A stretch of 64,000 nt of DNA from positions 26,373 to 90,372 of the forward strand of contig JAJQIJ010000001.1 of assembly GCA_021199275.1 (NCBI GenBank), written 5' to 3'. The first letter of the stretch is position 1, and every line of letters starts with the position of its first letter. Made by a program: the position numbers and the translations under genes. The notes under the pieces are model-generated. The model did not search any database. It had not been told where the DNA came from and was given only the letters and a program-made list of their open reading frames with translations. This DNA comes from Clostridiales bacterium. GTDB taxonomy: Bacteria > Bacillota > Clostridia > Oscillospirales > Acutalibacteraceae. This document shows positions 1 through 64,000 of the stretch, one piece after another.

Positions 1-319
1 ATTTTAAGATTGCTGTCCATAAGTTCACCTTTGTTTAAACATTGAAAGTAAGCAGGGTCTGCCAAAAATGCGCCGCTAAAGCGAATTTATGGCATCTTTA
101 CCGTTGCCTTGCGCCGGCAGTGCAGCTGATGCTTGCCATTTCGAATGGCGAGGCAGGGCTGCTTTTGCGCGCCGGCTAAGCATAAATACCGTGCAAGAGT
201 CCGCTTTACACGCGTTTTGTTTAATATGAATAGAATAACATAAAAAGCGGCTTTTGTAAATCGGCTATTTTTATTTTCGGCAAACCGGCGGCAAATTTGA
301 AAAAAAGCTGATAAAACTA

Positions 320-349
320 TTGATTAAACGGCGCCTTTTATTATATAAT
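320..349 (+). promoter_or_regulatory. Candidate sigma-A promoter upstream of hprK (TTGATT-18-TATAAT)
   Basis: TTGATT at 320-325, TATAAT at 344-349. Confidence 0.5.
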
Positions 350-588
350 ATTTAGAAAGATGTCACTGCCGGCGCAGCGCATGCTATGCATTTTTCAATA
401 AAGGGCAGCGCCCCGTCATTTAACATTTTCGGTGGCGTATTGCAACACCACTGAAAATCAAACGGCGCGAGCCGCCGTTAAAAGCGGTGAACATCATAAT
501 TTAGTTAAATGGGCGGCCGGGGCATTTAATTTACATTGCTTAATTGAGCCGGCCAAAACGCCACTAAACCTGAAACGGAGATGATAAA

Positions 589-1554
589 ATGCCGGCGCAA
601 TATTCTGTTACATTGCAAAAAATAATTGACGTTTACAAGCTTGAAGTTGTATATCTGCCGTGCAGCGCAGACGAAATTCTGATTACAACAAACGAAATAA
701 ACCGCCCCGGAATAGTGCTTACGGGTTACACCGCATATTTTGACCCGCTGCGCATACAAATTCTGGGCTGGACAGAGCTGGGCTTTTTACAAAATATGGC
801 AGAATCTCAAAGAGAGGGGGCGCTTGGCTATTGGTTGGGGCTGCACCCCGCCGCTGCGGTTGTAACGCGCGGGCTTGAAATTCCTGACTATCTTATTGAC
901 GGCTGCCGAAAATTCCAGGTGCCGCTTTTAAAAACCGACGAAGAAACTTCACCGTTTCTTGCAATGCTCATTCAATATTTAAACGCAAGCCTTGCCCCGC
1001 GAATTACGCGCCACGGCGTTTTATGCGAAGTTTACGGCGAGGGCATTCTGATTGTCGGCGAAAGCGGCGCGGGGAAAAGCGAAACGGCAGTTGAACTTAT
1101 AAAACGCGGGCACCGCCTTATAGCTGACGACGCAGTTGAAATCAGGCGAACAGACGCGCACACGCTTATAGGCGCGTCACCAAACAATATACGACATTTT
1201 ATTGAGCTGCGGGGCATCGGCATAATAAACGCACGGCGGCTTTTCGGCATGGGCGCGGTAAAAGCAACTGAAAAAATAGACATGGTAGTCCGCCTTGAGC
1301 CGTGGGACAGCGCCAAGGCATATGACAGGCTCGGAATTGACAATGAATATGCAAAAATACTTGATGTTAAGGTGCCTGTAATCACAGTGCCGGTAAACCC
1401 CGGGCGCAACCTTGCCGTTATTATTGAAACGGCAGCCATGAGCAACAGGCAGAAAAAAATGGGCTATAACGCCGCGCGTGAACTTATGGCGGCAATCGGC
1501 ATGGAAGATGTTGAAGGCACAGAAAAAGAATATGACATCTGGAAAGATATGTAA
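589..1554 (+). CDS. hprK: HPr kinase/phosphorylase
   Basis: P-loop GESGAGKSETAVELIKRGHRLIADDAVEIRR and full-length HprK architecture; RBS cggag. Confidence 0.95.
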   Translation: MPAQYSVTLQKIIDVYKLEVVYLPCSADEILITTNEINRPGIVLTGYTAYFDPLRIQILGWTELGFLQNMAESQREGALGYWLGLHPAAAVVTRGLEIPDYLIDGCRKFQVPLLKTDEETSPFLAMLIQYLNASLAPRITRHGVLCEVYGEGILIVGESGAGKSETAVELIKRGHRLIADDAVEIRRTDAHTLIGASPNNIRHFIELRGIGIINARRLFGMGAVKATEKIDMVVRLEPWDSAKAYDRLGIDNEYAKILDVKVPVITVPVNPGRNLAVIIETAAMSNRQKKMGYNAARELMAAIGMEDVEGTEKEYDIWKDM

Positions 1555-1575
1555 GTCAGATTTAGGAGGAATACA

Positions 1576-2529
1576 ATGCTTAGACTCGGAATAGACCTTG
1601 GGGGAACAAATATAGCCTGCGCCGTGGTAGACGATGAAAGCTATGAAATGCTGGCAAAGGCAAAAACGCCCACAAATGTGCCGCGTGCGGCCGGTGAAAT
1701 TTTTGATGACATTGCAAAAATCTGCCGCGAAGCCATGCAAGCGGCAAAAGTCACCGCTAAAGACATTGTGTCAGTGGGGCTTGGCACGCCCGGCACGGTT
1801 AACGCCGGCGGGGTTATTGAATATGCCAACAACCTGGGCTTTAACAACGTGCCTGCCGCTGAAATGCTGCGGGAAAGGCTGGGGCAGGGCATGAAAGCTT
1901 TTGTTGAAAATGACGCAAATTGCGCGGCGCTCGGCGAAGCATATGCGGGCTGCGGCAACGGCGCTAAGGATTTTGTAGCCGTTACTCTGGGCACGGGCGT
2001 GGGTTCCGGCATAATTTCAAACGGCAAAATTATAAACGGCGTAAACAATGCCGCGGGCGAATGCGGGCACATGGTTATTCAGGTTGACGGCGAGCCGTGC
2101 AGCTGCGGGCGTCGCGGCTGCTGGGAAGCATATGCTTCTGCAACGGCGCTTATAAGACAAACTGAACAGTCAATGAAAGAACACCCTGATTCCATAATGC
2201 ACGAACTTGCCGCCAAGGAAGGAAAGGTAAGCGGGCGCACGTCGTTTGACGCAATGCGCATGGGCGACATAGCTGCAATTCGTGTTGTCAATAATTATAT
2301 CAAATATGTGGCATGCGGGCTTATCAATCTGGTTAACACGCTTCAGCCGGAAATCATCTGCATAGGCGGCGGTATCTGCAATGAAAACGAAACGCTTTTA
2401 AAGCCGCTGCGTAATTATGTTCAGGCTGAAAGATATTCAATACACAGCAAGCTGCAAACTAAAATAGTAAAAGCACAGCTCGGAAATGACGCCGGCATTA
2501 TAGGCGCGGCGCTTTTGGGCAAGGCTTAA
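1576..2529 (+). CDS. ROK-family glucokinase
   Basis: LGIDLGGTNIACAVVD, ROK zinc motif CSCGRRGCWEAYAS. Confidence 0.93.
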   Translation: MLRLGIDLGGTNIACAVVDDESYEMLAKAKTPTNVPRAAGEIFDDIAKICREAMQAAKVTAKDIVSVGLGTPGTVNAGGVIEYANNLGFNNVPAAEMLRERLGQGMKAFVENDANCAALGEAYAGCGNGAKDFVAVTLGTGVGSGIISNGKIINGVNNAAGECGHMVIQVDGEPCSCGRRGCWEAYASATALIRQTEQSMKEHPDSIMHELAAKEGKVSGRTSFDAMRMGDIAAIRVVNNYIKYVACGLINLVNTLQPEIICIGGGICNENETLLKPLRNYVQAERYSIHSKLQTKIVKAQLGNDAGIIGAALLGKA

Positions 2530-2541
2530 ACCGGTGATTTT

Positions 2542-3441
2542 TTGGAAAGATTAATAGAATTTGCCCAAAAGCAGGGCATAAAATACCTTGAAAACGAAAT
2601 AATGAAAAACCACACCACATTTAAAATAGGCGGTGCGGCAAAATTAATGCTGTTTCCAAAAAACGAAGCTCAGGTTGCGGCAGCTGTGAAATTCTGCCGC
2701 AGTGCCGGCGTGCGTTATATGGCAATCGGAAACGGCTCTAATTTGCTGGTTTCAGATTCCGGCATAGACGCTGCGGTTATTGCTCTTGGCAGCGATTTTT
2801 CAAAAATTTGCCTTGAAAGCGGCTGTGTGGTTTTTGCCGAAAGCGGCGCGCCGCTTTCAAAGCTTTGCAGGTTTGCGCTTGAAAATTCACTGTCCGGGCT
2901 TGAATTTGCATATGGAATTCCGGGCAGTGTGGGCGGCGCGGTATATATGAACGCGGGCGCTTACGGCGGTGAAATAAAAGACGTGCTTTTGAAAATTAAC
3001 CATGTTGACTGCACCGGCGTTTGCGGCAGCATTTCGGCAAGCGATGCGGCTCTTTCTTACAGGCATTCCGTTTATGCAGAAAACGGTTTTGTTATTACAG
3101 GAGCATATTTCAAGCTGCAAAAGGCGGAAAAAGCCGAAATAGAGACGAAAATGAAAGATTTGCTTTCAAGGCGCCGCGAAAAGCAGCCGCTTGAATACCC
3201 AAGCGCCGGCTCAACTTTCAAACGCCCTGCGGGGCATTATGCCGCCAGGCTTATTGAAGAATGCAATTTAAAGGGCATGAGCGTGGGCGGCGCGGCAGTC
3301 AGTGAAAAACACGCCGGCTTTGTAATAAACAAAGGCAACGCCACTGCCGCAGATGTGCTGGCGCTGTGCCGCAGTGTGAGCGACACAGTGTTTAAAGAAA
3401 AAGGAGTAAAGCTTGAAATGGAAGTAAGGGTGGTTGAATAA
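2542..3441 (+). CDS. murB: UDP-N-acetylenolpyruvoylglucosamine reductase (TTG start)
   Basis: NHTTFKIGG, GNGSNLLVSD, GIPGSVGGAVYMNAGAYGGE, YPSAGSTFKRP. Confidence 0.95.
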   Translation: MERLIEFAQKQGIKYLENEIMKNHTTFKIGGAAKLMLFPKNEAQVAAAVKFCRSAGVRYMAIGNGSNLLVSDSGIDAAVIALGSDFSKICLESGCVVFAESGAPLSKLCRFALENSLSGLEFAYGIPGSVGGAVYMNAGAYGGEIKDVLLKINHVDCTGVCGSISASDAALSYRHSVYAENGFVITGAYFKLQKAEKAEIETKMKDLLSRRREKQPLEYPSAGSTFKRPAGHYAARLIEECNLKGMSVGGAAVSEKHAGFVINKGNATAADVLALCRSVSDTVFKEKGVKLEMEVRVVE

Positions 3442-4314
3442 ATGATTATTGAAAAAAAGGAACTTATCATTTTGACGGGCATTTCAGGCGCGGGCAAGTC
3501 CACCGCAATAAGCTGCCTTGAAGACATGAATTATTATTGCATTGACAACATGCCGGTTTTTTTGCTTGAAACCTTTCTTGAACTGCTGTCTGAAAAAGCG
3601 GCGCATAATAAAATAGCCATTGTTATTGACGTGCGCACCACAGAAAATTTTGAATCTATTTTGTCTGCATTGGCGGGTGCGGAAAGATATGATTATGAAA
3701 TGAAAGTTATTTATTTGGACATAAAAACGCCGGAGGCGCTTAAACGTTATAAGCTGACAAGGCGCAAGCACCCGTTTTCGGACAGGTTTTCCGGCAACAT
3801 AGAAAATGCCATTGCATATGAAAGGCAGACTCTTGAGGCGCTCAGGCTCAGGGCAGACCATATTATTGACACATCTGAACTTACAACAGGCATGCTCAAA
3901 CGCCGCTTTGCGCAAATTTTGCTTGGCGGCGACAAAGACATTATGAACATTCACATTGAATCGTTCGGCTTTAAATTCGGCATTCCCACAGAGGCAGATT
4001 TTGTAATTGACGTCAGGTGCCTGCCAAACCCCTATTGGCTTGAAACATTAAGAGACAAAACCGGGCTTGACAGGGAAGTTAAAGATTATGTCTTTTCATT
4101 TGAAGAGGCAAACGAGCTGCTTGGGCGGCTGATAGACATGCTTGACTTTTTAAACCCGCTTTATATTAAAGAGGGCAGGAGCCAGCTGGTAATAGCTGTG
4201 GGCTGCACGGGCGGCAACCACCGCAGCGTTGCGTTTGCCGAAGCGCTAAGGGAACATTTTTCCCTGCGCTGGGACAATGTTTCGGTGCACCACAGAGATA
4301 TTGACAGAAAGTGA
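3442..4314 (+). CDS. rapZ: RapZ/YvcJ-family nucleotide-binding protein
   Basis: LTGISGAGKSTAISCLEDMNYYCIDNMP; GCTGGNHRSV near C-terminus. Confidence 0.94.
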   Translation: MIIEKKELIILTGISGAGKSTAISCLEDMNYYCIDNMPVFLLETFLELLSEKAAHNKIAIVIDVRTTENFESILSALAGAERYDYEMKVIYLDIKTPEALKRYKLTRRKHPFSDRFSGNIENAIAYERQTLEALRLRADHIIDTSELTTGMLKRRFAQILLGGDKDIMNIHIESFGFKFGIPTEADFVIDVRCLPNPYWLETLRDKTGLDREVKDYVFSFEEANELLGRLIDMLDFLNPLYIKEGRSQLVIAVGCTGGNHRSVAFAEALREHFSLRWDNVSVHHRDIDRK

Positions 4315-4349
4315 TTTCGGCGCGTTTTATCTTTTAAGGAAGAAAAGTT

Positions 4350-5270
4350 ATGTCGTTTTCAAAAGATGTAAAGGACGAACTTATAAAGGTTCAATATGAA
4401 AAGCCATGCTGCAAAAGGTCTGTGCTTTACGGGCTTTGCCTTTTCGGCAGGGCCTTTTCGTCGTCCGGGGTAATGCTGCAAACAGAACACAGGGGCGTGG
4501 CAGAGCTTTACGCAAGTCTTTTGGGCGAGCTTTTCAACATAAAGGCAGACATTACGCCCACGCCGAAAGAAAGAAGCTATAATGTGCACGTTGCAAAAAG
4601 GGCAGACTGTGAAAAGCTCATCAAAGCTTTCGGCCATGCAGACGGGGAAAGCTTAAGAATAAACCATTCAAATTTTTACTGCGAAAGCTGCACGGGCGCT
4701 TTTATGGCGGGCGCATTTTTGGCGTCAGGCACAGTGTCGTCTCCAAACAAAGATTACCATCTTGAATTTACAATTCCTTATTACAACCTTTCAAAAAGCT
4801 TGCAGACCTTGCTGGCTGAAAAAGAATTGCAGCCGAAATATGCCCGGCGAAAGGGCTATAATATAATTTATTTCAAGGAAAGCGAAGCCATAGAAAACTG
4901 CCTTTACATTATGGGCGCGCACTCTGCAATGTTTGATATGATGAACATAAAAATTGTAAAGGATTTCAGAAACAAGGCAAACAGAAAGGCCAATTGTGAA
5001 AACGCCAATATAAACAAAATGGTTGAAGCTGCCGCCGTGCAGATAAACGCCGTTGAAAAAATCTGGCGAATAAAGGGAAGGGATTACCTGCCGCAAAATC
5101 TTGAAAAAATTGCCGAGCTCAGATATGAAAACCCCGATTTGAGCCTGGGTGAGCTGGCAGAGCTTTCACCTGACGGGCTGAGCCGCAGCGGAATTAACCA
5201 CAGGTTAAATAAAATTATTGAAATTGCAAAAAAACTTGACAACAGCCCCGGAAAAAGCGCTGAAAATTAA
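4350..5270 (+). CDS. whiA: DNA-binding protein WhiA
   Basis: MSFSKDVKDEL start, C-terminal ELAELSPDGLSRSGINHRLNKI HTH; conserved murB-rapZ-whiA context. Confidence 0.94.
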   Translation: MSFSKDVKDELIKVQYEKPCCKRSVLYGLCLFGRAFSSSGVMLQTEHRGVAELYASLLGELFNIKADITPTPKERSYNVHVAKRADCEKLIKAFGHADGESLRINHSNFYCESCTGAFMAGAFLASGTVSSPNKDYHLEFTIPYYNLSKSLQTLLAEKELQPKYARRKGYNIIYFKESEAIENCLYIMGAHSAMFDMMNIKIVKDFRNKANRKANCENANINKMVEAAAVQINAVEKIWRIKGRDYLPQNLEKIAELRYENPDLSLGELAELSPDGLSRSGINHRLNKIIEIAKKLDNSPGKSAEN

Positions 5271-5287
5271 AGTGATTTGGTGATATA

Positions 5288-8200
5288 ATGTTTACTCATT
5301 TGCATGTGCACACAGAATATTCGCTGCTTGACGGCGCCTGCCGTATCGAGCAGCTTGTGCTGCGCGCAAAAGAGCTCGGCATGACTTCTCTTGCCATTAC
5401 AGACCATGGCAATATGTACGGCGCGGTTGATTTTTACAAGGCTTGCAAAAAGCATGACGTTAAACCTATAATCGGCTGCGAAGTTTATGTTGCCGCAAGG
5501 TCTCGATTTGACAAAGACAAAACGCTTGACAAAGATTACAACCACCTTATTTTGCTGGTTGAAAATGAAGAGGGCTATAAAAACCTTACTAAGCTTGTCT
5601 CTCTTTCTTTTACGGAAGGTTATTATTACAAGCCGCGGGTTGACCATGAAACACTGCGCAAATACCACGGCGGGCTTATATGCCTTTCTGCATGTCTCGC
5701 CGGCGAAATACCGCGCGCAATAACGGCAAATGATTTTGAAAGCGCAAAAAGCACTGCGCTTTGGTATAATGAAATTTTCGGCGCCGGAAATTATTATCTT
5801 GAGCTGCAAGACCATGGAATTAAAGAGCAGGGCAAGGTGAACGAAGCTTTAAAGACTATTTCGCGGCAAACCGGCATACCGCTTGTTGCCACAAATGACG
5901 TGCATTATATAGAAAAGGCTGACAGCAAGGTGCAGCAGGTTTTAATATGCATTGCCACAAACCGCGTGCTGGGCGAAGACACGGGGCTTGAATTTCATTC
6001 AAGGGAATTTTATCTGAAAAGCGAAAGCGAAATGGCTGAAATTTTCAGCGACGTGCCTGATTCGCTTGAAAACACGGCGAAAATTGCCAAGCGGTGCAAT
6101 TTTGATTTTGAATTCGGCAACACCAAGCTGCCTTATTTTGAAACACCCGGTAATATTGAACACTTTGAATATTTCAAAAAAATGTGCACAGACGGGCTGT
6201 ATAAGCGCTATAAAAGCCCGAATAGCGAATATAAAAAACGCCTTGATTATGAACTTGAAACCGTAAATAAAATGGGCTATACAGACTATTATCTTATTGT
6301 GGCTGACTTTGTTTCGTTTGCACGTTCAAAGGGCATTCCCGTGGGGCCCGGCAGGGGCTCCGGCGCCGGCTCTTTGGCAGCTTATTGCATTGGCATAACT
6401 GACCTTGACCCAATGAAATACAACCTGCTTTTTGAGCGCTTTTTAAACCCCGAAAGGGTGTCGATGCCTGACTTTGATATAGATTTTTGTTATGAGCGCC
6501 GGCAGGAGGTAATAGATTATGTTACTGAAAAATACGGAGCAGACCATGTTGCCCAGATTGTGACTTTCGGCACGCTGCAAACAAGGGCCGCAATACGTGA
6601 TGTGGGGCGGGTTATGGGGCTTAAATATTCGTTTGTTGACATGATTGCCAAGCTCGTGCCAAATGATTTTCACATTACAATAGACGAAGCTGTTAAAAAG
6701 TCAAAAGAGCTAAGCGATTTGATGCGCCAAGACGAACAGGTGAACGAGCTTATTGAAACTGCGCGCAAGGTGGAAGGAATGCCGCGCAACCCTTCAACCC
6801 ATGCGGCGGGTGTTGTAATAACGCGCGAGCCTGTGTCGAGCTATGTGCCCCTTGCCACTAATGACGACATTGTGGTAACGCAATATATTATGACAACGCT
6901 TGAAGAGCTGGGCCTGTTAAAAATGGACTTTTTGGGGCTTAGGACGCTCACCGTTATAAATGACGCGGCAACGGCAGCCGGGGTGGACATAGACTCAGTT
7001 TCCGTTGAAGACCCCAAAGTTTACAGGCTTTTTGCAAACGGCAAAACAGAGGGCATATTTCAGTTTGAATCAAGCGGCATGAAGCAAATGCTTAAAAATT
7101 TAAAGCCCACAAAGCTTGAACATCTCATTGCGGCGAATTCGCTTTACCGCCCCGGCCCGGCAAAGCAGATTGACGCATTTATTGAAAATTCACGCAGCCC
7201 CGAAAAAATTAAATATTCAACACCGCTGCTAAAGCCTATTTTGCAAGACACTTTCGGCTGCATTGTATACCAGGAACAGGTAATGCAGGTTTTCAGGCAG
7301 CTTGCGGGTTATTCATATGGCAGGGCAGACGTTGTAAGGCGTGCCATGAGCAAAAAGAAACAGGCTGTTATGGAACAGGAACGCACGGCGTTTATTGCCG
7401 GGTGTGAAAAAAATAATATAAGCGCCCAAACTGCTAATGATATATTTGACACCATGGCTGAATTTTCAAAATATGCTTTCAACAAGTCGCACGCGGCTTG
7501 TTATTCCCTTGTGGCTTACAGAACGGCTTATCTTAAAGTTTACCACCCTGCCGAATTCATGGCTGCGCTGCTGACGTCAGTGCTTGACTCTTCCAACAAA
7601 ATTGCAAGATATATAGCCGAAAGCAAGCGCCTTGGGCTCAAGCTCAGCGTGCCGGACGTCAACACGTCAATGAAAGGCTTTACCGCAAAGGGCAATGTAA
7701 TAAGCTATGGGCTTTTGGGCATAAAAAATGTAGGAAGCGAATTTATTAATGAAATTATAAACGAGCGCCGAAACGGCAAATATAAAGATTTGCAGGACTT
7801 TTGCACCAGGCTTCAGGGCGCGCATTTCAACAGGCGCGCGGTTGAAAGTCTTATAAGAAGCGGCGCGCTTGATTCCATGGGGGCAAACCGCTGCCAAATG
7901 CTGCACGCCCTGCCGGAACTCATTGCACATCTTGAAGAACACAGGCGCAAAACCATGTACGGCCAGGTCGGCTTTTTTGAGCTTGATGAAAGCAAAAAAA
8001 GCTTTGCGCTTGATTTTAAAATGCCGCGCGTGCCCGAATTCCCGCAAAGCGAACTCTTAAAAATGGAAAAAGAAATGACCGGGCTTTATCTTTCCGGCCA
8101 CCCGATGGACAAATATGACGACATAATAGAAAAGCTGGGCTACCCGCGCACTGCCGATTTGCTTGAAGAAGCGGGAAGCTACAGGGGCGCTTATAAAGAC

Positions 8201-8725
8201 AAAGACATTGTTACAATAGCCGGCGCAATATCTGCCGTTACAAGGAAAAGAACTAAAAACGGCAATGAAATGGCGTTTGTCACAATTGAAGACATGCTGG
8301 GTGAAATAGAAATTATTGTTTTCCCAAATGTTTATGAAAATGCAAAAAAATTACTAGGCGCCGGCGCGGTGATTACGGTTACGGGCAGCATAAGCGTGGA
8401 AGAGGAAAAGGAAGTGCGCCTGATTGCAAATTCAATCAGCGGCGAGCCCACGGCCGCAGCCGGGCAAAAGCCCGCCGAAAGGGGCGCTCAGCGCAAAGAA
8501 AAGCGCCGCGGGCTGTTTTTGCGTTTTGAATCAAGGCAAGACGCCAATATTGCCAAAGTGCAAAATCTGACGTCAATATTTGACGGGGCATACCCGCTGT
8601 ATTTCTATTATATAGATGAAAAAAAATATGAGCTGCGCCCAAAAGCTGAATTTGTTGCGCTAAACGACACTATGCTGGGCGAACTCAAAAGAATATTGGG
8701 CAGCGCAAACGTGGCAGTTATGTAA
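5288..8725 (+). CDS. dnaE: DNA polymerase III subunit alpha
   Basis: PHP domain FTHLHVHTEYSLLDG, PDFDIDFCYERR, FNKSHAACYSLVAYRTAYLK; 1145 aa. Confidence 0.96.
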   Translation: MFTHLHVHTEYSLLDGACRIEQLVLRAKELGMTSLAITDHGNMYGAVDFYKACKKHDVKPIIGCEVYVAARSRFDKDKTLDKDYNHLILLVENEEGYKNLTKLVSLSFTEGYYYKPRVDHETLRKYHGGLICLSACLAGEIPRAITANDFESAKSTALWYNEIFGAGNYYLELQDHGIKEQGKVNEALKTISRQTGIPLVATNDVHYIEKADSKVQQVLICIATNRVLGEDTGLEFHSREFYLKSESEMAEIFSDVPDSLENTAKIAKRCNFDFEFGNTKLPYFETPGNIEHFEYFKKMCTDGLYKRYKSPNSEYKKRLDYELETVNKMGYTDYYLIVADFVSFARSKGIPVGPGRGSGAGSLAAYCIGITDLDPMKYNLLFERFLNPERVSMPDFDIDFCYERRQEVIDYVTEKYGADHVAQIVTFGTLQTRAAIRDVGRVMGLKYSFVDMIAKLVPNDFHITIDEAVKKSKELSDLMRQDEQVNELIETARKVEGMPRNPSTHAAGVVITREPVSSYVPLATNDDIVVTQYIMTTLEELGLLKMDFLGLRTLTVINDAATAAGVDIDSVSVEDPKVYRLFANGKTEGIFQFESSGMKQMLKNLKPTKLEHLIAANSLYRPGPAKQIDAFIENSRSPEKIKYSTPLLKPILQDTFGCIVYQEQVMQVFRQLAGYSYGRADVVRRAMSKKKQAVMEQERTAFIAGCEKNNISAQTANDIFDTMAEFSKYAFNKSHAACYSLVAYRTAYLKVYHPAEFMAALLTSVLDSSNKIARYIAESKRLGLKLSVPDVNTSMKGFTAKGNVISYGLLGIKNVGSEFINEIINERRNGKYKDLQDFCTRLQGAHFNRRAVESLIRSGALDSMGANRCQMLHALPELIAHLEEHRRKTMYGQVGFFELDESKKSFALDFKMPRVPEFPQSELLKMEKEMTGLYLSGHPMDKYDDIIEKLGYPRTADLLEEAGSYRGAYKDKDIVTIAGAISAVTRKRTKNGNEMAFVTIEDMLGEIEIIVFPNVYENAKKLLGAGAVITVTGSISVEEEKEVRLIANSISGEPTAAAGQKPAERGAQRKEKRRGLFLRFESRQDANIAKVQNLTSIFDGAYPLYFYYIDEKKYELRPKAEFVALNDTMLGELKRILGSANVAVM

Positions 8726-8803
8726 TTCCATAAATGTCTGCCGGGTGTTTTGCAGCGCAAACGGGCGCTGTGCCGCTGTTTTCAATGCAGTTTTACTAAC
8801 TGC

Positions 8804-8832
8804 TTGACTTTTTTGGGTAAATTAAGTAAAAT
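8804..8832 (+). promoter_or_regulatory. Candidate sigma-A promoter for pfkA
   Basis: TTGACT-17-TAAAAT. Confidence 0.65.
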
Positions 8833-8967
8833 ATGGAAAGTTGCATATACCGCCTGCCCGGGCTTTAAATTAAGCAAAGCTGCCGGTAATCAGTAAAAAC
8901 GCCGGGCTTTGATTCCGGGCGGACAATAAAAATGATTTTAATGATTTTAAGGAAAAGGGGAATTGTT

Positions 8968-9936
8968 ATGAAAACCATAGCTGTATTGACAAGCGGCGGT
9001 GACGCGCCCGGCATGAATGCCGCAGTGCGCGCCGTGGTAAGAACTGCCTGTGTTAACGGAATTCGTGTGCTGGGTGTTCTCAGGGGTTATAACGGGCTTA
9101 TTAACGGCGACTTTGTCGAACTTGATTTACGTTCGGTTTCAGACATTATTCACAGGGGCGGCACAAAGCTTTACAGCGCGCGCTCTGTTGAATTTGCCAC
9201 AGAGGAAGGCATGCGCAAAGCAATTCGCACCTGCCAGGAACACGGAATAGAGGGCGTTGTCGTAATAGGCGGCGACGGCTCTTTCAGGGGCGCGAGAGAC
9301 CTGTCAAAGCGCGGAATTCCGTGCGTGGGCATTCCCGGCACAATTGACAATGACATTGCCTGCTGCGATTACACAATAGGCTATGACACCTGCCTTAACA
9401 CCATTATGGAATGTGTTGACAGGGTGCGCGACACTACTGAATCTCACGACAGGTGCACTGTTGTTGAAGTAATGGGCCGCCGTGCCGGTTATCTTGCACT
9501 TAATGCAGGCATAGCAGTCGGCGCAACGTCAATTCTTATTCCTGAAATTGAATTTGACATTCAAAAAGATGTAATTGAAAGAATGCAGCGCACACAGCGC
9601 GCGGAAAAAAAGCATTTTCTTGTTGTTGTGGCCGAAGGGGTGGGCGTTGACGTCACCAAGCTTGCAGAGGAAATCCAGTCAAAAACCGGCGTTGAGTCGC
9701 GCGCGTGTATACTGGGGCATATTCAAAGGGGCGGCTCTCCCACCGTGCAAGACAGGGTTATGGCCACCAGAATGGGGCATTATGCCGTTAAAGAGCTGCT
9801 TATGAAAAATATCGGCAACCGCATTGTGGCGTCGCAAAAGGGCGATATAGTTGATTTCGACATTTTTGAAGCGCTCAGCAAAGAAAAGCACATTGACAGG
9901 GAACTTTATCAAACCGCAATGGACGTTTCCATTTAA
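8968..9936 (+). CDS. pfkA: ATP-dependent 6-phosphofructokinase (start revised from 8932)
   Basis: MKTIAVLTSGGDAPGMNAAVRAVVR, GTIDNDIACCDYTIGYDT; RBS aaggggaattgtt before ATG 8968. Confidence 0.95.
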   Translation: MKTIAVLTSGGDAPGMNAAVRAVVRTACVNGIRVLGVLRGYNGLINGDFVELDLRSVSDIIHRGGTKLYSARSVEFATEEGMRKAIRTCQEHGIEGVVVIGGDGSFRGARDLSKRGIPCVGIPGTIDNDIACCDYTIGYDTCLNTIMECVDRVRDTTESHDRCTVVEVMGRRAGYLALNAGIAVGATSILIPEIEFDIQKDVIERMQRTQRAEKKHFLVVVAEGVGVDVTKLAEEIQSKTGVESRACILGHIQRGGSPTVQDRVMATRMGHYAVKELLMKNIGNRIVASQKGDIVDFDIFEALSKEKHIDRELYQTAMDVSI

Positions 9937-9951
9937 ATTCATAACTTAAAA

Positions 9952-9977
9952 CTGCGGGCAGCAGCCCGCAGCTTTTT
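9952..9977 (+). terminator. Intrinsic terminator after pfkA (convergent with pdxR)
   Basis: CTGCGGGC-AGCA-GCCCGCAG followed by T-rich tract. Confidence 0.8.
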
Positions 9978-9992
9978 ATTTTTTGCCGCCTC

Positions 9993-11258
9993 TCATCGCA
10001 AAGATGCTTTCAGCGCGCCAACAGCGGCTTTTAAATCGCCGCTTTTTATTGATGCGCTGCTAAGCACAAGGCGCAGCCGGCCGTTTTCACAGCTGTCAAT
10101 GTTGACGGCTGTTTTATTTTTTGCAAAGCTTTCCGGTTCGCCGCAAAATGGTATTTCCATAATGATTTGCAGCATGTTTTCGCTTATTTGAATTTTCGCA
10201 TTGCTGAATTCGCATTGCAGCAGCGCATATAATTCCCTTGTCTTTGACGTGTAAAAGCGCCGCGTTTTTCTTATTTGGGCTTTCAGGTGCCCGTCTCTTA
10301 TATATTGGCTCAGCGCCAGCTGTTCCGTTTTACTTGCGGTTTGGTTGTATTTATATATGCTTTGCGTAAATTCATCTGCAAGCTTTCGTGTAAGCACCAT
10401 AAAGCTGATTCTTATTGACGGCAGCAAAAGCTTTGAAAAAGAGCCCATGTAAACCACGTTTTTTCCGCCCGAAAGCGCATAGAGAGACGGCGCCGGCTGG
10501 GTGTTGTAAAGAAAGTCGCTTTCATAGTCGTCTTCAATAATAAGACTGCCGGTTTTTGCCGAATAATTTACAAGCTCATGCCGCCTTTTGTTTGGCATAA
10601 CGCTGCCCCAGTGAGTCATGTGAGACGGCGACACATAAATAATGTCCGCGTCTTTATATCTGTAATGAACGTCAAAGCCATAGTCGCCGAAAACGGCGGC
10701 GCCTTGCCTGAAGCTGGCGGCAGGCAGAGACACCGTGCCTTTTTTTTCAAGCAGCGAACAAAGTATATTAAGTAAGGTGTAAGTTCCGGCGCCAACCACA
10801 ATGCGCTCAGGCGCCGCCGCCACGTTTCGTTTTTCCCTTATATAATCTGAAATAGCACACCTGAGCTCATATTCGCCCTGTGCAGGGCTGTAGGAAAGCA
10901 GCTTTTCGTCATCTCTCAGCGCGCTTTTCATATATCTTTTCCAAAGGGCAAAATTAAAACTGTCTCTGTCTGCCGTTTCGCCTGTAAAATTATAAAGAAT
11001 TTCATCTTGAGCGGCGTTTTTGTTTTCGCTTTCCTTAGGCTGGCTTTTATATTCAACATAATAGCCGCTTTGCGGCACTGATATTATGTAGCCGTCAGCC
11101 GAAAGTTCAAAATATGCGTTTTGCACCGTTGTTCTGCTGACTGAGTAAAGTTCACCCGCCTGCCTTACAGACGGCAGCTTTCTGCCATATTCTATTTGCC
11201 CGCTTGTGATTTGCTCTTTTAAATGGTTATATAACATATTGTATTTGAAATTTGCCAT
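9993..11258 (-). CDS. MocR/PdxR-like regulator (GntR wHTH fused to aminotransferase fold)
   Basis: N-terminal GntR HTH LPSVRQAGELYSVSRTTVQNAYFEL; PLP fold with GSFSKLLLPSIRISFM; divergent from pdxK. Confidence 0.88.
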   Translation of the reverse strand: MANFKYNMLYNHLKEQITSGQIEYGRKLPSVRQAGELYSVSRTTVQNAYFELSADGYIISVPQSGYYVEYKSQPKESENKNAAQDEILYNFTGETADRDSFNFALWKRYMKSALRDDEKLLSYSPAQGEYELRCAISDYIREKRNVAAAPERIVVGAGTYTLLNILCSLLEKKGTVSLPAASFRQGAAVFGDYGFDVHYRYKDADIIYVSPSHMTHWGSVMPNKRRHELVNYSAKTGSLIIEDDYESDFLYNTQPAPSLYALSGGKNVVYMGSFSKLLLPSIRISFMVLTRKLADEFTQSIYKYNQTASKTEQLALSQYIRDGHLKAQIRKTRRFYTSKTRELYALLQCEFSNAKIQISENMLQIIMEIPFCGEPESFAKNKTAVNIDSCENGRLRLVLSSASIKSGDLKAAVGALKASLR

Positions 11259-11309
11259 AAACTGTACCCTAAAAAAATATTAAAATTATGTCTATAATTA
11301 GTGACACAG

Positions 11310-11340
11310 GTATTATATAATACAAATTGAAAATAATCAA
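11310..11340 (-). promoter_or_regulatory. Candidate promoter of the MocR-like gene overlapping a perfect 14-bp palindrome
   Basis: minus strand TTGATT (11340-11335)-17-TATAAT (11317-11312); palindrome GTATTATATAATAC 11310-11323. Confidence 0.5.
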
Positions 11341-11396
11341 GGGCCATTGGTTAATTCACGCGGCGTTTTCAAACGCCGTTTCAAGGGGGACTGCCG

Positions 11397-12161
11397 GTGA
11401 AAAAAATAGCGCTTATTAATGACTTGTCGGGTTTCGGCAAATGTTCGCTGCTGGTGCAGATTTCCGTGCTGTCAGCTTTGGGTGTTGAAACACACCCGCT
11501 GCCAACCGCCGTGCTTTCAAACCAAAGCGAATATGACAGCTTTGCCATTGCAGAGCTGACTGAATATATGCCTGCGTTTATGGCCGAATGGCAAAAGCTC
11601 GGCGCCCGGTTTGACGGCATTTTAACAGGCTATTTTTCAAATGAAAAGCAGGTTGACTATGCCCTTAGCTTAGTTGAAAGCAACGGCGGCGTTTTGCTGG
11701 CAGACCCGGTTATGGGCTCGCAGGGCAGGCGCTATGACGGCTTTTCAGATTCTCTTTGCAGTAAAATTGCCGGCTTGTGCTTCAGGGCTGATATCGTTAC
11801 GCCGAATGTTACCGAACTGCAAATTCTGAGCGGTGAAAGTGGCATTGAAGCCGGCGCGCGGCGGCTGCTGGCAGCGGGTGTAAAAAATGTTGTGGTAACC
11901 GGCATAAGGGAAAACGGCGAAATAAAAAACGCGGTTTTTTCAGCCGGCTGTTCTCAAATTATATCTGCCCCATGCCATGGCGGCAGCTATTCCGGCACGG
12001 GCGACATTTTCAGCGCGCTTACCTTGGGCTTTTATATTAACGGCGCCGGCATTTGCGAAGCTGTTCGCCGCGCCGCCGATTTCGTTGCCATGTGCGCTGA
12101 AAACACAGAAAGCAAAAACAAAAACGACGGTGTTGATTTTGAAAAATTTATTAAGCTTTAG
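11397..12161 (+). CDS. pdxK: Pyridoxal/pyridoxamine kinase (GTG start)
   Basis: NDLSGFGKCSL, PTAVLSNQSEYDSF, ADPVMGSQGRRYDG, TPNVTELQILSG; RBS aaggggga. Confidence 0.88.
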   Translation: MKKIALINDLSGFGKCSLLVQISVLSALGVETHPLPTAVLSNQSEYDSFAIAELTEYMPAFMAEWQKLGARFDGILTGYFSNEKQVDYALSLVESNGGVLLADPVMGSQGRRYDGFSDSLCSKIAGLCFRADIVTPNVTELQILSGESGIEAGARRLLAAGVKNVVVTGIRENGEIKNAVFSAGCSQIISAPCHGGSYSGTGDIFSALTLGFYINGAGICEAVRRAADFVAMCAENTESKNKNDGVDFEKFIKL

Positions 12162-12173
12162 GGGGAAATTATT

Positions 12174-12677
12174 ATGAATAAAAATTTAAGAAAAATGGTA
12201 ACTGCGGGGCTTTTCGCAGCAATGATTTTCGTGTTTACATATTTTATTAAAGTTCCGGTTGCTTCCGGCTATGTGCATTTGGGCGACGCGCTTATATATG
12301 TTTGTGCATGCATTATAGGCGGCCCGTGGGCAATACTTGCCGGCGCAATAGGAGAGGGGCTTGCAGATTTGGTGGGCGGTTATGCGGCATATGCGCCCGC
12401 AACAATAATTGTAAAAGCTCTTATAGCACTGCCATTCATTTTTACCGGCGCAAAAAAAGAAAAAATTCTTACCCCCGCCACGGCTCTTATGACTGTGCCG
12501 GCAGGGCTGATTACCGTGGGCGGCTATTTTATTGCAGACTTGATTATTGATAAAAGTTATGCTATAGTTGATATTCCCGGCAATATCATTCAGGCAGTCG
12601 GCAGCGCGGTTTTATTTGTTATTATTGCCGCCGCGTTTGACGCTGTAAAAATAAAATCAAAAATCAGCTTGAAATGA
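12174..12677 (+). CDS. ECF transporter S component, probably for a B6 vitamer
   Basis: ~5-6 TM small protein, YVHLGDALIYVCACIIGGPWAILAGAIGEGLADL; operon with pdxK. Confidence 0.78.
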   Translation: MNKNLRKMVTAGLFAAMIFVFTYFIKVPVASGYVHLGDALIYVCACIIGGPWAILAGAIGEGLADLVGGYAAYAPATIIVKALIALPFIFTGAKKEKILTPATALMTVPAGLITVGGYFIADLIIDKSYAIVDIPGNIIQAVGSAVLFVIIAAAFDAVKIKSKISLK

Positions 12678-12686
12678 GGAATAAAA

Positions 12687-13298
12687 ATGGCTGACATTAT
12701 TTACACGCTTGAGGGCGGCGTTTATTTCAACATTACCAACAAATGCCCCTGCGCATGTTCGTTTTGCATAAGAAAAAAAGGCGACGCCGTCGGCAGCGCA
12801 AAGCGCCTTTGGCATGACGCCGAGCCAACATTTGCCCAAATCAGGGCTGCGGTTGACAGCTTCGATTTTTCAGCTGTTGACAAAGCGGTGTTTTGCGGTT
12901 ACGGCGAACCGACTGCGGCATATGACAATTTGATTTCCACAGCGAAATATCTGAAAAAAGTAAACCCGCGCATAAAGCTCAGGCTGAACACAAACGGGCT
13001 TTCAGATTTAATAAACAAAAAAGAAACAGCCAAAGAAATCTGTTCTGTTATTGACATTATTTCAGTTTCGCTTAACGCGCCCACTGCCGAAAAATATGAC
13101 AATATAACAAAAAACAAATTTTCCGGCGCAGCTTTCGGCGCGCTTATCAAATTTACCAAGGACTGCGTTGCCTGCGGCAACGAGGTTTATATGACTGTGG
13201 TAGACGTTATACCGCAAGATGAAATCGAACTTTCGCGCGAAATTTGCCGCAGCTGCGGCGCAAAGTTCAGGCTGCGCTCATTTGCAAGGGGCAGGTAA
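12687..13298 (+). CDS. TatD-associated-type radical SAM protein
   Basis: Cx3Cx2C in TNKCPCACSFCIRKKG; GYGEPTAAYD; ~200 aa. Confidence 0.8.
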   Translation: MADIIYTLEGGVYFNITNKCPCACSFCIRKKGDAVGSAKRLWHDAEPTFAQIRAAVDSFDFSAVDKAVFCGYGEPTAAYDNLISTAKYLKKVNPRIKLRLNTNGLSDLINKKETAKEICSVIDIISVSLNAPTAEKYDNITKNKFSGAAFGALIKFTKDCVACGNEVYMTVVDVIPQDEIELSREICRSCGAKFRLRSFARGR

Positions 13299-13401
13299 TT
13301 TTCTTAACGGTATTTAACTTCAAGCCCTGAGCGCCTTGGGCACACCGGCGGCAAGGCAGGGGGGCGGCACATTTTTGCCAGTTTCGGTTTTAAGTGTCAG
13401 A

Positions 13402-13437
13402 AAAAAGACGGCGCTGAAAAATGCGTCGTCTTTTTAT
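13402..13437. terminator. Bidirectional intrinsic terminator
   Basis: AAAAAGACGGCGC-tgaaaaat-GCGTCGTCTTTTT, 13-bp stem with one G.T pair. Confidence 0.8.
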
Positions 13438-13494
13438 TTTATTTAAATCAATCAAAATTTCTGCCTGCGGCAGACGGGGTCTTTTTAAACTTGG

Positions 13495-14871
13495 TTATTT
13501 TTCAAGTTCAACCATTTGCTTTAAGTCATGCGAAGTGGCTTTTATGAAATCGCCCGTGCTTTTAATAAGAGTTTTGTCATAACACTGGCTGATTGCCTGA
13601 ATAATGCCCATTGACATCATAAATAAAATTATCTGTTTCGGCGAATTGAAAATAAAGTCAGTCATGCCGAAAAGCAAAAGTAAAACAAGGCTTGCAAAAA
13701 TGCAGAAAATCAAGTCAAATTTTTTGCCGTTGTTTGCGTTGATTTCAAATATTTTGCCCACTGCGCAGGCAATTACCGCAACAAACAGCGCCACGCCTAT
13801 TATGCCGAGCTCAGACCAAAATTCAAGTATAAAGTTATGGGCATGCGGTTTGTCAAGCTGATATGATGCAAGCAGATATGCGCCTGTAGATTCGCAGCCG
13901 AAGCCAAGCCCGTAAATAAATGTGCTTATGTGGTGAATAATATAGTCAAAAGCGCTGCCCCATATTTTCAGGTGCGCGCTGGTTGACTGCGGAGCGTCAG
14001 ACGAGCCGGAATCCGGGTTTAAAATAAGCCCGTATCTTGTAAGAAGAGACGGCACAACAATAAGGCAGGTTGAAACGCCTATTCCGAAAAGCTCTTTTCC
14101 GTGGCGGCGAATTAAAACTATAAACATAAACAGCCAGCCTATAAGCACAATAAGGCAGGCGGAACGTGAAAGTGTGGAACTTATGCCGCCGCTTATAAGC
14201 AGGTTTGTAAACAGGTAAACGCATTTTGATTTTTTTGTTTTTGCGTTTAAAAACAGATAAATTGAAATAGGAAACGCCAGCAAAAGATATGTGGCAAGAA
14301 GGTTTGGGTTTGAAAAGAAACCGCTTGCCCTGTCGTCAAAAGTGTTGGTGCGAATTTTAAACGGCAGCCATGTGTAAACAGCTTTATCTATAGCGCGGTA
14401 AAACGGGTTGGAAAGCACTAAGCTTTGGCTTATTACGTTATATTTATAAAGCAGGTAGGTAATTATCTGCACTGCCGCAACCGCGCTGTTTACCGCGGCG
14501 CCGGCGACTATTGTTTTTAAAACGGCGTTTATTTTTTGTTTTGTATTAGCCAGGTTAAAAATCATTACCTGAATTAAAAACATGCCCCACCACAGGAGTG
14601 CCATTGCAACTGTTTCCAGCTTTGTGTCTGACCACAGCGTGCTCAGCAGGGCAAACGCCATGAAAACCATTTCAAGCTTGCCCAGCGAGCCGACTTTTGC
14701 AAGCCTGCCTTCCCGAGACCATTGCCTTTTAAAAACTATGAATCCGGCAAACAAAACAAACGGGCTTATGTATTCGGGCAATATGGGAAACAGAAATACA
14801 GTGGCCAGCAGCCAGCACCAGGCCGGGTTGGCCCTGTAGCGGGTGCGCGCTTTTGTAACAAGTGATTTCAT
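13495..14871 (-). CDS. O-antigen ligase family (Wzy_C-like) polytopic membrane protein
   Basis: Many TMs; DKPHAHNFILEFWSELGIIGV motif typical of Wzy_C; second ATG preferred from RBS spacing. Confidence 0.82.
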   Translation of the reverse strand: MKSLVTKARTRYRANPAWCWLLATVFLFPILPEYISPFVLFAGFIVFKRQWSREGRLAKVGSLGKLEMVFMAFALLSTLWSDTKLETVAMALLWWGMFLIQVMIFNLANTKQKINAVLKTIVAGAAVNSAVAAVQIITYLLYKYNVISQSLVLSNPFYRAIDKAVYTWLPFKIRTNTFDDRASGFFSNPNLLATYLLLAFPISIYLFLNAKTKKSKCVYLFTNLLISGGISSTLSRSACLIVLIGWLFMFIVLIRRHGKELFGIGVSTCLIVVPSLLTRYGLILNPDSGSSDAPQSTSAHLKIWGSAFDYIIHHISTFIYGLGFGCESTGAYLLASYQLDKPHAHNFILEFWSELGIIGVALFVAVIACAVGKIFEINANNGKKFDLIFCIFASLVLLLLFGMTDFIFNSPKQIILFMMSMGIIQAISQCYDKTLIKSTGDFIKATSHDLKQMVELEK

Positions 14872-14949
14872 AATCATATCCCTTAAGCAAGCGAAAGCTG
14901 AACGTGAACCCTGTTCAGTTCTAATTCGGCTTGCCTGTTTAGTAACAAC

Positions 14950-14978
14950 ATCATACTATAAAAAGAACACTTTTTCAA
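14950..14978 (-). promoter_or_regulatory. Candidate promoter of the O-antigen ligase-like gene
   Basis: minus strand TTGAAA-17-TATGAT. Confidence 0.55.
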
Positions 14979-15088
14979 TCTTTTTTTTGTTCGGGCGCAA
15001 TTATACGCCGCTTATAACGTTAAAACAAAAGAAAATCACACAAATTGCCGCCCGGATTTAACATAATTGTTAATTTAATAAAATTCGG

Positions 15089-15117
15089 TTGAAAAATAAT
15101 TATATATAAGTTATAAT
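15089..15117 (+). promoter_or_regulatory. Candidate promoter upstream of the PPIase gene pair
   Basis: TTGAAA-17-TATAAT. Confidence 0.6.
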
Positions 15118-15337
15118 ATTCAAAAGATGCCGCCGCCTTATGTTTTATGCCATTGGGCGCCTGCACCTTTTTGCGGGCGAAGCTGAATTTTCGCCCAAAT
15201 GAAATAATGCACACATATTTGGAAAGCCTTGTGCGCTTTGCTTTTAACCCGGTGCGCCGGGGTGCCAAAGCACGGGGCTGACTGCGCCCGCGGCAAAACC
15301 GATTTTTTGCTATTTCAGGGCAGAAAGGCTTTTATGT

Positions 15338-17428
15338 ATGAAAAAAAATGAAAACACACAAAACCCGGAAAACAACGGGGCTGACATTTCAGCTGAAAAC
15401 GAAACCGTGCAAGAAGCGCGCGCCAATGCGCTTGAAGTGGCTGAAATGATTAAGTCGCTGCCCGACCCAGAATCTCTTGCACAGCAAGATGAAGCACGGG
15501 TTAATGCCGCCGTTGAAGCTTATGATTCGCTTAATGATGACGAAAAAGTGCAGATTTCAAAGGAACTTATTGACATTCTGCAAGCCGCAATAGAAAAATG
15601 CGGCGCCGCTGTTACAAGCGAAAGCGGGCATAAAGAAGAGCCTAAACCGGACATAAAATATGAAACAAACGACAATTGGCAGTTTGAAGCCGAAGCGCCC
15701 ACATTAAACAGTGAAATTGAACTTGGCGGAGAGGGCGGTTTTGTTGTTGACAGCCCTGTTAATACAGCGCCAAAGCAAAAAAAGAATAATTCAAAAAAGC
15801 AGGACTCGTCGAACACAATTGTAATAGATAAAAAGCTGTTTAAAATAGTTGGATATGCCGTCCTTGGCGTAATTATAGCGGTTATTTTGGTGTTCGCCGG
15901 TATTTACTATTACACCGTGCCAAATAACAATGAAAAAATGAACCCCGGCAACGTTGCTTTCAGTGTTGACGGCACAGATATTTCAGTCGGAATGTATAAT
16001 TATTATTACGACTATCTTGTTTCCAGCTATGAAACATATGCGTCTTACGGCTATTATGATTTGGACACCAGCACCAGCTATGCCGCGCAGTACACCACTG
16101 ACGACGACGGAAATGAAATCACCTGGCTGCAAAGGTTTGAAGACGACACGGTTTACCAAATCAAATATCTTGCCGCATATTATAATGCGGGCGTTGAAGC
16201 CGGAATAACCCTGACAGACGAACAGCAGGAAACCATTGACACGCAGATAGCTTCAATAGAAGAAGCCGCTTCAAGCGCAGACCAAAGCGTAAACGAATAT
16301 GTTGAAGAAAATTACGGCACATATTGCGGCATAAAAACAATTGAAAAAATACTTGAAATGAACTATATAGGCGAAAGCTATTATTACCAGGCACAGATAC
16401 TTTTCAGCCCGACTGCCGAAGAAGCTGCCGAATATGCTGAAGAAAACAGCGAAACATATACTTCATGCTCATTTGGCTATCTTGAACTTGCCTATGATTC
16501 AACAGACGACGACACCATAGCAGCCAGCGTGGCCACGGCCGAAGAATATTGCGAAAAAATTTCAACTGTTGACGATATTATTGAGGTTTTGCCGGAAGCC
16601 TGCGCCGACCTGATTGAAGAATATATTTCATATGGCTATTTTACAGATGAAGAAGACGCGGTGGCACAGCTGTCTGAAGAGGTTGAAATCAGCCAGACAA
16701 AAACAGAGCTTGAAGAAGCGCTTGGCACAGAAGTTGCCGAATGGCTGTTTAGCTCAGACACTGCCGTGGGCGACACGACATATACTATTGACGAAGATTA
16801 CGGTTATATTTATGTGCTGCTGAAAACAGCAGAGCCCGCGTTTGATGAAACAGAACTTTATTCCGTAAGGCATATTTTAATAACCCCCGGTGAAGAGGAA
16901 GACACAGCCGAAGACACAGATACAGCCGAAGACACAGATACAGCCGAAGACACAGACGCCGAAGAGGAAGAAGACGCCGAAGCCACAGAGGAAGAGTGGG
17001 AAGCCGCACTGGAAGAAGCCAACAGCATTCTCAGCGAATATAACAGCGGCGACAAAACCGAATATTCGTTTGCGCTGCTTGCCGAAGAATACAGCGATGA
17101 CACTGAATCTACATCGTCAGGCTCAAGCGGGCTTTACGGCGGTTTATATGAGGGGATTTCGCTTGGCGATATGGTTTCGGAATTTGAAGATTGGGCCACG
17201 GCTGACGAACGGGTTTATGGCGATGTTGAAATAGTAAAGAGCGACTACGGCTACCACATTATGTATTTTGTGTTTGACGGGGCGACTTACCTTTACAATG
17301 CCGGCACCGATTTGCGCACTGAAAACGAAAACGCTTTTATTGAATCGCCCACGGTTAAAATGTGCAGCACAGGCTTTAAAAACACAAATACGGCAAAGCC
17401 GAGTTCAACCAGCACAACAAGTGAATAA
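15338..17428 (+). CDS. Membrane-anchored parvulin-type peptidylprolyl isomerase (PrsA-like), paralog 1
   Basis: TM IVGYAVLGVIIAVILVFAGIYYY; parvulin motifs VRHILITPG ... FALLAEEYSDD ... VKSDYGYHIMYF. Confidence 0.85.
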   Translation: MKKNENTQNPENNGADISAENETVQEARANALEVAEMIKSLPDPESLAQQDEARVNAAVEAYDSLNDDEKVQISKELIDILQAAIEKCGAAVTSESGHKEEPKPDIKYETNDNWQFEAEAPTLNSEIELGGEGGFVVDSPVNTAPKQKKNNSKKQDSSNTIVIDKKLFKIVGYAVLGVIIAVILVFAGIYYYTVPNNNEKMNPGNVAFSVDGTDISVGMYNYYYDYLVSSYETYASYGYYDLDTSTSYAAQYTTDDDGNEITWLQRFEDDTVYQIKYLAAYYNAGVEAGITLTDEQQETIDTQIASIEEAASSADQSVNEYVEENYGTYCGIKTIEKILEMNYIGESYYYQAQILFSPTAEEAAEYAEENSETYTSCSFGYLELAYDSTDDDTIAASVATAEEYCEKISTVDDIIEVLPEACADLIEEYISYGYFTDEEDAVAQLSEEVEISQTKTELEEALGTEVAEWLFSSDTAVGDTTYTIDEDYGYIYVLLKTAEPAFDETELYSVRHILITPGEEEDTAEDTDTAEDTDTAEDTDAEEEEDAEATEEEWEAALEEANSILSEYNSGDKTEYSFALLAEEYSDDTESTSSGSSGLYGGLYEGISLGDMVSEFEDWATADERVYGDVEIVKSDYGYHIMYFVFDGATYLYNAGTDLRTENENAFIESPTVKMCSTGFKNTNTAKPSSTSTTSE
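16904..16960 (+). repeat. In-frame ~18-bp tandem repeat (acagccgaagacacagat)n encoding (TAEDTD)n
   Basis: Three consecutive near-perfect units inside PPIase paralog 1. Confidence 0.85.
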
Positions 17429-17517
17429 AATTAAAAATTTCATTTAACGCTTGTAATATCTGAAAAAATAGTGTAAAATGTTAAAAAATAAGGTTTTAAT
17501 AATGTGAGGGAAGCATA

Positions 17518-19341
17518 ATGTCGGATAAAGAAAAAGACCTTGAACAGGGGCAGGAAACGGCAGAAACTGCCGAAAAAGGCCAAAAAAAAGCTGACTCTGT
17601 AAAGGAATCAAAAAAAGTCAAAAAGGCGAAAGTAAAAAAGGAAGCTGCGGAAGACGATTTGTTTACTGGCGGCTCCATTTCGGGTAAAGAAAAGAAAAAG
17701 AAGCCCAAAGCCGCGTTAAAGAAAAAGCAAAAAACACCTGAACAGCTTGCAAAAAGCAAGGCGCGCCGGGCAAAGATTTTTTCTAAAAGAAATGTTAAAA
17801 TTTTCAAGTCTGTCACAGCGGCCGTTATAGTTATTGCAATACTTTTTGCATATGTTGCAACCGGCACGGTGCGCAAGGGCTTTGTGCATTCAACCCTGCA
17901 ATGGACTACTTATTTAACCGGCGTTACCATTGAAAGCGAAGACGGCGAAAAAATGAAGGTCCCGGTTTCAACATATAATTATTATTTCGCTATGACTTAT
18001 AATAATTTGCAGTCAACCCAGTCTACATATGAATCATATGGGCTTGACCTTGAAACATATGGGCTTGACGTTGATTTTGACACTGCGCTTTCAAAACAAA
18101 CCACAACCAATGACGACGGCGACGAAGTAACCTGGGCCGAATATTTGAAAGAGGAAGTTATTGAATCAATTCAATACACATATTCCTATTATATGGAAGC
18201 GGTTAAGGAAAACGGCGGCGAGGAGCCTGAAATAACCGAAGACCAGCAGACAGAGCTTGACGAAACGCTGGACGAATATAAAGAAACCGCCAACAGCTAC
18301 GGCTATACTCTTTCCGGCTATCTTGTTCAGGCAATGGGCGCCGGTGTAACTGAAAATGTTTTCCGCCGTGAAGCAACGCGTTCATATATAGCCGAAAATT
18401 ATGAAGAGGAATATTCCGAATCAACGGAAGACACCGAATATACAGACGAAGACATAGAAGCCTATAAAGACGAAAATGAAGACGAATTTCTGCGTGTTTC
18501 AGTGAAAATATTTGAAGCTGACACGGAAGACGACGCCAAGGCGTTTCTTGACGCGCTCCAAGACGACGGCTCTAATTTTGCCGAGCTTTGCGGCGAATAT
18601 TCGTCAGACGACTTTTATAAAACATATTATACTGAAGAGGAAGGCTCTTACACATATCTTTACATGACAAAGTCAAACTTTGAATCTCTTGGCTTTGCCA
18701 TAGCCGCCGCAGACGAAGATGACGAAGATTCTTACCCGGGGCTTGACTGGCTGTTCAGCGAAGACCGCCAGGCGGGCGACGCAAAGCAATATTCAACAAC
18801 TGTTGTTTATGTTATTTCACCGGCAGAGTTCAGTGAAATGAAAGCCGTAAATGTGCGCCACATACTTATTACCCCTGAAACAGACGACGACGCTGATGCG
18901 GTTGACGCCACAGACGAACAGTGGGCAGCGGCTTACGAAAGCGCAGAGTCCATTTTGGAAGAATTTAACTCTTCAGACAAAACTTCAGACAGCTTTGCCG
19001 AACTTGCGGAAGAATACAGCGAAGACACCGAATCCACTTCGTCAGGCTCAAGCGGCCTTTCCGGCGGGCTTTATGAAGATATTACGCCGGGCGAAATGAT
19101 TGACACATTCAATTACTGGTGCTTCAGCGGGCATGAAGCAGGCGACACGGGCATTGTTAAGACATCATACGGCTACCATATTATGTATTTTGACAGCGAA
19201 TCAGACACCGAAGTCTGGAAAATAGAAGCGCAGTCTGCGCTTGAAAGCACGGCTGAAACAGCGGTTGAAGATTCGTACACAGCTACTGTAAGCTGGTTTG
19301 GTTCCCGCTATTTTGAAATTGACACAGATATAGACTATTAA
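17518..19341 (+). CDS. Membrane-anchored parvulin-type peptidylprolyl isomerase (PrsA-like), paralog 2
   Basis: Lys-rich N-terminus, TM SVTAAVIVIAILFAYVATGTV, VRHILITPETDD ... FAELAEEYSED ... VKTSYGYHIMYF. Confidence 0.85.
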   Translation: MSDKEKDLEQGQETAETAEKGQKKADSVKESKKVKKAKVKKEAAEDDLFTGGSISGKEKKKKPKAALKKKQKTPEQLAKSKARRAKIFSKRNVKIFKSVTAAVIVIAILFAYVATGTVRKGFVHSTLQWTTYLTGVTIESEDGEKMKVPVSTYNYYFAMTYNNLQSTQSTYESYGLDLETYGLDVDFDTALSKQTTTNDDGDEVTWAEYLKEEVIESIQYTYSYYMEAVKENGGEEPEITEDQQTELDETLDEYKETANSYGYTLSGYLVQAMGAGVTENVFRREATRSYIAENYEEEYSESTEDTEYTDEDIEAYKDENEDEFLRVSVKIFEADTEDDAKAFLDALQDDGSNFAELCGEYSSDDFYKTYYTEEEGSYTYLYMTKSNFESLGFAIAAADEDDEDSYPGLDWLFSEDRQAGDAKQYSTTVVYVISPAEFSEMKAVNVRHILITPETDDDADAVDATDEQWAAAYESAESILEEFNSSDKTSDSFAELAEEYSEDTESTSSGSSGLSGGLYEDITPGEMIDTFNYWCFSGHEAGDTGIVKTSYGYHIMYFDSESDTEVWKIEAQSALESTAETAVEDSYTATVSWFGSRYFEIDTDIDY

Positions 19342-19349
19342 TCAAAATC

Positions 19350-19376
19350 GGGGGCTGTTTTACGGCCCCCTTTTTA
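19350..19376 (+). terminator. Intrinsic terminator after PPIase paralog 2
   Basis: GGGGGCTG-TTTTA-CGGCCCCC-TTTTTA hairpin with U-tract. Confidence 0.85.
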
Positions 19377-19415
19377 TTTAAAATTTTCTTTACAGCAGTG
19401 TGGGGGGGTGAAGCC

Positions 19416-19655
19416 GTGGCGTCTAATATTGACATAGAACGAATGAAAGAAAATATATCACGCCTTACGGCTGCGCTTGAAGACGTTAATTTTGAATGCC
19501 AGCGCTTGGAAATAATTAATTCAAACCTTGATTTGCAGCTAAAGGAAGTTAACCGTGAGCTAAACAGAAACATAGCTGTATTGCAGGCGCTTGAAGATGA
19601 AAATGAAAGTTTAAAAAAACAGCTTGCACAGCTGAAAGAAAAAAATAACGGGTGA
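19416..19655 (+). CDS. Small coiled-coil protein (GTG start chosen; track start 19398)
   Basis: Heptad-like RMKENISRLTAALEDVNFECQRLEIINSNLDLQLKEVNREL; overlaps the next start. Confidence 0.55.
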   Translation: MASNIDIERMKENISRLTAALEDVNFECQRLEIINSNLDLQLKEVNRELNRNIAVLQALEDENESLKKQLAQLKEKNNG

Positions 19656-20191
19656 AAGCTTTGGAATACAGCGTCAATTCATCAGAACTGAAAAACTATA
19701 TAACAAATTTTCGTGCAGGAGACCGTGTTTTCCTTTCCGGCAGGGTGTACACGTCAAGAGACGCGGCGCACAAACGCATTTGCAATGCTATTGAAAATAA
19801 TCAGCCGCTGCCTTACGACTTAAACGGCGCGGTGATTTATTATGCCGGCCCAACCCCTGCGCCGGGCAATTTGGCTGTCGGCGCATGCGGCCCCACCACT
19901 TCCGGCAGAATGGACAGTTACACGCCCCGCCTGCTTGATTTGGGCGTTATAGCCACTATAGGCAAGGGCGAAAGAAACGCCGCCGTAATTGATTCAATAG
20001 TAAAAAACGGGGCTGTTTATCTTTGCGCAATAGGCGGCGCGGGCGCGCTTGCTGCTAAATGTATAAAATCATGCCGTGTTATTGCTTATGAAGATTTGGG
20101 CTGCGAGTCTGTAAAAGAGCTGCAATTTGAAAATTTCCCGCTGACTGTTGCGATTGACAGCACAGGCGGCAATATTTTTGACAGGAAATAA
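19652..20191 (+). CDS. Fe-S hydro-lyase / fumarate hydratase class I beta-type protein (Fumerase_C)
   Basis: AGDRVFLSGRVYTSRDAAHKRI, YYAGPTPAP, GACGPTTSGRMD, GKG. Confidence 0.87.
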   Translation: MKALEYSVNSSELKNYITNFRAGDRVFLSGRVYTSRDAAHKRICNAIENNQPLPYDLNGAVIYYAGPTPAPGNLAVGACGPTTSGRMDSYTPRLLDLGVIATIGKGERNAAVIDSIVKNGAVYLCAIGGAGALAAKCIKSCRVIAYEDLGCESVKELQFENFPLTVAIDSTGGNIFDRK

Positions 20192-20253
20192 CTTTTGCCA
20201 TTTTACCAAGTCAAAAGTCCACGCTGAACTTTCCAAACTTATTGAAACTGAAA

Positions 20254-20286
20254 AAGCCCTGCGGCTCGTAAGAGCCGCAGGGCTTT
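20254..20286. terminator. Strong intrinsic terminator after the fumarase beta-type gene
   Basis: AAGCCCTGCGGCTC-GTAA-GAGCCGCAGGGCTTT. Confidence 0.75.
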
Positions 20287-20308
20287 AATAATGCAAAAGT
20301 TTATTTTT

Positions 20309-20405
20309 ACTTAGGCGGAATGTTGCCCGCCTCGTAAAGCTTCGGGGTCCGACTTTTAATCAGCGGCGAGTACAATTTCCCGCCGGAGGGGCGGCAGCGG
20401 CTGTC
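20309..20405 (+). repeat. Intergenic dispersed repeat copy A
   Basis: Shares ACTTAG...CGG.AATGT..., CAGCGG..A.TACAATTTCC, GGCAGCGGCTGTC with 58165-58254. Confidence 0.7.
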
Positions 20406-20466
20406 ACCCCGCGTTGAATCACGGCAAGCCGTTATTGCACAGCGTCAGCCGGCCGGAAATTCAGCC

Positions 20467-21180
20467 TTACTCAGAGTCGCTGCTGTCTGTTTGCAGCGAG
20501 CTGATTATGTCTGAAATGCTCTTTTGATTGAGCTGTGACACCTTGTTGTATTGAACTGTTTCATCGTCTTCGATTTCAGTTCCGTTTTCTTCAATCAATG
20601 TAAGCTTTAACGCGTCGCCGGAAATTGAATATTTGTAAGTTACTTCCTGCCCGGTCAGCGTGTTGATAAGAGTCAGCGTGTTGGGCGTTGCCGTGTATTG
20701 GCCTGAAAAGTTATATGATGAAATATAGGAATCATATGTGCCGTCTTCATTAAATACATATGCTGACAGCCCGGGCGCAGAATCGCTTTCCCAGTTGCCA
20801 ACCAAGTCTGCCTTGCTGTTTTTAATTACGCTGGCGGTATATGTAAACGGGTTATCCTGCGTTTTTATGGCAATGCCGCCGAAAACAGCCGCAAATAAAA
20901 CCACAACAGCAGCCACGGCAATAATTATTGCCTTTTGCACTTTAGTCAGCTTTAAGCGCTTTTTCGGGGGCTTTTCAGCTGCTTTGGCGCCGGGGTCTGT
21001 GCTTTTTGCAGCTGCTTCGCCGCTATTTTTGGCTTCGCTTATATCGTTTTCAATGTCTTCATCAATGCTTTTAGCAATGTCTTCGTCAATTTCGCTTTGA
21101 GTCATGTTTCTTTGTTTAGTGCTTTTGATGATTTCATCAATAGTTTTGTCGATGTCGTTAAGATTATCGTGTTTGTCCAT
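20467..21180 (-). CDS. Single-pass membrane protein with extracellular lipocalin-like (DUF5640-like) domain
   Basis: TM AIIIAVAAVVVLFAAVFGGIAI; LVGNWESDSAPGLSAYVFNEDGTYDSY. Confidence 0.6.
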   Translation of the reverse strand: MDKHDNLNDIDKTIDEIIKSTKQRNMTQSEIDEDIAKSIDEDIENDISEAKNSGEAAAKSTDPGAKAAEKPPKKRLKLTKVQKAIIIAVAAVVVLFAAVFGGIAIKTQDNPFTYTASVIKNSKADLVGNWESDSAPGLSAYVFNEDGTYDSYISSYNFSGQYTATPNTLTLINTLTGQEVTYKYSISGDALKLTLIEENGTEIEDDETVQYNKVSQLNQKSISDIISSLQTDSSDSE

Positions 21181-22355
21181 TAATCTTTCAGTCCATTCTT
21201 TCTTAAAATTATATCAATTTTCTCAGACGGGTCAAGCAGTGAGCTTACCGAGAGATCATGATTAAGTGTATCAAGGAAATATGCTATGAACTTTGAAAGC
21301 TCAACAGAACAATACCATTCCCTTGAAAGCAGCTCGGGCGTTTGGTAAATACCGTTTGTGGTAAACACCTTTTCAAACAGGCCGTCTTTATATGCCTTGT
21401 CAAATATTTCAAGCCCGTTGCAGAAAAGCCCGAACGCAGTGCAGACAAAAATTCTTGCGGCGCCCAGAGCCTTGAGCTTGTTTGCCACTTCAAGCATTGA
21501 TTCGCCCGAAGAAATCATGTCGTCAACAATTATAATGTCTTTGCCTTTGACTGAATCGCCCAGATACTGGTGTTCAACAATGGGGTTTCTGCCGTCTACT
21601 ACTTTAGTATAATCACGGCGCTTATAAAACATTCCCAATTTTACGCCCAGCGATGTTGCAAAAAATATGCACCTGTGCATTGCGCCCTCGTCAGGCGATA
21701 TAATCATAAGATGCTCCGGGTCAACCTTAAGGTCTGACACGTTGTTTACAATTGCTTTAATCATTTGGTAAGCCGGCATAACGTTTTCAAATGATTTGTG
21801 CGGAATTGAATTTTGCACCCTTTGGTCATGCGCGTCAAACGTTATAATGTTTTCAACGCCAAGCTGCACAAGCTCCTGCAAAGCCATTGCGCAGTCAAGC
21901 GACTCACGGCTGGCACGCTTGTGCTGCCTGCCCTCATAAAGCATTGGCATAATAACGGAAATTCTTTTTGCTTTTGACGACGCGGCTGAAATAACGCGCT
22001 TTAAGTCTGCAAAATGGTCGTCAGGCGACTTGGGCACTTCCATGCCGTACATTTTATATGTAACGCTGTGGTTAAAGCAGTCTGTTAAAATATATAAATC
22101 ATAGCCCCTTACGGAATTGTTTATAACAGCCTTGCTTTCGCCGCTGCCGAAACGCGGGTTTGAAATGTCAATAATATAGTTTTCACGCTGGTAGCCGTAA
22201 AAAGCTATGGTGCCATGGTGTTCTATTGCCTGCTCTTTGCGCCATTTGACAATATAGTCGTTTACTTTTTTCGCCATGGTTTCACACCCGGGCATAGCTA
22301 TAATCCCGAGCGGGCCGTAAGGAATTGATTCCACATATTGAGTTAATCTTGGCAT
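21180..22355 (-). CDS. prs: Ribose-phosphate pyrophosphokinase, long (391 aa) divergent form
   Basis: ITFDAHDQRVQNS, ISPDEGAMHR, DIIIVDDMISSGESMLEVANKLKALGA (PRPP-binding loop). Confidence 0.88.
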   Translation of the reverse strand: MPRLTQYVESIPYGPLGIIAMPGCETMAKKVNDYIVKWRKEQAIEHHGTIAFYGYQRENYIIDISNPRFGSGESKAVINNSVRGYDLYILTDCFNHSVTYKMYGMEVPKSPDDHFADLKRVISAASSKAKRISVIMPMLYEGRQHKRASRESLDCAMALQELVQLGVENIITFDAHDQRVQNSIPHKSFENVMPAYQMIKAIVNNVSDLKVDPEHLMIISPDEGAMHRCIFFATSLGVKLGMFYKRRDYTKVVDGRNPIVEHQYLGDSVKGKDIIIVDDMISSGESMLEVANKLKALGAARIFVCTAFGLFCNGLEIFDKAYKDGLFEKVFTTNGIYQTPELLSREWYCSVELSKFIAYFLDTLNHDLSVSSLLDPSEKIDIILRKNGLKD

Positions 22356-22396
22356 TTTAAAAGCCTTTCTGCCCAGTTATTAATTTTTAAATTTTC

Positions 22397-22439
22397 GCCT
22401 GCGGGCACAGGCAAAAACCAATAAATTATCTGCCTGTGC
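22397..22439 (-). promoter_or_regulatory. Two overlapping, mutually exclusive hairpins in the prs leader
   Basis: GCACAGGCA(22405-22413)/TGCCTGTGC(22431-22439), and GCCTG(22397-22401)/CAGGC(22408-22412). Confidence 0.5.
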
Positions 22440-22440
22440 T

Positions 22441-22467
22441 TCAGTGATGACTTGAAATTTTAAACAT
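22441..22467 (-). other. Candidate leader-peptide uORF MFKISSHH*
   Basis: ATG TTT AAA ATT TCA AGT CAT CAC TGA with RBS GAAAGGTG 4 nt upstream. Confidence 0.35.
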
Positions 22468-22726
22468 ACAGCACCTTTCTCTTGTTTAAATTAACCGGCG
22501 CCGAGCCGTAAGCAGAGTGTGTTTTGAATTGGCTGATTTGCCTTTGCTCTGCGTTAAAAAGCCTTGAAATGCCGTAAGAAAAACGCGGTGTAATTACTTG
22601 CGGCAAAGCGCTTTGCCCCAGTCATAATGGTATTTTACAACATTAGCCCCTTATTTGTAAACACTTAATTTTACTTTTTACTGAATTGTAATTATTTTTC
22701 ATAATAATACACAAAAATTATTTAAA

Positions 22727-22782
22727 TTTCAGTTAAAAAATATATCTTTTATTATTTCAGTTAAAAAACATATCTTCTATTT
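22727..22782 (-). repeat. 28-bp tandem duplication spanning the stop codon of the yfhO-like gene
   Basis: tttcagttaaaaaatatatcttttatta / tttcagttaaaaaacatatcttctattt. Confidence 0.85.
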
Positions 22783-25700
22783 AATTGCCAAAAGCTCTGG
22801 TTTCGGTTTTTTTTGCGCATATAAATGTAAACGCCGCCCAAAGCTATGGCCGCCGCTGTCGAAAGCGCCGCGCCAGCCGCTGCGCCGCGCGGTGTATATT
22901 TAAATTTAACGGTGTGTTCACCGGGCTTGAGCATTATTCCCAGCTGGCATGAGCCTATTTCAAAGGTTTCAGCCTTTTCACCGTCAACATAAACGCTCCA
23001 GCCCTCGTCATAGGGAATAGATGTGTATAAAACGCAGTTTTCCACGGCGGTCAGAGTGCCTTCAATTGAGGTGTTTGAATAATCTGTAATGCTTAAAGCA
23101 CCGCTCAAAAGTGAGGCATAGCCCAGTTCAAAAACAGCTTGATTTAAGGTGTAGGCATAAATTGTAAAGCTGCCGGAACTTTCACAGTCAGCGCAGTTAA
23201 GCGAAATTACCGCCTGTTCGCCCGCGGCAAAATAGCCCAAATCAAGTATATAAGGCGTGTCAAGCTGCTGGTTTATTTCACCCTGCGGCGTTGCCACGGA
23301 AATGCTTGAAACGTCAGACGAAGTCAGGTAAATATACATTTCCCCGTCGCTTACGGCAGTCAGCGTGATTTCACCGGCTGCGGAATATTCATAGTCAGCA
23401 TAAAACCAATATGTGCCGTTTTCAGACACTTCGTCTCCGCTGGCGTCTGTGTAGCAGCTTTCTGTATATTCAACATTGCTGAACACGCCCGAATAGCCCG
23501 ATGCAAGCGCAAAAAAGTCTGACTGTATTTCAAACGGGTTTCCCTCTTCTGTAACCCAGTTGAGAATAGATGAATTTGCGCAAAATGCAATCGGCATATA
23601 ATAGTCGTTTTGATATACCACGGCAGAGCCGCTTTCGCTTTCATAACACCTGGTGTAAAGCTCGGTTGACGGGCGCGAATCTTCGCCGTTGTAAATCAGA
23701 TATTTAATGTTGTACATCATGTTATACACCGGCGTTTGGGTGTTATATGTGTAGCTGTTTATTCTGTTGCCATACATGCCAAGGCTGTATTGCAGCCCCG
23801 AATAAGCTTCATATGCCATTGATGAAAATGTGCTCATGCCGCTGTAGCCGTAAAGACAGGGGTCCATTCTGGTGTTTAGCGAACATAATTCCATTCTGTA
23901 AAACGATTCGTCATTTTCTTCAACATAATTAACGGCTTCGGTATATGTGTCGTAATTTTCAGTGTATGCGGTGTAGCTTTGGTTAAAATCAAACGCGCCG
24001 GTGTCTGCAATAATGACTTCGCAAAAAGCCAGCGCGCACACAAGCAGCCCCGACACCGCCCTTTGCACCTTGCCGCGTTTTATTATAAAGAGCACCGCAG
24101 CCCAGCAAATTATAAAAGCAAGCGACACCCAAATGGTTTCGTCTGTCATTTTTTCTGTTGCAAGTTCCTGAGACACGGCAATTACGGCTATCCACCCCAT
24201 GGCCACAAGCCCTATTTCCTTTATGCTTACAGCCTTTATGTTTACAATTGCCTTGAATGCAATTATAAGCAAAATAAACGAATACATATATGAAAAACGG
24301 TAAGGCAGGTCATTTGGGAAATGGAAAGCATGCCAAATGAAATTTGCAATGTTGCAGTTAAAGCATACAAAGAAAAACACCAAAAGTCCGATATAGGCAA
24401 ATTTTTCTCTTAGCTTTATATTTTTATTTATTACAAAAAGCGGCAGCGCAATTAAGGCTAAAATTGAACAATAGACATTTGGCAAAACATCATTTCCGCT
24501 GGAACGTATAGTGGTTTCAAGCGCGGCAAAATGACTTTCAATGAAGTCCAAAGCCGAAAAATAGCTTGACACATAAGACGGAAAGCTGTCAGATGTGGCG
24601 CTGCAGCCTGAAAGGATATATACAACCGGCAGCAGCACAAATGCGCACAGCACGCCCGCCAGCAGCGACGAAAGCGCAAATCTTATGCCGCTTGACAAAA
24701 AGCGGCTGCTTTTTAGCCTGCGCCAAAAAGAAAGCTTTTCTTTTTGCAAGGCCTTTCTTTTTGTAATGGCAAAATCGCCGGCAATAAGAAAATATGCAAG
24801 AAAATAAAGAATGCAGAAAATGCACATCATGTAACCCATGTAATAGTTTGAAATAAACATAATTATAAGAGTTACGGTGTATAAAACGCATTTTTTTTCA
24901 TTAATTATTTTTTCAATTCCAAGCGCGGCAAACGGCAGCAGAAACATGGCGTCAAGCCACATTATGTTCCAAAAATATGCCAGAAAATAAGCCGAAAACG
25001 CATAAAAAACGCCGAAAGCGGCGCTCAGCGGCGAATGCTTGCCCTGACTTGCTTTTAAATAATAGCTGAAAGAGCCGGCAGACAGCATGCATTTCACCAG
25101 CACAAGAAATGAAATGGCATATGGCATTTGTTCCCTGTCAAAAAGGAAAATCAGCGCGGTAAGCGGGCTTGAAAGATAGTTGAAATAATTGCCCAAAAAG
25201 CTTGAGCCGCCGCCGGAAGTCCAGCTGTAAAAAAAGCTTTCGCCGCCTGTAACCCTGTCATAAAGCTCTACAAAAAGCGGGCCGTACTGGTGGTATAAGT
25301 CCATGCGCAGCACCGTGGTGTCTCCAAACGGAAACACGCTGAACACAAGATATATGAAAAGCATGGCGCACGCAGCAATTAAAACAGACAAAATTACAAA
25401 CCTGTTTTTGTAAAATATAGCATAGCTTTTGCCGCCGTTATAAACAGCGGCGTCTTTCAAAGATTCAAAAATGAAAACCTTAGAAACGGCATAGTTTATT
25501 ATGAACACCATAAGAAAGGCAAGCAGCCAGGCGGTGAAATCATAAAGCCCCAGCTTGCTGCAAAACACAACTCTCATGGCTTCATATATTAACAAATGAA
25601 TTCCGGCGTTTAGCACGCTTAATATTATTTGCCTTGGCAGCGTGCTGACTGAATGCCGGGCGAACACATAAAATTTTTGCAGCAAAAACAAAACTATTTC

Positions 25701-25895
25701 GGCAATTATGAAACCGGCGGCGCAGGAAAAAGCCGTGCTCAGCCCAATGAATGTTTTTAAAAACTGCTTTGCCGCAATAAGCGCAAAAAACGAAATCAGC
25801 ATGGCACCGCTGTATTTGACGCTTTCAGCGTTTATTATTTTGTTTGCCTTGTAATTTGCTTTGCAAATTTTTCTTTCACATAATTTATTTTCCAT
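22761..25895 (-). CDS. YfhO-family GT-C-like membrane protein with N-terminal GtrA-like four-TM domain (start revised)
   Basis: C-terminal part: FGDTTVLRMDLYHQYGPLFVELYDR...SWTSGGGSSFLGNYFNYLSSP; N-terminal part: two TM pairs ending LLQKFYVF and NYAVSKVFIF as in GtrA. Confidence 0.82.
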   Translation of the reverse strand: MENKLCERKICKANYKANKIINAESVKYSGAMLISFFALIAAKQFLKTFIGLSTAFSCAAGFIIAEIVLFLLQKFYVFARHSVSTLPRQIILSVLNAGIHLLIYEAMRVVFCSKLGLYDFTAWLLAFLMVFIINYAVSKVFIFESLKDAAVYNGGKSYAIFYKNRFVILSVLIAACAMLFIYLVFSVFPFGDTTVLRMDLYHQYGPLFVELYDRVTGGESFFYSWTSGGGSSFLGNYFNYLSSPLTALIFLFDREQMPYAISFLVLVKCMLSAGSFSYYLKASQGKHSPLSAAFGVFYAFSAYFLAYFWNIMWLDAMFLLPFAALGIEKIINEKKCVLYTVTLIIMFISNYYMGYMMCIFCILYFLAYFLIAGDFAITKRKALQKEKLSFWRRLKSSRFLSSGIRFALSSLLAGVLCAFVLLPVVYILSGCSATSDSFPSYVSSYFSALDFIESHFAALETTIRSSGNDVLPNVYCSILALIALPLFVINKNIKLREKFAYIGLLVFFFVCFNCNIANFIWHAFHFPNDLPYRFSYMYSFILLIIAFKAIVNIKAVSIKEIGLVAMGWIAVIAVSQELATEKMTDETIWVSLAFIICWAAVLFIIKRGKVQRAVSGLLVCALAFCEVIIADTGAFDFNQSYTAYTENYDTYTEAVNYVEENDESFYRMELCSLNTRMDPCLYGYSGMSTFSSMAYEAYSGLQYSLGMYGNRINSYTYNTQTPVYNMMYNIKYLIYNGEDSRPSTELYTRCYESESGSAVVYQNDYYMPIAFCANSSILNWVTEEGNPFEIQSDFFALASGYSGVFSNVEYTESCYTDASGDEVSENGTYWFYADYEYSAAGEITLTAVSDGEMYIYLTSSDVSSISVATPQGEINQQLDTPYILDLGYFAAGEQAVISLNCADCESSGSFTIYAYTLNQAVFELGYASLLSGALSITDYSNTSIEGTLTAVENCVLYTSIPYDEGWSVYVDGEKAETFEIGSCQLGIMLKPGEHTVKFKYTPRGAAAGAALSTAAAIALGGVYIYMRKKNRNQSFWQLNRRYVF

Positions 25896-26156
25896 ATTTT
25901 TCGCACCCTTGCGCTGTGCGCGCATTTTTATTACAACTGCCCTAAAGCCCGCATTTTTGCCGGAAACGGCGCCATGTTAATCGGCGAAAGCAGTAAGGCG
26001 AAAGCGCAGGCAAACGGCAGTTCCTTTATTTTTTCTGTTATTAAATAATAACATAATAAGTAACTTACTTCAACACATTTTACGCCATTGGGCAAATAAT
26101 TTTTATTGCTGTAATAATTTCGGACAAGATTTCATATATCTTACTGAGGTGGAAAT

Positions 26157-27146
26157 ATGAGCCTTGAAACAGCCTTGCCGGTTCTTTCAGATAAGCTTGC
26201 CGAAATGATTTCGGCCATGCCCGGCGAAATTTCAAAGCAAATCACCGAAATCAGGCTGAAAAAATGCGGCGCTGCGGTGATTGCGCTTGGCGGGGGCTGC
26301 TATTTTCTAAGTGAAAACGGGCGGCTGCTTAATCATTATGCAAAATCTGCTTACACAATTGGGAAAGATGAATTTGATTTCATTTTCAGGCGCATATGCA
26401 ATTATTCGTTGCATTCCGCCATAGACAGTCTGTCAAAAGGCTTTATAACCTGCGACGGCGGCAACAGAATAGGCGTTGCTTCAAGCGCGGTGATTAAGGC
26501 GGGCGAAGTGACTGCGGTAAAAGACATAACGTCTTTGAACATAAGAATTGCAAATGAAATTAAAGACGCGGCAAGGCCCGTGCTGAACATGCTTTATGTA
26601 AACGCTTTGCCAAGCATAATTGTGGCGTCGCCGCCGGCAGGGGGCAAGACAACCTTTCTGCGCGATTACGCGCGGCTGCTTTCAAGCGGCTTTAATAACC
26701 ATTACAGAAAGGTTGTTGTAATAGATGAAAGAAATGAAATTGCAGAAAAGCAAAATTCTGTTTTAACTGCGGACGTGGGTGTAAATACAGACGTCATTAC
26801 ATATTTTTCAAAAAGCGACGGCATTGAAATGGCTGTGCGAACCATGTCTCCGGAAGTGATTGTGTGCGACGAAATATCACGCCGGCGTGAAGTGCTTGCC
26901 ATGGCAGACGGCTTTTGCAGCGGTGTAAAATTTGCAGTTTCCGTGCACGCTTCGTCTTTCGGCGAAATGATTTCAAAGCCTGTAATAAAAAGTCTTGTTA
27001 TGATGAATGAATTTGAATATGCGGTGCTGCTGAAAGATTACACAAATGATTTTGAAATTGTAAAAGCAAGTGATTTGAAAAGTGAAATTATTAGGAATAA
27101 TTCTGCTGAATTTAGCGTCAATAACAATGGGGCTGACTCTTTCTGA
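26157..27146 (+). CDS. spoIIIAA: Stage III sporulation protein AA
   Basis: Walker A ASPPAGGKTTFLRDYARLLS; first of intact spoIIIA operon. Confidence 0.94.
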   Translation: MSLETALPVLSDKLAEMISAMPGEISKQITEIRLKKCGAAVIALGGGCYFLSENGRLLNHYAKSAYTIGKDEFDFIFRRICNYSLHSAIDSLSKGFITCDGGNRIGVASSAVIKAGEVTAVKDITSLNIRIANEIKDAARPVLNMLYVNALPSIIVASPPAGGKTTFLRDYARLLSSGFNNHYRKVVVIDERNEIAEKQNSVLTADVGVNTDVITYFSKSDGIEMAVRTMSPEVIVCDEISRRREVLAMADGFCSGVKFAVSVHASSFGEMISKPVIKSLVMMNEFEYAVLLKDYTNDFEIVKASDLKSEIIRNNSAEFSVNNNGADSF

Positions 27147-27543
27147 AAAGCTCAGAAAAAAATGCGTTGTTTGCGCGCAGCTTATTGAAATGTGCAATAT
27201 TATTTCAATAGAACTCGGCTGCAGCCTGAGCGATTCAGGAAAAATAATAGAAAGGCTTAAGGGTGAAACGGCGCTGAAGTCGCTTGGCTTTTTGCAAAGC
27301 TTTGACTTTGAGCTTATAGACATAAAAACGCCGCTTGACGCCCAGGACAACGAAAGGCTCAATTTGCTGTTTTCAGAGCTTGGCAAAACAGACTGCGACA
27401 CCATGCTTAATCTGACCGAAGCGTTTCGTTTAAACATGTGCGAAAGCAAAAAACGCTATGACGAATATTATAAAACCCACTCGCGGCTTTATATAGCGCT
27501 CGGTTTTCTTTCGGGCATAGGCGTTTCGCTTGTTTTGATGTAG
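27082..27543 (+). CDS. spoIIIAB: Stage III sporulation protein AB (GTG start)
   Basis: MKLLGIILLNLASITMGLTLSEKL start; operon position. Confidence 0.9.
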   Translation: MKLLGIILLNLASITMGLTLSEKLRKKCVVCAQLIEMCNIISIELGCSLSDSGKIIERLKGETALKSLGFLQSFDFELIDIKTPLDAQDNERLNLLFSELGKTDCDTMLNLTEAFRLNMCESKKRYDEYYKTHSRLYIALGFLSGIGVSLVLM

Positions 27544-27551
27544 GGGGCAGT

Positions 27552-27746
27552 ATGGACGTTGATTTTGTTTTTAAAATTGCAGCAATCGGCATAATAACCT
27601 GCGTGCTGAACACTGTGCTTGTGCGCAGCGGCAGGGAAGACCAGGCCATGCTGACCACGCTTGCGGGCGTAATAGTTGTGCTTATGATGCTTATACCGCA
27701 AATAAGCGAGCTGTTTTCAACCGTGAAATCACTTTTTGATTTATGA
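27552..27746 (+). CDS. spoIIIAC: Stage III sporulation protein AC
   Basis: 64 aa, MDVDFVFKIAAIGIITCVLNTVLVRSGREDQAML. Confidence 0.94.
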   Translation: MDVDFVFKIAAIGIITCVLNTVLVRSGREDQAMLTTLAGVIVVLMMLIPQISELFSTVKSLFDL

Positions 27747-28123
27747 CGGAAATTGTGGGAATTTCAATAGCGGCGCTGCTGCTTTCGGTGTTTATAAAAG
27801 AATACAATAAAGCTGCTGCAATATGCCTGCTTATTGCGGCCGGCGCCGTTATTTTTCTGAAATGTGCGTCTGAGCTCGGCGAAATAGGCAGCGCGGTGCT
27901 TTCGTTTTCGTCAGCCGCAGACGGCACGGCTGCTTATATAAAGCTTATGCTTAAGGTGCTTGGCATTTCAATAACCGTGCAGTTTGCCGCGGATTTATGC
28001 CGCGACGCCGGTGAGTCGGCACTTGCCTACCAGTGTGAAACTGCCGCAAAGATTATAATTCTTGCAATGATTTTGCCGCTGTTTGAGACGGTAATAAAAA
28101 TTATAGCCGGGCTGGTTACATAG
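27743..28123 (+). CDS. spoIIIAD: Stage III sporulation protein AD
   Basis: Polytopic; LGISITVQFAADLCRDAGESALAYQCETAAKIIIL. Confidence 0.93.
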   Translation: MTEIVGISIAALLLSVFIKEYNKAAAICLLIAAGAVIFLKCASELGEIGSAVLSFSSAADGTAAYIKLMLKVLGISITVQFAADLCRDAGESALAYQCETAAKIIILAMILPLFETVIKIIAGLVT

Positions 28124-28162
28124 CCTGTAATCGCCGCGCACCGGCACGGCGCAGGAGGATAA

Positions 28163-29308
28163 ATGAAAAGAATTGCAATATTTACTATAGTGCTGCTGAT
28201 TGCTGTTTTGCTGCCGGGATATGCCCATGCCCAGGAAAGCGAATACAGCGACTATGACGAATATAGCGCTTATCTAAGCGAATTTGACCTGTCCGGATTT
28301 GACGAACTTGACGAAGACACTAAAAGCATTCTTGATGAACTCGGGCTTTCTGATTTCGATTATGAAAACATTATGAACTTTTCATTTTCAGACTTTGTAA
28401 ACGCCGTTGTCAGCATGTTTACCGGCGCCGCTGAAACCCCGTTGCAAGCGCTTGCCAGCGCTTTTGTTTTTATAATTTTGTCGTCTATGTTTCAAAGCTT
28501 TAACACCCAGCTTTTGCCCGGCGGCATGTCAGGCCTTTTTTCAACAGTCAGTTCGCTGGTAATTGCCGTGGTGCTGGCTTCACAAATAAAAAACACCGTT
28601 GCCACAGCCGCCGCCACCATTTCAGTTACGGCTGACTTTGTATATGCCTTTATACCCACGTTTTGTATTATAGTTGCGGCGTCGGGCAACACCCTTGCGG
28701 CGTTTTCAACCAACACCCTGCTGCTGTCGCTTGCACAGGCGTTGAATTTTATTTCAAAGTCGCTTTTTATTCCGCTGGCAAACTGTTTTCTTTCAATAGG
28801 AATTTGCGCGGGGCTGCGCGCAGATTTAAACCTTAACTCTCTTGTTAAAACTTTGAAAAAATACATAACCACAGCCATTTCGGTGGCAGCTGCGGCATTT
28901 GTGTCAATACTTTCAATTAAAACCGCAGTTGCCGCCAAAGCAGACGCAATCGGGCTGCGCTCAATAAGGTTTGCAATAAATTCGGTGGTGCCTGTAATAG
29001 GCAGTGCCATAAGCGAAGGGCTGCTGTCAATTCAATCTTATTCCTCGCTTGTGCGCACAAGCGTGGGCGTGGTGGGCATTGTTGCCGTGGCGCTGGTGTT
29101 TTTGCCTGCAATAATTGAAGTTGTGTTTTGGCGCTTTTCGCTGTCGCTCGGCTCTATTATGTCAGATGTGTTCGGCGACAGCAGCGTGTCGCTTGTTATA
29201 AAAGCGTTTTCAGACGCGCTGCTTATAATGAACGTGATATTGATTTTGTCAATGGTTACAACAGTCATTTCAATAGGCATTTTGATTGCCGCTAAGGGAA
29301 GTTCTTAA
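28163..29308 (+). CDS. spoIIIAE: Stage III sporulation protein AE
   Basis: Polytopic 381 aa, operon position, ISEGLLSIQSYSSLVRTSVGVVGI. Confidence 0.93.
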   Translation: MKRIAIFTIVLLIAVLLPGYAHAQESEYSDYDEYSAYLSEFDLSGFDELDEDTKSILDELGLSDFDYENIMNFSFSDFVNAVVSMFTGAAETPLQALASAFVFIILSSMFQSFNTQLLPGGMSGLFSTVSSLVIAVVLASQIKNTVATAAATISVTADFVYAFIPTFCIIVAASGNTLAAFSTNTLLLSLAQALNFISKSLFIPLANCFLSIGICAGLRADLNLNSLVKTLKKYITTAISVAAAAFVSILSIKTAVAAKADAIGLRSIRFAINSVVPVIGSAISEGLLSIQSYSSLVRTSVGVVGIVAVALVFLPAIIEVVFWRFSLSLGSIMSDVFGDSSVSLVIKAFSDALLIMNVILILSMVTTVISIGILIAAKGSS

Positions 29309-29749
29309 ATGGATTACATTAAAAGCTGGACTTTTTGCATATGCACCACCCTTATATCAGCCGTAATATTTTCTTTTCTTGCGCCTCGCGGCACATTGGG
29401 CAGGTTTTATAAAGTGATAGTTTCAATATTTATTTTTTTGTCGTTTTTATACCCGCTGTCTGAATTTGACGCGGGGGAACTTTCGGCAGATTTTGATTTT
29501 GAATATGAATATTCAGACGCCGTAAGCTCCGCCGCAGCTTTGGAAGTCAAGGCGTTAATAGAAAATGCGCTTGAAGACGGCGGGGTCAACTATTCCGTTG
29601 TGGAAGTCGAAACTTCCCTTTCGGGCGAGGAGGTAATAATTGAAAAGGTTAAAATTTCCGTGACAGACGAATACAGCGCCGAAGATGTTGAAAAGATGAT
29701 ATTCGACAAGCTTGGAATTGCAGCCGAAGTCAAAAGGATAGGTGAATAG
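29309..29749 (+). CDS. spoIIIAF: Stage III sporulation protein AF
   Basis: Two TMs then soluble domain, operon position. Confidence 0.88.
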   Translation: MDYIKSWTFCICTTLISAVIFSFLAPRGTLGRFYKVIVSIFIFLSFLYPLSEFDAGELSADFDFEYEYSDAVSSAAALEVKALIENALEDGGVNYSVVEVETSLSGEEVIIEKVKISVTDEYSAEDVEKMIFDKLGIAAEVKRIGE

Positions 29750-29752
29750 CAT

Positions 29753-30283
29753 TTGAATATCGTTGAAAAAGCAAAAGCATTTTTAACATCAAAAAACAAC
29801 CGCACCAAGCTTGTTTTGGCAGTGGGCATAATTGGCATAGCGCTTATTTTACTGTCTGAATTTTCGCCTGTTTCAGAAAGTGCGTCTGCCGAAAGCGAAA
29901 GCGTTCAGGTTGATTATATTTCATATGTTAACGGCCTTGACGAACAGCTGTCTGAAATAATTTCAAGCATGGACGGAGTCGGCGAATGCAAGGTAATGAT
30001 TACCCTGAAAGCCACCGCGGAAAGCGTTTATGCGACAGACGAAGAAAATTCCGGCACAGACAGTTCTTATTCGGAAAAGAGCGAATATGTTATTTATGAC
30101 GGGGAAAATGCAGACAGCCCGATTTTGTTAAAGGAAAACTTCCCGGAAATAGAGGGCGTTGCCGTTGTGTGTGCCGGCGGAGACAGCGTTCAGGTAAAAG
30201 AAAAAATAATAAACTGCGTGACAGCGCTTTTTAACCTGCCGTCTAACAGGGTTTCAGTGTCAAAAATGAACACGCAGGACTAA
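29753..30283 (+). CDS. spoIIIAG: Stage III sporulation protein AG (TTG start)
   Basis: Single TM, LSEIISSMDGVGECKVMITLKATAESVYATDEE. Confidence 0.9.
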   Translation: MNIVEKAKAFLTSKNNRTKLVLAVGIIGIALILLSEFSPVSESASAESESVQVDYISYVNGLDEQLSEIISSMDGVGECKVMITLKATAESVYATDEENSGTDSSYSEKSEYVIYDGENADSPILLKENFPEIEGVAVVCAGGDSVQVKEKIINCVTALFNLPSNRVSVSKMNTQD

Positions 30284-30346
30284 AAAACAAACTCAAAACA
30301 ACAAGCTCATGCTTGAAAACAAAGCCGACAGCCGGCATAAAGAAAG

Positions 30347-31114
30347 GTGAAAGCAATGCAAAAAAACACAAAGCCAAAAGAAAATGAAACAGCGGCGAAC
30401 ACAAAGACAGACACGGTAAGTGCCGTTAAAAAAGACAAAGCCGACTCCGGTGACGCAGGCAAAACAAAAGGCTTTGATTACAATAAAGACAAATGGGCGG
30501 GCTTTACGAAAAACAAAGCCGGCAGCGTCTTGACTGAAGATGAAATAAAAAAGAAAAAAAGCAGAAAAACCAAAATAGCAATGTCTGTTTTTGTTTTGCT
30601 GCTGGCAGTCGGCATAGGCGGAAACTGGTATTGGGAAAACAGCGACATTTCGTCTAAAATCAGTTCTGTAACGTCAAACACAAAAACGCTGGGTGAAGCC
30701 ACATATGTTGACGCTTCGGCAGAAAGCGAAGACGCCGCCGAAGAAGAAAGCGCTGAGGAAAGCGAATATTTTTCTTCCGCTCGCGTTGACAGGCAGAGTG
30801 CCAGAGACGCAGCTCTTGAAGAGCTGAATGCCGTGCTCGACAGCACAGACGAAACCGAAGACGCCCGAACAATTGCCGCCCAGGGCATAGCTGAAATTTC
30901 GGAATATATTGAAATTGAAAACAAAATTGAAACGCTGGTTGAAGCCAAGGGGGTCAACAACTGCCTTGCCGTGGTCAGCACTGACGGCACACGCGTTGAC
31001 GTCATAATTGACGTGGCAGAGCTTACAGACGACATAATATTGCAGGTTAAGGAAATAGCCATGCAGCAGCTTGGCTGTTCTTTTGAAAATGTTACAATAA
31101 TACAGTCAAATTAG
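30347..31114 (+). CDS. spoIIIAH: Stage III sporulation protein AH
   Basis: Single TM; RVDRQSARDAALEELNAVLDS; operon position. Confidence 0.9.
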   Translation: MKAMQKNTKPKENETAANTKTDTVSAVKKDKADSGDAGKTKGFDYNKDKWAGFTKNKAGSVLTEDEIKKKKSRKTKIAMSVFVLLLAVGIGGNWYWENSDISSKISSVTSNTKTLGEATYVDASAESEDAAEEESAEESEYFSSARVDRQSARDAALEELNAVLDSTDETEDARTIAAQGIAEISEYIEIENKIETLVEAKGVNNCLAVVSTDGTRVDVIIDVAELTDDIILQVKEIAMQQLGCSFENVTIIQSN

Positions 31115-31116
31115 TC

Positions 31117-31145
31117 TTGTATATTTATTCGCGTTATGCTATAAT
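31117..31145 (+). promoter_or_regulatory. Candidate sigma-A promoter upstream of the asp23-like gene
   Basis: TTGTAT-17-TATAAT. Confidence 0.55.
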
Positions 31146-31311
31146 TAGTAAAAATGCATATGCAGCGCAAATTTTAAAATACTAAATTATAGCCGCGCGC
31201 AAATGTAATTTTATGCAGCGCTGCCGGGCGCTTGCGCAGCAGTTAATCAACGGGCGCTTTTGCTGCTGTCAGCGCGGTTAAATATTCACAGCGGAAAGGT
31301 AACGGAAGTTT

Positions 31312-31692
31312 ATGGACATTTCTAAATATGACGCCGGCGGCGGTCTTGTTATTTCGGAAGACGCCATTTCGGCAATTGCAATTAATGCCGCAAAAGATGT
31401 TGACGGGGTTGCGGGCTTTTCAAACAAAGCCACAGACGTAGTCAGCACCATTAGAAGCGGCTCGCTTAAAGTCATGAGCCCTGTCAGGGTTGTGCTTGAG
31501 GGTGACGAACTTTTAATAAACATTTACATCAATGTTTTGCCGGGCAAAAAAATTCAGCCAATAGCCACAGACGTGCAAAGGGTTGTAAAAGAAGCCGTGC
31601 AGAACATGACTGGCAGGCTTGTGCTCAAGGTAAATGTCATAGTCGTTTCACTTGAAGATGAAAAAGAAACTGAAGACGGTAAAGATAAATAA
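31312..31692 (+). CDS. Asp23/Gls24 family protein
   Basis: GGLVISEDAISAIAINAAKDVDGVAGF; DVQRVVKEAVQNMTG. Confidence 0.92.
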   Translation: MDISKYDAGGGLVISEDAISAIAINAAKDVDGVAGFSNKATDVVSTIRSGSLKVMSPVRVVLEGDELLINIYINVLPGKKIQPIATDVQRVVKEAVQNMTGRLVLKVNVIVVSLEDEKETEDGKDK

Positions 31693-31780
31693 GTCGGCAG
31701 GCCTTTGCGCTTGCCCCCGGGCGGCTTGAGCTGCGGCAGCTTTTACGGCGCACATGCAGCATGTTAAAATAAACTTTGCA

Positions 31781-31816
31781 AAATACGGCTGAAAGCCCAT
31801 TTCAGCCGTATTTTTT
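31781..31816 (+). terminator. Intrinsic terminator-like hairpin between asp23-like gene and nusB
   Basis: AATACGGCTGAAA-GCCCA-TTTCAGCCGTATT-TTTT. Confidence 0.8.
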
Positions 31817-31830
31817 AAAACGGAGGATTT

Positions 31831-32241
31831 ATGACTCGCAGCGAAATGAGAGAACAGGCGTTTGTCCTGCTTTTTGAAAAAGAATTTTTCAAGGACAAGC
31901 CTGTGGCTGAAATTGAACAAATTTACACAGAAAACGTAAGCGAACTGTCAGATTACGGCAGGGCGGTGTTTGAAGGCTGCGCCGAAAATATTGAAGAAAT
32001 AGACAAAACCATAAGTACATACCTGCGTTCATGGCGGCTTGAAAGAATAGCAAAGGTAAGCCTTGCCGTTTTACGCCTTGCATTTTATGAAATGCTTTAT
32101 GTTGACGAAGTGCCCGGCAGCATATCGGCAAGCGAAGCGGTTAATCTGACAAAAAAATATGCAAACCAAAAAGACGCTTCGTTTGTAAACGGAATTATCG
32201 GCAGCCACCTTAGAAGCGCTCAAAACGCGCAGAAAAATTAA
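31831..32241 (+). CDS. nusB: Transcription antitermination factor NusB
   Basis: TRSEMREQAFVLLFEKEF; VPGSISASEAVNLTKKYANQKDASFVNGIIG. Confidence 0.94.
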   Translation: MTRSEMREQAFVLLFEKEFFKDKPVAEIEQIYTENVSELSDYGRAVFEGCAENIEEIDKTISTYLRSWRLERIAKVSLAVLRLAFYEMLYVDEVPGSISASEAVNLTKKYANQKDASFVNGIIGSHLRSAQNAQKN

Positions 32242-32251
32242 AGGCAGAATT

Positions 32252-33457
32252 ATGAATGTTGTAAGCGTTTCACAACTTAACAGATATATAAAGGCGCTTT
32301 TAGACGAAAACAGCGTGCTGCAAAATGTTTATGTAAGCGGTGAAATTTCAAATTTTAAAAATTATTACCGTTCCGGGCATCTTTATTTTACGCTTAAAGA
32401 CGAGGGCGGCGCGCTAAAATGCATAATGTTTTCATCATATGCGTCACGGCTTAAATTTTCCCCGCAGGACGGCATGAACGTGATTTGCCGCGGCAGAGTG
32501 AGCGCATATGAAAAAAACGGCGAATACCAGCTTTATGCCGAAGACATGCAGCCGTCAGGAGAGGGCGCGTATCTCATTGCGTTTAACCAGCTTAAAGACA
32601 AGCTTGAAAAAGAGGGGCTGTTTGACAGCGCCGTTAAAAAGGAACTGCCGCCTTTCCCGCGAAAGATAGGCGTTGCAACGTCAGAGTCCGGCGCGGCGGT
32701 AGAAGATATAAAAAATATAACCAAAAGGCGTTACCCGCTCGCCCAGCTTGTAATCGCGCCGACTGCCGTGCAGGGTGATTTTGCCCCGCAGGAGATTGCG
32801 CGCGCTTTAGCAGCCCTTGACAATGAAGACCAAGTTGACGTAATAATAGTAGGCAGGGGCGGCGGCAGCGTGGAAGATTTATGGGCTTTCAACACTGAAA
32901 CGGTTGCCAGAGCCGTGTATGCCTGCAAAACGCCGGTAATCAGTGCAGTCGGCCATGAAACAGATTACACAATTTGCGACTTTGTGGCTGACCTGCGCGC
33001 GCCGACTCCCAGCGCCGCGGCAGAGCTTGCGTGCCCTGACAGCGCGCAGCTTTTGCAGGACATAAGCGCGGCGAAAAATAAAATGATTAACATTATGCAA
33101 AGCCGTGTAGACAGCGGCATGCAAAGGGTGGCTGAACTTGCCGAGTCGCGCGTGCTTTCCGACCTTGGCGCATATATAGACGTCAAAAATGAAAAGCTGA
33201 ATTCGCTTTTCGGAGATATTTGCTTTTTATACCGTAAAAAGCTTGACTTCACAGCCCTGGGTTTTGAAGCATTGGTTGAAAAGCTTGACGCGCTGAGCCC
33301 GCTTGCGGTGCTTAAAAGGGGCTTTGCAATTGCCGAAAAAGGCGGGAAAGTGCTTAAATCGGTTAGGGCAATAAAAAAAGATGATGAAATTCTGCTGCTT
33401 TTCAGCGACGGCAGGGCAATATGCAATGTAAAAGAGGTTGAAAAAAATGGAAACTAA
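32252..33457 (+). CDS. xseA: Exodeoxyribonuclease VII large subunit
   Basis: VSVSQLNRYIKALLD, VYVSGEISNFKNYYRSGHLYFTLKD, GRGGGSVEDLWAFN. Confidence 0.96.
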   Translation: MNVVSVSQLNRYIKALLDENSVLQNVYVSGEISNFKNYYRSGHLYFTLKDEGGALKCIMFSSYASRLKFSPQDGMNVICRGRVSAYEKNGEYQLYAEDMQPSGEGAYLIAFNQLKDKLEKEGLFDSAVKKELPPFPRKIGVATSESGAAVEDIKNITKRRYPLAQLVIAPTAVQGDFAPQEIARALAALDNEDQVDVIIVGRGGGSVEDLWAFNTETVARAVYACKTPVISAVGHETDYTICDFVADLRAPTPSAAAELACPDSAQLLQDISAAKNKMINIMQSRVDSGMQRVAELAESRVLSDLGAYIDVKNEKLNSLFGDICFLYRKKLDFTALGFEALVEKLDALSPLAVLKRGFAIAEKGGKVLKSVRAIKKDDEILLLFSDGRAICNVKEVEKNGN

Positions 33458-33641
33458 ACACACATATGAAACGGCGGTAAAAAGGCTGGAAGAAATAGTT
33501 GCGCTGCTTGAAAACGGCGAAGCTTCGCTTGACGAAAGCATGAAGCTTTTTGAAGAGGGGGTTGCCCTTGCAGATTTCTGTGGCAAAAAGCTGGCGGCGG
33601 CAAAGCAGAAAATTACACAGCTGCGCCCGGAACAGGGCTGA
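33438..33641 (+). CDS. xseB: Exodeoxyribonuclease VII small subunit
   Basis: TYETAVKRLEEIVALLENGEASLDESMKLFEEG. Confidence 0.95.
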   Translation: MKKMETKHTYETAVKRLEEIVALLENGEASLDESMKLFEEGVALADFCGKKLAAAKQKITQLRPEQG

Positions 33642-33699
33642 CGCGCGGCGGCAATTCCGGCTTGGGTTTTACTGAAAAACGGTTTTAAAGGACTTACAA

Positions 33700-34575
33700 A
33701 TGACTGACTTTGAATTCAATTCTGTTTTAACGAACGACATAGAATTTATAAACGAAAAGCTGCCGCAGTTTCTTGGCACTTTCAGCGGCGATTTGGCGGA
33801 AGCCATGCTTTACAGCCTTGAAAACGGCGGCAAGCGCATTCGCCCCGTTTTGTGCCTTGAATTTGCAAAGGCTCTGGGCTGTGAAAGAGAAAAAGCCATA
33901 AATTTTGCCGCTGCGGTGGAATTTGTGCACACTTACAGCCTGATACACGACGACTTGCCGTGTATGGACAACGACGACATGCGCAGGGGCAGGCCCAGCT
34001 GCCACAAGCGTTTCGGCGAAGCGCTTGCCCTGCTTGCGGGTGACAGCTTGCTGACGCACGCGTTTTTAATTGCCGCGAAAGCTCCGCTCAGCGCTGAAAA
34101 ACGCGCCGCGGCAGTTGAAGTGCTGGCACGCCAAAGCGGGCTTTCGGGCATGGCGGGAGGCCAGGCTCTTGACCTTAAATATGAAAGCTGCGGCGCTGCA
34201 AGTGACAAACTGATTTCCATGTATGAAATGAAAACATCGGCGCTTATAGCGGCTGCCTGCCTTTTGGGCTGCATAGCGGCAGGGGCAGATGAAAGCCGGC
34301 TTCATGCTGCAAATGATTTTGCATGTAATCTGGGGCTTGCTTTTCAGATTCAAGACGATATACTTGACATAGTCGGCAGCAGCGAACAGCTCGGCAAGCC
34401 GGCGGGGTCAGATGAAAAAAACAATAAAACAACATATTCCTCACTGCTTGGCATTGAACTCGCTCAGGCAAAGGCGCGTGAATACACTGACGCGGCGCTG
34501 GGCGCGCTCTGCCGGTTTGAAAGCGCCGGCTTTATCAAAGAGCTTGCGGTAAGGCTGTTGTCAAGAAATAAATAG
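33700..34575 (+). CDS. ispA: Polyprenyl (farnesyl) diphosphate synthase
   Basis: GGKRIRPVL, DDLPCMDNDDMRRGRPSCHK, FQIQDDILD. Confidence 0.94.
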   Translation: MTDFEFNSVLTNDIEFINEKLPQFLGTFSGDLAEAMLYSLENGGKRIRPVLCLEFAKALGCEREKAINFAAAVEFVHTYSLIHDDLPCMDNDDMRRGRPSCHKRFGEALALLAGDSLLTHAFLIAAKAPLSAEKRAAAVEVLARQSGLSGMAGGQALDLKYESCGAASDKLISMYEMKTSALIAAACLLGCIAAGADESRLHAANDFACNLGLAFQIQDDILDIVGSSEQLGKPAGSDEKNNKTTYSSLLGIELAQAKAREYTDAALGALCRFESAGFIKELAVRLLSRNK

Positions 34576-34593
34576 CGCGGCGAAATTTGCAAA

Positions 34594-34650
34594 AACTTAA
34601 TTGGAATTCCCTGTCTAATCTATACAGACGGCGGGGCTTTTGCCCGGCAA
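34594..34650 (+). repeat. Intergenic dispersed repeat copy D
   Basis: AACTTAATTGGAATTCCCTGTCTAATCTATACAGACGGCGGGGC resembles copies C and E. Confidence 0.5.
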
Positions 34651-34741
34651 AGCGGGGGGGGCTGAACGCACCAGTCTGCCGCAGCATAGGCTTTGCGGAT
34701 TTTCGGGGCAGGAACTAAATTAACTTGAATTTTTAAGTGAG

Positions 34742-36601
34742 ATGATGAAATTGCTTGAAAATATAAATTCACCAAGCGACTTAAAAAAGCTTACAGACGA
34801 AGAAACAGATTTGCTTTGCAGCGAAATTCGCGAACTTATAATAAAAACAGTGTCTGAAAATGGGGGGCATTTGGCGTCCAATCTGGGCACTGTTGAACTT
34901 TCCGTTGCCATGCACAAGGTGTTTTCGGCTCCTGATGACAACATTATTTTTGACGTTGGGCACCAGAGCTACACCCACAAAATATTGACCGGCAGGAGAG
35001 AGCGCTTTGCAACTCTGCGGCAAGAGGGCGGCATAAGCGGCTTTACCCGCCCGCAGGAAAGTGAATATGACATTTTTTCAAGCGGCCATTCCAGCGTGTC
35101 TGTTTCCCAGGCGCTTGGGCTTGCAAAGGCAAAAGAGCTAAACGGCGAAAAGGGCAAGGTTGTAGTAATGATAGGAGACGGCGCTCTTACAGGCGGGCTT
35201 GCCTATGAGGGGCTTAACAACGTCAACCTGCAAAACAGCAATCTCATTGTTATTTTAAACGACAATAAAATGTCCATTGCAAAAAATGTGGGCCTTGTGT
35301 CTAAGCACCTGACGTCAGTCAGAACTTCCAAAAATTACTTTGCCTTTCGTTCAAAAATACGCCGCACAATTGCCAAAGCCGGAAGCTTCGGCAAGGAAAT
35401 AAACAAATTTATAGCCCTTGTAAATACCGCCATAAGAAAGCGGGTTTACAAGGATTCGACTTTTTTTGAAGATTTGGGTTTTAGATATTACGGCCCCATA
35501 GACGGGCATGACATGAAAAGTCTTGTTGCCGTGCTGGAAACCGCAAAGGCGCACAGCCACCCTGTGCTTATTGACGTTGTAACGGTTAAGGGCAAGGGCT
35601 ATAAGCCCGCTGAAACAGACCCGACTCGGTTTCACGGCATAGGTAAATTTAATATTGAAACCGGCGAAAGCGCCAAATCAGGCAAAACCTTTTCGTCTGT
35701 GTTCGGCAAAACAATCAGCGCCATGGCTGCCAAGGATTCAAAAATCTGCTGTATTACGGCGGCAATGGCATATGGCACGGGGCTTGACAGGTTTGCAAAA
35801 AAATTTCCAAAGCGCTTTTTTGACGTCGGCATAGCGGAACAGCACGCCGTAACATTTGCAAGCGGGCTTGCAAAGGGCGGCATGGTGCCTGTGTTTGCCG
35901 TGTATTCAACATTTTTGCAGCGTTCATATGACCAGCTTATTCATGACTGCGCAATGCAGCGCCTGAAAATAATATTTGCAATAGACCGCGCCGGCTTTGT
36001 TGGCGAAGACGGCGAATCGCACCAGGGGCTTTTTGACGTTTCATATCTCAACACCGTGCCGGGGCTCACGGTTTACAGCCCAAGCTGTTTTGACGATTTG
36101 TCGTCTATGCTGAAAGTCGCGGTTTATACCGCCCCCGGCGCATCAGCAGTGCGTTACCCGCGCGGCTCGCAGGGCAAAATGCCGGAAAATTACAGATATT
36201 CCGGTGAAGATTTCACCGTTTATGAAGCGCCGGGCAGTGAAAAAAACGTCATTATTACATATGGCAGGGAATTTTGTGAATGCTATAAGGCATATAAAAA
36301 GCTCAGCAACACAGCTTTGATAAAGCTTAACAAAATAAAGCCGCTGAATATGCAGCTGCTAAAGCATATTGAAGGGGCTGAAAATATTTATTTTTATGAA
36401 GAAAGCATTAAGTCCGGCGGGGTTGGTGAAGAGCTTGGCTCTTTGCTGGCAGAAAGCGGCATTAAAGCTAACTATAAAATAACCGGTGTTGACAGCGGCC
36501 TTGTTAAAGAGGCAAGCGTTGAAAGGCAGCTGCAAATGTACGGACTTGATTACAAAAATATAATTAAAGAGGTTTCAAATGGCGGAAAAGACAAGGCTTG
36601 A
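34742..36601 (+). CDS. dxs: 1-deoxy-D-xylulose-5-phosphate synthase
   Basis: HLASNLGTVELSVAMHKVF, GDGALTGGLAYEGLNN, DRAGFVGEDGESHQGLFDVSYL. Confidence 0.96.
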   Translation: MMKLLENINSPSDLKKLTDEETDLLCSEIRELIIKTVSENGGHLASNLGTVELSVAMHKVFSAPDDNIIFDVGHQSYTHKILTGRRERFATLRQEGGISGFTRPQESEYDIFSSGHSSVSVSQALGLAKAKELNGEKGKVVVMIGDGALTGGLAYEGLNNVNLQNSNLIVILNDNKMSIAKNVGLVSKHLTSVRTSKNYFAFRSKIRRTIAKAGSFGKEINKFIALVNTAIRKRVYKDSTFFEDLGFRYYGPIDGHDMKSLVAVLETAKAHSHPVLIDVVTVKGKGYKPAETDPTRFHGIGKFNIETGESAKSGKTFSSVFGKTISAMAAKDSKICCITAAMAYGTGLDRFAKKFPKRFFDVGIAEQHAVTFASGLAKGGMVPVFAVYSTFLQRSYDQLIHDCAMQRLKIIFAIDRAGFVGEDGESHQGLFDVSYLNTVPGLTVYSPSCFDDLSSMLKVAVYTAPGASAVRYPRGSQGKMPENYRYSGEDFTVYEAPGSEKNVIITYGREFCECYKAYKKLSNTALIKLNKIKPLNMQLLKHIEGAENIYFYEESIKSGGVGEELGSLLAESGIKANYKITGVDSGLVKEASVERQLQMYGLDYKNIIKEVSNGGKDKA

Positions 36602-37415
36602 CGCCGCAGTATACAGCCTTGGGCTTGCAGAAAGCCGCGAAAAGGCAAAGGCTCTTATAATGGCGGGGCAGGTATATGTAAATAACCAAAAAACAGACAA
36701 AGCCGGCGCGCAGATAAAGCTGGGCGACAAAATAGAGCTTCGCGGCGGGGCGCCCAAATATGTAAGCCGCGGCGGTTTAAAGCTTGAAAAAGCGGCAGAT
36801 TTTTTCAGCATTGACCTTAACGGCAAGGTGTGCATGGACGTGGGCGCTTCAACCGGCGGCTTTACAGACTGCATGTTGCAGCGCGGCGCGAAAAGAGTTT
36901 ATGCAATAGACGTGGGCTACGGCCAGCTTGCATGGAAGCTCAGGTGCGACGACAGGGTTAAAAATTTTGAAAGAACCAACTTTCGCTATTTAACCGCCGG
37001 CGAAATAGGTGAAAAAATTGACTTTGCAAGCGTAGATGTATCTTTTATTTCGCTTTCACACATTTTGCCGAATTTATATGAATTTATGCACTGCACCGCC
37101 GCCGGTGTTTGCCTTATAAAGCCGCAGTTTGAAGCCGGGCGTGAAAAGGTGGGCAAAAAAGGCGTTGTGCGCGATGAAAAGGTGCATATTGAAGTCGTAA
37201 ACAAGATTATTGCCCTTGCCCTTGACAATGGTTTTGAAGTGCTGGGGCTGACGCATTCGCCCATTAAAGGGCCAGAGGGTAACATTGAATATCTGCTTTA
37301 TATCAAAAAGTGCGACAAAGGCGCAAAACCTTTGCCGCCGGGCATTGACGTAAAGGCAGTTGTGGAAAATTCGCACAGGCAGCTTCTTTCAGCAGGAAAG
37401 GATTTTCAGCCATGA
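36579..37415 (+). CDS. tlyA: TlyA-family rRNA methyltransferase/hemolysin
   Basis: S4 domain TRLDAAVYSLGLAESREKAKALIMAG; YVSRGGLKLEKA, DVGASTGGFTDCMLQRGA. Confidence 0.94.
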   Translation: MAEKTRLDAAVYSLGLAESREKAKALIMAGQVYVNNQKTDKAGAQIKLGDKIELRGGAPKYVSRGGLKLEKAADFFSIDLNGKVCMDVGASTGGFTDCMLQRGAKRVYAIDVGYGQLAWKLRCDDRVKNFERTNFRYLTAGEIGEKIDFASVDVSFISLSHILPNLYEFMHCTAAGVCLIKPQFEAGREKVGKKGVVRDEKVHIEVVNKIIALALDNGFEVLGLTHSPIKGPEGNIEYLLYIKKCDKGAKPLPPGIDVKAVVENSHRQLLSAGKDFQP

Positions 37416-38263
37416 ATATATCTGTTTTTTCAGCTCTTGACACCAAGGAACGCAGCGAAATTACGCACCGTGTTTTAAGCACGCTCAACTCTCTTGGGTG
37501 CCGCCTTTATGTCAGCAAACGCATTAAAGACGAATTCGCCCTTTCATATTGCCGCGCCGTGCCTGACGGCGAACTTGCACAGCGCTGCGACATAGCCGTT
37601 GCCATAGGCGGAGACGGCACAATTGTAAAAGTTGCAAAAAACGCCGCTATCAATGGAAAGGCTGTTTTGGGCATAAACGGCGGGCGGCTCGGCTTTTTGA
37701 GCGGGCTTGAAAAAGATGAAATATCATATCTTAAAAAGCTTGTAAGCGGCGAATATAAAATTGACGAACGCATAATGCTGAGGGCTGACGTTTATAAGGC
37801 GGACGAGCTTATAAGAACTTACCATTCGCTCAACGACGTTGTGTTTTCAAGGGGTGACTTTAACAGGCTTATCGACATTCAGATAGATGAAAATTCAAGA
37901 AAGCTTATGAATGTCAGGGCAGACGGGGTAATATTTTCAACACCGACAGGTTCAACGGCATATTCACTTGCGGCAGGCGGCCCTGTTTTAAGCCCCGAAC
38001 TCAATTGTTTTGTAATAACGTCTATATGCGCGCATTCCATAACTCAGCGCAGCATTGTGGTAAACAGCAGCGGCGTGCTTGAGGTAAATATAAAAAGCGA
38101 CGTCAGCAATAACGCAATTCTTACGTCTGACGGCGACAAGCCGTTTGAAATACCTGAGGGGGCGAAAACTCTTGTTTCACTTTCGCCTTACACGGCGCGG
38201 CTTATTAAAATAAAACCGGACAATTTTTATGAAATCCTTACCAAAAAGCTTATAGACAGATAA
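37412..38263 (+). CDS. nadK: NAD(+) kinase
   Basis: AVAIGGDGTIVKVAK, INGGRLGFLSG, STPTGSTAYSLAAGGPVL. Confidence 0.95.
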   Translation: MNISVFSALDTKERSEITHRVLSTLNSLGCRLYVSKRIKDEFALSYCRAVPDGELAQRCDIAVAIGGDGTIVKVAKNAAINGKAVLGINGGRLGFLSGLEKDEISYLKKLVSGEYKIDERIMLRADVYKADELIRTYHSLNDVVFSRGDFNRLIDIQIDENSRKLMNVRADGVIFSTPTGSTAYSLAAGGPVLSPELNCFVITSICAHSITQRSIVVNSSGVLEVNIKSDVSNNAILTSDGDKPFEIPEGAKTLVSLSPYTARLIKIKPDNFYEILTKKLIDR

Positions 38264-38303
38264 AAAACATGAAAGATTGAAAACAAGCGCGAAGGGTGTT
38301 ATA

Positions 38304-38762
38304 ATGAACGAAAACAGGCAGGCAAAGATACTTGAAATCATAAAAAAGCACAAGGTGAAAACACAAGGCGAGCTGCGCGACTGGCTTTATAAAGAGGGGT
38401 TTGACGTGACGCAGGCCACTATTTCGCGCGACATAAGGCAGTTGTCGCTTGTAAAAGAACTTTCAGGCGGCGACTATGTTTACACGGCCCACCCGCGCGC
38501 AAAAGGCGCCGAGCCGGGCAATTCCGCACCGCTTTATAAAAATTCGGTTGTCAGCGTTGAAAGCGCCGGGAACATGCTGTGCATAAAATGCCCTTCAGGC
38601 ATGGCAAACGCCGCGTGCGTCACTATAGACGCTTATTATTCAGACAGAATGGTGGGCTCAATAGCGGGCGACGACACCATATTTATTCTTTGCAGCACAC
38701 AGGAAAATGCGAACGCTTTCAAAGCAGAATTGGAGAAGCTGTTCAATGTTAAAAACACTTAA
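38304..38762 (+). CDS. argR: Arginine repressor (start revised)
   Basis: NRQAKILEIIKKHKVKTQGELRDWL, ATISRDIRQLSLVK, VGSIAGDDTIFI. Confidence 0.94.
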   Translation: MNENRQAKILEIIKKHKVKTQGELRDWLYKEGFDVTQATISRDIRQLSLVKELSGGDYVYTAHPRAKGAEPGNSAPLYKNSVVSVESAGNMLCIKCPSGMANAACVTIDAYYSDRMVGSIAGDDTIFILCSTQENANAFKAELEKLFNVKNT

Positions 38763-40416
38763 AATAGAAAATATAGCGGTAATAGAAAGCGCTGAAATTG
38801 AATTTGCAGCGGGGCTTAATATTCTGACAGGTGAAACCGGCGCCGGCAAGTCCATTGTGGTTGACGCCATAAATGCAATTTTGGGCGAACGAACTTCAAA
38901 AGAGCTTGTCAGAAGCGGCGCAGACTATGCTTTTGTTTCGGCTTATTTTGACAATGTCGGCGAAGAAGCGCAGCGGGTTTTAGACGAGCTTGGCATTGAA
39001 AAAAGCGGCTGTGAGCTGCTTATAACGCGAAAAATTTATGCCGCGGGCAAAACTGTGTGCAAAATAAACGGCTTTCAGGCCACGGCAGCCATGCTCAAAA
39101 GGGTGGCGGGCAGCTTGGTAAACATTCACGGCCAGCACGACAGCCAGGCACTTTTAGACCCGCAGCGGCACACGGCATATCTTGACATGCTTTCAAAAAA
39201 CAAAGCTGTATATGACGCATATAAAGATAGTTTTCACAGGCTGATTTCGGTAAGGCGGCGGCTCAAAGCGCTGGCGCTTGACGAAGACAGCAAAGACAGG
39301 CAGCTTGAACTTTTAAATTACCAAATAAAAGAGCTTGAAGACGCGCAGATAGTGCCCGGCGAAAGGCAAGAGCTTTTAAAGAAAAAGGCGCTTTTTGATT
39401 CGTCAGAGCAAATAAAGCTTGCCCTTGAAGAAGTCAAAGCCGGCATTTTGGGCGGTGTTGACATGGGCGGCGTGCTTGGCGCGGTAACAGACATAAAAGG
39501 CGCGCTTTCTGCGCTCAGGGTAAAAAGCGGCGAAGCCGAAAGCATGCTGTCAATGCTTGAGGAAGCGGGCGAAATACTGCACGAAGTCGCCCGCAAGGCT
39601 GAAGCTGAAAGCGACGCCACTTATTTTGACAGCAATGAAAGAGACAATGTGGAAGCGCGGCTGCAAGAGCTGTTCAGCCTTGGCAAAAAATACGGCGAAA
39701 GCGAAGAGGAAATGCTGGCGTTTTTGAGCGAAGCGGTTAAAAAGCGCGACGCCATACTTTACAGCGACGAAGAGCTTGAAAAGCTCAATGCCGAATATGA
39801 CAAATGCTATGCTGACGCTTTGCAGAAAGCAGCTGCGCTCAGCAGCGAAAGGCAAAAGGTGGCAGGCGAATTTGAAAAAGCGGTGAAAGCCGAGCTGCAG
39901 TTTCTGGAAATGCCGAAAATCAGCTTCAAGGTCAGCTTTTCAAAAGGAAATCTTTCATCTGCGGGCATTGATAAGGTTGAATTTCTGATTTCGGCAAACC
40001 CGGGAGAGGCTGAAAAGCCGCTGTCTAAAATAGCGTCCGGCGGCGAACTTTCAAGAATAATGCTGGCGTTTAAAAATATTCTTGCACGCGCAGACACCAT
40101 AGGCACTTTGATTTTTGACGAAATTGACACCGGCGTTTCCGGCAAGGCAAGCGGAAAAATAGGGCTGAAGCTCAAGTCTGTTTCAAAAGAAACGCAGGTA
40201 ATAGCCGTAACGCATTCGGCACAGATAGCCGCCGCGGCAGACAGGCATTTGCTTATTGAAAAAGAGTTTAAGTCAGGCAAAACATATACAAAGGTGACTG
40301 CCCTGACTTTTGATGAACGTGTGCATGAACTTGCCAGAATTATGGGCGGGTTAAATATAACCGAATCGCTTTTGCAAAGCGCACGGGAGCTGTTGGAAAA
40401 TTCAGCCGGCATGTAA
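38746..40416 (+). CDS. recN: DNA repair protein RecN (start revised)
   Basis: MLKTLKIENIAVIES, GETGAGKSIVVDAI, LIFDEIDTGVSGKAS. Confidence 0.95.
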   Translation: MLKTLKIENIAVIESAEIEFAAGLNILTGETGAGKSIVVDAINAILGERTSKELVRSGADYAFVSAYFDNVGEEAQRVLDELGIEKSGCELLITRKIYAAGKTVCKINGFQATAAMLKRVAGSLVNIHGQHDSQALLDPQRHTAYLDMLSKNKAVYDAYKDSFHRLISVRRRLKALALDEDSKDRQLELLNYQIKELEDAQIVPGERQELLKKKALFDSSEQIKLALEEVKAGILGGVDMGGVLGAVTDIKGALSALRVKSGEAESMLSMLEEAGEILHEVARKAEAESDATYFDSNERDNVEARLQELFSLGKKYGESEEEMLAFLSEAVKKRDAILYSDEELEKLNAEYDKCYADALQKAAALSSERQKVAGEFEKAVKAELQFLEMPKISFKVSFSKGNLSSAGIDKVEFLISANPGEAEKPLSKIASGGELSRIMLAFKNILARADTIGTLIFDEIDTGVSGKASGKIGLKLKSVSKETQVIAVTHSAQIAAAADRHLLIEKEFKSGKTYTKVTALTFDERVHELARIMGGLNITESLLQSARELLENSAGM

Positions 40417-40448
40417 ATATATTCAAAATACATATTTAGGAGGACAAA

Positions 40449-41672
40449 ATGGGTATTTATGAAGAATTAAAGGAACGCGGCTTAATAGCGCAGGTGACTG
40501 ACGAAGAAGCCGTAAGGCAGCTTGTAAACAACGGGAAAGCATTATTTTATATCGGCTTTGACCCCACTGCGGATTCGCTGCATGTGGGGCATTTTATGGC
40601 GCTTACTCTTATGAAAAGGTTGCAAGAGGCGGGCAACACCCCCATTGCGCTTTTGGGCGGCGGCACAGCCATGGTGGGCGACCCGAGCGGTAAAACAGAC
40701 ATGCGCAAAATGCTTTCCAAAGAAAATCTTGACTATAACTGCGAATGCATAAAAAAGCAAATGCAGCGCTTTATTGATTTTTCAGACGGCAGGGCCATAG
40801 TGGTTAATAATGCAGACTGGCTAAGGCAGCTCAATTATGTTGATTTCCTGCGCGATGTGGGCGCATGCTTTTCGGTTAACAGAATGCTGACGGCAGAATG
40901 CTATAAGCTTCGCCTTGAAAGGGGGCTTACCTTTCTTGAATTCAACTATATGATTATGCAAAGCTATGACTTTTACATGCTTTACAAAAAATACGGCTGC
41001 AATTTACAGTTCGGCGGCGACGACCAGTGGTCAAACATGATAGGCGGCATGGAACTTGTGCGCAGAAAAGCAGGCGACGGCAGCGCCAACGCCATGACAA
41101 TAACCCTGCTGCTTACGGCAGACGGCAAAAAAATGGGCAAAACCGAAAAGGGCACGGTGTGGCTTGACGAAAACAAAACGCCGCCTTATGAATTTTACCA
41201 ATATTGGCGCAATGTTGACGACGCTGACGTAATAAGATTCATGAAAATGATTACATTTATACCGCTTGACGAAATAAAGCAGTATGAAAAGCTTCAGGGC
41301 AGCGAGCTAAACGCGGCCAAGGAAGTTCTTGCATTTGAAATTACAAAGCTTGTGCACGGGCAGGAAAAGGCGCAGGCGGCGCAGGCAGCGGCGCGGGCGC
41401 TGTTCGGCGGCGGAAAAGACAATTCCGACATGCCGGCAACCGCTCTCACCCAGGCAGATTTCACCGGCGGCCAAGTCACGGTTGTTGAACTCATGTTAAA
41501 AGCAAACATGATTAAGTCAAGGGGCGAAGGCAGGCGCCTTATTGAACAGGGCGGCGTGTCAGTCGGCGAGCACAAGGTGGCAGACCCTTTTGAAGCCCTT
41601 TCCGAAAGCGACTTTCAAAATGAAATAATAATCAGAAAAGGCAAAAAAGTATTTCATAAATTCACATTGTGA
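40449..41672 (+). CDS. tyrS: Tyrosyl-tRNA synthetase
   Basis: YIGFDPTADSLHVGHFMAL, GKKMGKTEKG (KMSKS-like), C-terminal S4. Confidence 0.95.
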   Translation: MGIYEELKERGLIAQVTDEEAVRQLVNNGKALFYIGFDPTADSLHVGHFMALTLMKRLQEAGNTPIALLGGGTAMVGDPSGKTDMRKMLSKENLDYNCECIKKQMQRFIDFSDGRAIVVNNADWLRQLNYVDFLRDVGACFSVNRMLTAECYKLRLERGLTFLEFNYMIMQSYDFYMLYKKYGCNLQFGGDDQWSNMIGGMELVRRKAGDGSANAMTITLLLTADGKKMGKTEKGTVWLDENKTPPYEFYQYWRNVDDADVIRFMKMITFIPLDEIKQYEKLQGSELNAAKEVLAFEITKLVHGQEKAQAAQAAARALFGGGKDNSDMPATALTQADFTGGQVTVVELMLKANMIKSRGEGRRLIEQGGVSVGEHKVADPFEALSESDFQNEIIIRKGKKVFHKFTL

Positions 41673-41757
41673 TTTTTCACAAACCCGGCTTTTGCGGCGG
41701 CAGACGCCGGCATGCGGCGCAAAAAACAAAAAAACAATATTTTCCACCATATAAATA

Positions 41758-41786
41758 TTGAAGTTTTTTGCAGAATTTTGTAAAAT
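41758..41786 (+). promoter_or_regulatory. Candidate promoter for the MBOAT operon
   Basis: TTGAAG-17-TAAAAT. Confidence 0.5.
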
Positions 41787-41857
41787 ATACAGACGGCGGG
41801 CGCTTGAAATTTGCTTTGCCCTGCCGTTTCAGACATATAGAAAGTGTAATTTCGTTT

Positions 41858-43249
41858 ATGGTATTCAGTTCGCAAATATTTCTGTTTGTCTTTTTGCCTG
41901 CGGTATTTTTGCTTTATTGCATAATACCGAACTTAAAGCTGAAAAACCTGCTGCTTGTTGCGGCGGGGCTGGTGTTTTATGCATGGGGCGAGCCATATGC
42001 GGTTATTTTAATGGTGGTTTCAATATTAATAAACCACTTTGCCGCCATTGCCATAAGTAAATCAAAATTTGCAAAGTGCATTTTAACGTTAGACATTGTT
42101 TATAATGTGGCGGTAATAGCGGTGTTTAAATATCTGGCGCCCAGCGTAAACGCCATAGCCCAAAGCACGGTGCTGAACATAAGCCTGCCAATAGGCATTT
42201 CGTTTTTCACCTTTCAAATGATGTCTTATGTAATCGACGTTTACAGAGATAAAAGCACGGTTTCAAAAAACTTTGTAAACACCATGCTTTACATTTCGTT
42301 TTTTCCGCAGCTTATTGCAGGGCCCATAGTCAAATATCACGACATTGCAGCGCAGCTTGAACACAGGCGCCATGACGCGGGGCAGATATATTCCGGAATT
42401 AAAAGATTTGTTTTTGGGCTGTTTAAAAAGGTGGTAATAGCTGACGCCGTTGCCGTTATTGCAGATATTACATTTGAAAGCGACAGCATATCTTCGCTTT
42501 CGGCATTTACGGTTTTTGCGTCTGTTATATCATATACATTACAGATTTATTTTGACTTTTCGGGCTACAGCGACATGGCTATAGGCATGGGCAGAATGTT
42601 TGGCTTTGAATTTCCCGAAAATTTCAACATGCCTTACACATCAGGCTCTATGCGTGAATTTTGGCGGCGCTGGCATATTTCTTTGTCCACATGGTTTAAG
42701 GAATATGTTTACATACCGCTGGGCGGCAACAGAAAAGGAAAAGTCAGAACTGTTTTTAACAAAATAATTGTGTTCGCCCTTACAGGCATTTGGCACGGCG
42801 CAAACCTTACGTTTTTGCTGTGGGGGCTTATTCACGGCTTTTTCATGCTGCTGGAAGAAACCGGCTTTTCACGCTTTTTAAAAAAGCACCGCATTGCGGC
42901 GCATATTTATGTGCTGGCTGTGGTGACTTTAAGCTTTGCCCTGTTCAGGGCTGACAATGTAACGTCTGCGGCGCTGATATTTAAACAGCTGTTTACAGGC
43001 TTTGGCAGCGCTTGGGCAGAAAGCACGGCGGTGACACTGAGCTTATTTTCGCCTTATAACATAACGGTTATAATAGCAGGCGTGCTGATGTCTTTGTCTG
43101 TAATAAAAAAAGCGGCTGCTGCATTCAAGGCGCGCGCGCCCAAAATTTATGCCGTGGCTGAAGCCGGCGTTTGCCTTGTGGCTTTCATATATACTTTAAG
43201 CGCGGTTGTTTCAAGTGATTACAGCCCGTTTATATATTTTCAGTTTTAA
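41858..43249 (+). CDS. MBOAT-family O-acyltransferase (AlgI/PatA-like; start revised)
   Basis: MVFSSQIFLFVFLPAVFLLYC, FDFSGYSDMAIGMGRMFGFEFPENFNMPY, GIWHGANLTFLLWGLIHG. Confidence 0.93.
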   Translation: MVFSSQIFLFVFLPAVFLLYCIIPNLKLKNLLLVAAGLVFYAWGEPYAVILMVVSILINHFAAIAISKSKFAKCILTLDIVYNVAVIAVFKYLAPSVNAIAQSTVLNISLPIGISFFTFQMMSYVIDVYRDKSTVSKNFVNTMLYISFFPQLIAGPIVKYHDIAAQLEHRRHDAGQIYSGIKRFVFGLFKKVVIADAVAVIADITFESDSISSLSAFTVFASVISYTLQIYFDFSGYSDMAIGMGRMFGFEFPENFNMPYTSGSMREFWRRWHISLSTWFKEYVYIPLGGNRKGKVRTVFNKIIVFALTGIWHGANLTFLLWGLIHGFFMLLEETGFSRFLKKHRIAAHIYVLAVVTLSFALFRADNVTSAALIFKQLFTGFGSAWAESTAVTLSLFSPYNITVIIAGVLMSLSVIKKAAAAFKARAPKIYAVAEAGVCLVAFIYTLSAVVSSDYSPFIYFQF

Positions 43250-43277
43250 AGCAAAAGCTTTGAAAGGGGGGGCTAAA

Positions 43278-44711
43278 ATGGCGAAAATATTTAAAAAAAT
43301 ATATATTGCAATATTTATTGCAATACTCGTTACCCCCTGCGCCGCTTTCTCTGTTTCAGGCAGCAGTGCAGAGCTGCCTGTTCTTGTTGAAGACAGCGGG
43401 CTAAACACAGACTTTTCCGGCGAAGCCGAAGACGCGTTTGAAAGCAATATGCCGCTTAAAGACGAAATGATTACGCTGAACAGCCTGATTAAAAGCAAAG
43501 TTTTCAAGTCTGAAAGCGCAAATGTCATAACAGGCAGCGGCGGCCAGCTGTTTTACAGCGAAACTACAGACGACTATATCAATGCAAGCCAAATGAGCGC
43601 GCGCGAAATATTCAGCAGTGCAAAAACACTTGCGCTTATTTCAGAATATTGCCAAAGTCAGGGCGCAGGCTTTACGTTTGCCGCGGTGTCTAATAAAAAT
43701 TCCGTGCTGGGCGAATATATGCCGTATAATTTTGTACAAGGCAGCGGCGGTAATCTTGAAAACCTTTCCGGCGCGCTGTCTGACATGGGCGTAAATCAGG
43801 CAGAAATATACGGCGCGCTGACCAATGCCGAAAACCGCGACAGCCTTTACTATAAAACAGACACGCACTGGAATTCTTACGGCGCATATATAGGCTTTTC
43901 ACAAATAATAAGTTCGCTTGGCGCCGCAATGCCGCAAGAGCTTGCAAATTTGACTGAAGCTGATTTTGAAACTGCAAATGGGCGCAGTACAGACCTTTCG
44001 TCATTACTTTTCACGGCGCTTGACTTACAAGAAAGTTCTTTGCAGCTGAAAAACAGCGAATTTCTTACAGATAAAATAAAAATAACCATAAGGGGCGCAG
44101 ACACAACAGACACCGTAAAGCTCTTGGCTCAGATTGACGACAAGGACGAAGACTTTTCGCAGATAAAAACCACCTGCGCCGCTTCAGGCGCAAACGGCAG
44201 TCTTTTAATGTTGCGCGACTCGTTTTGCCGCGCGATGCTGCCATATTTTGCATATACATATAAAGAGGCGCTGTTTTTAAAAAGCGCCGAGCTTAACGCT
44301 TACATATATGATTTGGCTGAATATGACGACTTTGTTTATGAAATAGTTGAAAGAAATTTAGAAAACATAATTGAAAGCCGCCAGCTTATTCCCGCACCTG
44401 AAAGGGAGCTGGGCGAGGTTTCGCTTGAAAATCAAAACGGCGGCACCATTACGGCAAACACAGACTATTCTGATTATGTTATGATAAGCGGCGAAATTGA
44501 CGCCGGTTATATAAGCGACGACAGCTGTATTTACATTCGCCTGACTGATTCTCAAACAAATGAAAGCCGCTGCTATGAAGCTTTCCCAGCCCAGTCAGAC
44601 GGCGGCGTTTTGCAATATTACATGACTCTGCCCGCCGCAGAACAGGCCCAATATTATGCCGAACTTATTGTAGACAGCGCAGTTGTTGCAACTGCTGAAA
44701 TTTCATTTTGA
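43278..44711 (+). CDS. DHHW/AlgX-like putative acetyltransferase partner (start revised)
   Basis: Signal/TM N-terminus; YYKTDTHWNSYGAYIGF; next to MBOAT. Confidence 0.82.
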   Translation: MAKIFKKIYIAIFIAILVTPCAAFSVSGSSAELPVLVEDSGLNTDFSGEAEDAFESNMPLKDEMITLNSLIKSKVFKSESANVITGSGGQLFYSETTDDYINASQMSAREIFSSAKTLALISEYCQSQGAGFTFAAVSNKNSVLGEYMPYNFVQGSGGNLENLSGALSDMGVNQAEIYGALTNAENRDSLYYKTDTHWNSYGAYIGFSQIISSLGAAMPQELANLTEADFETANGRSTDLSSLLFTALDLQESSLQLKNSEFLTDKIKITIRGADTTDTVKLLAQIDDKDEDFSQIKTTCAASGANGSLLMLRDSFCRAMLPYFAYTYKEALFLKSAELNAYIYDLAEYDDFVYEIVERNLENIIESRQLIPAPERELGEVSLENQNGGTITANTDYSDYVMISGEIDAGYISDDSCIYIRLTDSQTNESRCYEAFPAQSDGGVLQYYMTLPAAEQAQYYAELIVDSAVVATAEISF

Positions 44712-44725
44712 AAAGGGGAAAACAC

Positions 44726-45349
44726 ATGAAAAAATTTATATGCTTATTGCTTGCCGCGTTAATGTGCGCTGTGGTTTTCACTTCGTGCAGCACTGCTGCC
44801 GAACAGGAAGACGCCACTGAAAGTACGACTGAAAGCACGACTGAAAGTACAACGGAAAGCACAACCGCCACCACAACAACCACAACCACCACAACGACTA
44901 AGGCTGCCACCACCACAACCACGGCGGCAGCTTCAGCAAACAGCATTTTTGAGCTTTCCTATAATTCAAAAACAGTTTTGCCGGGCGAAGATATGCAAGA
45001 CGTGCTGGGCAAAATAGGCAACCCGTCGTCAGAGCCGTATGAAAGCTATAGCTGCATGGACACGGGGTATGACCTTATTTATACATATTCGGGCTTTGAG
45101 CTTGAATCTTTTGTAGACGAAAAGGGCAACGAAACGCTTATAAACATAAACATAACGTCGTCAAAGGTAAAAACCGCAGCGGGTGTAAAGGTTGGCATGA
45201 AAACGTCAGACGCAATTAAAGCATGCGGCGTTTCATTTAGTGAAGACGACGGGATTTACACCTATAAAAAGGGCGATTACAGAATAAAAATTTATGACGA
45301 CGGCAGCGGAAAAGTAGAACAAATTTTCATTGAATCAACGCTTTATTAA
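44726..45349 (+). CDS. Lipoprotein with Thr-rich linker
   Basis: Lipobox VVFTSC; TESTTESTTESTTATTTTTTTTTTKAATTTTT linker then globular domain. Confidence 0.8.
   Translation: MKKFICLLLAALMCAVVFTSCSTAAEQEDATESTTESTTESTTESTTATTTTTTTTTTKAATTTTTAAASANSIFELSYNSKTVLPGEDMQDVLGKIGNPSSEPYESYSCMDTGYDLIYTYSGFELESFVDEKGNETLININITSSKVKTAAGVKVGMKTSDAIKACGVSFSEDDGIYTYKKGDYRIKIYDDGSGKVEQIFIESTLY
44815..44930 (+). repeat. Low-complexity ACN/12-bp tandem repeat coding for Thr-rich linker
   Basis: (gaaagcacgact)n followed by (acaacc)n. Confidence 0.85.
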
Positions 45350-45435
45350 TGCCGTTTGCAAAAGACCGCCACAATGGCGGACGGCGGAATTTTCTGTCAA
45401 AACTATATTTGTTAATATAATAGGGGGACATAAAC

Positions 45436-47058
45436 ATGAAAAACTTAATGAAATTTCTAATTGCAGCGGCTGTCTTTACGGCGGCGCTTACATGCGGCGC
45501 GTCAATATCCGCGTTTGCGCAGGGCTCTGACTCCGGCACAGAGCTTACCCAGCAGGAAACGGCTGAGGCGCCCGAAACGACAGTCAGCGAATATGCAAAC
45601 AACACAACCGCGCTGCGCGTTGCGCTGTCGTCAGACGAATGCGACGGCTATGAAGTTGCATATTCATCAAACAGCGACATGAGTTCAAAAACCGTTATTA
45701 ATGCAAAATACGGCGCTTCAAATGTTAAAATTTCAGACCTGTCCCCGGGTACATATTATTATGTAAAAGCAAGGGCATATGTTGTAAACGACGGCGTTTA
45801 CACTTACGGCAGCTGGAGCAGCAAGCTAAAGCTTGCCACCAAGCCCGAAGCAGTTGAGCTTTCATTTAAAGCGCGCAGCACCGAAGCCATTCGTGTGACT
45901 TATACCGAAACAAAATGCGGCGGTTACCAAATAAGATATTCCAAAAACAGCAACATGACGTCTGCAAAATATATAACCAAATCATCAAGCAGCAGCGAAG
46001 CTAAAATTTCAGGGCTGAAGTCAGGCACCAAATATTATATACAGATAAGGGCGTTCAGGAAGGTAAACGGCGAATATATTTATTCGGCATGGAGCAATAA
46101 GGTGTCAAACATCACCAAGCCCGCGAAAGTCACTGTTTCTTCGCTTACCACCCCGTCTCAAACTTCGCTGAAAGTAAAATGGGGCGGTGTAACATGCACG
46201 GGCTACCAGGTGCAATACAGCAAAAGCAGCACGTTTTCTTCCAAAAAAAGCGTTTATGTAAAAGACGCGAAATCTGTAAAGCTGTCGTCTCTTACGGCGG
46301 GCGAAACATATTATGTGCGCGTCAGGGCTTATAAGACATATGACGGCACAAAATATTACGGCGAATGGAGCAGCGTTAAAAAGCAAAAGGTGTATAAAAC
46401 AAAGAAAATTGTGCTTTCAACCACAATACAGTCGTCTGCAAGCTGGGCCTCGTCGTCTCTTACCACCATTTCAAGCGGCAAACAGGTAAGGCTTATAACC
46501 AAAACCGGAAACTGGTATAAGGTAAAATGCGGCGACTACACGGGCTATGTTTATAACTTGGCATTTAACAAGTCAGGCTCGTCAAACCTGAAACGCGCCA
46601 ACATAAACACAAGCAATTATAAAACATATCTTGACGACATTATTTTCAGCGTTGGCAAGGGCAGATATGACCTGTACACCTATGCCGTTAACCATATGAG
46701 CTATTCATATTCCAAAATTTCGGCAGCTCAAAGAAATGCCAATATCAATTCGCTTGCAAAGGTTGAAAGCAATGAAGCCGAACTTACGGCAGTTGCCTTA
46801 AAACAGCAAGGCGGCATTTGCTATAACTTTGCCGCGCTTACGAAAACTTTGCTTGAACGCGCCGGTTATGACGTGCAGTATATTTACGGCAAAAACAAAA
46901 ACGGCAGCCACTGCTGGGTTATAATCAACACGTCTGACGGTTACAGGCACATAGACGCCGTAAGAAAAGCATATCTTTATACAGACAAGCAAATGAAAAG
47001 CTCGTCAAACACCAAAGATTTTTCATGGACTGCCTCGTCATACCCAAAATGCGTTTAA
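45436..47058 (+). CDS. Secreted multidomain protein: FN3-like repeats, SH3-like domain, transglutaminase-like domain
   Basis: Signal peptide; three YSxxSxM...Y(Y)VxxRAY FN3-like units; WYKVKCGDYTGYVYN SH3b; GGICYNFAALTKTLL...GSHCWVII...YRHIDAV. Confidence 0.85.
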   Translation: MKNLMKFLIAAAVFTAALTCGASISAFAQGSDSGTELTQQETAEAPETTVSEYANNTTALRVALSSDECDGYEVAYSSNSDMSSKTVINAKYGASNVKISDLSPGTYYYVKARAYVVNDGVYTYGSWSSKLKLATKPEAVELSFKARSTEAIRVTYTETKCGGYQIRYSKNSNMTSAKYITKSSSSSEAKISGLKSGTKYYIQIRAFRKVNGEYIYSAWSNKVSNITKPAKVTVSSLTTPSQTSLKVKWGGVTCTGYQVQYSKSSTFSSKKSVYVKDAKSVKLSSLTAGETYYVRVRAYKTYDGTKYYGEWSSVKKQKVYKTKKIVLSTTIQSSASWASSSLTTISSGKQVRLITKTGNWYKVKCGDYTGYVYNLAFNKSGSSNLKRANINTSNYKTYLDDIIFSVGKGRYDLYTYAVNHMSYSYSKISAAQRNANINSLAKVESNEAELTAVALKQQGGICYNFAALTKTLLERAGYDVQYIYGKNKNGSHCWVIINTSDGYRHIDAVRKAYLYTDKQMKSSSNTKDFSWTASSYPKCV

Positions 47059-47070
47059 TTAAAACAATAA

Positions 47071-47101
47071 AAAGCCCGCCGTTTAAAACGGCGGGCTTTT
47101 T
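47071..47101 (+). terminator. Intrinsic terminator after the transglutaminase-like gene
   Basis: AAAGCCCGCCGTTT-A-AAACGGCGGGCTTTTTT. Confidence 0.88.
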
Positions 47102-47147
47102 TGCAGTGAAATTTAAGGGGCAGTGTAAAAAAATGCCGGCTTAAAAA

Positions 47148-47465
47148 TTATTGCAATGCGTCTTCAACAGCGTCACCCACGTCGTCCACAGCGCTGCCCG
47201 CGCCGTCTGCTGCGTCGTCAACTGCGTTTCCTATGTCTGAAGCGGCTTCGCTGGCGTTATCTGACGCGTCTGTGGCAAGGTCGTTCGCATTGCTTTCTAT
47301 AGTGTTGTCTGTGGTGCTTGATACGTCAGTAGATTCATTTGCAGTTGTAGACGGCGTTGTTGTCGTGGTGGTGTTTGCCGAATCGGCGTCGCTGTTTGCG
47401 CACCCGGCAAATGCAAGACACACCATGGCTAATGTAAGCGCAATAACTAAAATTTTGCTTTTCAT
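47148..47465 (-). CDS. Small Asp/Ala-rich lipoprotein
   Basis: Lipobox CLAFAGC; Thr/Ser spacer; amphipathic NAVDDAADGAGSAVDDVGDAVEDAL. Confidence 0.7.
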   Translation of the reverse strand: MKSKILVIALTLAMVCLAFAGCANSDADSANTTTTTTPSTTANESTDVSSTTDNTIESNANDLATDASDNASEAASDIGNAVDDAADGAGSAVDDVGDAVEDALQ

Positions 47466-47643
47466 AATTTTCTGCCTTTCTGTCCGCTTTTTGTTCGCAC
47501 CGCCCGCGGACAGAGCCTGTGCGCAAAGCCCGCATGCTTGTTTTGGCGGGCCCTTTCAATATTATGCCACAGCATAATATTTATATTCATATATTTTGAA
47601 AATTCAGCAGCTTTTATTGAAAAACTGCGGCATTTCAATTAAG

Positions 47644-48975
47644 TTACTTTGTAAATGTTCCGTCGTCTGAATACATAAGCAGCAGCAGCTCTTCCTCTTC
47701 ACCTGTTTTTGCGTTAACATAAATTAACATTTCATCGTCAGAATCTGTGCTTTTTGCATAAAATTCATAACACTGCACTTCGGTGCCGTCTGTTTTTGGA
47801 ATAACGCATTTTTTACCGGCAAGCACGCTTACGTGCGTTGAAAGATTTTCCTGGGCTTCTGAAAGCGACAGGGAACTTTTAAATTTCCCCCTGTCTGTGT
47901 GGTTGGTAAGAAAGCCCTCTGCTTCAAGCGAATAAATGCTGCCGTCTGACATTGAAATGCCAACTTTTATTAAGTCTGCATAGTAAGTCACGTTGCTTTT
48001 TTCATATGCGAAATTAATTGTGCACACATTGCCGGACGCCGCATAATATGATTCGCTCATGCCGGAATATCCTATTTGTTCAAGATAGCTTTTTGCCAGG
48101 TTCACGGCGTTTTCTTCGCTTATGGTGCGTTCGCTTACAGCAGATGAACATATTATATATGCAATATAACCGCCGTTTTTGGTTACGGCCACGGTGTAAT
48201 TACCATAAGAAAAATCATAACAGGGCAGAGAGCCGTTTTCGTCGCCGCTGTAGCTCAGCGAATCGCTGTCAGCCCCCAACGCGGCGGCAGCAATACTTTG
48301 CGCATAGCTTTTGCTGACTTCGTCCGCTTCGTTTATCATTTCAGACTCTTTATTTAAAACGGCGTCTGCAAACGGACCGTCGTAAAGAAGCGTGGGGTAA
48401 TCTGAAAAAATTTCTTCGGCACTGTCAAAATTTATTGAAAGCGACGACACGCTTGCCGATGTCGAGCTGCTTTTGACTTCGTTGTCTGTAATTTTACCGC
48501 CGGCGGCGCAAATTGCCACCATGTCGTCAACACAGTCGGCATATTCGCCGGCGTATTTAAGCAGCTTTTGCAAATTTTCATATTCTTCGTCGCTTATTTC
48601 TTCATTGGCAGTCATTTTTTCGGCAAGATATGCCGCATAGTCGCCCGCCTGGCTTAAAAATTTATATGTGCCGCTCAGATTGAGCTGTTCAATGGGCAGG
48701 CGTGAAAGCGCGTTTTTAGCCGTTGAACATTCGGAATATAAATCTTCAGACAAGTCTTGCATAACAGCCCCGCCCGCCGTGTATTGGCTTTTAATCAGGT
48801 TCGTTTCAATTGAATTCAGGCATTCCGAAAGCTCTGTAAGGTTTTGCTGATAGCCTGCTTCAAGCCGGGCTTTATATGTTTTGGTTTCGTTGGCGCCAAT
48901 AACAGCATATGCCGCCAGCACAGCCACAAGACACAAGCCGAAAGATGCAAGCCTAACTATATTGCGAATTTTCAT
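47644..48975 (-). CDS. ypeB: Germination protein YpeB (start revised)
   Basis: N-terminal TM; KTYKARLEAGYQQNLTELSECLNSIETNLIKSQYT; PepSY-like C-terminal repeats. Confidence 0.85.
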   Translation of the reverse strand: MKIRNIVRLASFGLCLVAVLAAYAVIGANETKTYKARLEAGYQQNLTELSECLNSIETNLIKSQYTAGGAVMQDLSEDLYSECSTAKNALSRLPIEQLNLSGTYKFLSQAGDYAAYLAEKMTANEEISDEEYENLQKLLKYAGEYADCVDDMVAICAAGGKITDNEVKSSSTSASVSSLSINFDSAEEIFSDYPTLLYDGPFADAVLNKESEMINEADEVSKSYAQSIAAAALGADSDSLSYSGDENGSLPCYDFSYGNYTVAVTKNGGYIAYIICSSAVSERTISEENAVNLAKSYLEQIGYSGMSESYYAASGNVCTINFAYEKSNVTYYADLIKVGISMSDGSIYSLEAEGFLTNHTDRGKFKSSLSLSEAQENLSTHVSVLAGKKCVIPKTDGTEVQCYEFYAKSTDSDDEMLIYVNAKTGEEEELLLLMYSDDGTFTK

Positions 48976-49069
48976 TTTATTCAAACCTTTCGCACTGCAA
49001 ATTAATTTAAAGCAAAATGTGCTTTGCACTTATTTTTGCCCAAAAAAGTTAAAAACATACAAAAAAGTC

Positions 49070-49098
49070 TTTAAATGGCCGCTGTTTGATGTTATAAT
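49070..49098 (+). promoter_or_regulatory. Candidate promoter for proBA
   Basis: TTTAAA-17-TATAAT. Confidence 0.5.
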
Positions 49099-49140
49099 AT
49101 TAGCGCTTTAAAAGTTTAAATGCTTTTTTCGGAGAATGTT

Positions 49141-49926
49141 ATGAGCAAGGAAAATAAAATAAAAAGAATTGTGGTAAAGGTGGGCACTTCCACCATAACG
49201 CATAAAAACGGCAAAACAAATATTGCAAAGCTGGCGAAGCTCGCGTCTGTGCTGTCAGACCTTAAAAATGCCGGCTATGAAATAATATTGGTTTCATCAG
49301 GCGCCATTGCGGTGGGGCTGGGCAGGCTCAAGCTGCCTGAAAAGCCGGCAGACATTAAGTGCCAGCAGGCGGCGGCGGCAGTCGGCCAGTGCGAGCTCAT
49401 GTTTTTATATGACAGGCTGTTTTCTGAATATGACGTTGTGGTGGCTCAGCTGCTTTTCACAACCAACGAACTTTATAACGAAGAAAGCAAGGCGCATTTA
49501 ATTGACGCGTTTAACCAGCTGATTCAATATGACACACTGCCCATTGTAAATGAAAACGATTCTGTGTCTGTTGACGAGCTGCTGTGCGGCGACAACGACG
49601 TGCTTTCGGCAATCGTGGCGTCTCTTATAGATGCCGATTTGCTTGTTATTTTTACCGACACAGACGGGCTTTATGACATGAACCCGGCGCAAAACGAAAA
49701 CGCAAAGCTTATAAGCAGGGTGCATAATATTGACGACAGCATTATTAAAGCCGCCGGCGCCGCCGGTGAAAAGGGCACGGGCGGCTTTTTAACAAAAATA
49801 AAAGCGGCGCAGCTTGCAACTAAAAACAAAATTCCGGTGGTTATTGCAAACGGCGAAAAGCCAACTGCCATTTATTCAATATTAAACGGCGAAAATGTGG
49901 GAACTTATTTTGAGGTGAATGACTGA
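49141..49926 (+). CDS. proB: Glutamate 5-kinase (start revised)
   Basis: VVKVGTSTITHKNGKTN, LVSSGAIAVGLGRL, NENDSVSVDELLCGDND, GTGGFLTKIKAA. Confidence 0.95.
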   Translation: MSKENKIKRIVVKVGTSTITHKNGKTNIAKLAKLASVLSDLKNAGYEIILVSSGAIAVGLGRLKLPEKPADIKCQQAAAAVGQCELMFLYDRLFSEYDVVVAQLLFTTNELYNEESKAHLIDAFNQLIQYDTLPIVNENDSVSVDELLCGDNDVLSAIVASLIDADLLVIFTDTDGLYDMNPAQNENAKLISRVHNIDDSIIKAAGAAGEKGTGGFLTKIKAAQLATKNKIPVVIANGEKPTAIYSILNGENVGTYFEVND

Positions 49927-51164
49927 TGAAAACAATTTCCGAAAACGCGCTCGGCGCAAAATATTTTCTGTCAGGGGTAACGTCGGCGCAAAAAGACAAG
50001 GCGCTCACCGCCATATCGCACGCAATTCGTGAAAATTGCGGCTATATAATTCAGGAAAACGCCAAAGACATTGAAAATGCGCAGTCGGCGGGCATGCCCG
50101 GCGGGCTTGTTGACAGGCTAATGCTTAATGAAAACAGGGTGCTTGCCATGGCAGACAGTGTGCTTGATATAGTCAGCCTGCCTGACCCTTGCGGCCGAAT
50201 TTTAAGCGAAAACACACATAAAAGCGGAATAGTTATTAAGAAAATCAGCGTGCCGCTGGGCGTAATCGGCATTATTTATGAGTCGCGCCCGAATGTCACG
50301 GTTGACGCGGCGGCGCTTTGCTTTAAAAGCGGAAACGCTGTTATATTGCGCGGCGGAAAGGAAGCTATTTATTCAAACACCGCCCTTGCAGACATTATGC
50401 GCCGGGCGCTCAAAGACAGCGGCTTTGACGAAAACTGCATTCAGCTGATAAAAGACACGTCAAGGCAGTCTGCCGTTGAACTTATGACTTTAAATTCCTG
50501 CCTTGACTGCCTTATTCCGCGCGGCGGCAAAAGCTTAATTAAAAGCGTTATAGAAAATTCAACGGTGCCGGTTATTGAAACAGGTTCGGGTAACTGCCAT
50601 ATTTATGTTGATGAATTTGCACAGATTAAAATGGCTGCCGAAATAATATTTAACGCCAAAACGCAGAGAATAGGTGTGTGCAACGCCTGCGAAAGCTTAG
50701 TAATTCACAGCTCTGTTATCGGCAAGGCGCTGCCCGCAATTAAAGCGCTTTTAGACGAAAAGTCAGTTGAAATCAGGGGGGACGAACGGGCCCAAGCTGC
50801 ATGCAGCGGAATAATAGCGGCAGCTGAAGACGACTGGGGGCGCGAATATCTTGACTATATTATAAGCGTTAAAACTGTTGACAGCGTTGAAGAGGCAATA
50901 AAGCATATAAACAAATATTCAACGCACCACAGCGAAGCCATTATAACCGAAAACGCAGAAAACGCGAAATTGTTTCTTGAAAAGGTTGATTCGGCGGCGG
51001 TTTATTTAAACGCTTCCACCAGGTTTACTGACGGCGGCGAATTCGGCATGGGCGCTGAAATCGGCATTTCCACGCAAAAGCTGCACGCAAGGGGCCCAAT
51101 GGGGCTTGAGGAGCTCACCACATCAAAATATGTTGTTACGGGCAGCGGGCAAATAAGAAAATAA
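49926..51164 (+). CDS. proA: Glutamate-5-semialdehyde dehydrogenase
   Basis: VPLGVIGIIYESRPNVTVDAAALC, ETGSGNCHIYVD, GPMGLEELTTSKYVV; ATGA overlap with proB. Confidence 0.96.
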   Translation: MKTISENALGAKYFLSGVTSAQKDKALTAISHAIRENCGYIIQENAKDIENAQSAGMPGGLVDRLMLNENRVLAMADSVLDIVSLPDPCGRILSENTHKSGIVIKKISVPLGVIGIIYESRPNVTVDAAALCFKSGNAVILRGGKEAIYSNTALADIMRRALKDSGFDENCIQLIKDTSRQSAVELMTLNSCLDCLIPRGGKSLIKSVIENSTVPVIETGSGNCHIYVDEFAQIKMAAEIIFNAKTQRIGVCNACESLVIHSSVIGKALPAIKALLDEKSVEIRGDERAQAACSGIIAAAEDDWGREYLDYIISVKTVDSVEEAIKHINKYSTHHSEAIITENAENAKLFLEKVDSAAVYLNASTRFTDGGEFGMGAEIGISTQKLHARGPMGLEELTTSKYVVTGSGQIRK

Positions 51165-51206
51165 CTTAGTGTGAAATGTCCCCGCCTATACAGGCGGCGG
51201 GGGGCC
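51164..51206 (+). repeat. Intergenic dispersed repeat copy C (overlaps proA stop codon)
   Basis: ACTTAGTGTGAAATGTCCCCGCCTATACAGGCGGCGGGGGGCC; aligns with copies B and D. Confidence 0.6.
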
Positions 51207-51233
51207 AATTTGATTTTAGGTGGAACGTGAAAA

Positions 51234-52679
51234 GTGGACAAATATAAAAAGCTTGCATCTAACACAATAATATTTGCAATAGGAACTTTTTCTTCAAAAA
51301 TTCTGTCTTTAATTCTTACCTTTTTTTACACAAGAGTTTTGGACACCGGCTCCTACGGCGGCGCCACGCTTATTCAAAATGCCGTAAATATACTTGTGCC
51401 CATTGTAACCCTTGCGGTAAATTCCGCCGCGCTGCGTTTTGCCATTGACAAAGACAGCAATAAAAAAAGAGTATTTACAACAGGCCTTGCCACCACCCTT
51501 ATAGGCTTTGCAATTTTTTGTTTGTTTTCACCTGTTGTTGCAAAAATAAATATAAACGACTTTAACATGGGGCAATACGCCGTGCTGCTTTATGTTATGC
51601 TGCTGGGCTCGTCTTTAAGGCAGCTGTGCCAGCAGTTTGTAAGGGGCAGCGGGCATGTCAAACTCTTTGCCGTTGACGGGGTAATAGCTACAGCCACATC
51701 TGCCGGGTTTACATTTTTATATCTCGGCGCGTTTCATTGGGGCATTTACGGCTATATTCTTGCTATTTTTACAAGCGACATGCTTTCGGTTTTGTTTCTT
51801 TTTATCGGCGCAAAGCTGTGGAAATATGTTGATTTTAGGCATTCGCTGAAAAAAGACACGGTAAGCCCAATGCTTAAATATTGCATTCCGCTGATTCCCA
51901 CAATTATTTTGTGGTGGATTATAAATGTGTCAGACCAATATATGGTAACATATTTTATAGGCGTTGCAGAAAGCGGGCTTTACACTTCCGCTTATAAAAT
52001 ACCGAACTTTATTATAATATTCGCCTCAATTTTCATTGACGCATGGCAGCTTTCAATAGTAGACGAATATCAAAGCGAAGACAAGGCAAATTTCTTTTCA
52101 CGCGTGTTTTCGTTTTACAGCGGCACACTGGTAATAATAGGCGCGCTGCTGGTTACGTTTTGCCGTGTAATAACTTCGGTTTACCTTGGCTCAGATTATT
52201 ATGATTCATGGCATTATGTGCCGATTTTGCTTATAGCAACGCTGTTTTCTTGCCTTGTAAACTTTTTTGCGTCAGTTTACATGGCGGAAAAAAAGAGCAC
52301 CCTTTCAATGGCAACTGCCTGCGTTGGCGCAGTTGTAAATGTTGTGCTCAATTTGGTTTTGATTCCGACATACAGCTCTTACGGCGCGGCCGTTGCAACG
52401 GCAACGTCTTTTATAGTTGTGTTCATAATAAGAATTTTCAACACGCGGCAGTTTATAAAGCTTAAAACAAACTGGGCAAAATTTCTGCTGTCTGTGGGCA
52501 TATTGGCTGCCATGTGCGCCGTTACCATGCTGGAAATTGCGGGGCAGTGGCAAAGCATGGCTATTTGCTGCACCGGCACAGCTTTAATTGCGGCACTCAA
52601 CTTCAAGTCGCTTTTAGGGGTGCTTAAAATGCTGTTTGACAAATATCTTAAAAAATTCGTAAAAAAGCGCCGCTCTTAA
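51234..52679 (+). CDS. Oligosaccharide flippase/polysaccharide biosynthesis (MATE-like) protein (GTG start)
   Basis: KLASNTIIFAIGTFSSKILSLILTFFYTRVLDTGSYGGATL; ~12-14 TM. Confidence 0.9.
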   Translation: MDKYKKLASNTIIFAIGTFSSKILSLILTFFYTRVLDTGSYGGATLIQNAVNILVPIVTLAVNSAALRFAIDKDSNKKRVFTTGLATTLIGFAIFCLFSPVVAKININDFNMGQYAVLLYVMLLGSSLRQLCQQFVRGSGHVKLFAVDGVIATATSAGFTFLYLGAFHWGIYGYILAIFTSDMLSVLFLFIGAKLWKYVDFRHSLKKDTVSPMLKYCIPLIPTIILWWIINVSDQYMVTYFIGVAESGLYTSAYKIPNFIIIFASIFIDAWQLSIVDEYQSEDKANFFSRVFSFYSGTLVIIGALLVTFCRVITSVYLGSDYYDSWHYVPILLIATLFSCLVNFFASVYMAEKKSTLSMATACVGAVVNVVLNLVLIPTYSSYGAAVATATSFIVVFIIRIFNTRQFIKLKTNWAKFLLSVGILAAMCAVTMLEIAGQWQSMAICCTGTALIAALNFKSLLGVLKMLFDKYLKKFVKKRRS

Positions 52680-52692
52680 AAGCGGCGCTTTT
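52663..52692 (+). terminator. Intrinsic terminator overlapping the 3' end of the flippase ORF
   Basis: AAAAGCGCCGCT-CTTAAA-AGCGGCGCTTTT with stop codon in the loop. Confidence 0.7.
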
Positions 52693-52745
52693 CAGCTTGC
52701 TTTTACAATTTGTGCCCGGCGGCGTGTATTTTTTTATATTACATA

Positions 52746-52774
52746 TTGAAAACGAACTAAAATTAGTATATAAT
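52746..52774 (+). promoter_or_regulatory. Candidate promoter for glgP
   Basis: TTGAAA-17-TATAAT. Confidence 0.6.
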
Positions 52775-52831
52775 AAACAAACAAAACATATATTTTTCTG
52801 AAATTTCAACTTATTTTTGGGGGATTTGTCT

Positions 52832-55258
52832 ATGAAACCAGCCATTTCAGTCAGCAAAGCAAAGAAAATGATTGCCGATAAGCTCAGCCATTTTTTCGGC
52901 GTGGGCACTGAAAATGCAACAAACGAACAGTTTTACAAGGCGCTTGCGCTTATTATAAGAGACCAGCTTGCCGCCATGACAAGCGACTTTCGCCACACTG
53001 CAAAAGAGCAGGACTCAAAAAAAATATATTACCTTTCAATGGAATTTTTAATGGGGCGTTCGCTTAAAAACAACCTTTACAATCTTGGCCTTACAGAAGT
53101 TTTTAAAGAGGCGCTTGACAGTTTCGGCGTAAAGCTTGACAGGCTTTATGACGAAGAGCCTGACGCGGGGCTCGGCAACGGCGGGCTGGGCAGGCTTGCC
53201 GCGTGTTATCTTGACGGGCTTGCAAGCTGCAATTTCATGTCAATGGGTTATTCAATAAGATATGAAGCCGGCATTTTCAAGCAAAAGCTTGTTGACGGCT
53301 GGCAGACAGAGCTGCCGGACTTATGGCTGCCCGGCGGGCAGGTTTGGCTGCTGCCGCGTGTTGAAAGAAGCGTGCAAATCAAATTTGAAGGCAGGGTTGA
53401 AGAAAGCTGGGACGGGGATTACCACCATGTTGAGCTTTGTGACTGCAACACGGTAACTGCCATTCCATATGACATGTATGTGTCCGGCACCGGGAAAGCC
53501 GTTTCAAGGCTGCGCCTGTGGGCGGCTGAAAAGACTGATTTTGACATGTCTTTGTTTAACAGCGGGCAATATGTTAAAGCAATGGAACAGTCAGCCATGG
53601 CAGACGCTATTTCAAAGGTGCTTTACCCTGACGATAATTCGCCCGAAGGCAAGTCGCTAAGGCTCAGGCAGCAATACTTTTTATGCTCTGCGTCAGTTCA
53701 GGACATTATCAGGCGGCATTTAATGGAATACGGCACGCTTGACAACCTGCCTGATAAGGTTGCAATTCACATAAACGACACGCACCCCACAATGGCAATT
53801 CCGGAACTTATGCGCATTATGCTTGACGAATGCGGCTATGAGTGGGACGACGCATGGCAAATAGTGCAAAAAACCGTGGCATATACTAACCACACGGTTA
53901 TGAAAGAGGCGCTTGAATGCTGGAGCGAAGAGCTCAACCGCCGCCTGTTGCCGCGTATTTACCAAATTATAAAAGAAATTGACAACAGATTCCGCGCTTA
54001 TGTTTGGGGCATTACGCATGACGGCGAAAAGGTTGAAAGAATGGCAATTATTTCCGGCGGCGTGGTAAGAATGGCAAATCTTTGCGTTGCGGCGTCTCAC
54101 AGTGTAAACGGCGTGTCTGAACTTCACTCTCAAATACTTAAAGACACGGTGTTTAAAGATTTTTACAGCATAAGCCCTGCGAAATTCAAAAACGTTACAA
54201 ACGGCATTGCGTTTCGCCGCTGGCTGTGCCAGGCAAACCCGCGCCTGACTTCGTTTATAAGCGGGCTTATAGGCAAATCTTTCATAACAGACAGCGAACA
54301 GCTTATAAAGCTGCGTGAATATAAAGACGATTCGGCGGCACTTGATTCGCTTTATAAAATTAAACAGGCAAACAAGGCAGACTTTGCCAAATATGTAAAA
54401 AAGAAAACCGGCGTTGCGCTTAATGAAAACAGCATTTTTGACGTTCAGGTTAAGCGCCTGCACGAATATAAAAGGCAAAGCCTTAATATATTAAACATAA
54501 TAGCCGAGTACCGTTTCCTGCTGGCTAACCCCGGCGCAGATTTTGTGCCTAAAACATATATTTTCGCATCAAAGGCCGCGCCCGGCTACTTCCTTGCTAA
54601 AAAGACTATTGAGCTTATTGACTGCATTTCAAAGCAGATAAATTCCGATTCGCGCGTAAACAGCAAGCTTCAGGTTATTTTCTTGGAAGATTATAATGTC
54701 ACGCTGGCAGAAATGCTTATGCCCGCCGCAGATATTTCTGAACAGATTTCTCTTGCCGGCACGGAAGCTTCCGGCACTGGCAACATGAAGCTTATGCTCA
54801 ACGGCGCTGTGACGCTGGGCACGCTTGACGGGGCCAACATTGAAATTGCCGAAGCCGTGGGCGACGAAAACATATTTATTTTCGGCATGAAAACGCCGGA
54901 AGTTCAGCAGCTTGCCCAAAGCGGCTATTACCCGGCAGACTATATTAACAACAACCCGGTTTTGAAAGACGCAATGGCATTTATAAACGGCGGAATAGGC
55001 GGCAAGCATTTCGGCGAAATTTATTCAAGCCTTGCAAACCAAGACCCATATATGGCGCTGGCAGATTTTGCAGACTATCAAAAGATTCAAAAAACGGCGT
55101 CAGACAGTTATCGTGACACTGAAAAATTCACCCGCATGTCGCTTATGAACATAAGCGGCGCCGGCAAATTCAGCGCAGACAGGTCTATTATGGACTATGC
55201 AAATAATATTTGGAACACTTGCCCTGTTAAAACTGACGCACAAAAGCGCAGAGGCTAA
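52832..55258 (+). CDS. glgP: Glycogen/maltodextrin phosphorylase (start revised)
   Basis: YLSMEFLMGRSLKNNL, GLGNGGLGRLAACYLDGLAS, EASGTGNMKLMLNGAVTLGTLDGAN. Confidence 0.96.
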   Translation: MKPAISVSKAKKMIADKLSHFFGVGTENATNEQFYKALALIIRDQLAAMTSDFRHTAKEQDSKKIYYLSMEFLMGRSLKNNLYNLGLTEVFKEALDSFGVKLDRLYDEEPDAGLGNGGLGRLAACYLDGLASCNFMSMGYSIRYEAGIFKQKLVDGWQTELPDLWLPGGQVWLLPRVERSVQIKFEGRVEESWDGDYHHVELCDCNTVTAIPYDMYVSGTGKAVSRLRLWAAEKTDFDMSLFNSGQYVKAMEQSAMADAISKVLYPDDNSPEGKSLRLRQQYFLCSASVQDIIRRHLMEYGTLDNLPDKVAIHINDTHPTMAIPELMRIMLDECGYEWDDAWQIVQKTVAYTNHTVMKEALECWSEELNRRLLPRIYQIIKEIDNRFRAYVWGITHDGEKVERMAIISGGVVRMANLCVAASHSVNGVSELHSQILKDTVFKDFYSISPAKFKNVTNGIAFRRWLCQANPRLTSFISGLIGKSFITDSEQLIKLREYKDDSAALDSLYKIKQANKADFAKYVKKKTGVALNENSIFDVQVKRLHEYKRQSLNILNIIAEYRFLLANPGADFVPKTYIFASKAAPGYFLAKKTIELIDCISKQINSDSRVNSKLQVIFLEDYNVTLAEMLMPAADISEQISLAGTEASGTGNMKLMLNGAVTLGTLDGANIEIAEAVGDENIFIFGMKTPEVQQLAQSGYYPADYINNNPVLKDAMAFINGGIGGKHFGEIYSSLANQDPYMALADFADYQKIQKTASDSYRDTEKFTRMSLMNISGAGKFSADRSIMDYANNIWNTCPVKTDAQKRRG

Positions 55259-55274
55259 AGGTTAATTTTCAGCC

Positions 55275-57131
55275 ATGGAAATTTACAATTCAAGAAAAAA
55301 AGAATATAAATCTGAAATATCTGCCGTTTGTGAAAATGAAAAGGTGCTTTTCAGAATTATTCTGCCGCGGGGGCTTCAATGCTCCGCGGCTTTTCTTGCT
55401 GTTCATAAAGACTGTGAAAGCACAGTTTACTATTCAATGTTTTGGGCGGGAATGCATGGCGAAGACAGTGAAATCTGGCAGCTGCATTTTTCGGCTGAAA
55501 CCTATGGGCTTTATTTTTATCATTTTGAAATAGACACGCCGCAAGGCAGAAATTTTATAAAAAACACCGGCAGCGGCATTGGCGAAATTACATGCGGCGG
55601 GGGCGACTTTCAGCAAACCGTTTACGAAAGCGGCTTTGAAACGCCCGACTTTTTAAAGGGCGGCATAATTTACCAGATTTTTCCGGACAGGTTTTATAAC
55701 AGCGGCGAAAAAAAGCATGGTGTGCCGGCTGGGCGCGTTATAAGAAACTGGGGCGAAGAGCCGTTTTGGAACGAAAGCCAAATGGGCGGAATATGGAACA
55801 ATGACTATTTCGGCGGCGACCTGAAAGGCATTGAACAAAAGCTTGACTATTTAAGTGCATTGGGGGTCAGCTGCATATATTTAAACCCTGTTTTTGAAGC
55901 CAATTCCAACCACAGATATGACGTTGCAGATTATGAAAAGATAGACATGCTGCTGGGTGACGAGGAAAGCTTTAAATCTCTTTGCCGCAGCGCTGAAAAG
56001 CACGGCATTGCCGTTGTGCTTGACGGGGTGTTCAGCCATACCGGCTGCGATTCCAAATATTTTAATTTATATTCGCATTACCCGGGCGTCGGCGCGGCCA
56101 ACAGCAAAGACAGCCCTTATTATGAATGGTATAAATTCAACGTTTACCCAAGCGACTATGAGTCGTGGTGGGGAATTAAGCTGCTGCCCGAAATAGACGA
56201 AACCAATGAAAGCTTCAGAAAATATATATGCGGCGAAAACGGCATTTTAAGAAAATGGCTGCGCCTTGGCGCTTCCGGCTGGCGGCTTGACGTTGCAGAT
56301 GAACTGCCGGACGTTTTTCTTGACGATTTGCGCATGGCGGTTAAGGCCGAAAAAAAAGACGCTGTTATTATTGGCGAAGTTTGGGAAGACGCAAGCAATA
56401 AAATATCATATTCCGAAAGGCGGCGCTATCTTTTGGGGCGCCAGCTTGACAGCGTTATGAATTACCCGTTTGCCCGGGCAATACTTGATTTTGTGCGTTT
56501 CGGCGGCGCAGACGCCTTTTTTGACAGGGTTATGATTGTTATTGAAAATTACCCCAAGCGCTGCCTTGACATTCTTATGAACCACATAGGCACTCATGAC
56601 ACCGAACGCGCCTTAAACAGCCTTGCCGGCGAATCGGCAGACGGGCGTTCCAGGCAGTGGCAGCATGAGCACAATGTGTTAGACGCGCGCCAATATAAAC
56701 GCGGTGTGCACATGCTGAAAATTGCCAGCCTTATGCAGTTTACCCTGCCGGGCGTGCCCAGCATTTATTATGCTGACGAAACCGGCGCCACCGGCATGGC
56801 AGACCCGTTTAACCGTGCATGCTTTGACTGGGAAAATATTGACAAAGAGCTGCTTACATGGTATCAAGGGCTTGGCAAAATACGCCGGGGCCTGCCTGCA
56901 TTTAAAGACGGCGAATTTCAAATTGAATATTCTGAAAATAATGTTTTGGCTTACAGCCGAAATTCCGCGCACAATAAAGTGCTGGTGGCCATAAACAATT
57001 CGCCCGCCTGCGCTCAAATAGCAATTTCAGACAAATGGCACGGCGCCGAGTGCCTGCTTGGCAGTGCGGCAAAAGATTGCAGCATTTCATTGGCGGGCGG
57101 GGAATTTTCGCTGCTGTCGCTGCGGTGTTGA
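55275..57131 (+). CDS. GH13 alpha-glycosidase (neopullulanase/cyclomaltodextrinase type)
   Basis: IYQIFPDRFYNSG, GGDLKGIEQKLDYLSALGVSCIYLNPVFEANSNHRYD, GWRLDVADELP, NHIGTHDTER. Confidence 0.93.
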   Translation: MEIYNSRKKEYKSEISAVCENEKVLFRIILPRGLQCSAAFLAVHKDCESTVYYSMFWAGMHGEDSEIWQLHFSAETYGLYFYHFEIDTPQGRNFIKNTGSGIGEITCGGGDFQQTVYESGFETPDFLKGGIIYQIFPDRFYNSGEKKHGVPAGRVIRNWGEEPFWNESQMGGIWNNDYFGGDLKGIEQKLDYLSALGVSCIYLNPVFEANSNHRYDVADYEKIDMLLGDEESFKSLCRSAEKHGIAVVLDGVFSHTGCDSKYFNLYSHYPGVGAANSKDSPYYEWYKFNVYPSDYESWWGIKLLPEIDETNESFRKYICGENGILRKWLRLGASGWRLDVADELPDVFLDDLRMAVKAEKKDAVIIGEVWEDASNKISYSERRRYLLGRQLDSVMNYPFARAILDFVRFGGADAFFDRVMIVIENYPKRCLDILMNHIGTHDTERALNSLAGESADGRSRQWQHEHNVLDARQYKRGVHMLKIASLMQFTLPGVPSIYYADETGATGMADPFNRACFDWENIDKELLTWYQGLGKIRRGLPAFKDGEFQIEYSENNVLAYSRNSAHNKVLVAINNSPACAQIAISDKWHGAECLLGSAAKDCSISLAGGEFSLLSLRC

Positions 57132-57204
57132 CACTTTGAGGCATTTGTGATAATATAGCCTAAGAAAATGTTCAAGTTCTTTCTGCCGGCCGGCGTTTTT
57201 GCAC

Positions 57205-57257
57205 ACGCCAAGGGCGGGGCAGCCGCGCCATTGCGTGGGAAAATTTCCAATTAAGTT
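57205..57257 (-). repeat. Possible intergenic dispersed repeat copy E (minus strand)
   Basis: AACTTAATTGGAAATTTTCCCACGC resembles D and B. Confidence 0.4.
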
Positions 57258-57274
57258 ATTAAGGAAAACGCTTT

Positions 57275-58165
57275 ATGCTTACAATATTATGGGGCGCGCA
57301 GACGCATTATAAAAAATTAACTAAAAAACATAGCCCGCATTTTGACTGCCATGTAAAAAACAGCGTGGCAGACGGGGTGCATCTTAACTGTCGCCCTGTT
57401 AAAAAAAGCGAAATTGCCGAACTTAGCGAAGCTCTTGTCGTAATAGGCTACGGAAAAAAGGAAAGCTGCTTAAGGGTTGTTGATTTTTGCAAGGAAAACG
57501 GCATTAAATACACCCTGCTTGATATTTTTATGGGCAAGGCAATCACTGCTGAAATGATAGCCAAGCTCGGCGGCAGCTTTACAGATGAAAACAATAACAC
57601 CGTAATAATAGACGGCGGCTCTCATCTTTGCGGGCCGATTTATGTAAAATTTAAAAAAGACACAAAAAATGCCGTTGTAGACATTGAAAAAATAAGCGTT
57701 GAAAAAGGCATGTTCATAAATGTCAAGGGCAAAAACGCCCGTGTAAAAATTCACTGCGGCAGTTATTTTTACGATGTTAATATTCGCTGCTGTACAAACG
57801 GCAAAATTGAAATAGGAGAGAGCTGTTTGTTTTCGCATGGTGTTGAGCTCAGCCAGTCAGACCAGCACTGTATTTTTGACTTAAATACGCACGAAAGAAT
57901 TAACTGGGCAAAAGATATAAACATAGGAAACCATGTTTGGGTCGGCAGGTCTGTGCACCTGCTCGGCGGCGCAAACATAGGCAACGGCTGCATTTTGGGC
58001 GATTCCTGCGTCACCAGCAGCACTTTCAGCCCTAATTGCGTTATTGCCGGCAATTCCGGCAGGGTAATCAGGGAAAACGTTATTTGGTCTCGGGATTCAA
58101 TTCGCTATAACGACGCAAAAACTTTAGAAGACTGCAAAGATAAGCGCGGGCTTGACTATTTATAA
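57275..58165 (+). CDS. Left-handed beta-helix (hexapeptide) acyltransferase
   Basis: INIGNHVWVGRSVHLLGGANIGNGCILGDSCVTSSTFSPNCVIAGNSGRVIRENVIW. Confidence 0.88.
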   Translation: MLTILWGAQTHYKKLTKKHSPHFDCHVKNSVADGVHLNCRPVKKSEIAELSEALVVIGYGKKESCLRVVDFCKENGIKYTLLDIFMGKAITAEMIAKLGGSFTDENNNTVIIDGGSHLCGPIYVKFKKDTKNAVVDIEKISVEKGMFINVKGKNARVKIHCGSYFYDVNIRCCTNGKIEIGESCLFSHGVELSQSDQHCIFDLNTHERINWAKDINIGNHVWVGRSVHLLGGANIGNGCILGDSCVTSSTFSPNCVIAGNSGRVIRENVIWSRDSIRYNDAKTLEDCKDKRGLDYL

Positions 58166-58254
58166 CTTAGCGGGAAATGTCCCACGCCTCTGCAGGGGGG
58201 CATTTTTAGTCAGCGGTTAATACAATTTCCTGCTGATGAGTGGCAGCGGCTGTC
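58165..58254 (+). repeat. Intergenic dispersed repeat copy B (overlaps acyltransferase stop codon)
   Basis: Shares conserved blocks with copies A and C. Confidence 0.7.
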
Positions 58255-58310
58255 GCTTGCCGGAGCCCGGCGGAATAAAGCAATTGCTTAAAAAACAAAC
58301 ATTGCTTCAT

Positions 58311-58342
58311 AAGCGCCCTTTTACAAAAGGGGCGCTTTTTTT
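58311..58342 (+). terminator. Intrinsic terminator after the acyltransferase region
   Basis: AAGCGCCCTTTT-ACA-AAAGGGGCGCTTTTTTT. Confidence 0.85.
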
Positions 58343-58351
58343 AGGCAACAT

Positions 58352-58379
58352 AAAAAAGCGCCGCCAATATTGGCGGCGC
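58352..58379 (-). terminator. Intrinsic terminator for gdhA (minus strand)
   Basis: GCGCCGCCAA-TA-TTGGCGGCGC followed on minus strand by TTTTTT. Confidence 0.85.
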
Positions 58380-58414
58380 CTGATTTTATTTGATTTACGG
58401 CTGAATATAAGCTG

Positions 58415-59761
58415 TTAAACAATCCCCTGGGCCATCATGGCGTCTGCAACCTTTAAGAAGCCGGCTATGTTAGCCCCCGCAACAAGATTTCCGGGCACGC
58501 CATATTTTTCAGCCGCCTTGCAGCTGCTTTCGTAAATGTTTTCCATAATGGACTTGAGCTCGCTGTCAACCGCTTCAAAGGTCCATGGGTGGCGCGAACT
58601 GTTTTGGCACATTTCAAGCGCCGAAACTGCAACGCCGCCTGCATTTGTTGCCTTAGCAGGGCCGAAAAGCACGCCGTTTGCCTGGAAAGTTTCCATGGCT
58701 TCAATTGTGTTTGGCATATTTGCGCCTTCGCAAACGGCCATTACGCCGTTTTTAATAAGAGTTTCTGCGGCAGCCTTGTCAAGCTCGTTTTGTGTGGCGC
58801 AGGGCAGCGCAATGTCGCACGGCGTGTTCCACACGAGCGTGCAGCCCTCATGATATTCGGCCTGAGGGTGAAAGCTTATATATTCGCTGATTCTCTTTCT
58901 TTCAACTTCCTTAAGGCGCTTGATAAGTTCCAGGTCTATTCCGTTTTTGTCAACAATATAGCCGTTTGAGTCAGACATTGTAATAACTTTTGCACCAAGC
59001 TGCGTGGCTTTTTCACACGCATAAATGGCAACGTTGCCTGAGCCTGAAATAACCACGGTTTTGCCGGCAAAAGACGAATTGTTGTCTTTAAGCATAGCCT
59101 CTGTGTAATAGCACAGGCCGTAACCGGTGGCTTCCGTTCTTGCAAGAGAGCCGCCGTATGAAATGCCCTTGCCGGTAAGAACGCCTGTGTTTTCATTCAT
59201 AAGGCGCTTGTATTGGCCGAAAAGAAAGCCTATTTCGCGCGCGCCAACCCCAATGTCGCCTGCGGGCACGTCTGTGTCTGAACCTATGTGCTTTGAAAGC
59301 TCTGTCATAAAGCTTTGGCAAAAACGCATAACTTCCATGTCGCTTTTGCCCTTAGGGTCAAAGTCAGACCCGCCCTTGCCGCCGCCTATAGGAAGGCCTG
59401 TAAGGCTGTTTTTGAAGATTTGTTCAAAACCTAAAAATTTAATTACGCCTTCATACACTGACGGGTGGAAGCGCAGCCCGCCTTTATACGGGCCAAGAGC
59501 GCTGTTAAACTGAATTCTGTAACCGCGGTTAATTTGCACCTTTCCGTTGTCGTCAACCCACGGAACTCTGAATTTGATTATTCTTTCAGGTTCAACAATG
59601 GCTTCAAAAATTCCGCGTTCAATAAATTCCGGGTGCTCGTCTGCCACACCCTGCAAGGAACACAGCACCTCTTCCACAGCCTGGTGAAATTCCGGCTCGT
59701 TTGGGTTGCGTTTCATTACCCGCTGCATCAGCCCTGCCAAATATTCGTTTTCAATTACCAT
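58415..59761 (-). CDS. gdhA: NADP-type glutamate dehydrogenase (start revised)
   Basis: NRGYRIQFNSALGPYKGGLRFHPSV, GGGKGGSDFDPKGKS, DVPAGDIGVGAREIGFLFGQYK. Confidence 0.96.
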   Translation of the reverse strand: MVIENEYLAGLMQRVMKRNPNEPEFHQAVEEVLCSLQGVADEHPEFIERGIFEAIVEPERIIKFRVPWVDDNGKVQINRGYRIQFNSALGPYKGGLRFHPSVYEGVIKFLGFEQIFKNSLTGLPIGGGKGGSDFDPKGKSDMEVMRFCQSFMTELSKHIGSDTDVPAGDIGVGAREIGFLFGQYKRLMNENTGVLTGKGISYGGSLARTEATGYGLCYYTEAMLKDNNSSFAGKTVVISGSGNVAIYACEKATQLGAKVITMSDSNGYIVDKNGIDLELIKRLKEVERKRISEYISFHPQAEYHEGCTLVWNTPCDIALPCATQNELDKAAAETLIKNGVMAVCEGANMPNTIEAMETFQANGVLFGPAKATNAGGVAVSALEMCQNSSRHPWTFEAVDSELKSIMENIYESSCKAAEKYGVPGNLVAGANIAGFLKVADAMMAQGIV

Positions 59762-59956
59762 TAAATTTCCCTTCTTATAATCTTTTTCTTTTTGTTTATT
59801 ATTATACCAATCGCAACATTTGTTAACAATAACCAAATTTATTAAATATTTTTATTGTTTTTCTAAAAAAATTATTCATTATTTATATAATATTGCCCTT
59901 TTTTTGAGAGCAGTGACTCACCGCTTGAAAAACTTTTCGTTTTTTAAATTTTTGTG

Positions 59957-59985
59957 TTGAAAGAAAAGGCTACAAATAGTATAAT
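59957..59985 (+). promoter_or_regulatory. Candidate promoter for the M28-like peptidase gene
   Basis: TTGAAA-17-TATAAT. Confidence 0.65.
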
Positions 59986-60018
59986 AATATAAACGCTATG
60001 CTTGAAAGGGGTAATTTA

Positions 60019-61317
60019 ATGAGGCTTACCAACGGCTCAACAGAAGACACCAAAAAATATATGGTAAACGGAATAAGATATGTGTGTGAAAATTTTAAAG
60101 AACGCGCCCCGGGAACACACAGCGAAAGAAAAGCCCAGAAATATCTGAAGTCTGAACTTGAAAAATGGGCAGACAAGGTTGAAACTGAAGACTTTGAAGT
60201 TCACCCGGCGGCATTTATGGGCTGGATACCCGTGGCGGGGTGCATGGGCATTTTGTCTGTGTTGTTTTATTGGCTTACATACACGGGCGTTGTCACAAAT
60301 TCGGCGCTTGCCGTTATTTCAACAATTATGGTGCTGCTGGCGCTTGCCTGCCTTGTTTTTGAATTTTTAATGTACCGCGAATTTGTTGATTTCCTGTTCC
60401 CGAAAAAGATTTCAAGAAATGTAATGGCGCGCCGCGCGCCCGCCGGTGAAATAAAAAGGCGCATTATTTTCGGCGGCCACACAGACGCTGCAAATGAATG
60501 GACTTATTCGCTGCATGGCGGGTTAAAAAGCTTGGCGCCGGTTATGGGCGGCTCAATAGGCGGCCTTATTTTCATTTCAATATTTGACATTGTTTGGCTT
60601 GTTTACGACATTGCTGTGGGTTCATATGAAAGCAAATTTTGGCTTGGAATGGGAATTATTCAGCTTGTGCTTGTGCCGTTTTTCATTGCAATATGCTTTT
60701 TTATCAACTGGAAAGTTGTGGTAGACGGCGCTAACGACAACCTGACTGCCGATTTCATAGCCATGGGCGTTTTGAAAGAAATGGCAGACCATGACATGCG
60801 CTTTGAACACACCGAAGTCTGCGCGCTGCTTGCCGGGTCTGAAGAGGCGGGGCTGCGCGGCTCTCTGGCATATGCTAAAAAGCACTGCAATGATTTGCAG
60901 GACGTTGAAACCATTTTTATTGCAATGGACACAATGCGTGAAGTGGAACAGCTGCAAATTTATTCGCAGGGCTGCACGGGCACGCAGAAAAATTCAAATG
61001 CTGTTTGCGAACTCATTTATGAAGCCGGCGCCAATTGCGGCATTGAAATGAAAGAAACGGAAGTTTACCCGGGCGCCATTGACGCCGAAGCTTTCAGCAG
61101 GTGCGGGCTGCTTGCCGCGGGCTTCTGCGGGGTAAACCATGACCCGAAAACATATTACCACACCAGGCTTGACACGCCTGACAACATGAGCGAAGAGTGC
61201 ATAAATCTGTCGCTTGACATTTGCCTTGAAGCCGCCGCGCTTTATGACCGCAGCGGCGGGATTGACGATTTCAGGGCAGAGGGCGCAAAGCGTTTTAAAA
61301 GAGGCCATAACAACTGA
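60019..61317 (+). CDS. Membrane-embedded M28-family-like metallopeptidase (start revised)
   Basis: GGHTDAANEW, DGANDNLTADFIAMGVLKEM, AGSEEAGLRGSLAYAKKH, YYHTRLDTPDNM; four predicted TM segments. Confidence 0.85.
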   Translation: MRLTNGSTEDTKKYMVNGIRYVCENFKERAPGTHSERKAQKYLKSELEKWADKVETEDFEVHPAAFMGWIPVAGCMGILSVLFYWLTYTGVVTNSALAVISTIMVLLALACLVFEFLMYREFVDFLFPKKISRNVMARRAPAGEIKRRIIFGGHTDAANEWTYSLHGGLKSLAPVMGGSIGGLIFISIFDIVWLVYDIAVGSYESKFWLGMGIIQLVLVPFFIAICFFINWKVVVDGANDNLTADFIAMGVLKEMADHDMRFEHTEVCALLAGSEEAGLRGSLAYAKKHCNDLQDVETIFIAMDTMREVEQLQIYSQGCTGTQKNSNAVCELIYEAGANCGIEMKETEVYPGAIDAEAFSRCGLLAAGFCGVNHDPKTYYHTRLDTPDNMSEECINLSLDICLEAAALYDRSGGIDDFRAEGAKRFKRGHNN

Positions 61318-61332
61318 AATTACTAAAATAAA

Positions 61333-61357
61333 GGCGGGCTGTTTAAAGCCCGCTTTT
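61333..61357 (+). terminator. Intrinsic terminator after the M28-like gene
   Basis: GCGGGCT-GTTTAA-AGCCCGCTTTT. Confidence 0.75.
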
Positions 61358-61373
61358 ATTGTTTGGCAAAATA

Positions 61374-61399
61374 AAAGCCCCGCGAAACACGGGGCTTTA
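61374..61399 (-). terminator. Intrinsic terminator for tRNA-Ser (minus strand)
   Basis: AAAGCCCCG-TGTTTCG-CGGGGCTTTT on minus strand. Confidence 0.75.
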
Positions 61400-61404
61400 A
61401 TGGT

Positions 61405-61495
61405 TGGCGCAGAAGGAGAGATTCGAACTCTCGCGGCGGTTTCCCACCCTACGCCCTTAGCAGGGGCGCCTCGTCACCAGCTTGAGTACTTCTGC
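61405..61495 (-). tRNA. tRNA-Ser(GCU), CCA encoded
   Basis: GCAGAAG acceptor pairs CTTCTGC; anticodon loop CTGCTAA; variable arm; T-arm GAGAGTTCGAATCTCTC; ends GCCA. Confidence 0.95.
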
Positions 61496-61658
61496 AAACC
61501 GTAACTTAACACACGCTGTCAAGCCGCACTTTTCAGTGCTCTATTAATATAACAAAACTTTGCAAAAAAGTCAATACAAAATTATACTTTTATTTGCGTG
61601 AAAAATTAAAATGGCGCGGCATATATATTACTAATCAAACTTTGCAAGCGGTGGTTTT

Positions 61659-62186
61659 ATGGGCAAAAAGCTTTTCACAACTCAAATAATAGGGTTTGTT
61701 GTGGTGGGTATAACAGGCACGTTTGCGCATTTTTTATTTGAACTTACGTCCGGCTCGGTGCTCGCGGGGCTTTTTACGCCTGTAAATGAAAGTGTGTGGG
61801 AACACTTGAAGCTGCTGTTTTTTCCTTTTTTATTTTTCAGCGTGGCGGAATTTTTTATTTTGGGAAAGCCGCCGGGGTTTTTCACAGCGCAATTTAAGGG
61901 CGCTGTGGCGGGCATGGCGTTTATAGTTGCATTTTTTTATACATACAGCGGAATTTTAGGAAAAAACGTAATGCTTTTTGATGTTCTGTCTTTTTTTCTG
62001 GGGGTGTTTGCCGCGTTTTTTACAAGTTACACTTTAATTAAAAACGGCGTGGGCAAAAAGCACCGCTCAAACAGGCTCGGAATTATTTTGTTTGCGCTGG
62101 CAGGCATGGCATTTTTTCTTTTTACTTTCTGCCCACCTTTTCTTGAAATTTTTAAAGACCCGCAGAGCCTGAGCTATGGCATTTGA
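61659..62186 (+). CDS. DUF6512-like integral membrane protein
   Basis: TPVNESVWEHLKLLFFPFLFF motif; ~5 TM. Confidence 0.6.
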   Translation: MGKKLFTTQIIGFVVVGITGTFAHFLFELTSGSVLAGLFTPVNESVWEHLKLLFFPFLFFSVAEFFILGKPPGFFTAQFKGAVAGMAFIVAFFYTYSGILGKNVMLFDVLSFFLGVFAAFFTSYTLIKNGVGKKHRSNRLGIILFALAGMAFFLFTFCPPFLEIFKDPQSLSYGI

Positions 62187-62449
62187 CAAAATTGCCCTGC
62201 CGGCTTTTCCATGTTAATTGGCTGTATTTGCATTTGTTGCAGGCTGTTTCGACCTGCATTTTTTGTGCCGAATTTCAAAATGCGCCGCTAATATGGCGCG
62301 CAGCCGTGCAGGGCGGCGCTTGCTGAGCGCTTTTTTCTGCTTTTTTGATGTTACAATGATACAAAAGTGCAAAACAGCATAAAATTTTTATAAATACAGC
62401 AAAACCACATACTGTTACACTACTATAAGTTGTAATTCGACAAAAAAGG

Positions 62450-62478
62450 TTGATTTTCGCGCTAAGAGATAATATAAT
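62450..62478 (+). promoter_or_regulatory. Candidate promoter for the surface-protein gene
   Basis: TTGATT-17-TATAAT. Confidence 0.55.
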
Positions 62479-62711
62479 AATTTTAATTAATTTATAAATG
62501 CTTTTAAATGCTTTTTGAACGATTTGCGCTGCTTTGAAAAATTCGCGGCAATGCCGGCGCGGGCGGCGATATGCGCAAATGTTAATATATTCCGCGCGAA
62601 AGGCGGCATTGGTGAAGCACCGGCTGTACAATTTGGCCACGCAAATTAAAAACAGGCAAATGTTTTTGCGAATCGGCCTGAAATGATTAAGTAAAGTAAG
62701 AGTGATGTGTA

Positions 62712-64000
62712 GTGAAAAAACAAATAAAGCGGCTGCTTGCGGTTTTCCTGGCCATGACTGTTATAAGCAGCTCTTTTATATTTACTTCATATGCAGCGGA
62801 AAGTGAAGCGGAAAGTAATTCCGAAGCCGAAACGGCGCAAACGCTTTCAGAAGAAGAGGATTCAGAAGAGGAAAGCAACGATTCCACTGCCAACACCGGC
62901 ACATCAAAGCTTAGCAATGACGAAGAAAGCAAAACGTCAGAACTTGACGAAATACTTGAAAACATTTCAACTGCCGTGGGCATGGACACTTCCGGCATAG
63001 ACTGGGAACTGGCAGAGGAAGACGCGCGCCTTGTTGAAGACGACTTTATGCAGGCGGCGCTGCTGGCTGAAAAAAATTCTTTGCAATACCAAATTAACGA
63101 ACTGGCGGGGCTTTACAGCACCGTTGAAAATTCAGGCGGCGCCATGACTGCGGCCGTTACGCTTGCCACCACTCTTGCCGCCGGGCTTATTGACGACACG
63201 CTGGCGCAGCAAACTGTTACGCTTGACCAAAATTATGCCGAATCTCTTGTTATTCCTGACGGCACAGAGGTCACTCTTGACCTTAACGGCTACACCCTGC
63301 TTTCAGCCGCAACCGGCAACCATATCACCGTTTACGGCACCTTAATTATTACAGACAGCAGTGCAGGTGAAACCGGGCAGATTATGAATTATGTTGAAGA
63401 CGGCGTTGCCAAATATTCAAACACCCGCGGCGTTACGGTGGCGTCAGGCGGCAGCCTTACTTTACAGGCAGGCACTGTTTCGGGTTACACGGCAAGCAGC
63501 GTCGGCGGCGGCATAGAAGTGCAGGAAAACGGCTCTTTCACAATGACGGGCGGCACAGTTTGCAACAATTCGTCCGGCAGCTACGGCGGCGGCATATTTA
63601 TTTTTGACAGCGCCAGCGGTGAAATAACGTCCGGCAGCATTACCGGCAATTCAGCCCAGCAGGGCGGCGGCGTGGCAATTTATTCGGTTACAAGCAGTGA
63701 GTATTCACTTGAAAATGTCACTATTGATTCTAACAGCGCCACATCTAACGGCGGCGGGCTTTATATTGACAGTAAAATTGACTTAACCCTAAGCGGGGTT
63801 TCAATAAGCGGCAATACATCGGGCGGCAGCGGCGGCGGTGTTTACCTGGGCGCCGGCACTTCGCAGCTGACGGTTGAAAGCGCCACGGCAATAGACAATA
63901 ACACGGCTGACTCTATGGGCGGCGGCGTGTTTATTACCAACGTGTCTGCCACAGCAGCCTCTTCGTTTACGCTTTCGGGCGGCTCTGTTTCGGGCAACAC
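62712..64000 (+). CDS. Secreted right-handed beta-helix/adhesin-like surface protein, 3'-truncated by window end (GTG start; not in ORF track)
   Basis: Open frame from GTG 62712 to the window end: VKKQIKRLLAVFLAMTVISSSFIFTSYAAESEAESN...; repeated GGG(I/V/L)(F/Y/A)I and SGNT/TGNS motifs. Confidence 0.85.
   Translation, partial: MKKQIKRLLAVFLAMTVISSSFIFTSYAAESEAESNSEAETAQTLSEEEDSEEESNDSTANTGTSKLSNDEESKTSELDEILENISTAVGMDTSGIDWELAEEDARLVEDDFMQAALLAEKNSLQYQINELAGLYSTVENSGGAMTAAVTLATTLAAGLIDDTLAQQTVTLDQNYAESLVIPDGTEVTLDLNGYTLLSAATGNHITVYGTLIITDSSAGETGQIMNYVEDGVAKYSNTRGVTVASGGSLTLQAGTVSGYTASSVGGGIEVQENGSFTMTGGTVCNNSSGSYGGGIFIFDSASGEITSGSITGNSAQQGGGVAIYSVTSSEYSLENVTIDSNSATSNGGGLYIDSKIDLTLSGVSISGNTSGGSGGGVYLGAGTSQLTVESATAIDNNTADSMGGGVFITNVSATAASSFTLSGGSVSGN

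Follow-up and report, generated by a model that had tools for sequence, protein, structure and literature searches.

Results

A structured intergenic repeat recurs throughout the genome

The window analyzed here, a 64,000-nt stretch of DNA, contains between its genes several copies of a structured repeat (Table 1). The best-preserved, copy A, scored 110.2 bits (E 4e-28) over 20306–20439 with covariance model R1. Copies B and C each stand directly at the stop codon of a gene and scored 67.3 bits (E 1.6e-16; model match 58162–58271) and 35.4 bits (E 6e-8; model match 51161–51279), respectively. Model R1 was built from 30 copies found by BLASTN, and the alignment of these copies with their flanks also defined the extent of the element, which starts at ATAA|CTTAGG and ends in ...GGGCAAGCCCTTATTGAA. 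The first-pass annotation had placed A and B in one family on the basis of their shared sequence and had seen no ORF inside; both statements are borne out. Its coordinates were slightly off, as A occupies 20310–20439 and B, which lacks the 3' hairpin, occupies 58166–58261. It also saw too short an element: the repeat is 132 nt long, bipartite and terminated by a hairpin beyond the right edge drawn at 20405. Among the shorter relatives that it listed, C is a genuine 5' fragment, while D and E are present where they had been placed but are indistinguishable from chance.

Table 1 Features of the element family and of the second repeat family (window positions unless a contig or locus is named).
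Feature	Position	Strand	Description
Copy A, target position	20306–20309	+	TTTA, versus ATAA in most copies; from the sequence and the left-end profile over 45 copies
Copy A, unit X	20310–20418	+	P1 left arm, P2, P3 (loop TACAAT), P4, P1 right arm, end GTTGAA
Copy A, unit Y	20419–20439	+	3' hairpin CGGCAAGCCG + TTATTGCA; unit defined by solo copies in G251
Copy B, target ATAA	58162–58165	+	TAA is the stop codon of gene 57275–58165
Copy B, unit X without unit Y	58166–58261	+	Loop deletion in P2; from model R1 and alignment
Copy C, target ATAA	51161–51164	+	TAA is the stop codon of gene 49926–51164
Copy C, 5' fragment only	51165–51204	+	Left arm and P2 hairpin; from model and sequence
Copy D	34592–34700	+	10.3 bits, E 0.35; not significant, at most a decayed remnant
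Copy E	57134–57259	−	9.9 bits, E 0.47; not significant, at most a decayed remnant
Abutted RE–LE junctions	Home genome C33:16850, C38:108638; G021 loci L064, L068		Second left end directly after the right end
~276-bp MITE copies, home genome	C9:27133–27408, C38:153347–153626, C29:46355–46630, C9:58275–58549		Second repeat family

Copy number was determined across the 1.86-Mb genome from which the window derives (the home genome). BLASTN with copy A as the query returned 40 copies at E < 1e-10, and the covariance model returned at least about 134 copies at E < 1e-3 and at least 147 matches at E ≤ 1; roughly 1% of the genome consists of element copies. The same model had no match in 38 of the 40 genomes searched, the home genome being one of the 40, and the count is therefore not the product of a loose model. 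A family limited to A and B, which would have undone the first-pass annotation, is thus not what the genome holds. Individual copies deviate from the consensus by 4 to 31%, and the youngest pairs are 98% identical, which together indicate activity spread over time. Of 77 copies in the stretches read, none is contained in a called gene; where match and gene overlap, the longest overlaps measure 37–68 nt. The first description of the family as non-coding, structured, dispersed and intergenic holds.

The family does not appear to have been catalogued. Rfam 15 gave no match at gathering score in the window; across the element in loci L006, L025 and L031 it gave none even with hits up to E 5 admitted. 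Phage and plasmid records and IMG/VR patterns contained no match to the element, and a literature search, with most subscription papers outside its reach, returned no description of the family.

The element is a chain of hairpins built from two units

A profile over 45 home-genome copies placed the left end at ATAA|CTTAGG and the right end at TTATTGAA|, with no conservation outside these ends except for A/T before ATAA. The element consists of unit X, in which a P1 stem closes around hairpins P2, P3 and P4 before the end TTGAA, and a short unit Y. In genome G251, an active carrier, Y is 24 nt long and comprises the hairpin GGGGC-AA-GCCCC followed by the right end. The two units meet at GTTGAA|TGAC, so that the motif T[AT][TG]AA is common to the target, the X/Y junction and the right end. 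Comparison of the ends by eye revealed no terminal inverted repeats (CTTAGGCAAG versus TTCAATAAGG, the latter being the right end as its reverse complement). Imperfect hairpins are instead located subterminally, P2 near the left end and the Y hairpin at the right end. When the sequence alignment was folded with RNAalifold, only P3 and P4 were recovered, and structures were afterwards drawn by hand. At some loci the right end of one element is immediately followed by a second left end, either a stub or a copy (Table 1).

Insertion occurs 3' of TATAA without target duplication

The element abuts the 3' side of (T)ATAA, and the TAA of this target frequently also terminates a gene. In 14 of 77 copies it serves as the stop codon of the gene upstream, compared to 104 of 3107 ATAA sites in intergenic DNA (odds 6.4, p 5e-7). 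Element and upstream gene point the same way in 50 of 70 cases and in opposite directions in 20; all these counts are approximate, as the genes were called by our own codon-bias ORF calling.

An empty site was provided by a second repeat family, which carries CCTAAAGCTATAATTTTAGCACC: four full copies have this sequence uninterrupted, and two others have it with slight changes. At C2:1789–1929, this repeat is split by the element exactly after ATAA, and the rejoined flanks, CCTAAAGCTATAA^TTTTAGCACC, equal the uninterrupted form in the four full copies, with 0 gaps over 58–63 nt and no base duplicated or lost. Target duplication at this site is 0 bp; the alternative reading, a 2-bp AA duplication, arises because AA closes both the target and the right end. 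The second family is itself a ~276-bp MITE with terminal inverted repeats CTTAAGCAATCGGG...CCCGATTGCTTAAG (Table 1).

The spacer between glnS and typA is 5–126 nt long and element-free in the relatives read; in the home genome it is 186 nt long and the element starts directly after the glnS TAA. Other AT-rich insertions of ~100 nt are present between glnS and typA in two congeners (L118 in G007 and L120 in G002). The atp-operon locus of G251 was also considered as an empty site and was unusable, as the gene order differs.

The element lies on the G-rich strand at a ratio of ~2:1 (50:27 in the home genome and 28:12 in G251), a bias that is confounded with gene direction: insertion into the lagging-strand template would give a bias of this sense, and genes point the same way.

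A 24-nt hairpin also stands alone

G251 contains 102 matches to the right end and ~100 near-identical copies of the element. In the 1.17 Mb (58%) of this genome that was read, a strict pattern recovered 36 full elements, all preceded by ATAA and 35 by TATAA, with an unconstrained right flank. Unit Y, TGACGGGGCAAGCCCCTTATTGAA, which forms the last 24 nt of the G251 element, is also found alone at 18 places with unrelated flanks. Directly upstream of 17 of these 18 solo units is TATAA, a motif with a background of 3.9 per kb counted on either strand. Three elements end in a tandem duplication of the same 24-mer, and two solo units are present in the home genome (C9:124147 and C29:69564). Given that its last 24 nt also stand alone, the element can be described as a multi-hairpin unit joined to a REP-like 24-nt hairpin. 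From the identical sequence, common target and unrelated flanks, we infer that the solo units probably moved on their own. At one of them (G251:C3:347, L233), the TATAA target is the −10 box of a promoter-like TTGATT-17-TATAAT, and TATAAT is kept after insertion.

Orphan left and right ends in the 58% of G251 enclosed no gene; most proved to belong to full copies that the pattern had overlooked or to solo Y units. Inspection by eye of the genes between neighboring G251 elements revealed no transposase-like gene.

Sister families share the fold and covary in their stems

With the covariance model, the element was detected in only one of 24 congeners, G021, as seven weak copies. Of 395 other genomes from the order, 10 contained sister families; these genomes belong to five GTDB-like families and usually have several copies each. 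The sister families have the same fold and ends with different stem sequences and are absent from most close relatives. The shared plan begins with the target ATAA, CTTAGGCAAGATG and hairpin P2 (CCCGCC-TCTA-GGCGGCGGG), continues with a P3 stem of changing sequence with the loop TACAAT and a variable hairpin P4, and closes with CTTGCC, which pairs with GGCAAG to complete P1, followed by CACGTTGAATGACGGGGCAAGCCCCTTATTGAA.

Between families, 5 of 7 stem positions in P1, 16 of 16 in P3 and 7 of 10 in P4 changed on both sides; in P1, for example, the compensated arms are ACGACTG/CAGTCGT in G390 and ACATTTG/CAAATGT in G021. Arm pairing within versus between families was 0.94 versus 0.58 for P1, 0.88 versus 0.53 for P3 and 1.00 versus 0.58 for P4 (14, 0 and 0 of 2000 permutations, respectively), with the within-family figure somewhat inflated by delimiting the arms by eye. 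Home-genome copies displayed no excess of covariation (0.116 versus 0.111 for shuffled copies; 95 of 500). Because the stems covary between families and not among copies of one genome, selection seems to operate on the source copies, with their offspring decaying in place. Such a pattern would fit a mobile element with decaying offspring rather than a conserved host RNA.

An exact-pattern scan of public genomes also located a single copy at L031:774–911 (JAJQBJ010000118.1, Oscillospiraceae MAG C.2_5) that is up to 92% identical to home-genome copies and may reflect horizontal transfer or a mis-binned contig. A pattern match in Propionivibrio was taken as chance, as its surroundings contained no other part of the element.

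Candidate enzymes in carrier genomes

The home genome, which is 98.7% complete, contained neither Y1_Tnp (PF01797) nor a TnpB zinc ribbon (PF07282) at E 0.001, and no RAYT (TnpA_REP) gene was found there or in G251. Among the 11 other carriers, a Y1 match at E 0.01 was obtained in six, with one of these six falling short of the family's cut-off; the remaining five gave no match at this threshold. Carriage of the element is therefore not linked to carriage of Y1. None of the Y1 elements read in congeners and carriers (G251 at 58%) has the ends of the element. At L194 in G251 (C13, ~43.6 kb), an IS605-type element with tnpA and tnpB, the tnpB frame being cut by TAA, is located after TTTAA|C; its left hairpin CCCCTACCTCTAAGGTGGGG resembles P2, which makes it a lead, but its right end has no match.

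Discussion

Mechanism and alternatives

A fixed 5' oligonucleotide, the absence of target duplication and of inverted repeats, and subterminal hairpins match single-strand transposition of the IS200/IS605 type. On balance, and with considerable reserve, we favor a non-autonomous hairpin-chain element that travels as single-stranded DNA and relies on an HUH (Y1) transposase of the IS200/IS605/REP type acting in trans. The transposase would read the subterminal hairpins and cut after T[AT][TG]AA in three places: the target, the X/Y junction and the right end. Either X+Y or Y alone would be excised and then inserted behind a TATAA, with a preference for the template of the lagging strand. Copies would persist mainly at harmless sites, in many cases immediately behind a stop codon, and would decay thereafter.

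Movement by a different enzyme, either a recombinase with an AA core or reverse transcription through a folded RNA intermediate, deserves attention although we consider it unlikely. It would accommodate the lack of a Y1 transposase in the home genome and about half of the carriers, and the AA at both junctions. An RNA intermediate would also suit a fold that is stable as RNA (z −4.7 and −6.2) and a P3 loop, TACAAT, that is kept across families while its stem changes. However, the target is only TATAA, without the further sequence needed by guided or site-specific recombinases. Neither a poly-A tail nor a 5' truncation series, as reverse transcription would lead one to look for, was seen, and retrotransposition fits poorly with the solo 24-nt unit.

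The solo unit also allows a bolder form of the single-strand reading, which we regard as doubtful. The element would be a bipartite single-stranded element in which the 24-nt hairpin alone is a complete transposable unit, and the HUH enzyme would either be missed by PF01797 or reside outside these genomes. TATAA and TTGAA would then be equivalent cuts, allowing modules to be added, lost or moved separately.

That the repeat is a host-functional structured RNA or 3'-UTR element (an mRNA stabilizer, terminator or regulator) multiplied for its function is improbable, and the label of RNA element offered by the first-pass annotation accordingly finds little backing. Its intergenic position, strong hairpins, enrichment at stop codons and predominant co-orientation with the upstream gene are what such a role would predict. 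However, 20 of 70 copies point against the upstream gene, no shared neighboring gene was seen, and copies in the home genome lose pairs without compensation. The element is moreover absent from most congeners, one copy is inserted inside another repeat, and Rfam has no match.

A classical MITE, with terminal inverted repeats and a DDE transposase, was another of the labels first proposed and is very improbable. The element resembles one in being small, non-coding, intergenic, high in copy number and patchy across the tree, but its ends are not inverted repeats, 0 bp is duplicated at the empty site, and the element bears little resemblance to the true inverted-repeat MITE family in this genome. 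Fortuitous similarity between GC-rich intergenic regions would explain D and E, which score no better than chance, but is refuted for the family by the 40 BLASTN copies at E < 1e-10 and a model specific enough to find nothing in 38 of 40 genomes.

The element represents a patchy family across an order of gut Clostridia, occupying ~1% of one genome and present in one species as ~100 near-identical copies plus solo 24-nt hairpins. It therefore offers a usable system for asking what the smallest transposable DNA unit is and which enzyme moves it. The family also accounts for structured, unannotated stretches behind stop codons, which might otherwise be taken for regulatory RNAs.

Comparison with known systems

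REP-like and IS605-derived repeats are most familiar from Proteobacteria, cyanobacteria and archaea. REPs and REPINs are hairpins of 20–50 nt with many intergenic copies, both solo and composite, and are considered non-autonomous units that related enzymes move as single strands (PMC8266576, PMC3116915). Unit Y, a 24-nt hairpin, is of this kind, and REP-like is the closest of the three labels given at first. The label holds only in part, as the foot of unit Y is TGAC instead of the GTAG or GTGG at the 5' foot of REPs, and the REP-associated transposase is missing. In addition, no inverted REP pairs were seen in the family, a multi-hairpin unit X of ~110 nt is attached, and a fixed TATAA target lies 5' of the unit.

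IS200/IS605 elements insert 3' of a short fixed oligonucleotide without target duplication and have subterminal hairpins instead of inverted repeats (PMC6006769). PATEs, the palindrome-associated transposable elements derived from them, resemble the present element in target, lack of duplication and subterminal hairpins. However, no resident IS was found to share both ends of the element, there are more hairpins than the usual one per end, and the 3' hairpin also occurs solo. The element thus appears to work like a REP or a PATE but fails defining features of both, having no GTAG foot, no RAYT and no same-ended IS.

Two further systems were compared by description only. The small dispersed repeats of cyanobacteria, reportedly described by Elhai in 2008 (a study cited in PMC3733652) as very small non-coding mobile hairpins of about 21–27 nt, share with unit Y its very small size, mobility and lack of coding capacity; they belong to another phylum, and the small unit here additionally forms the 3' terminus of a longer element. 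BOX-like repeats of streptococci are likewise modular, structured, intergenic and high in copy number, and the present family differs from them in its modules and in its defined target.
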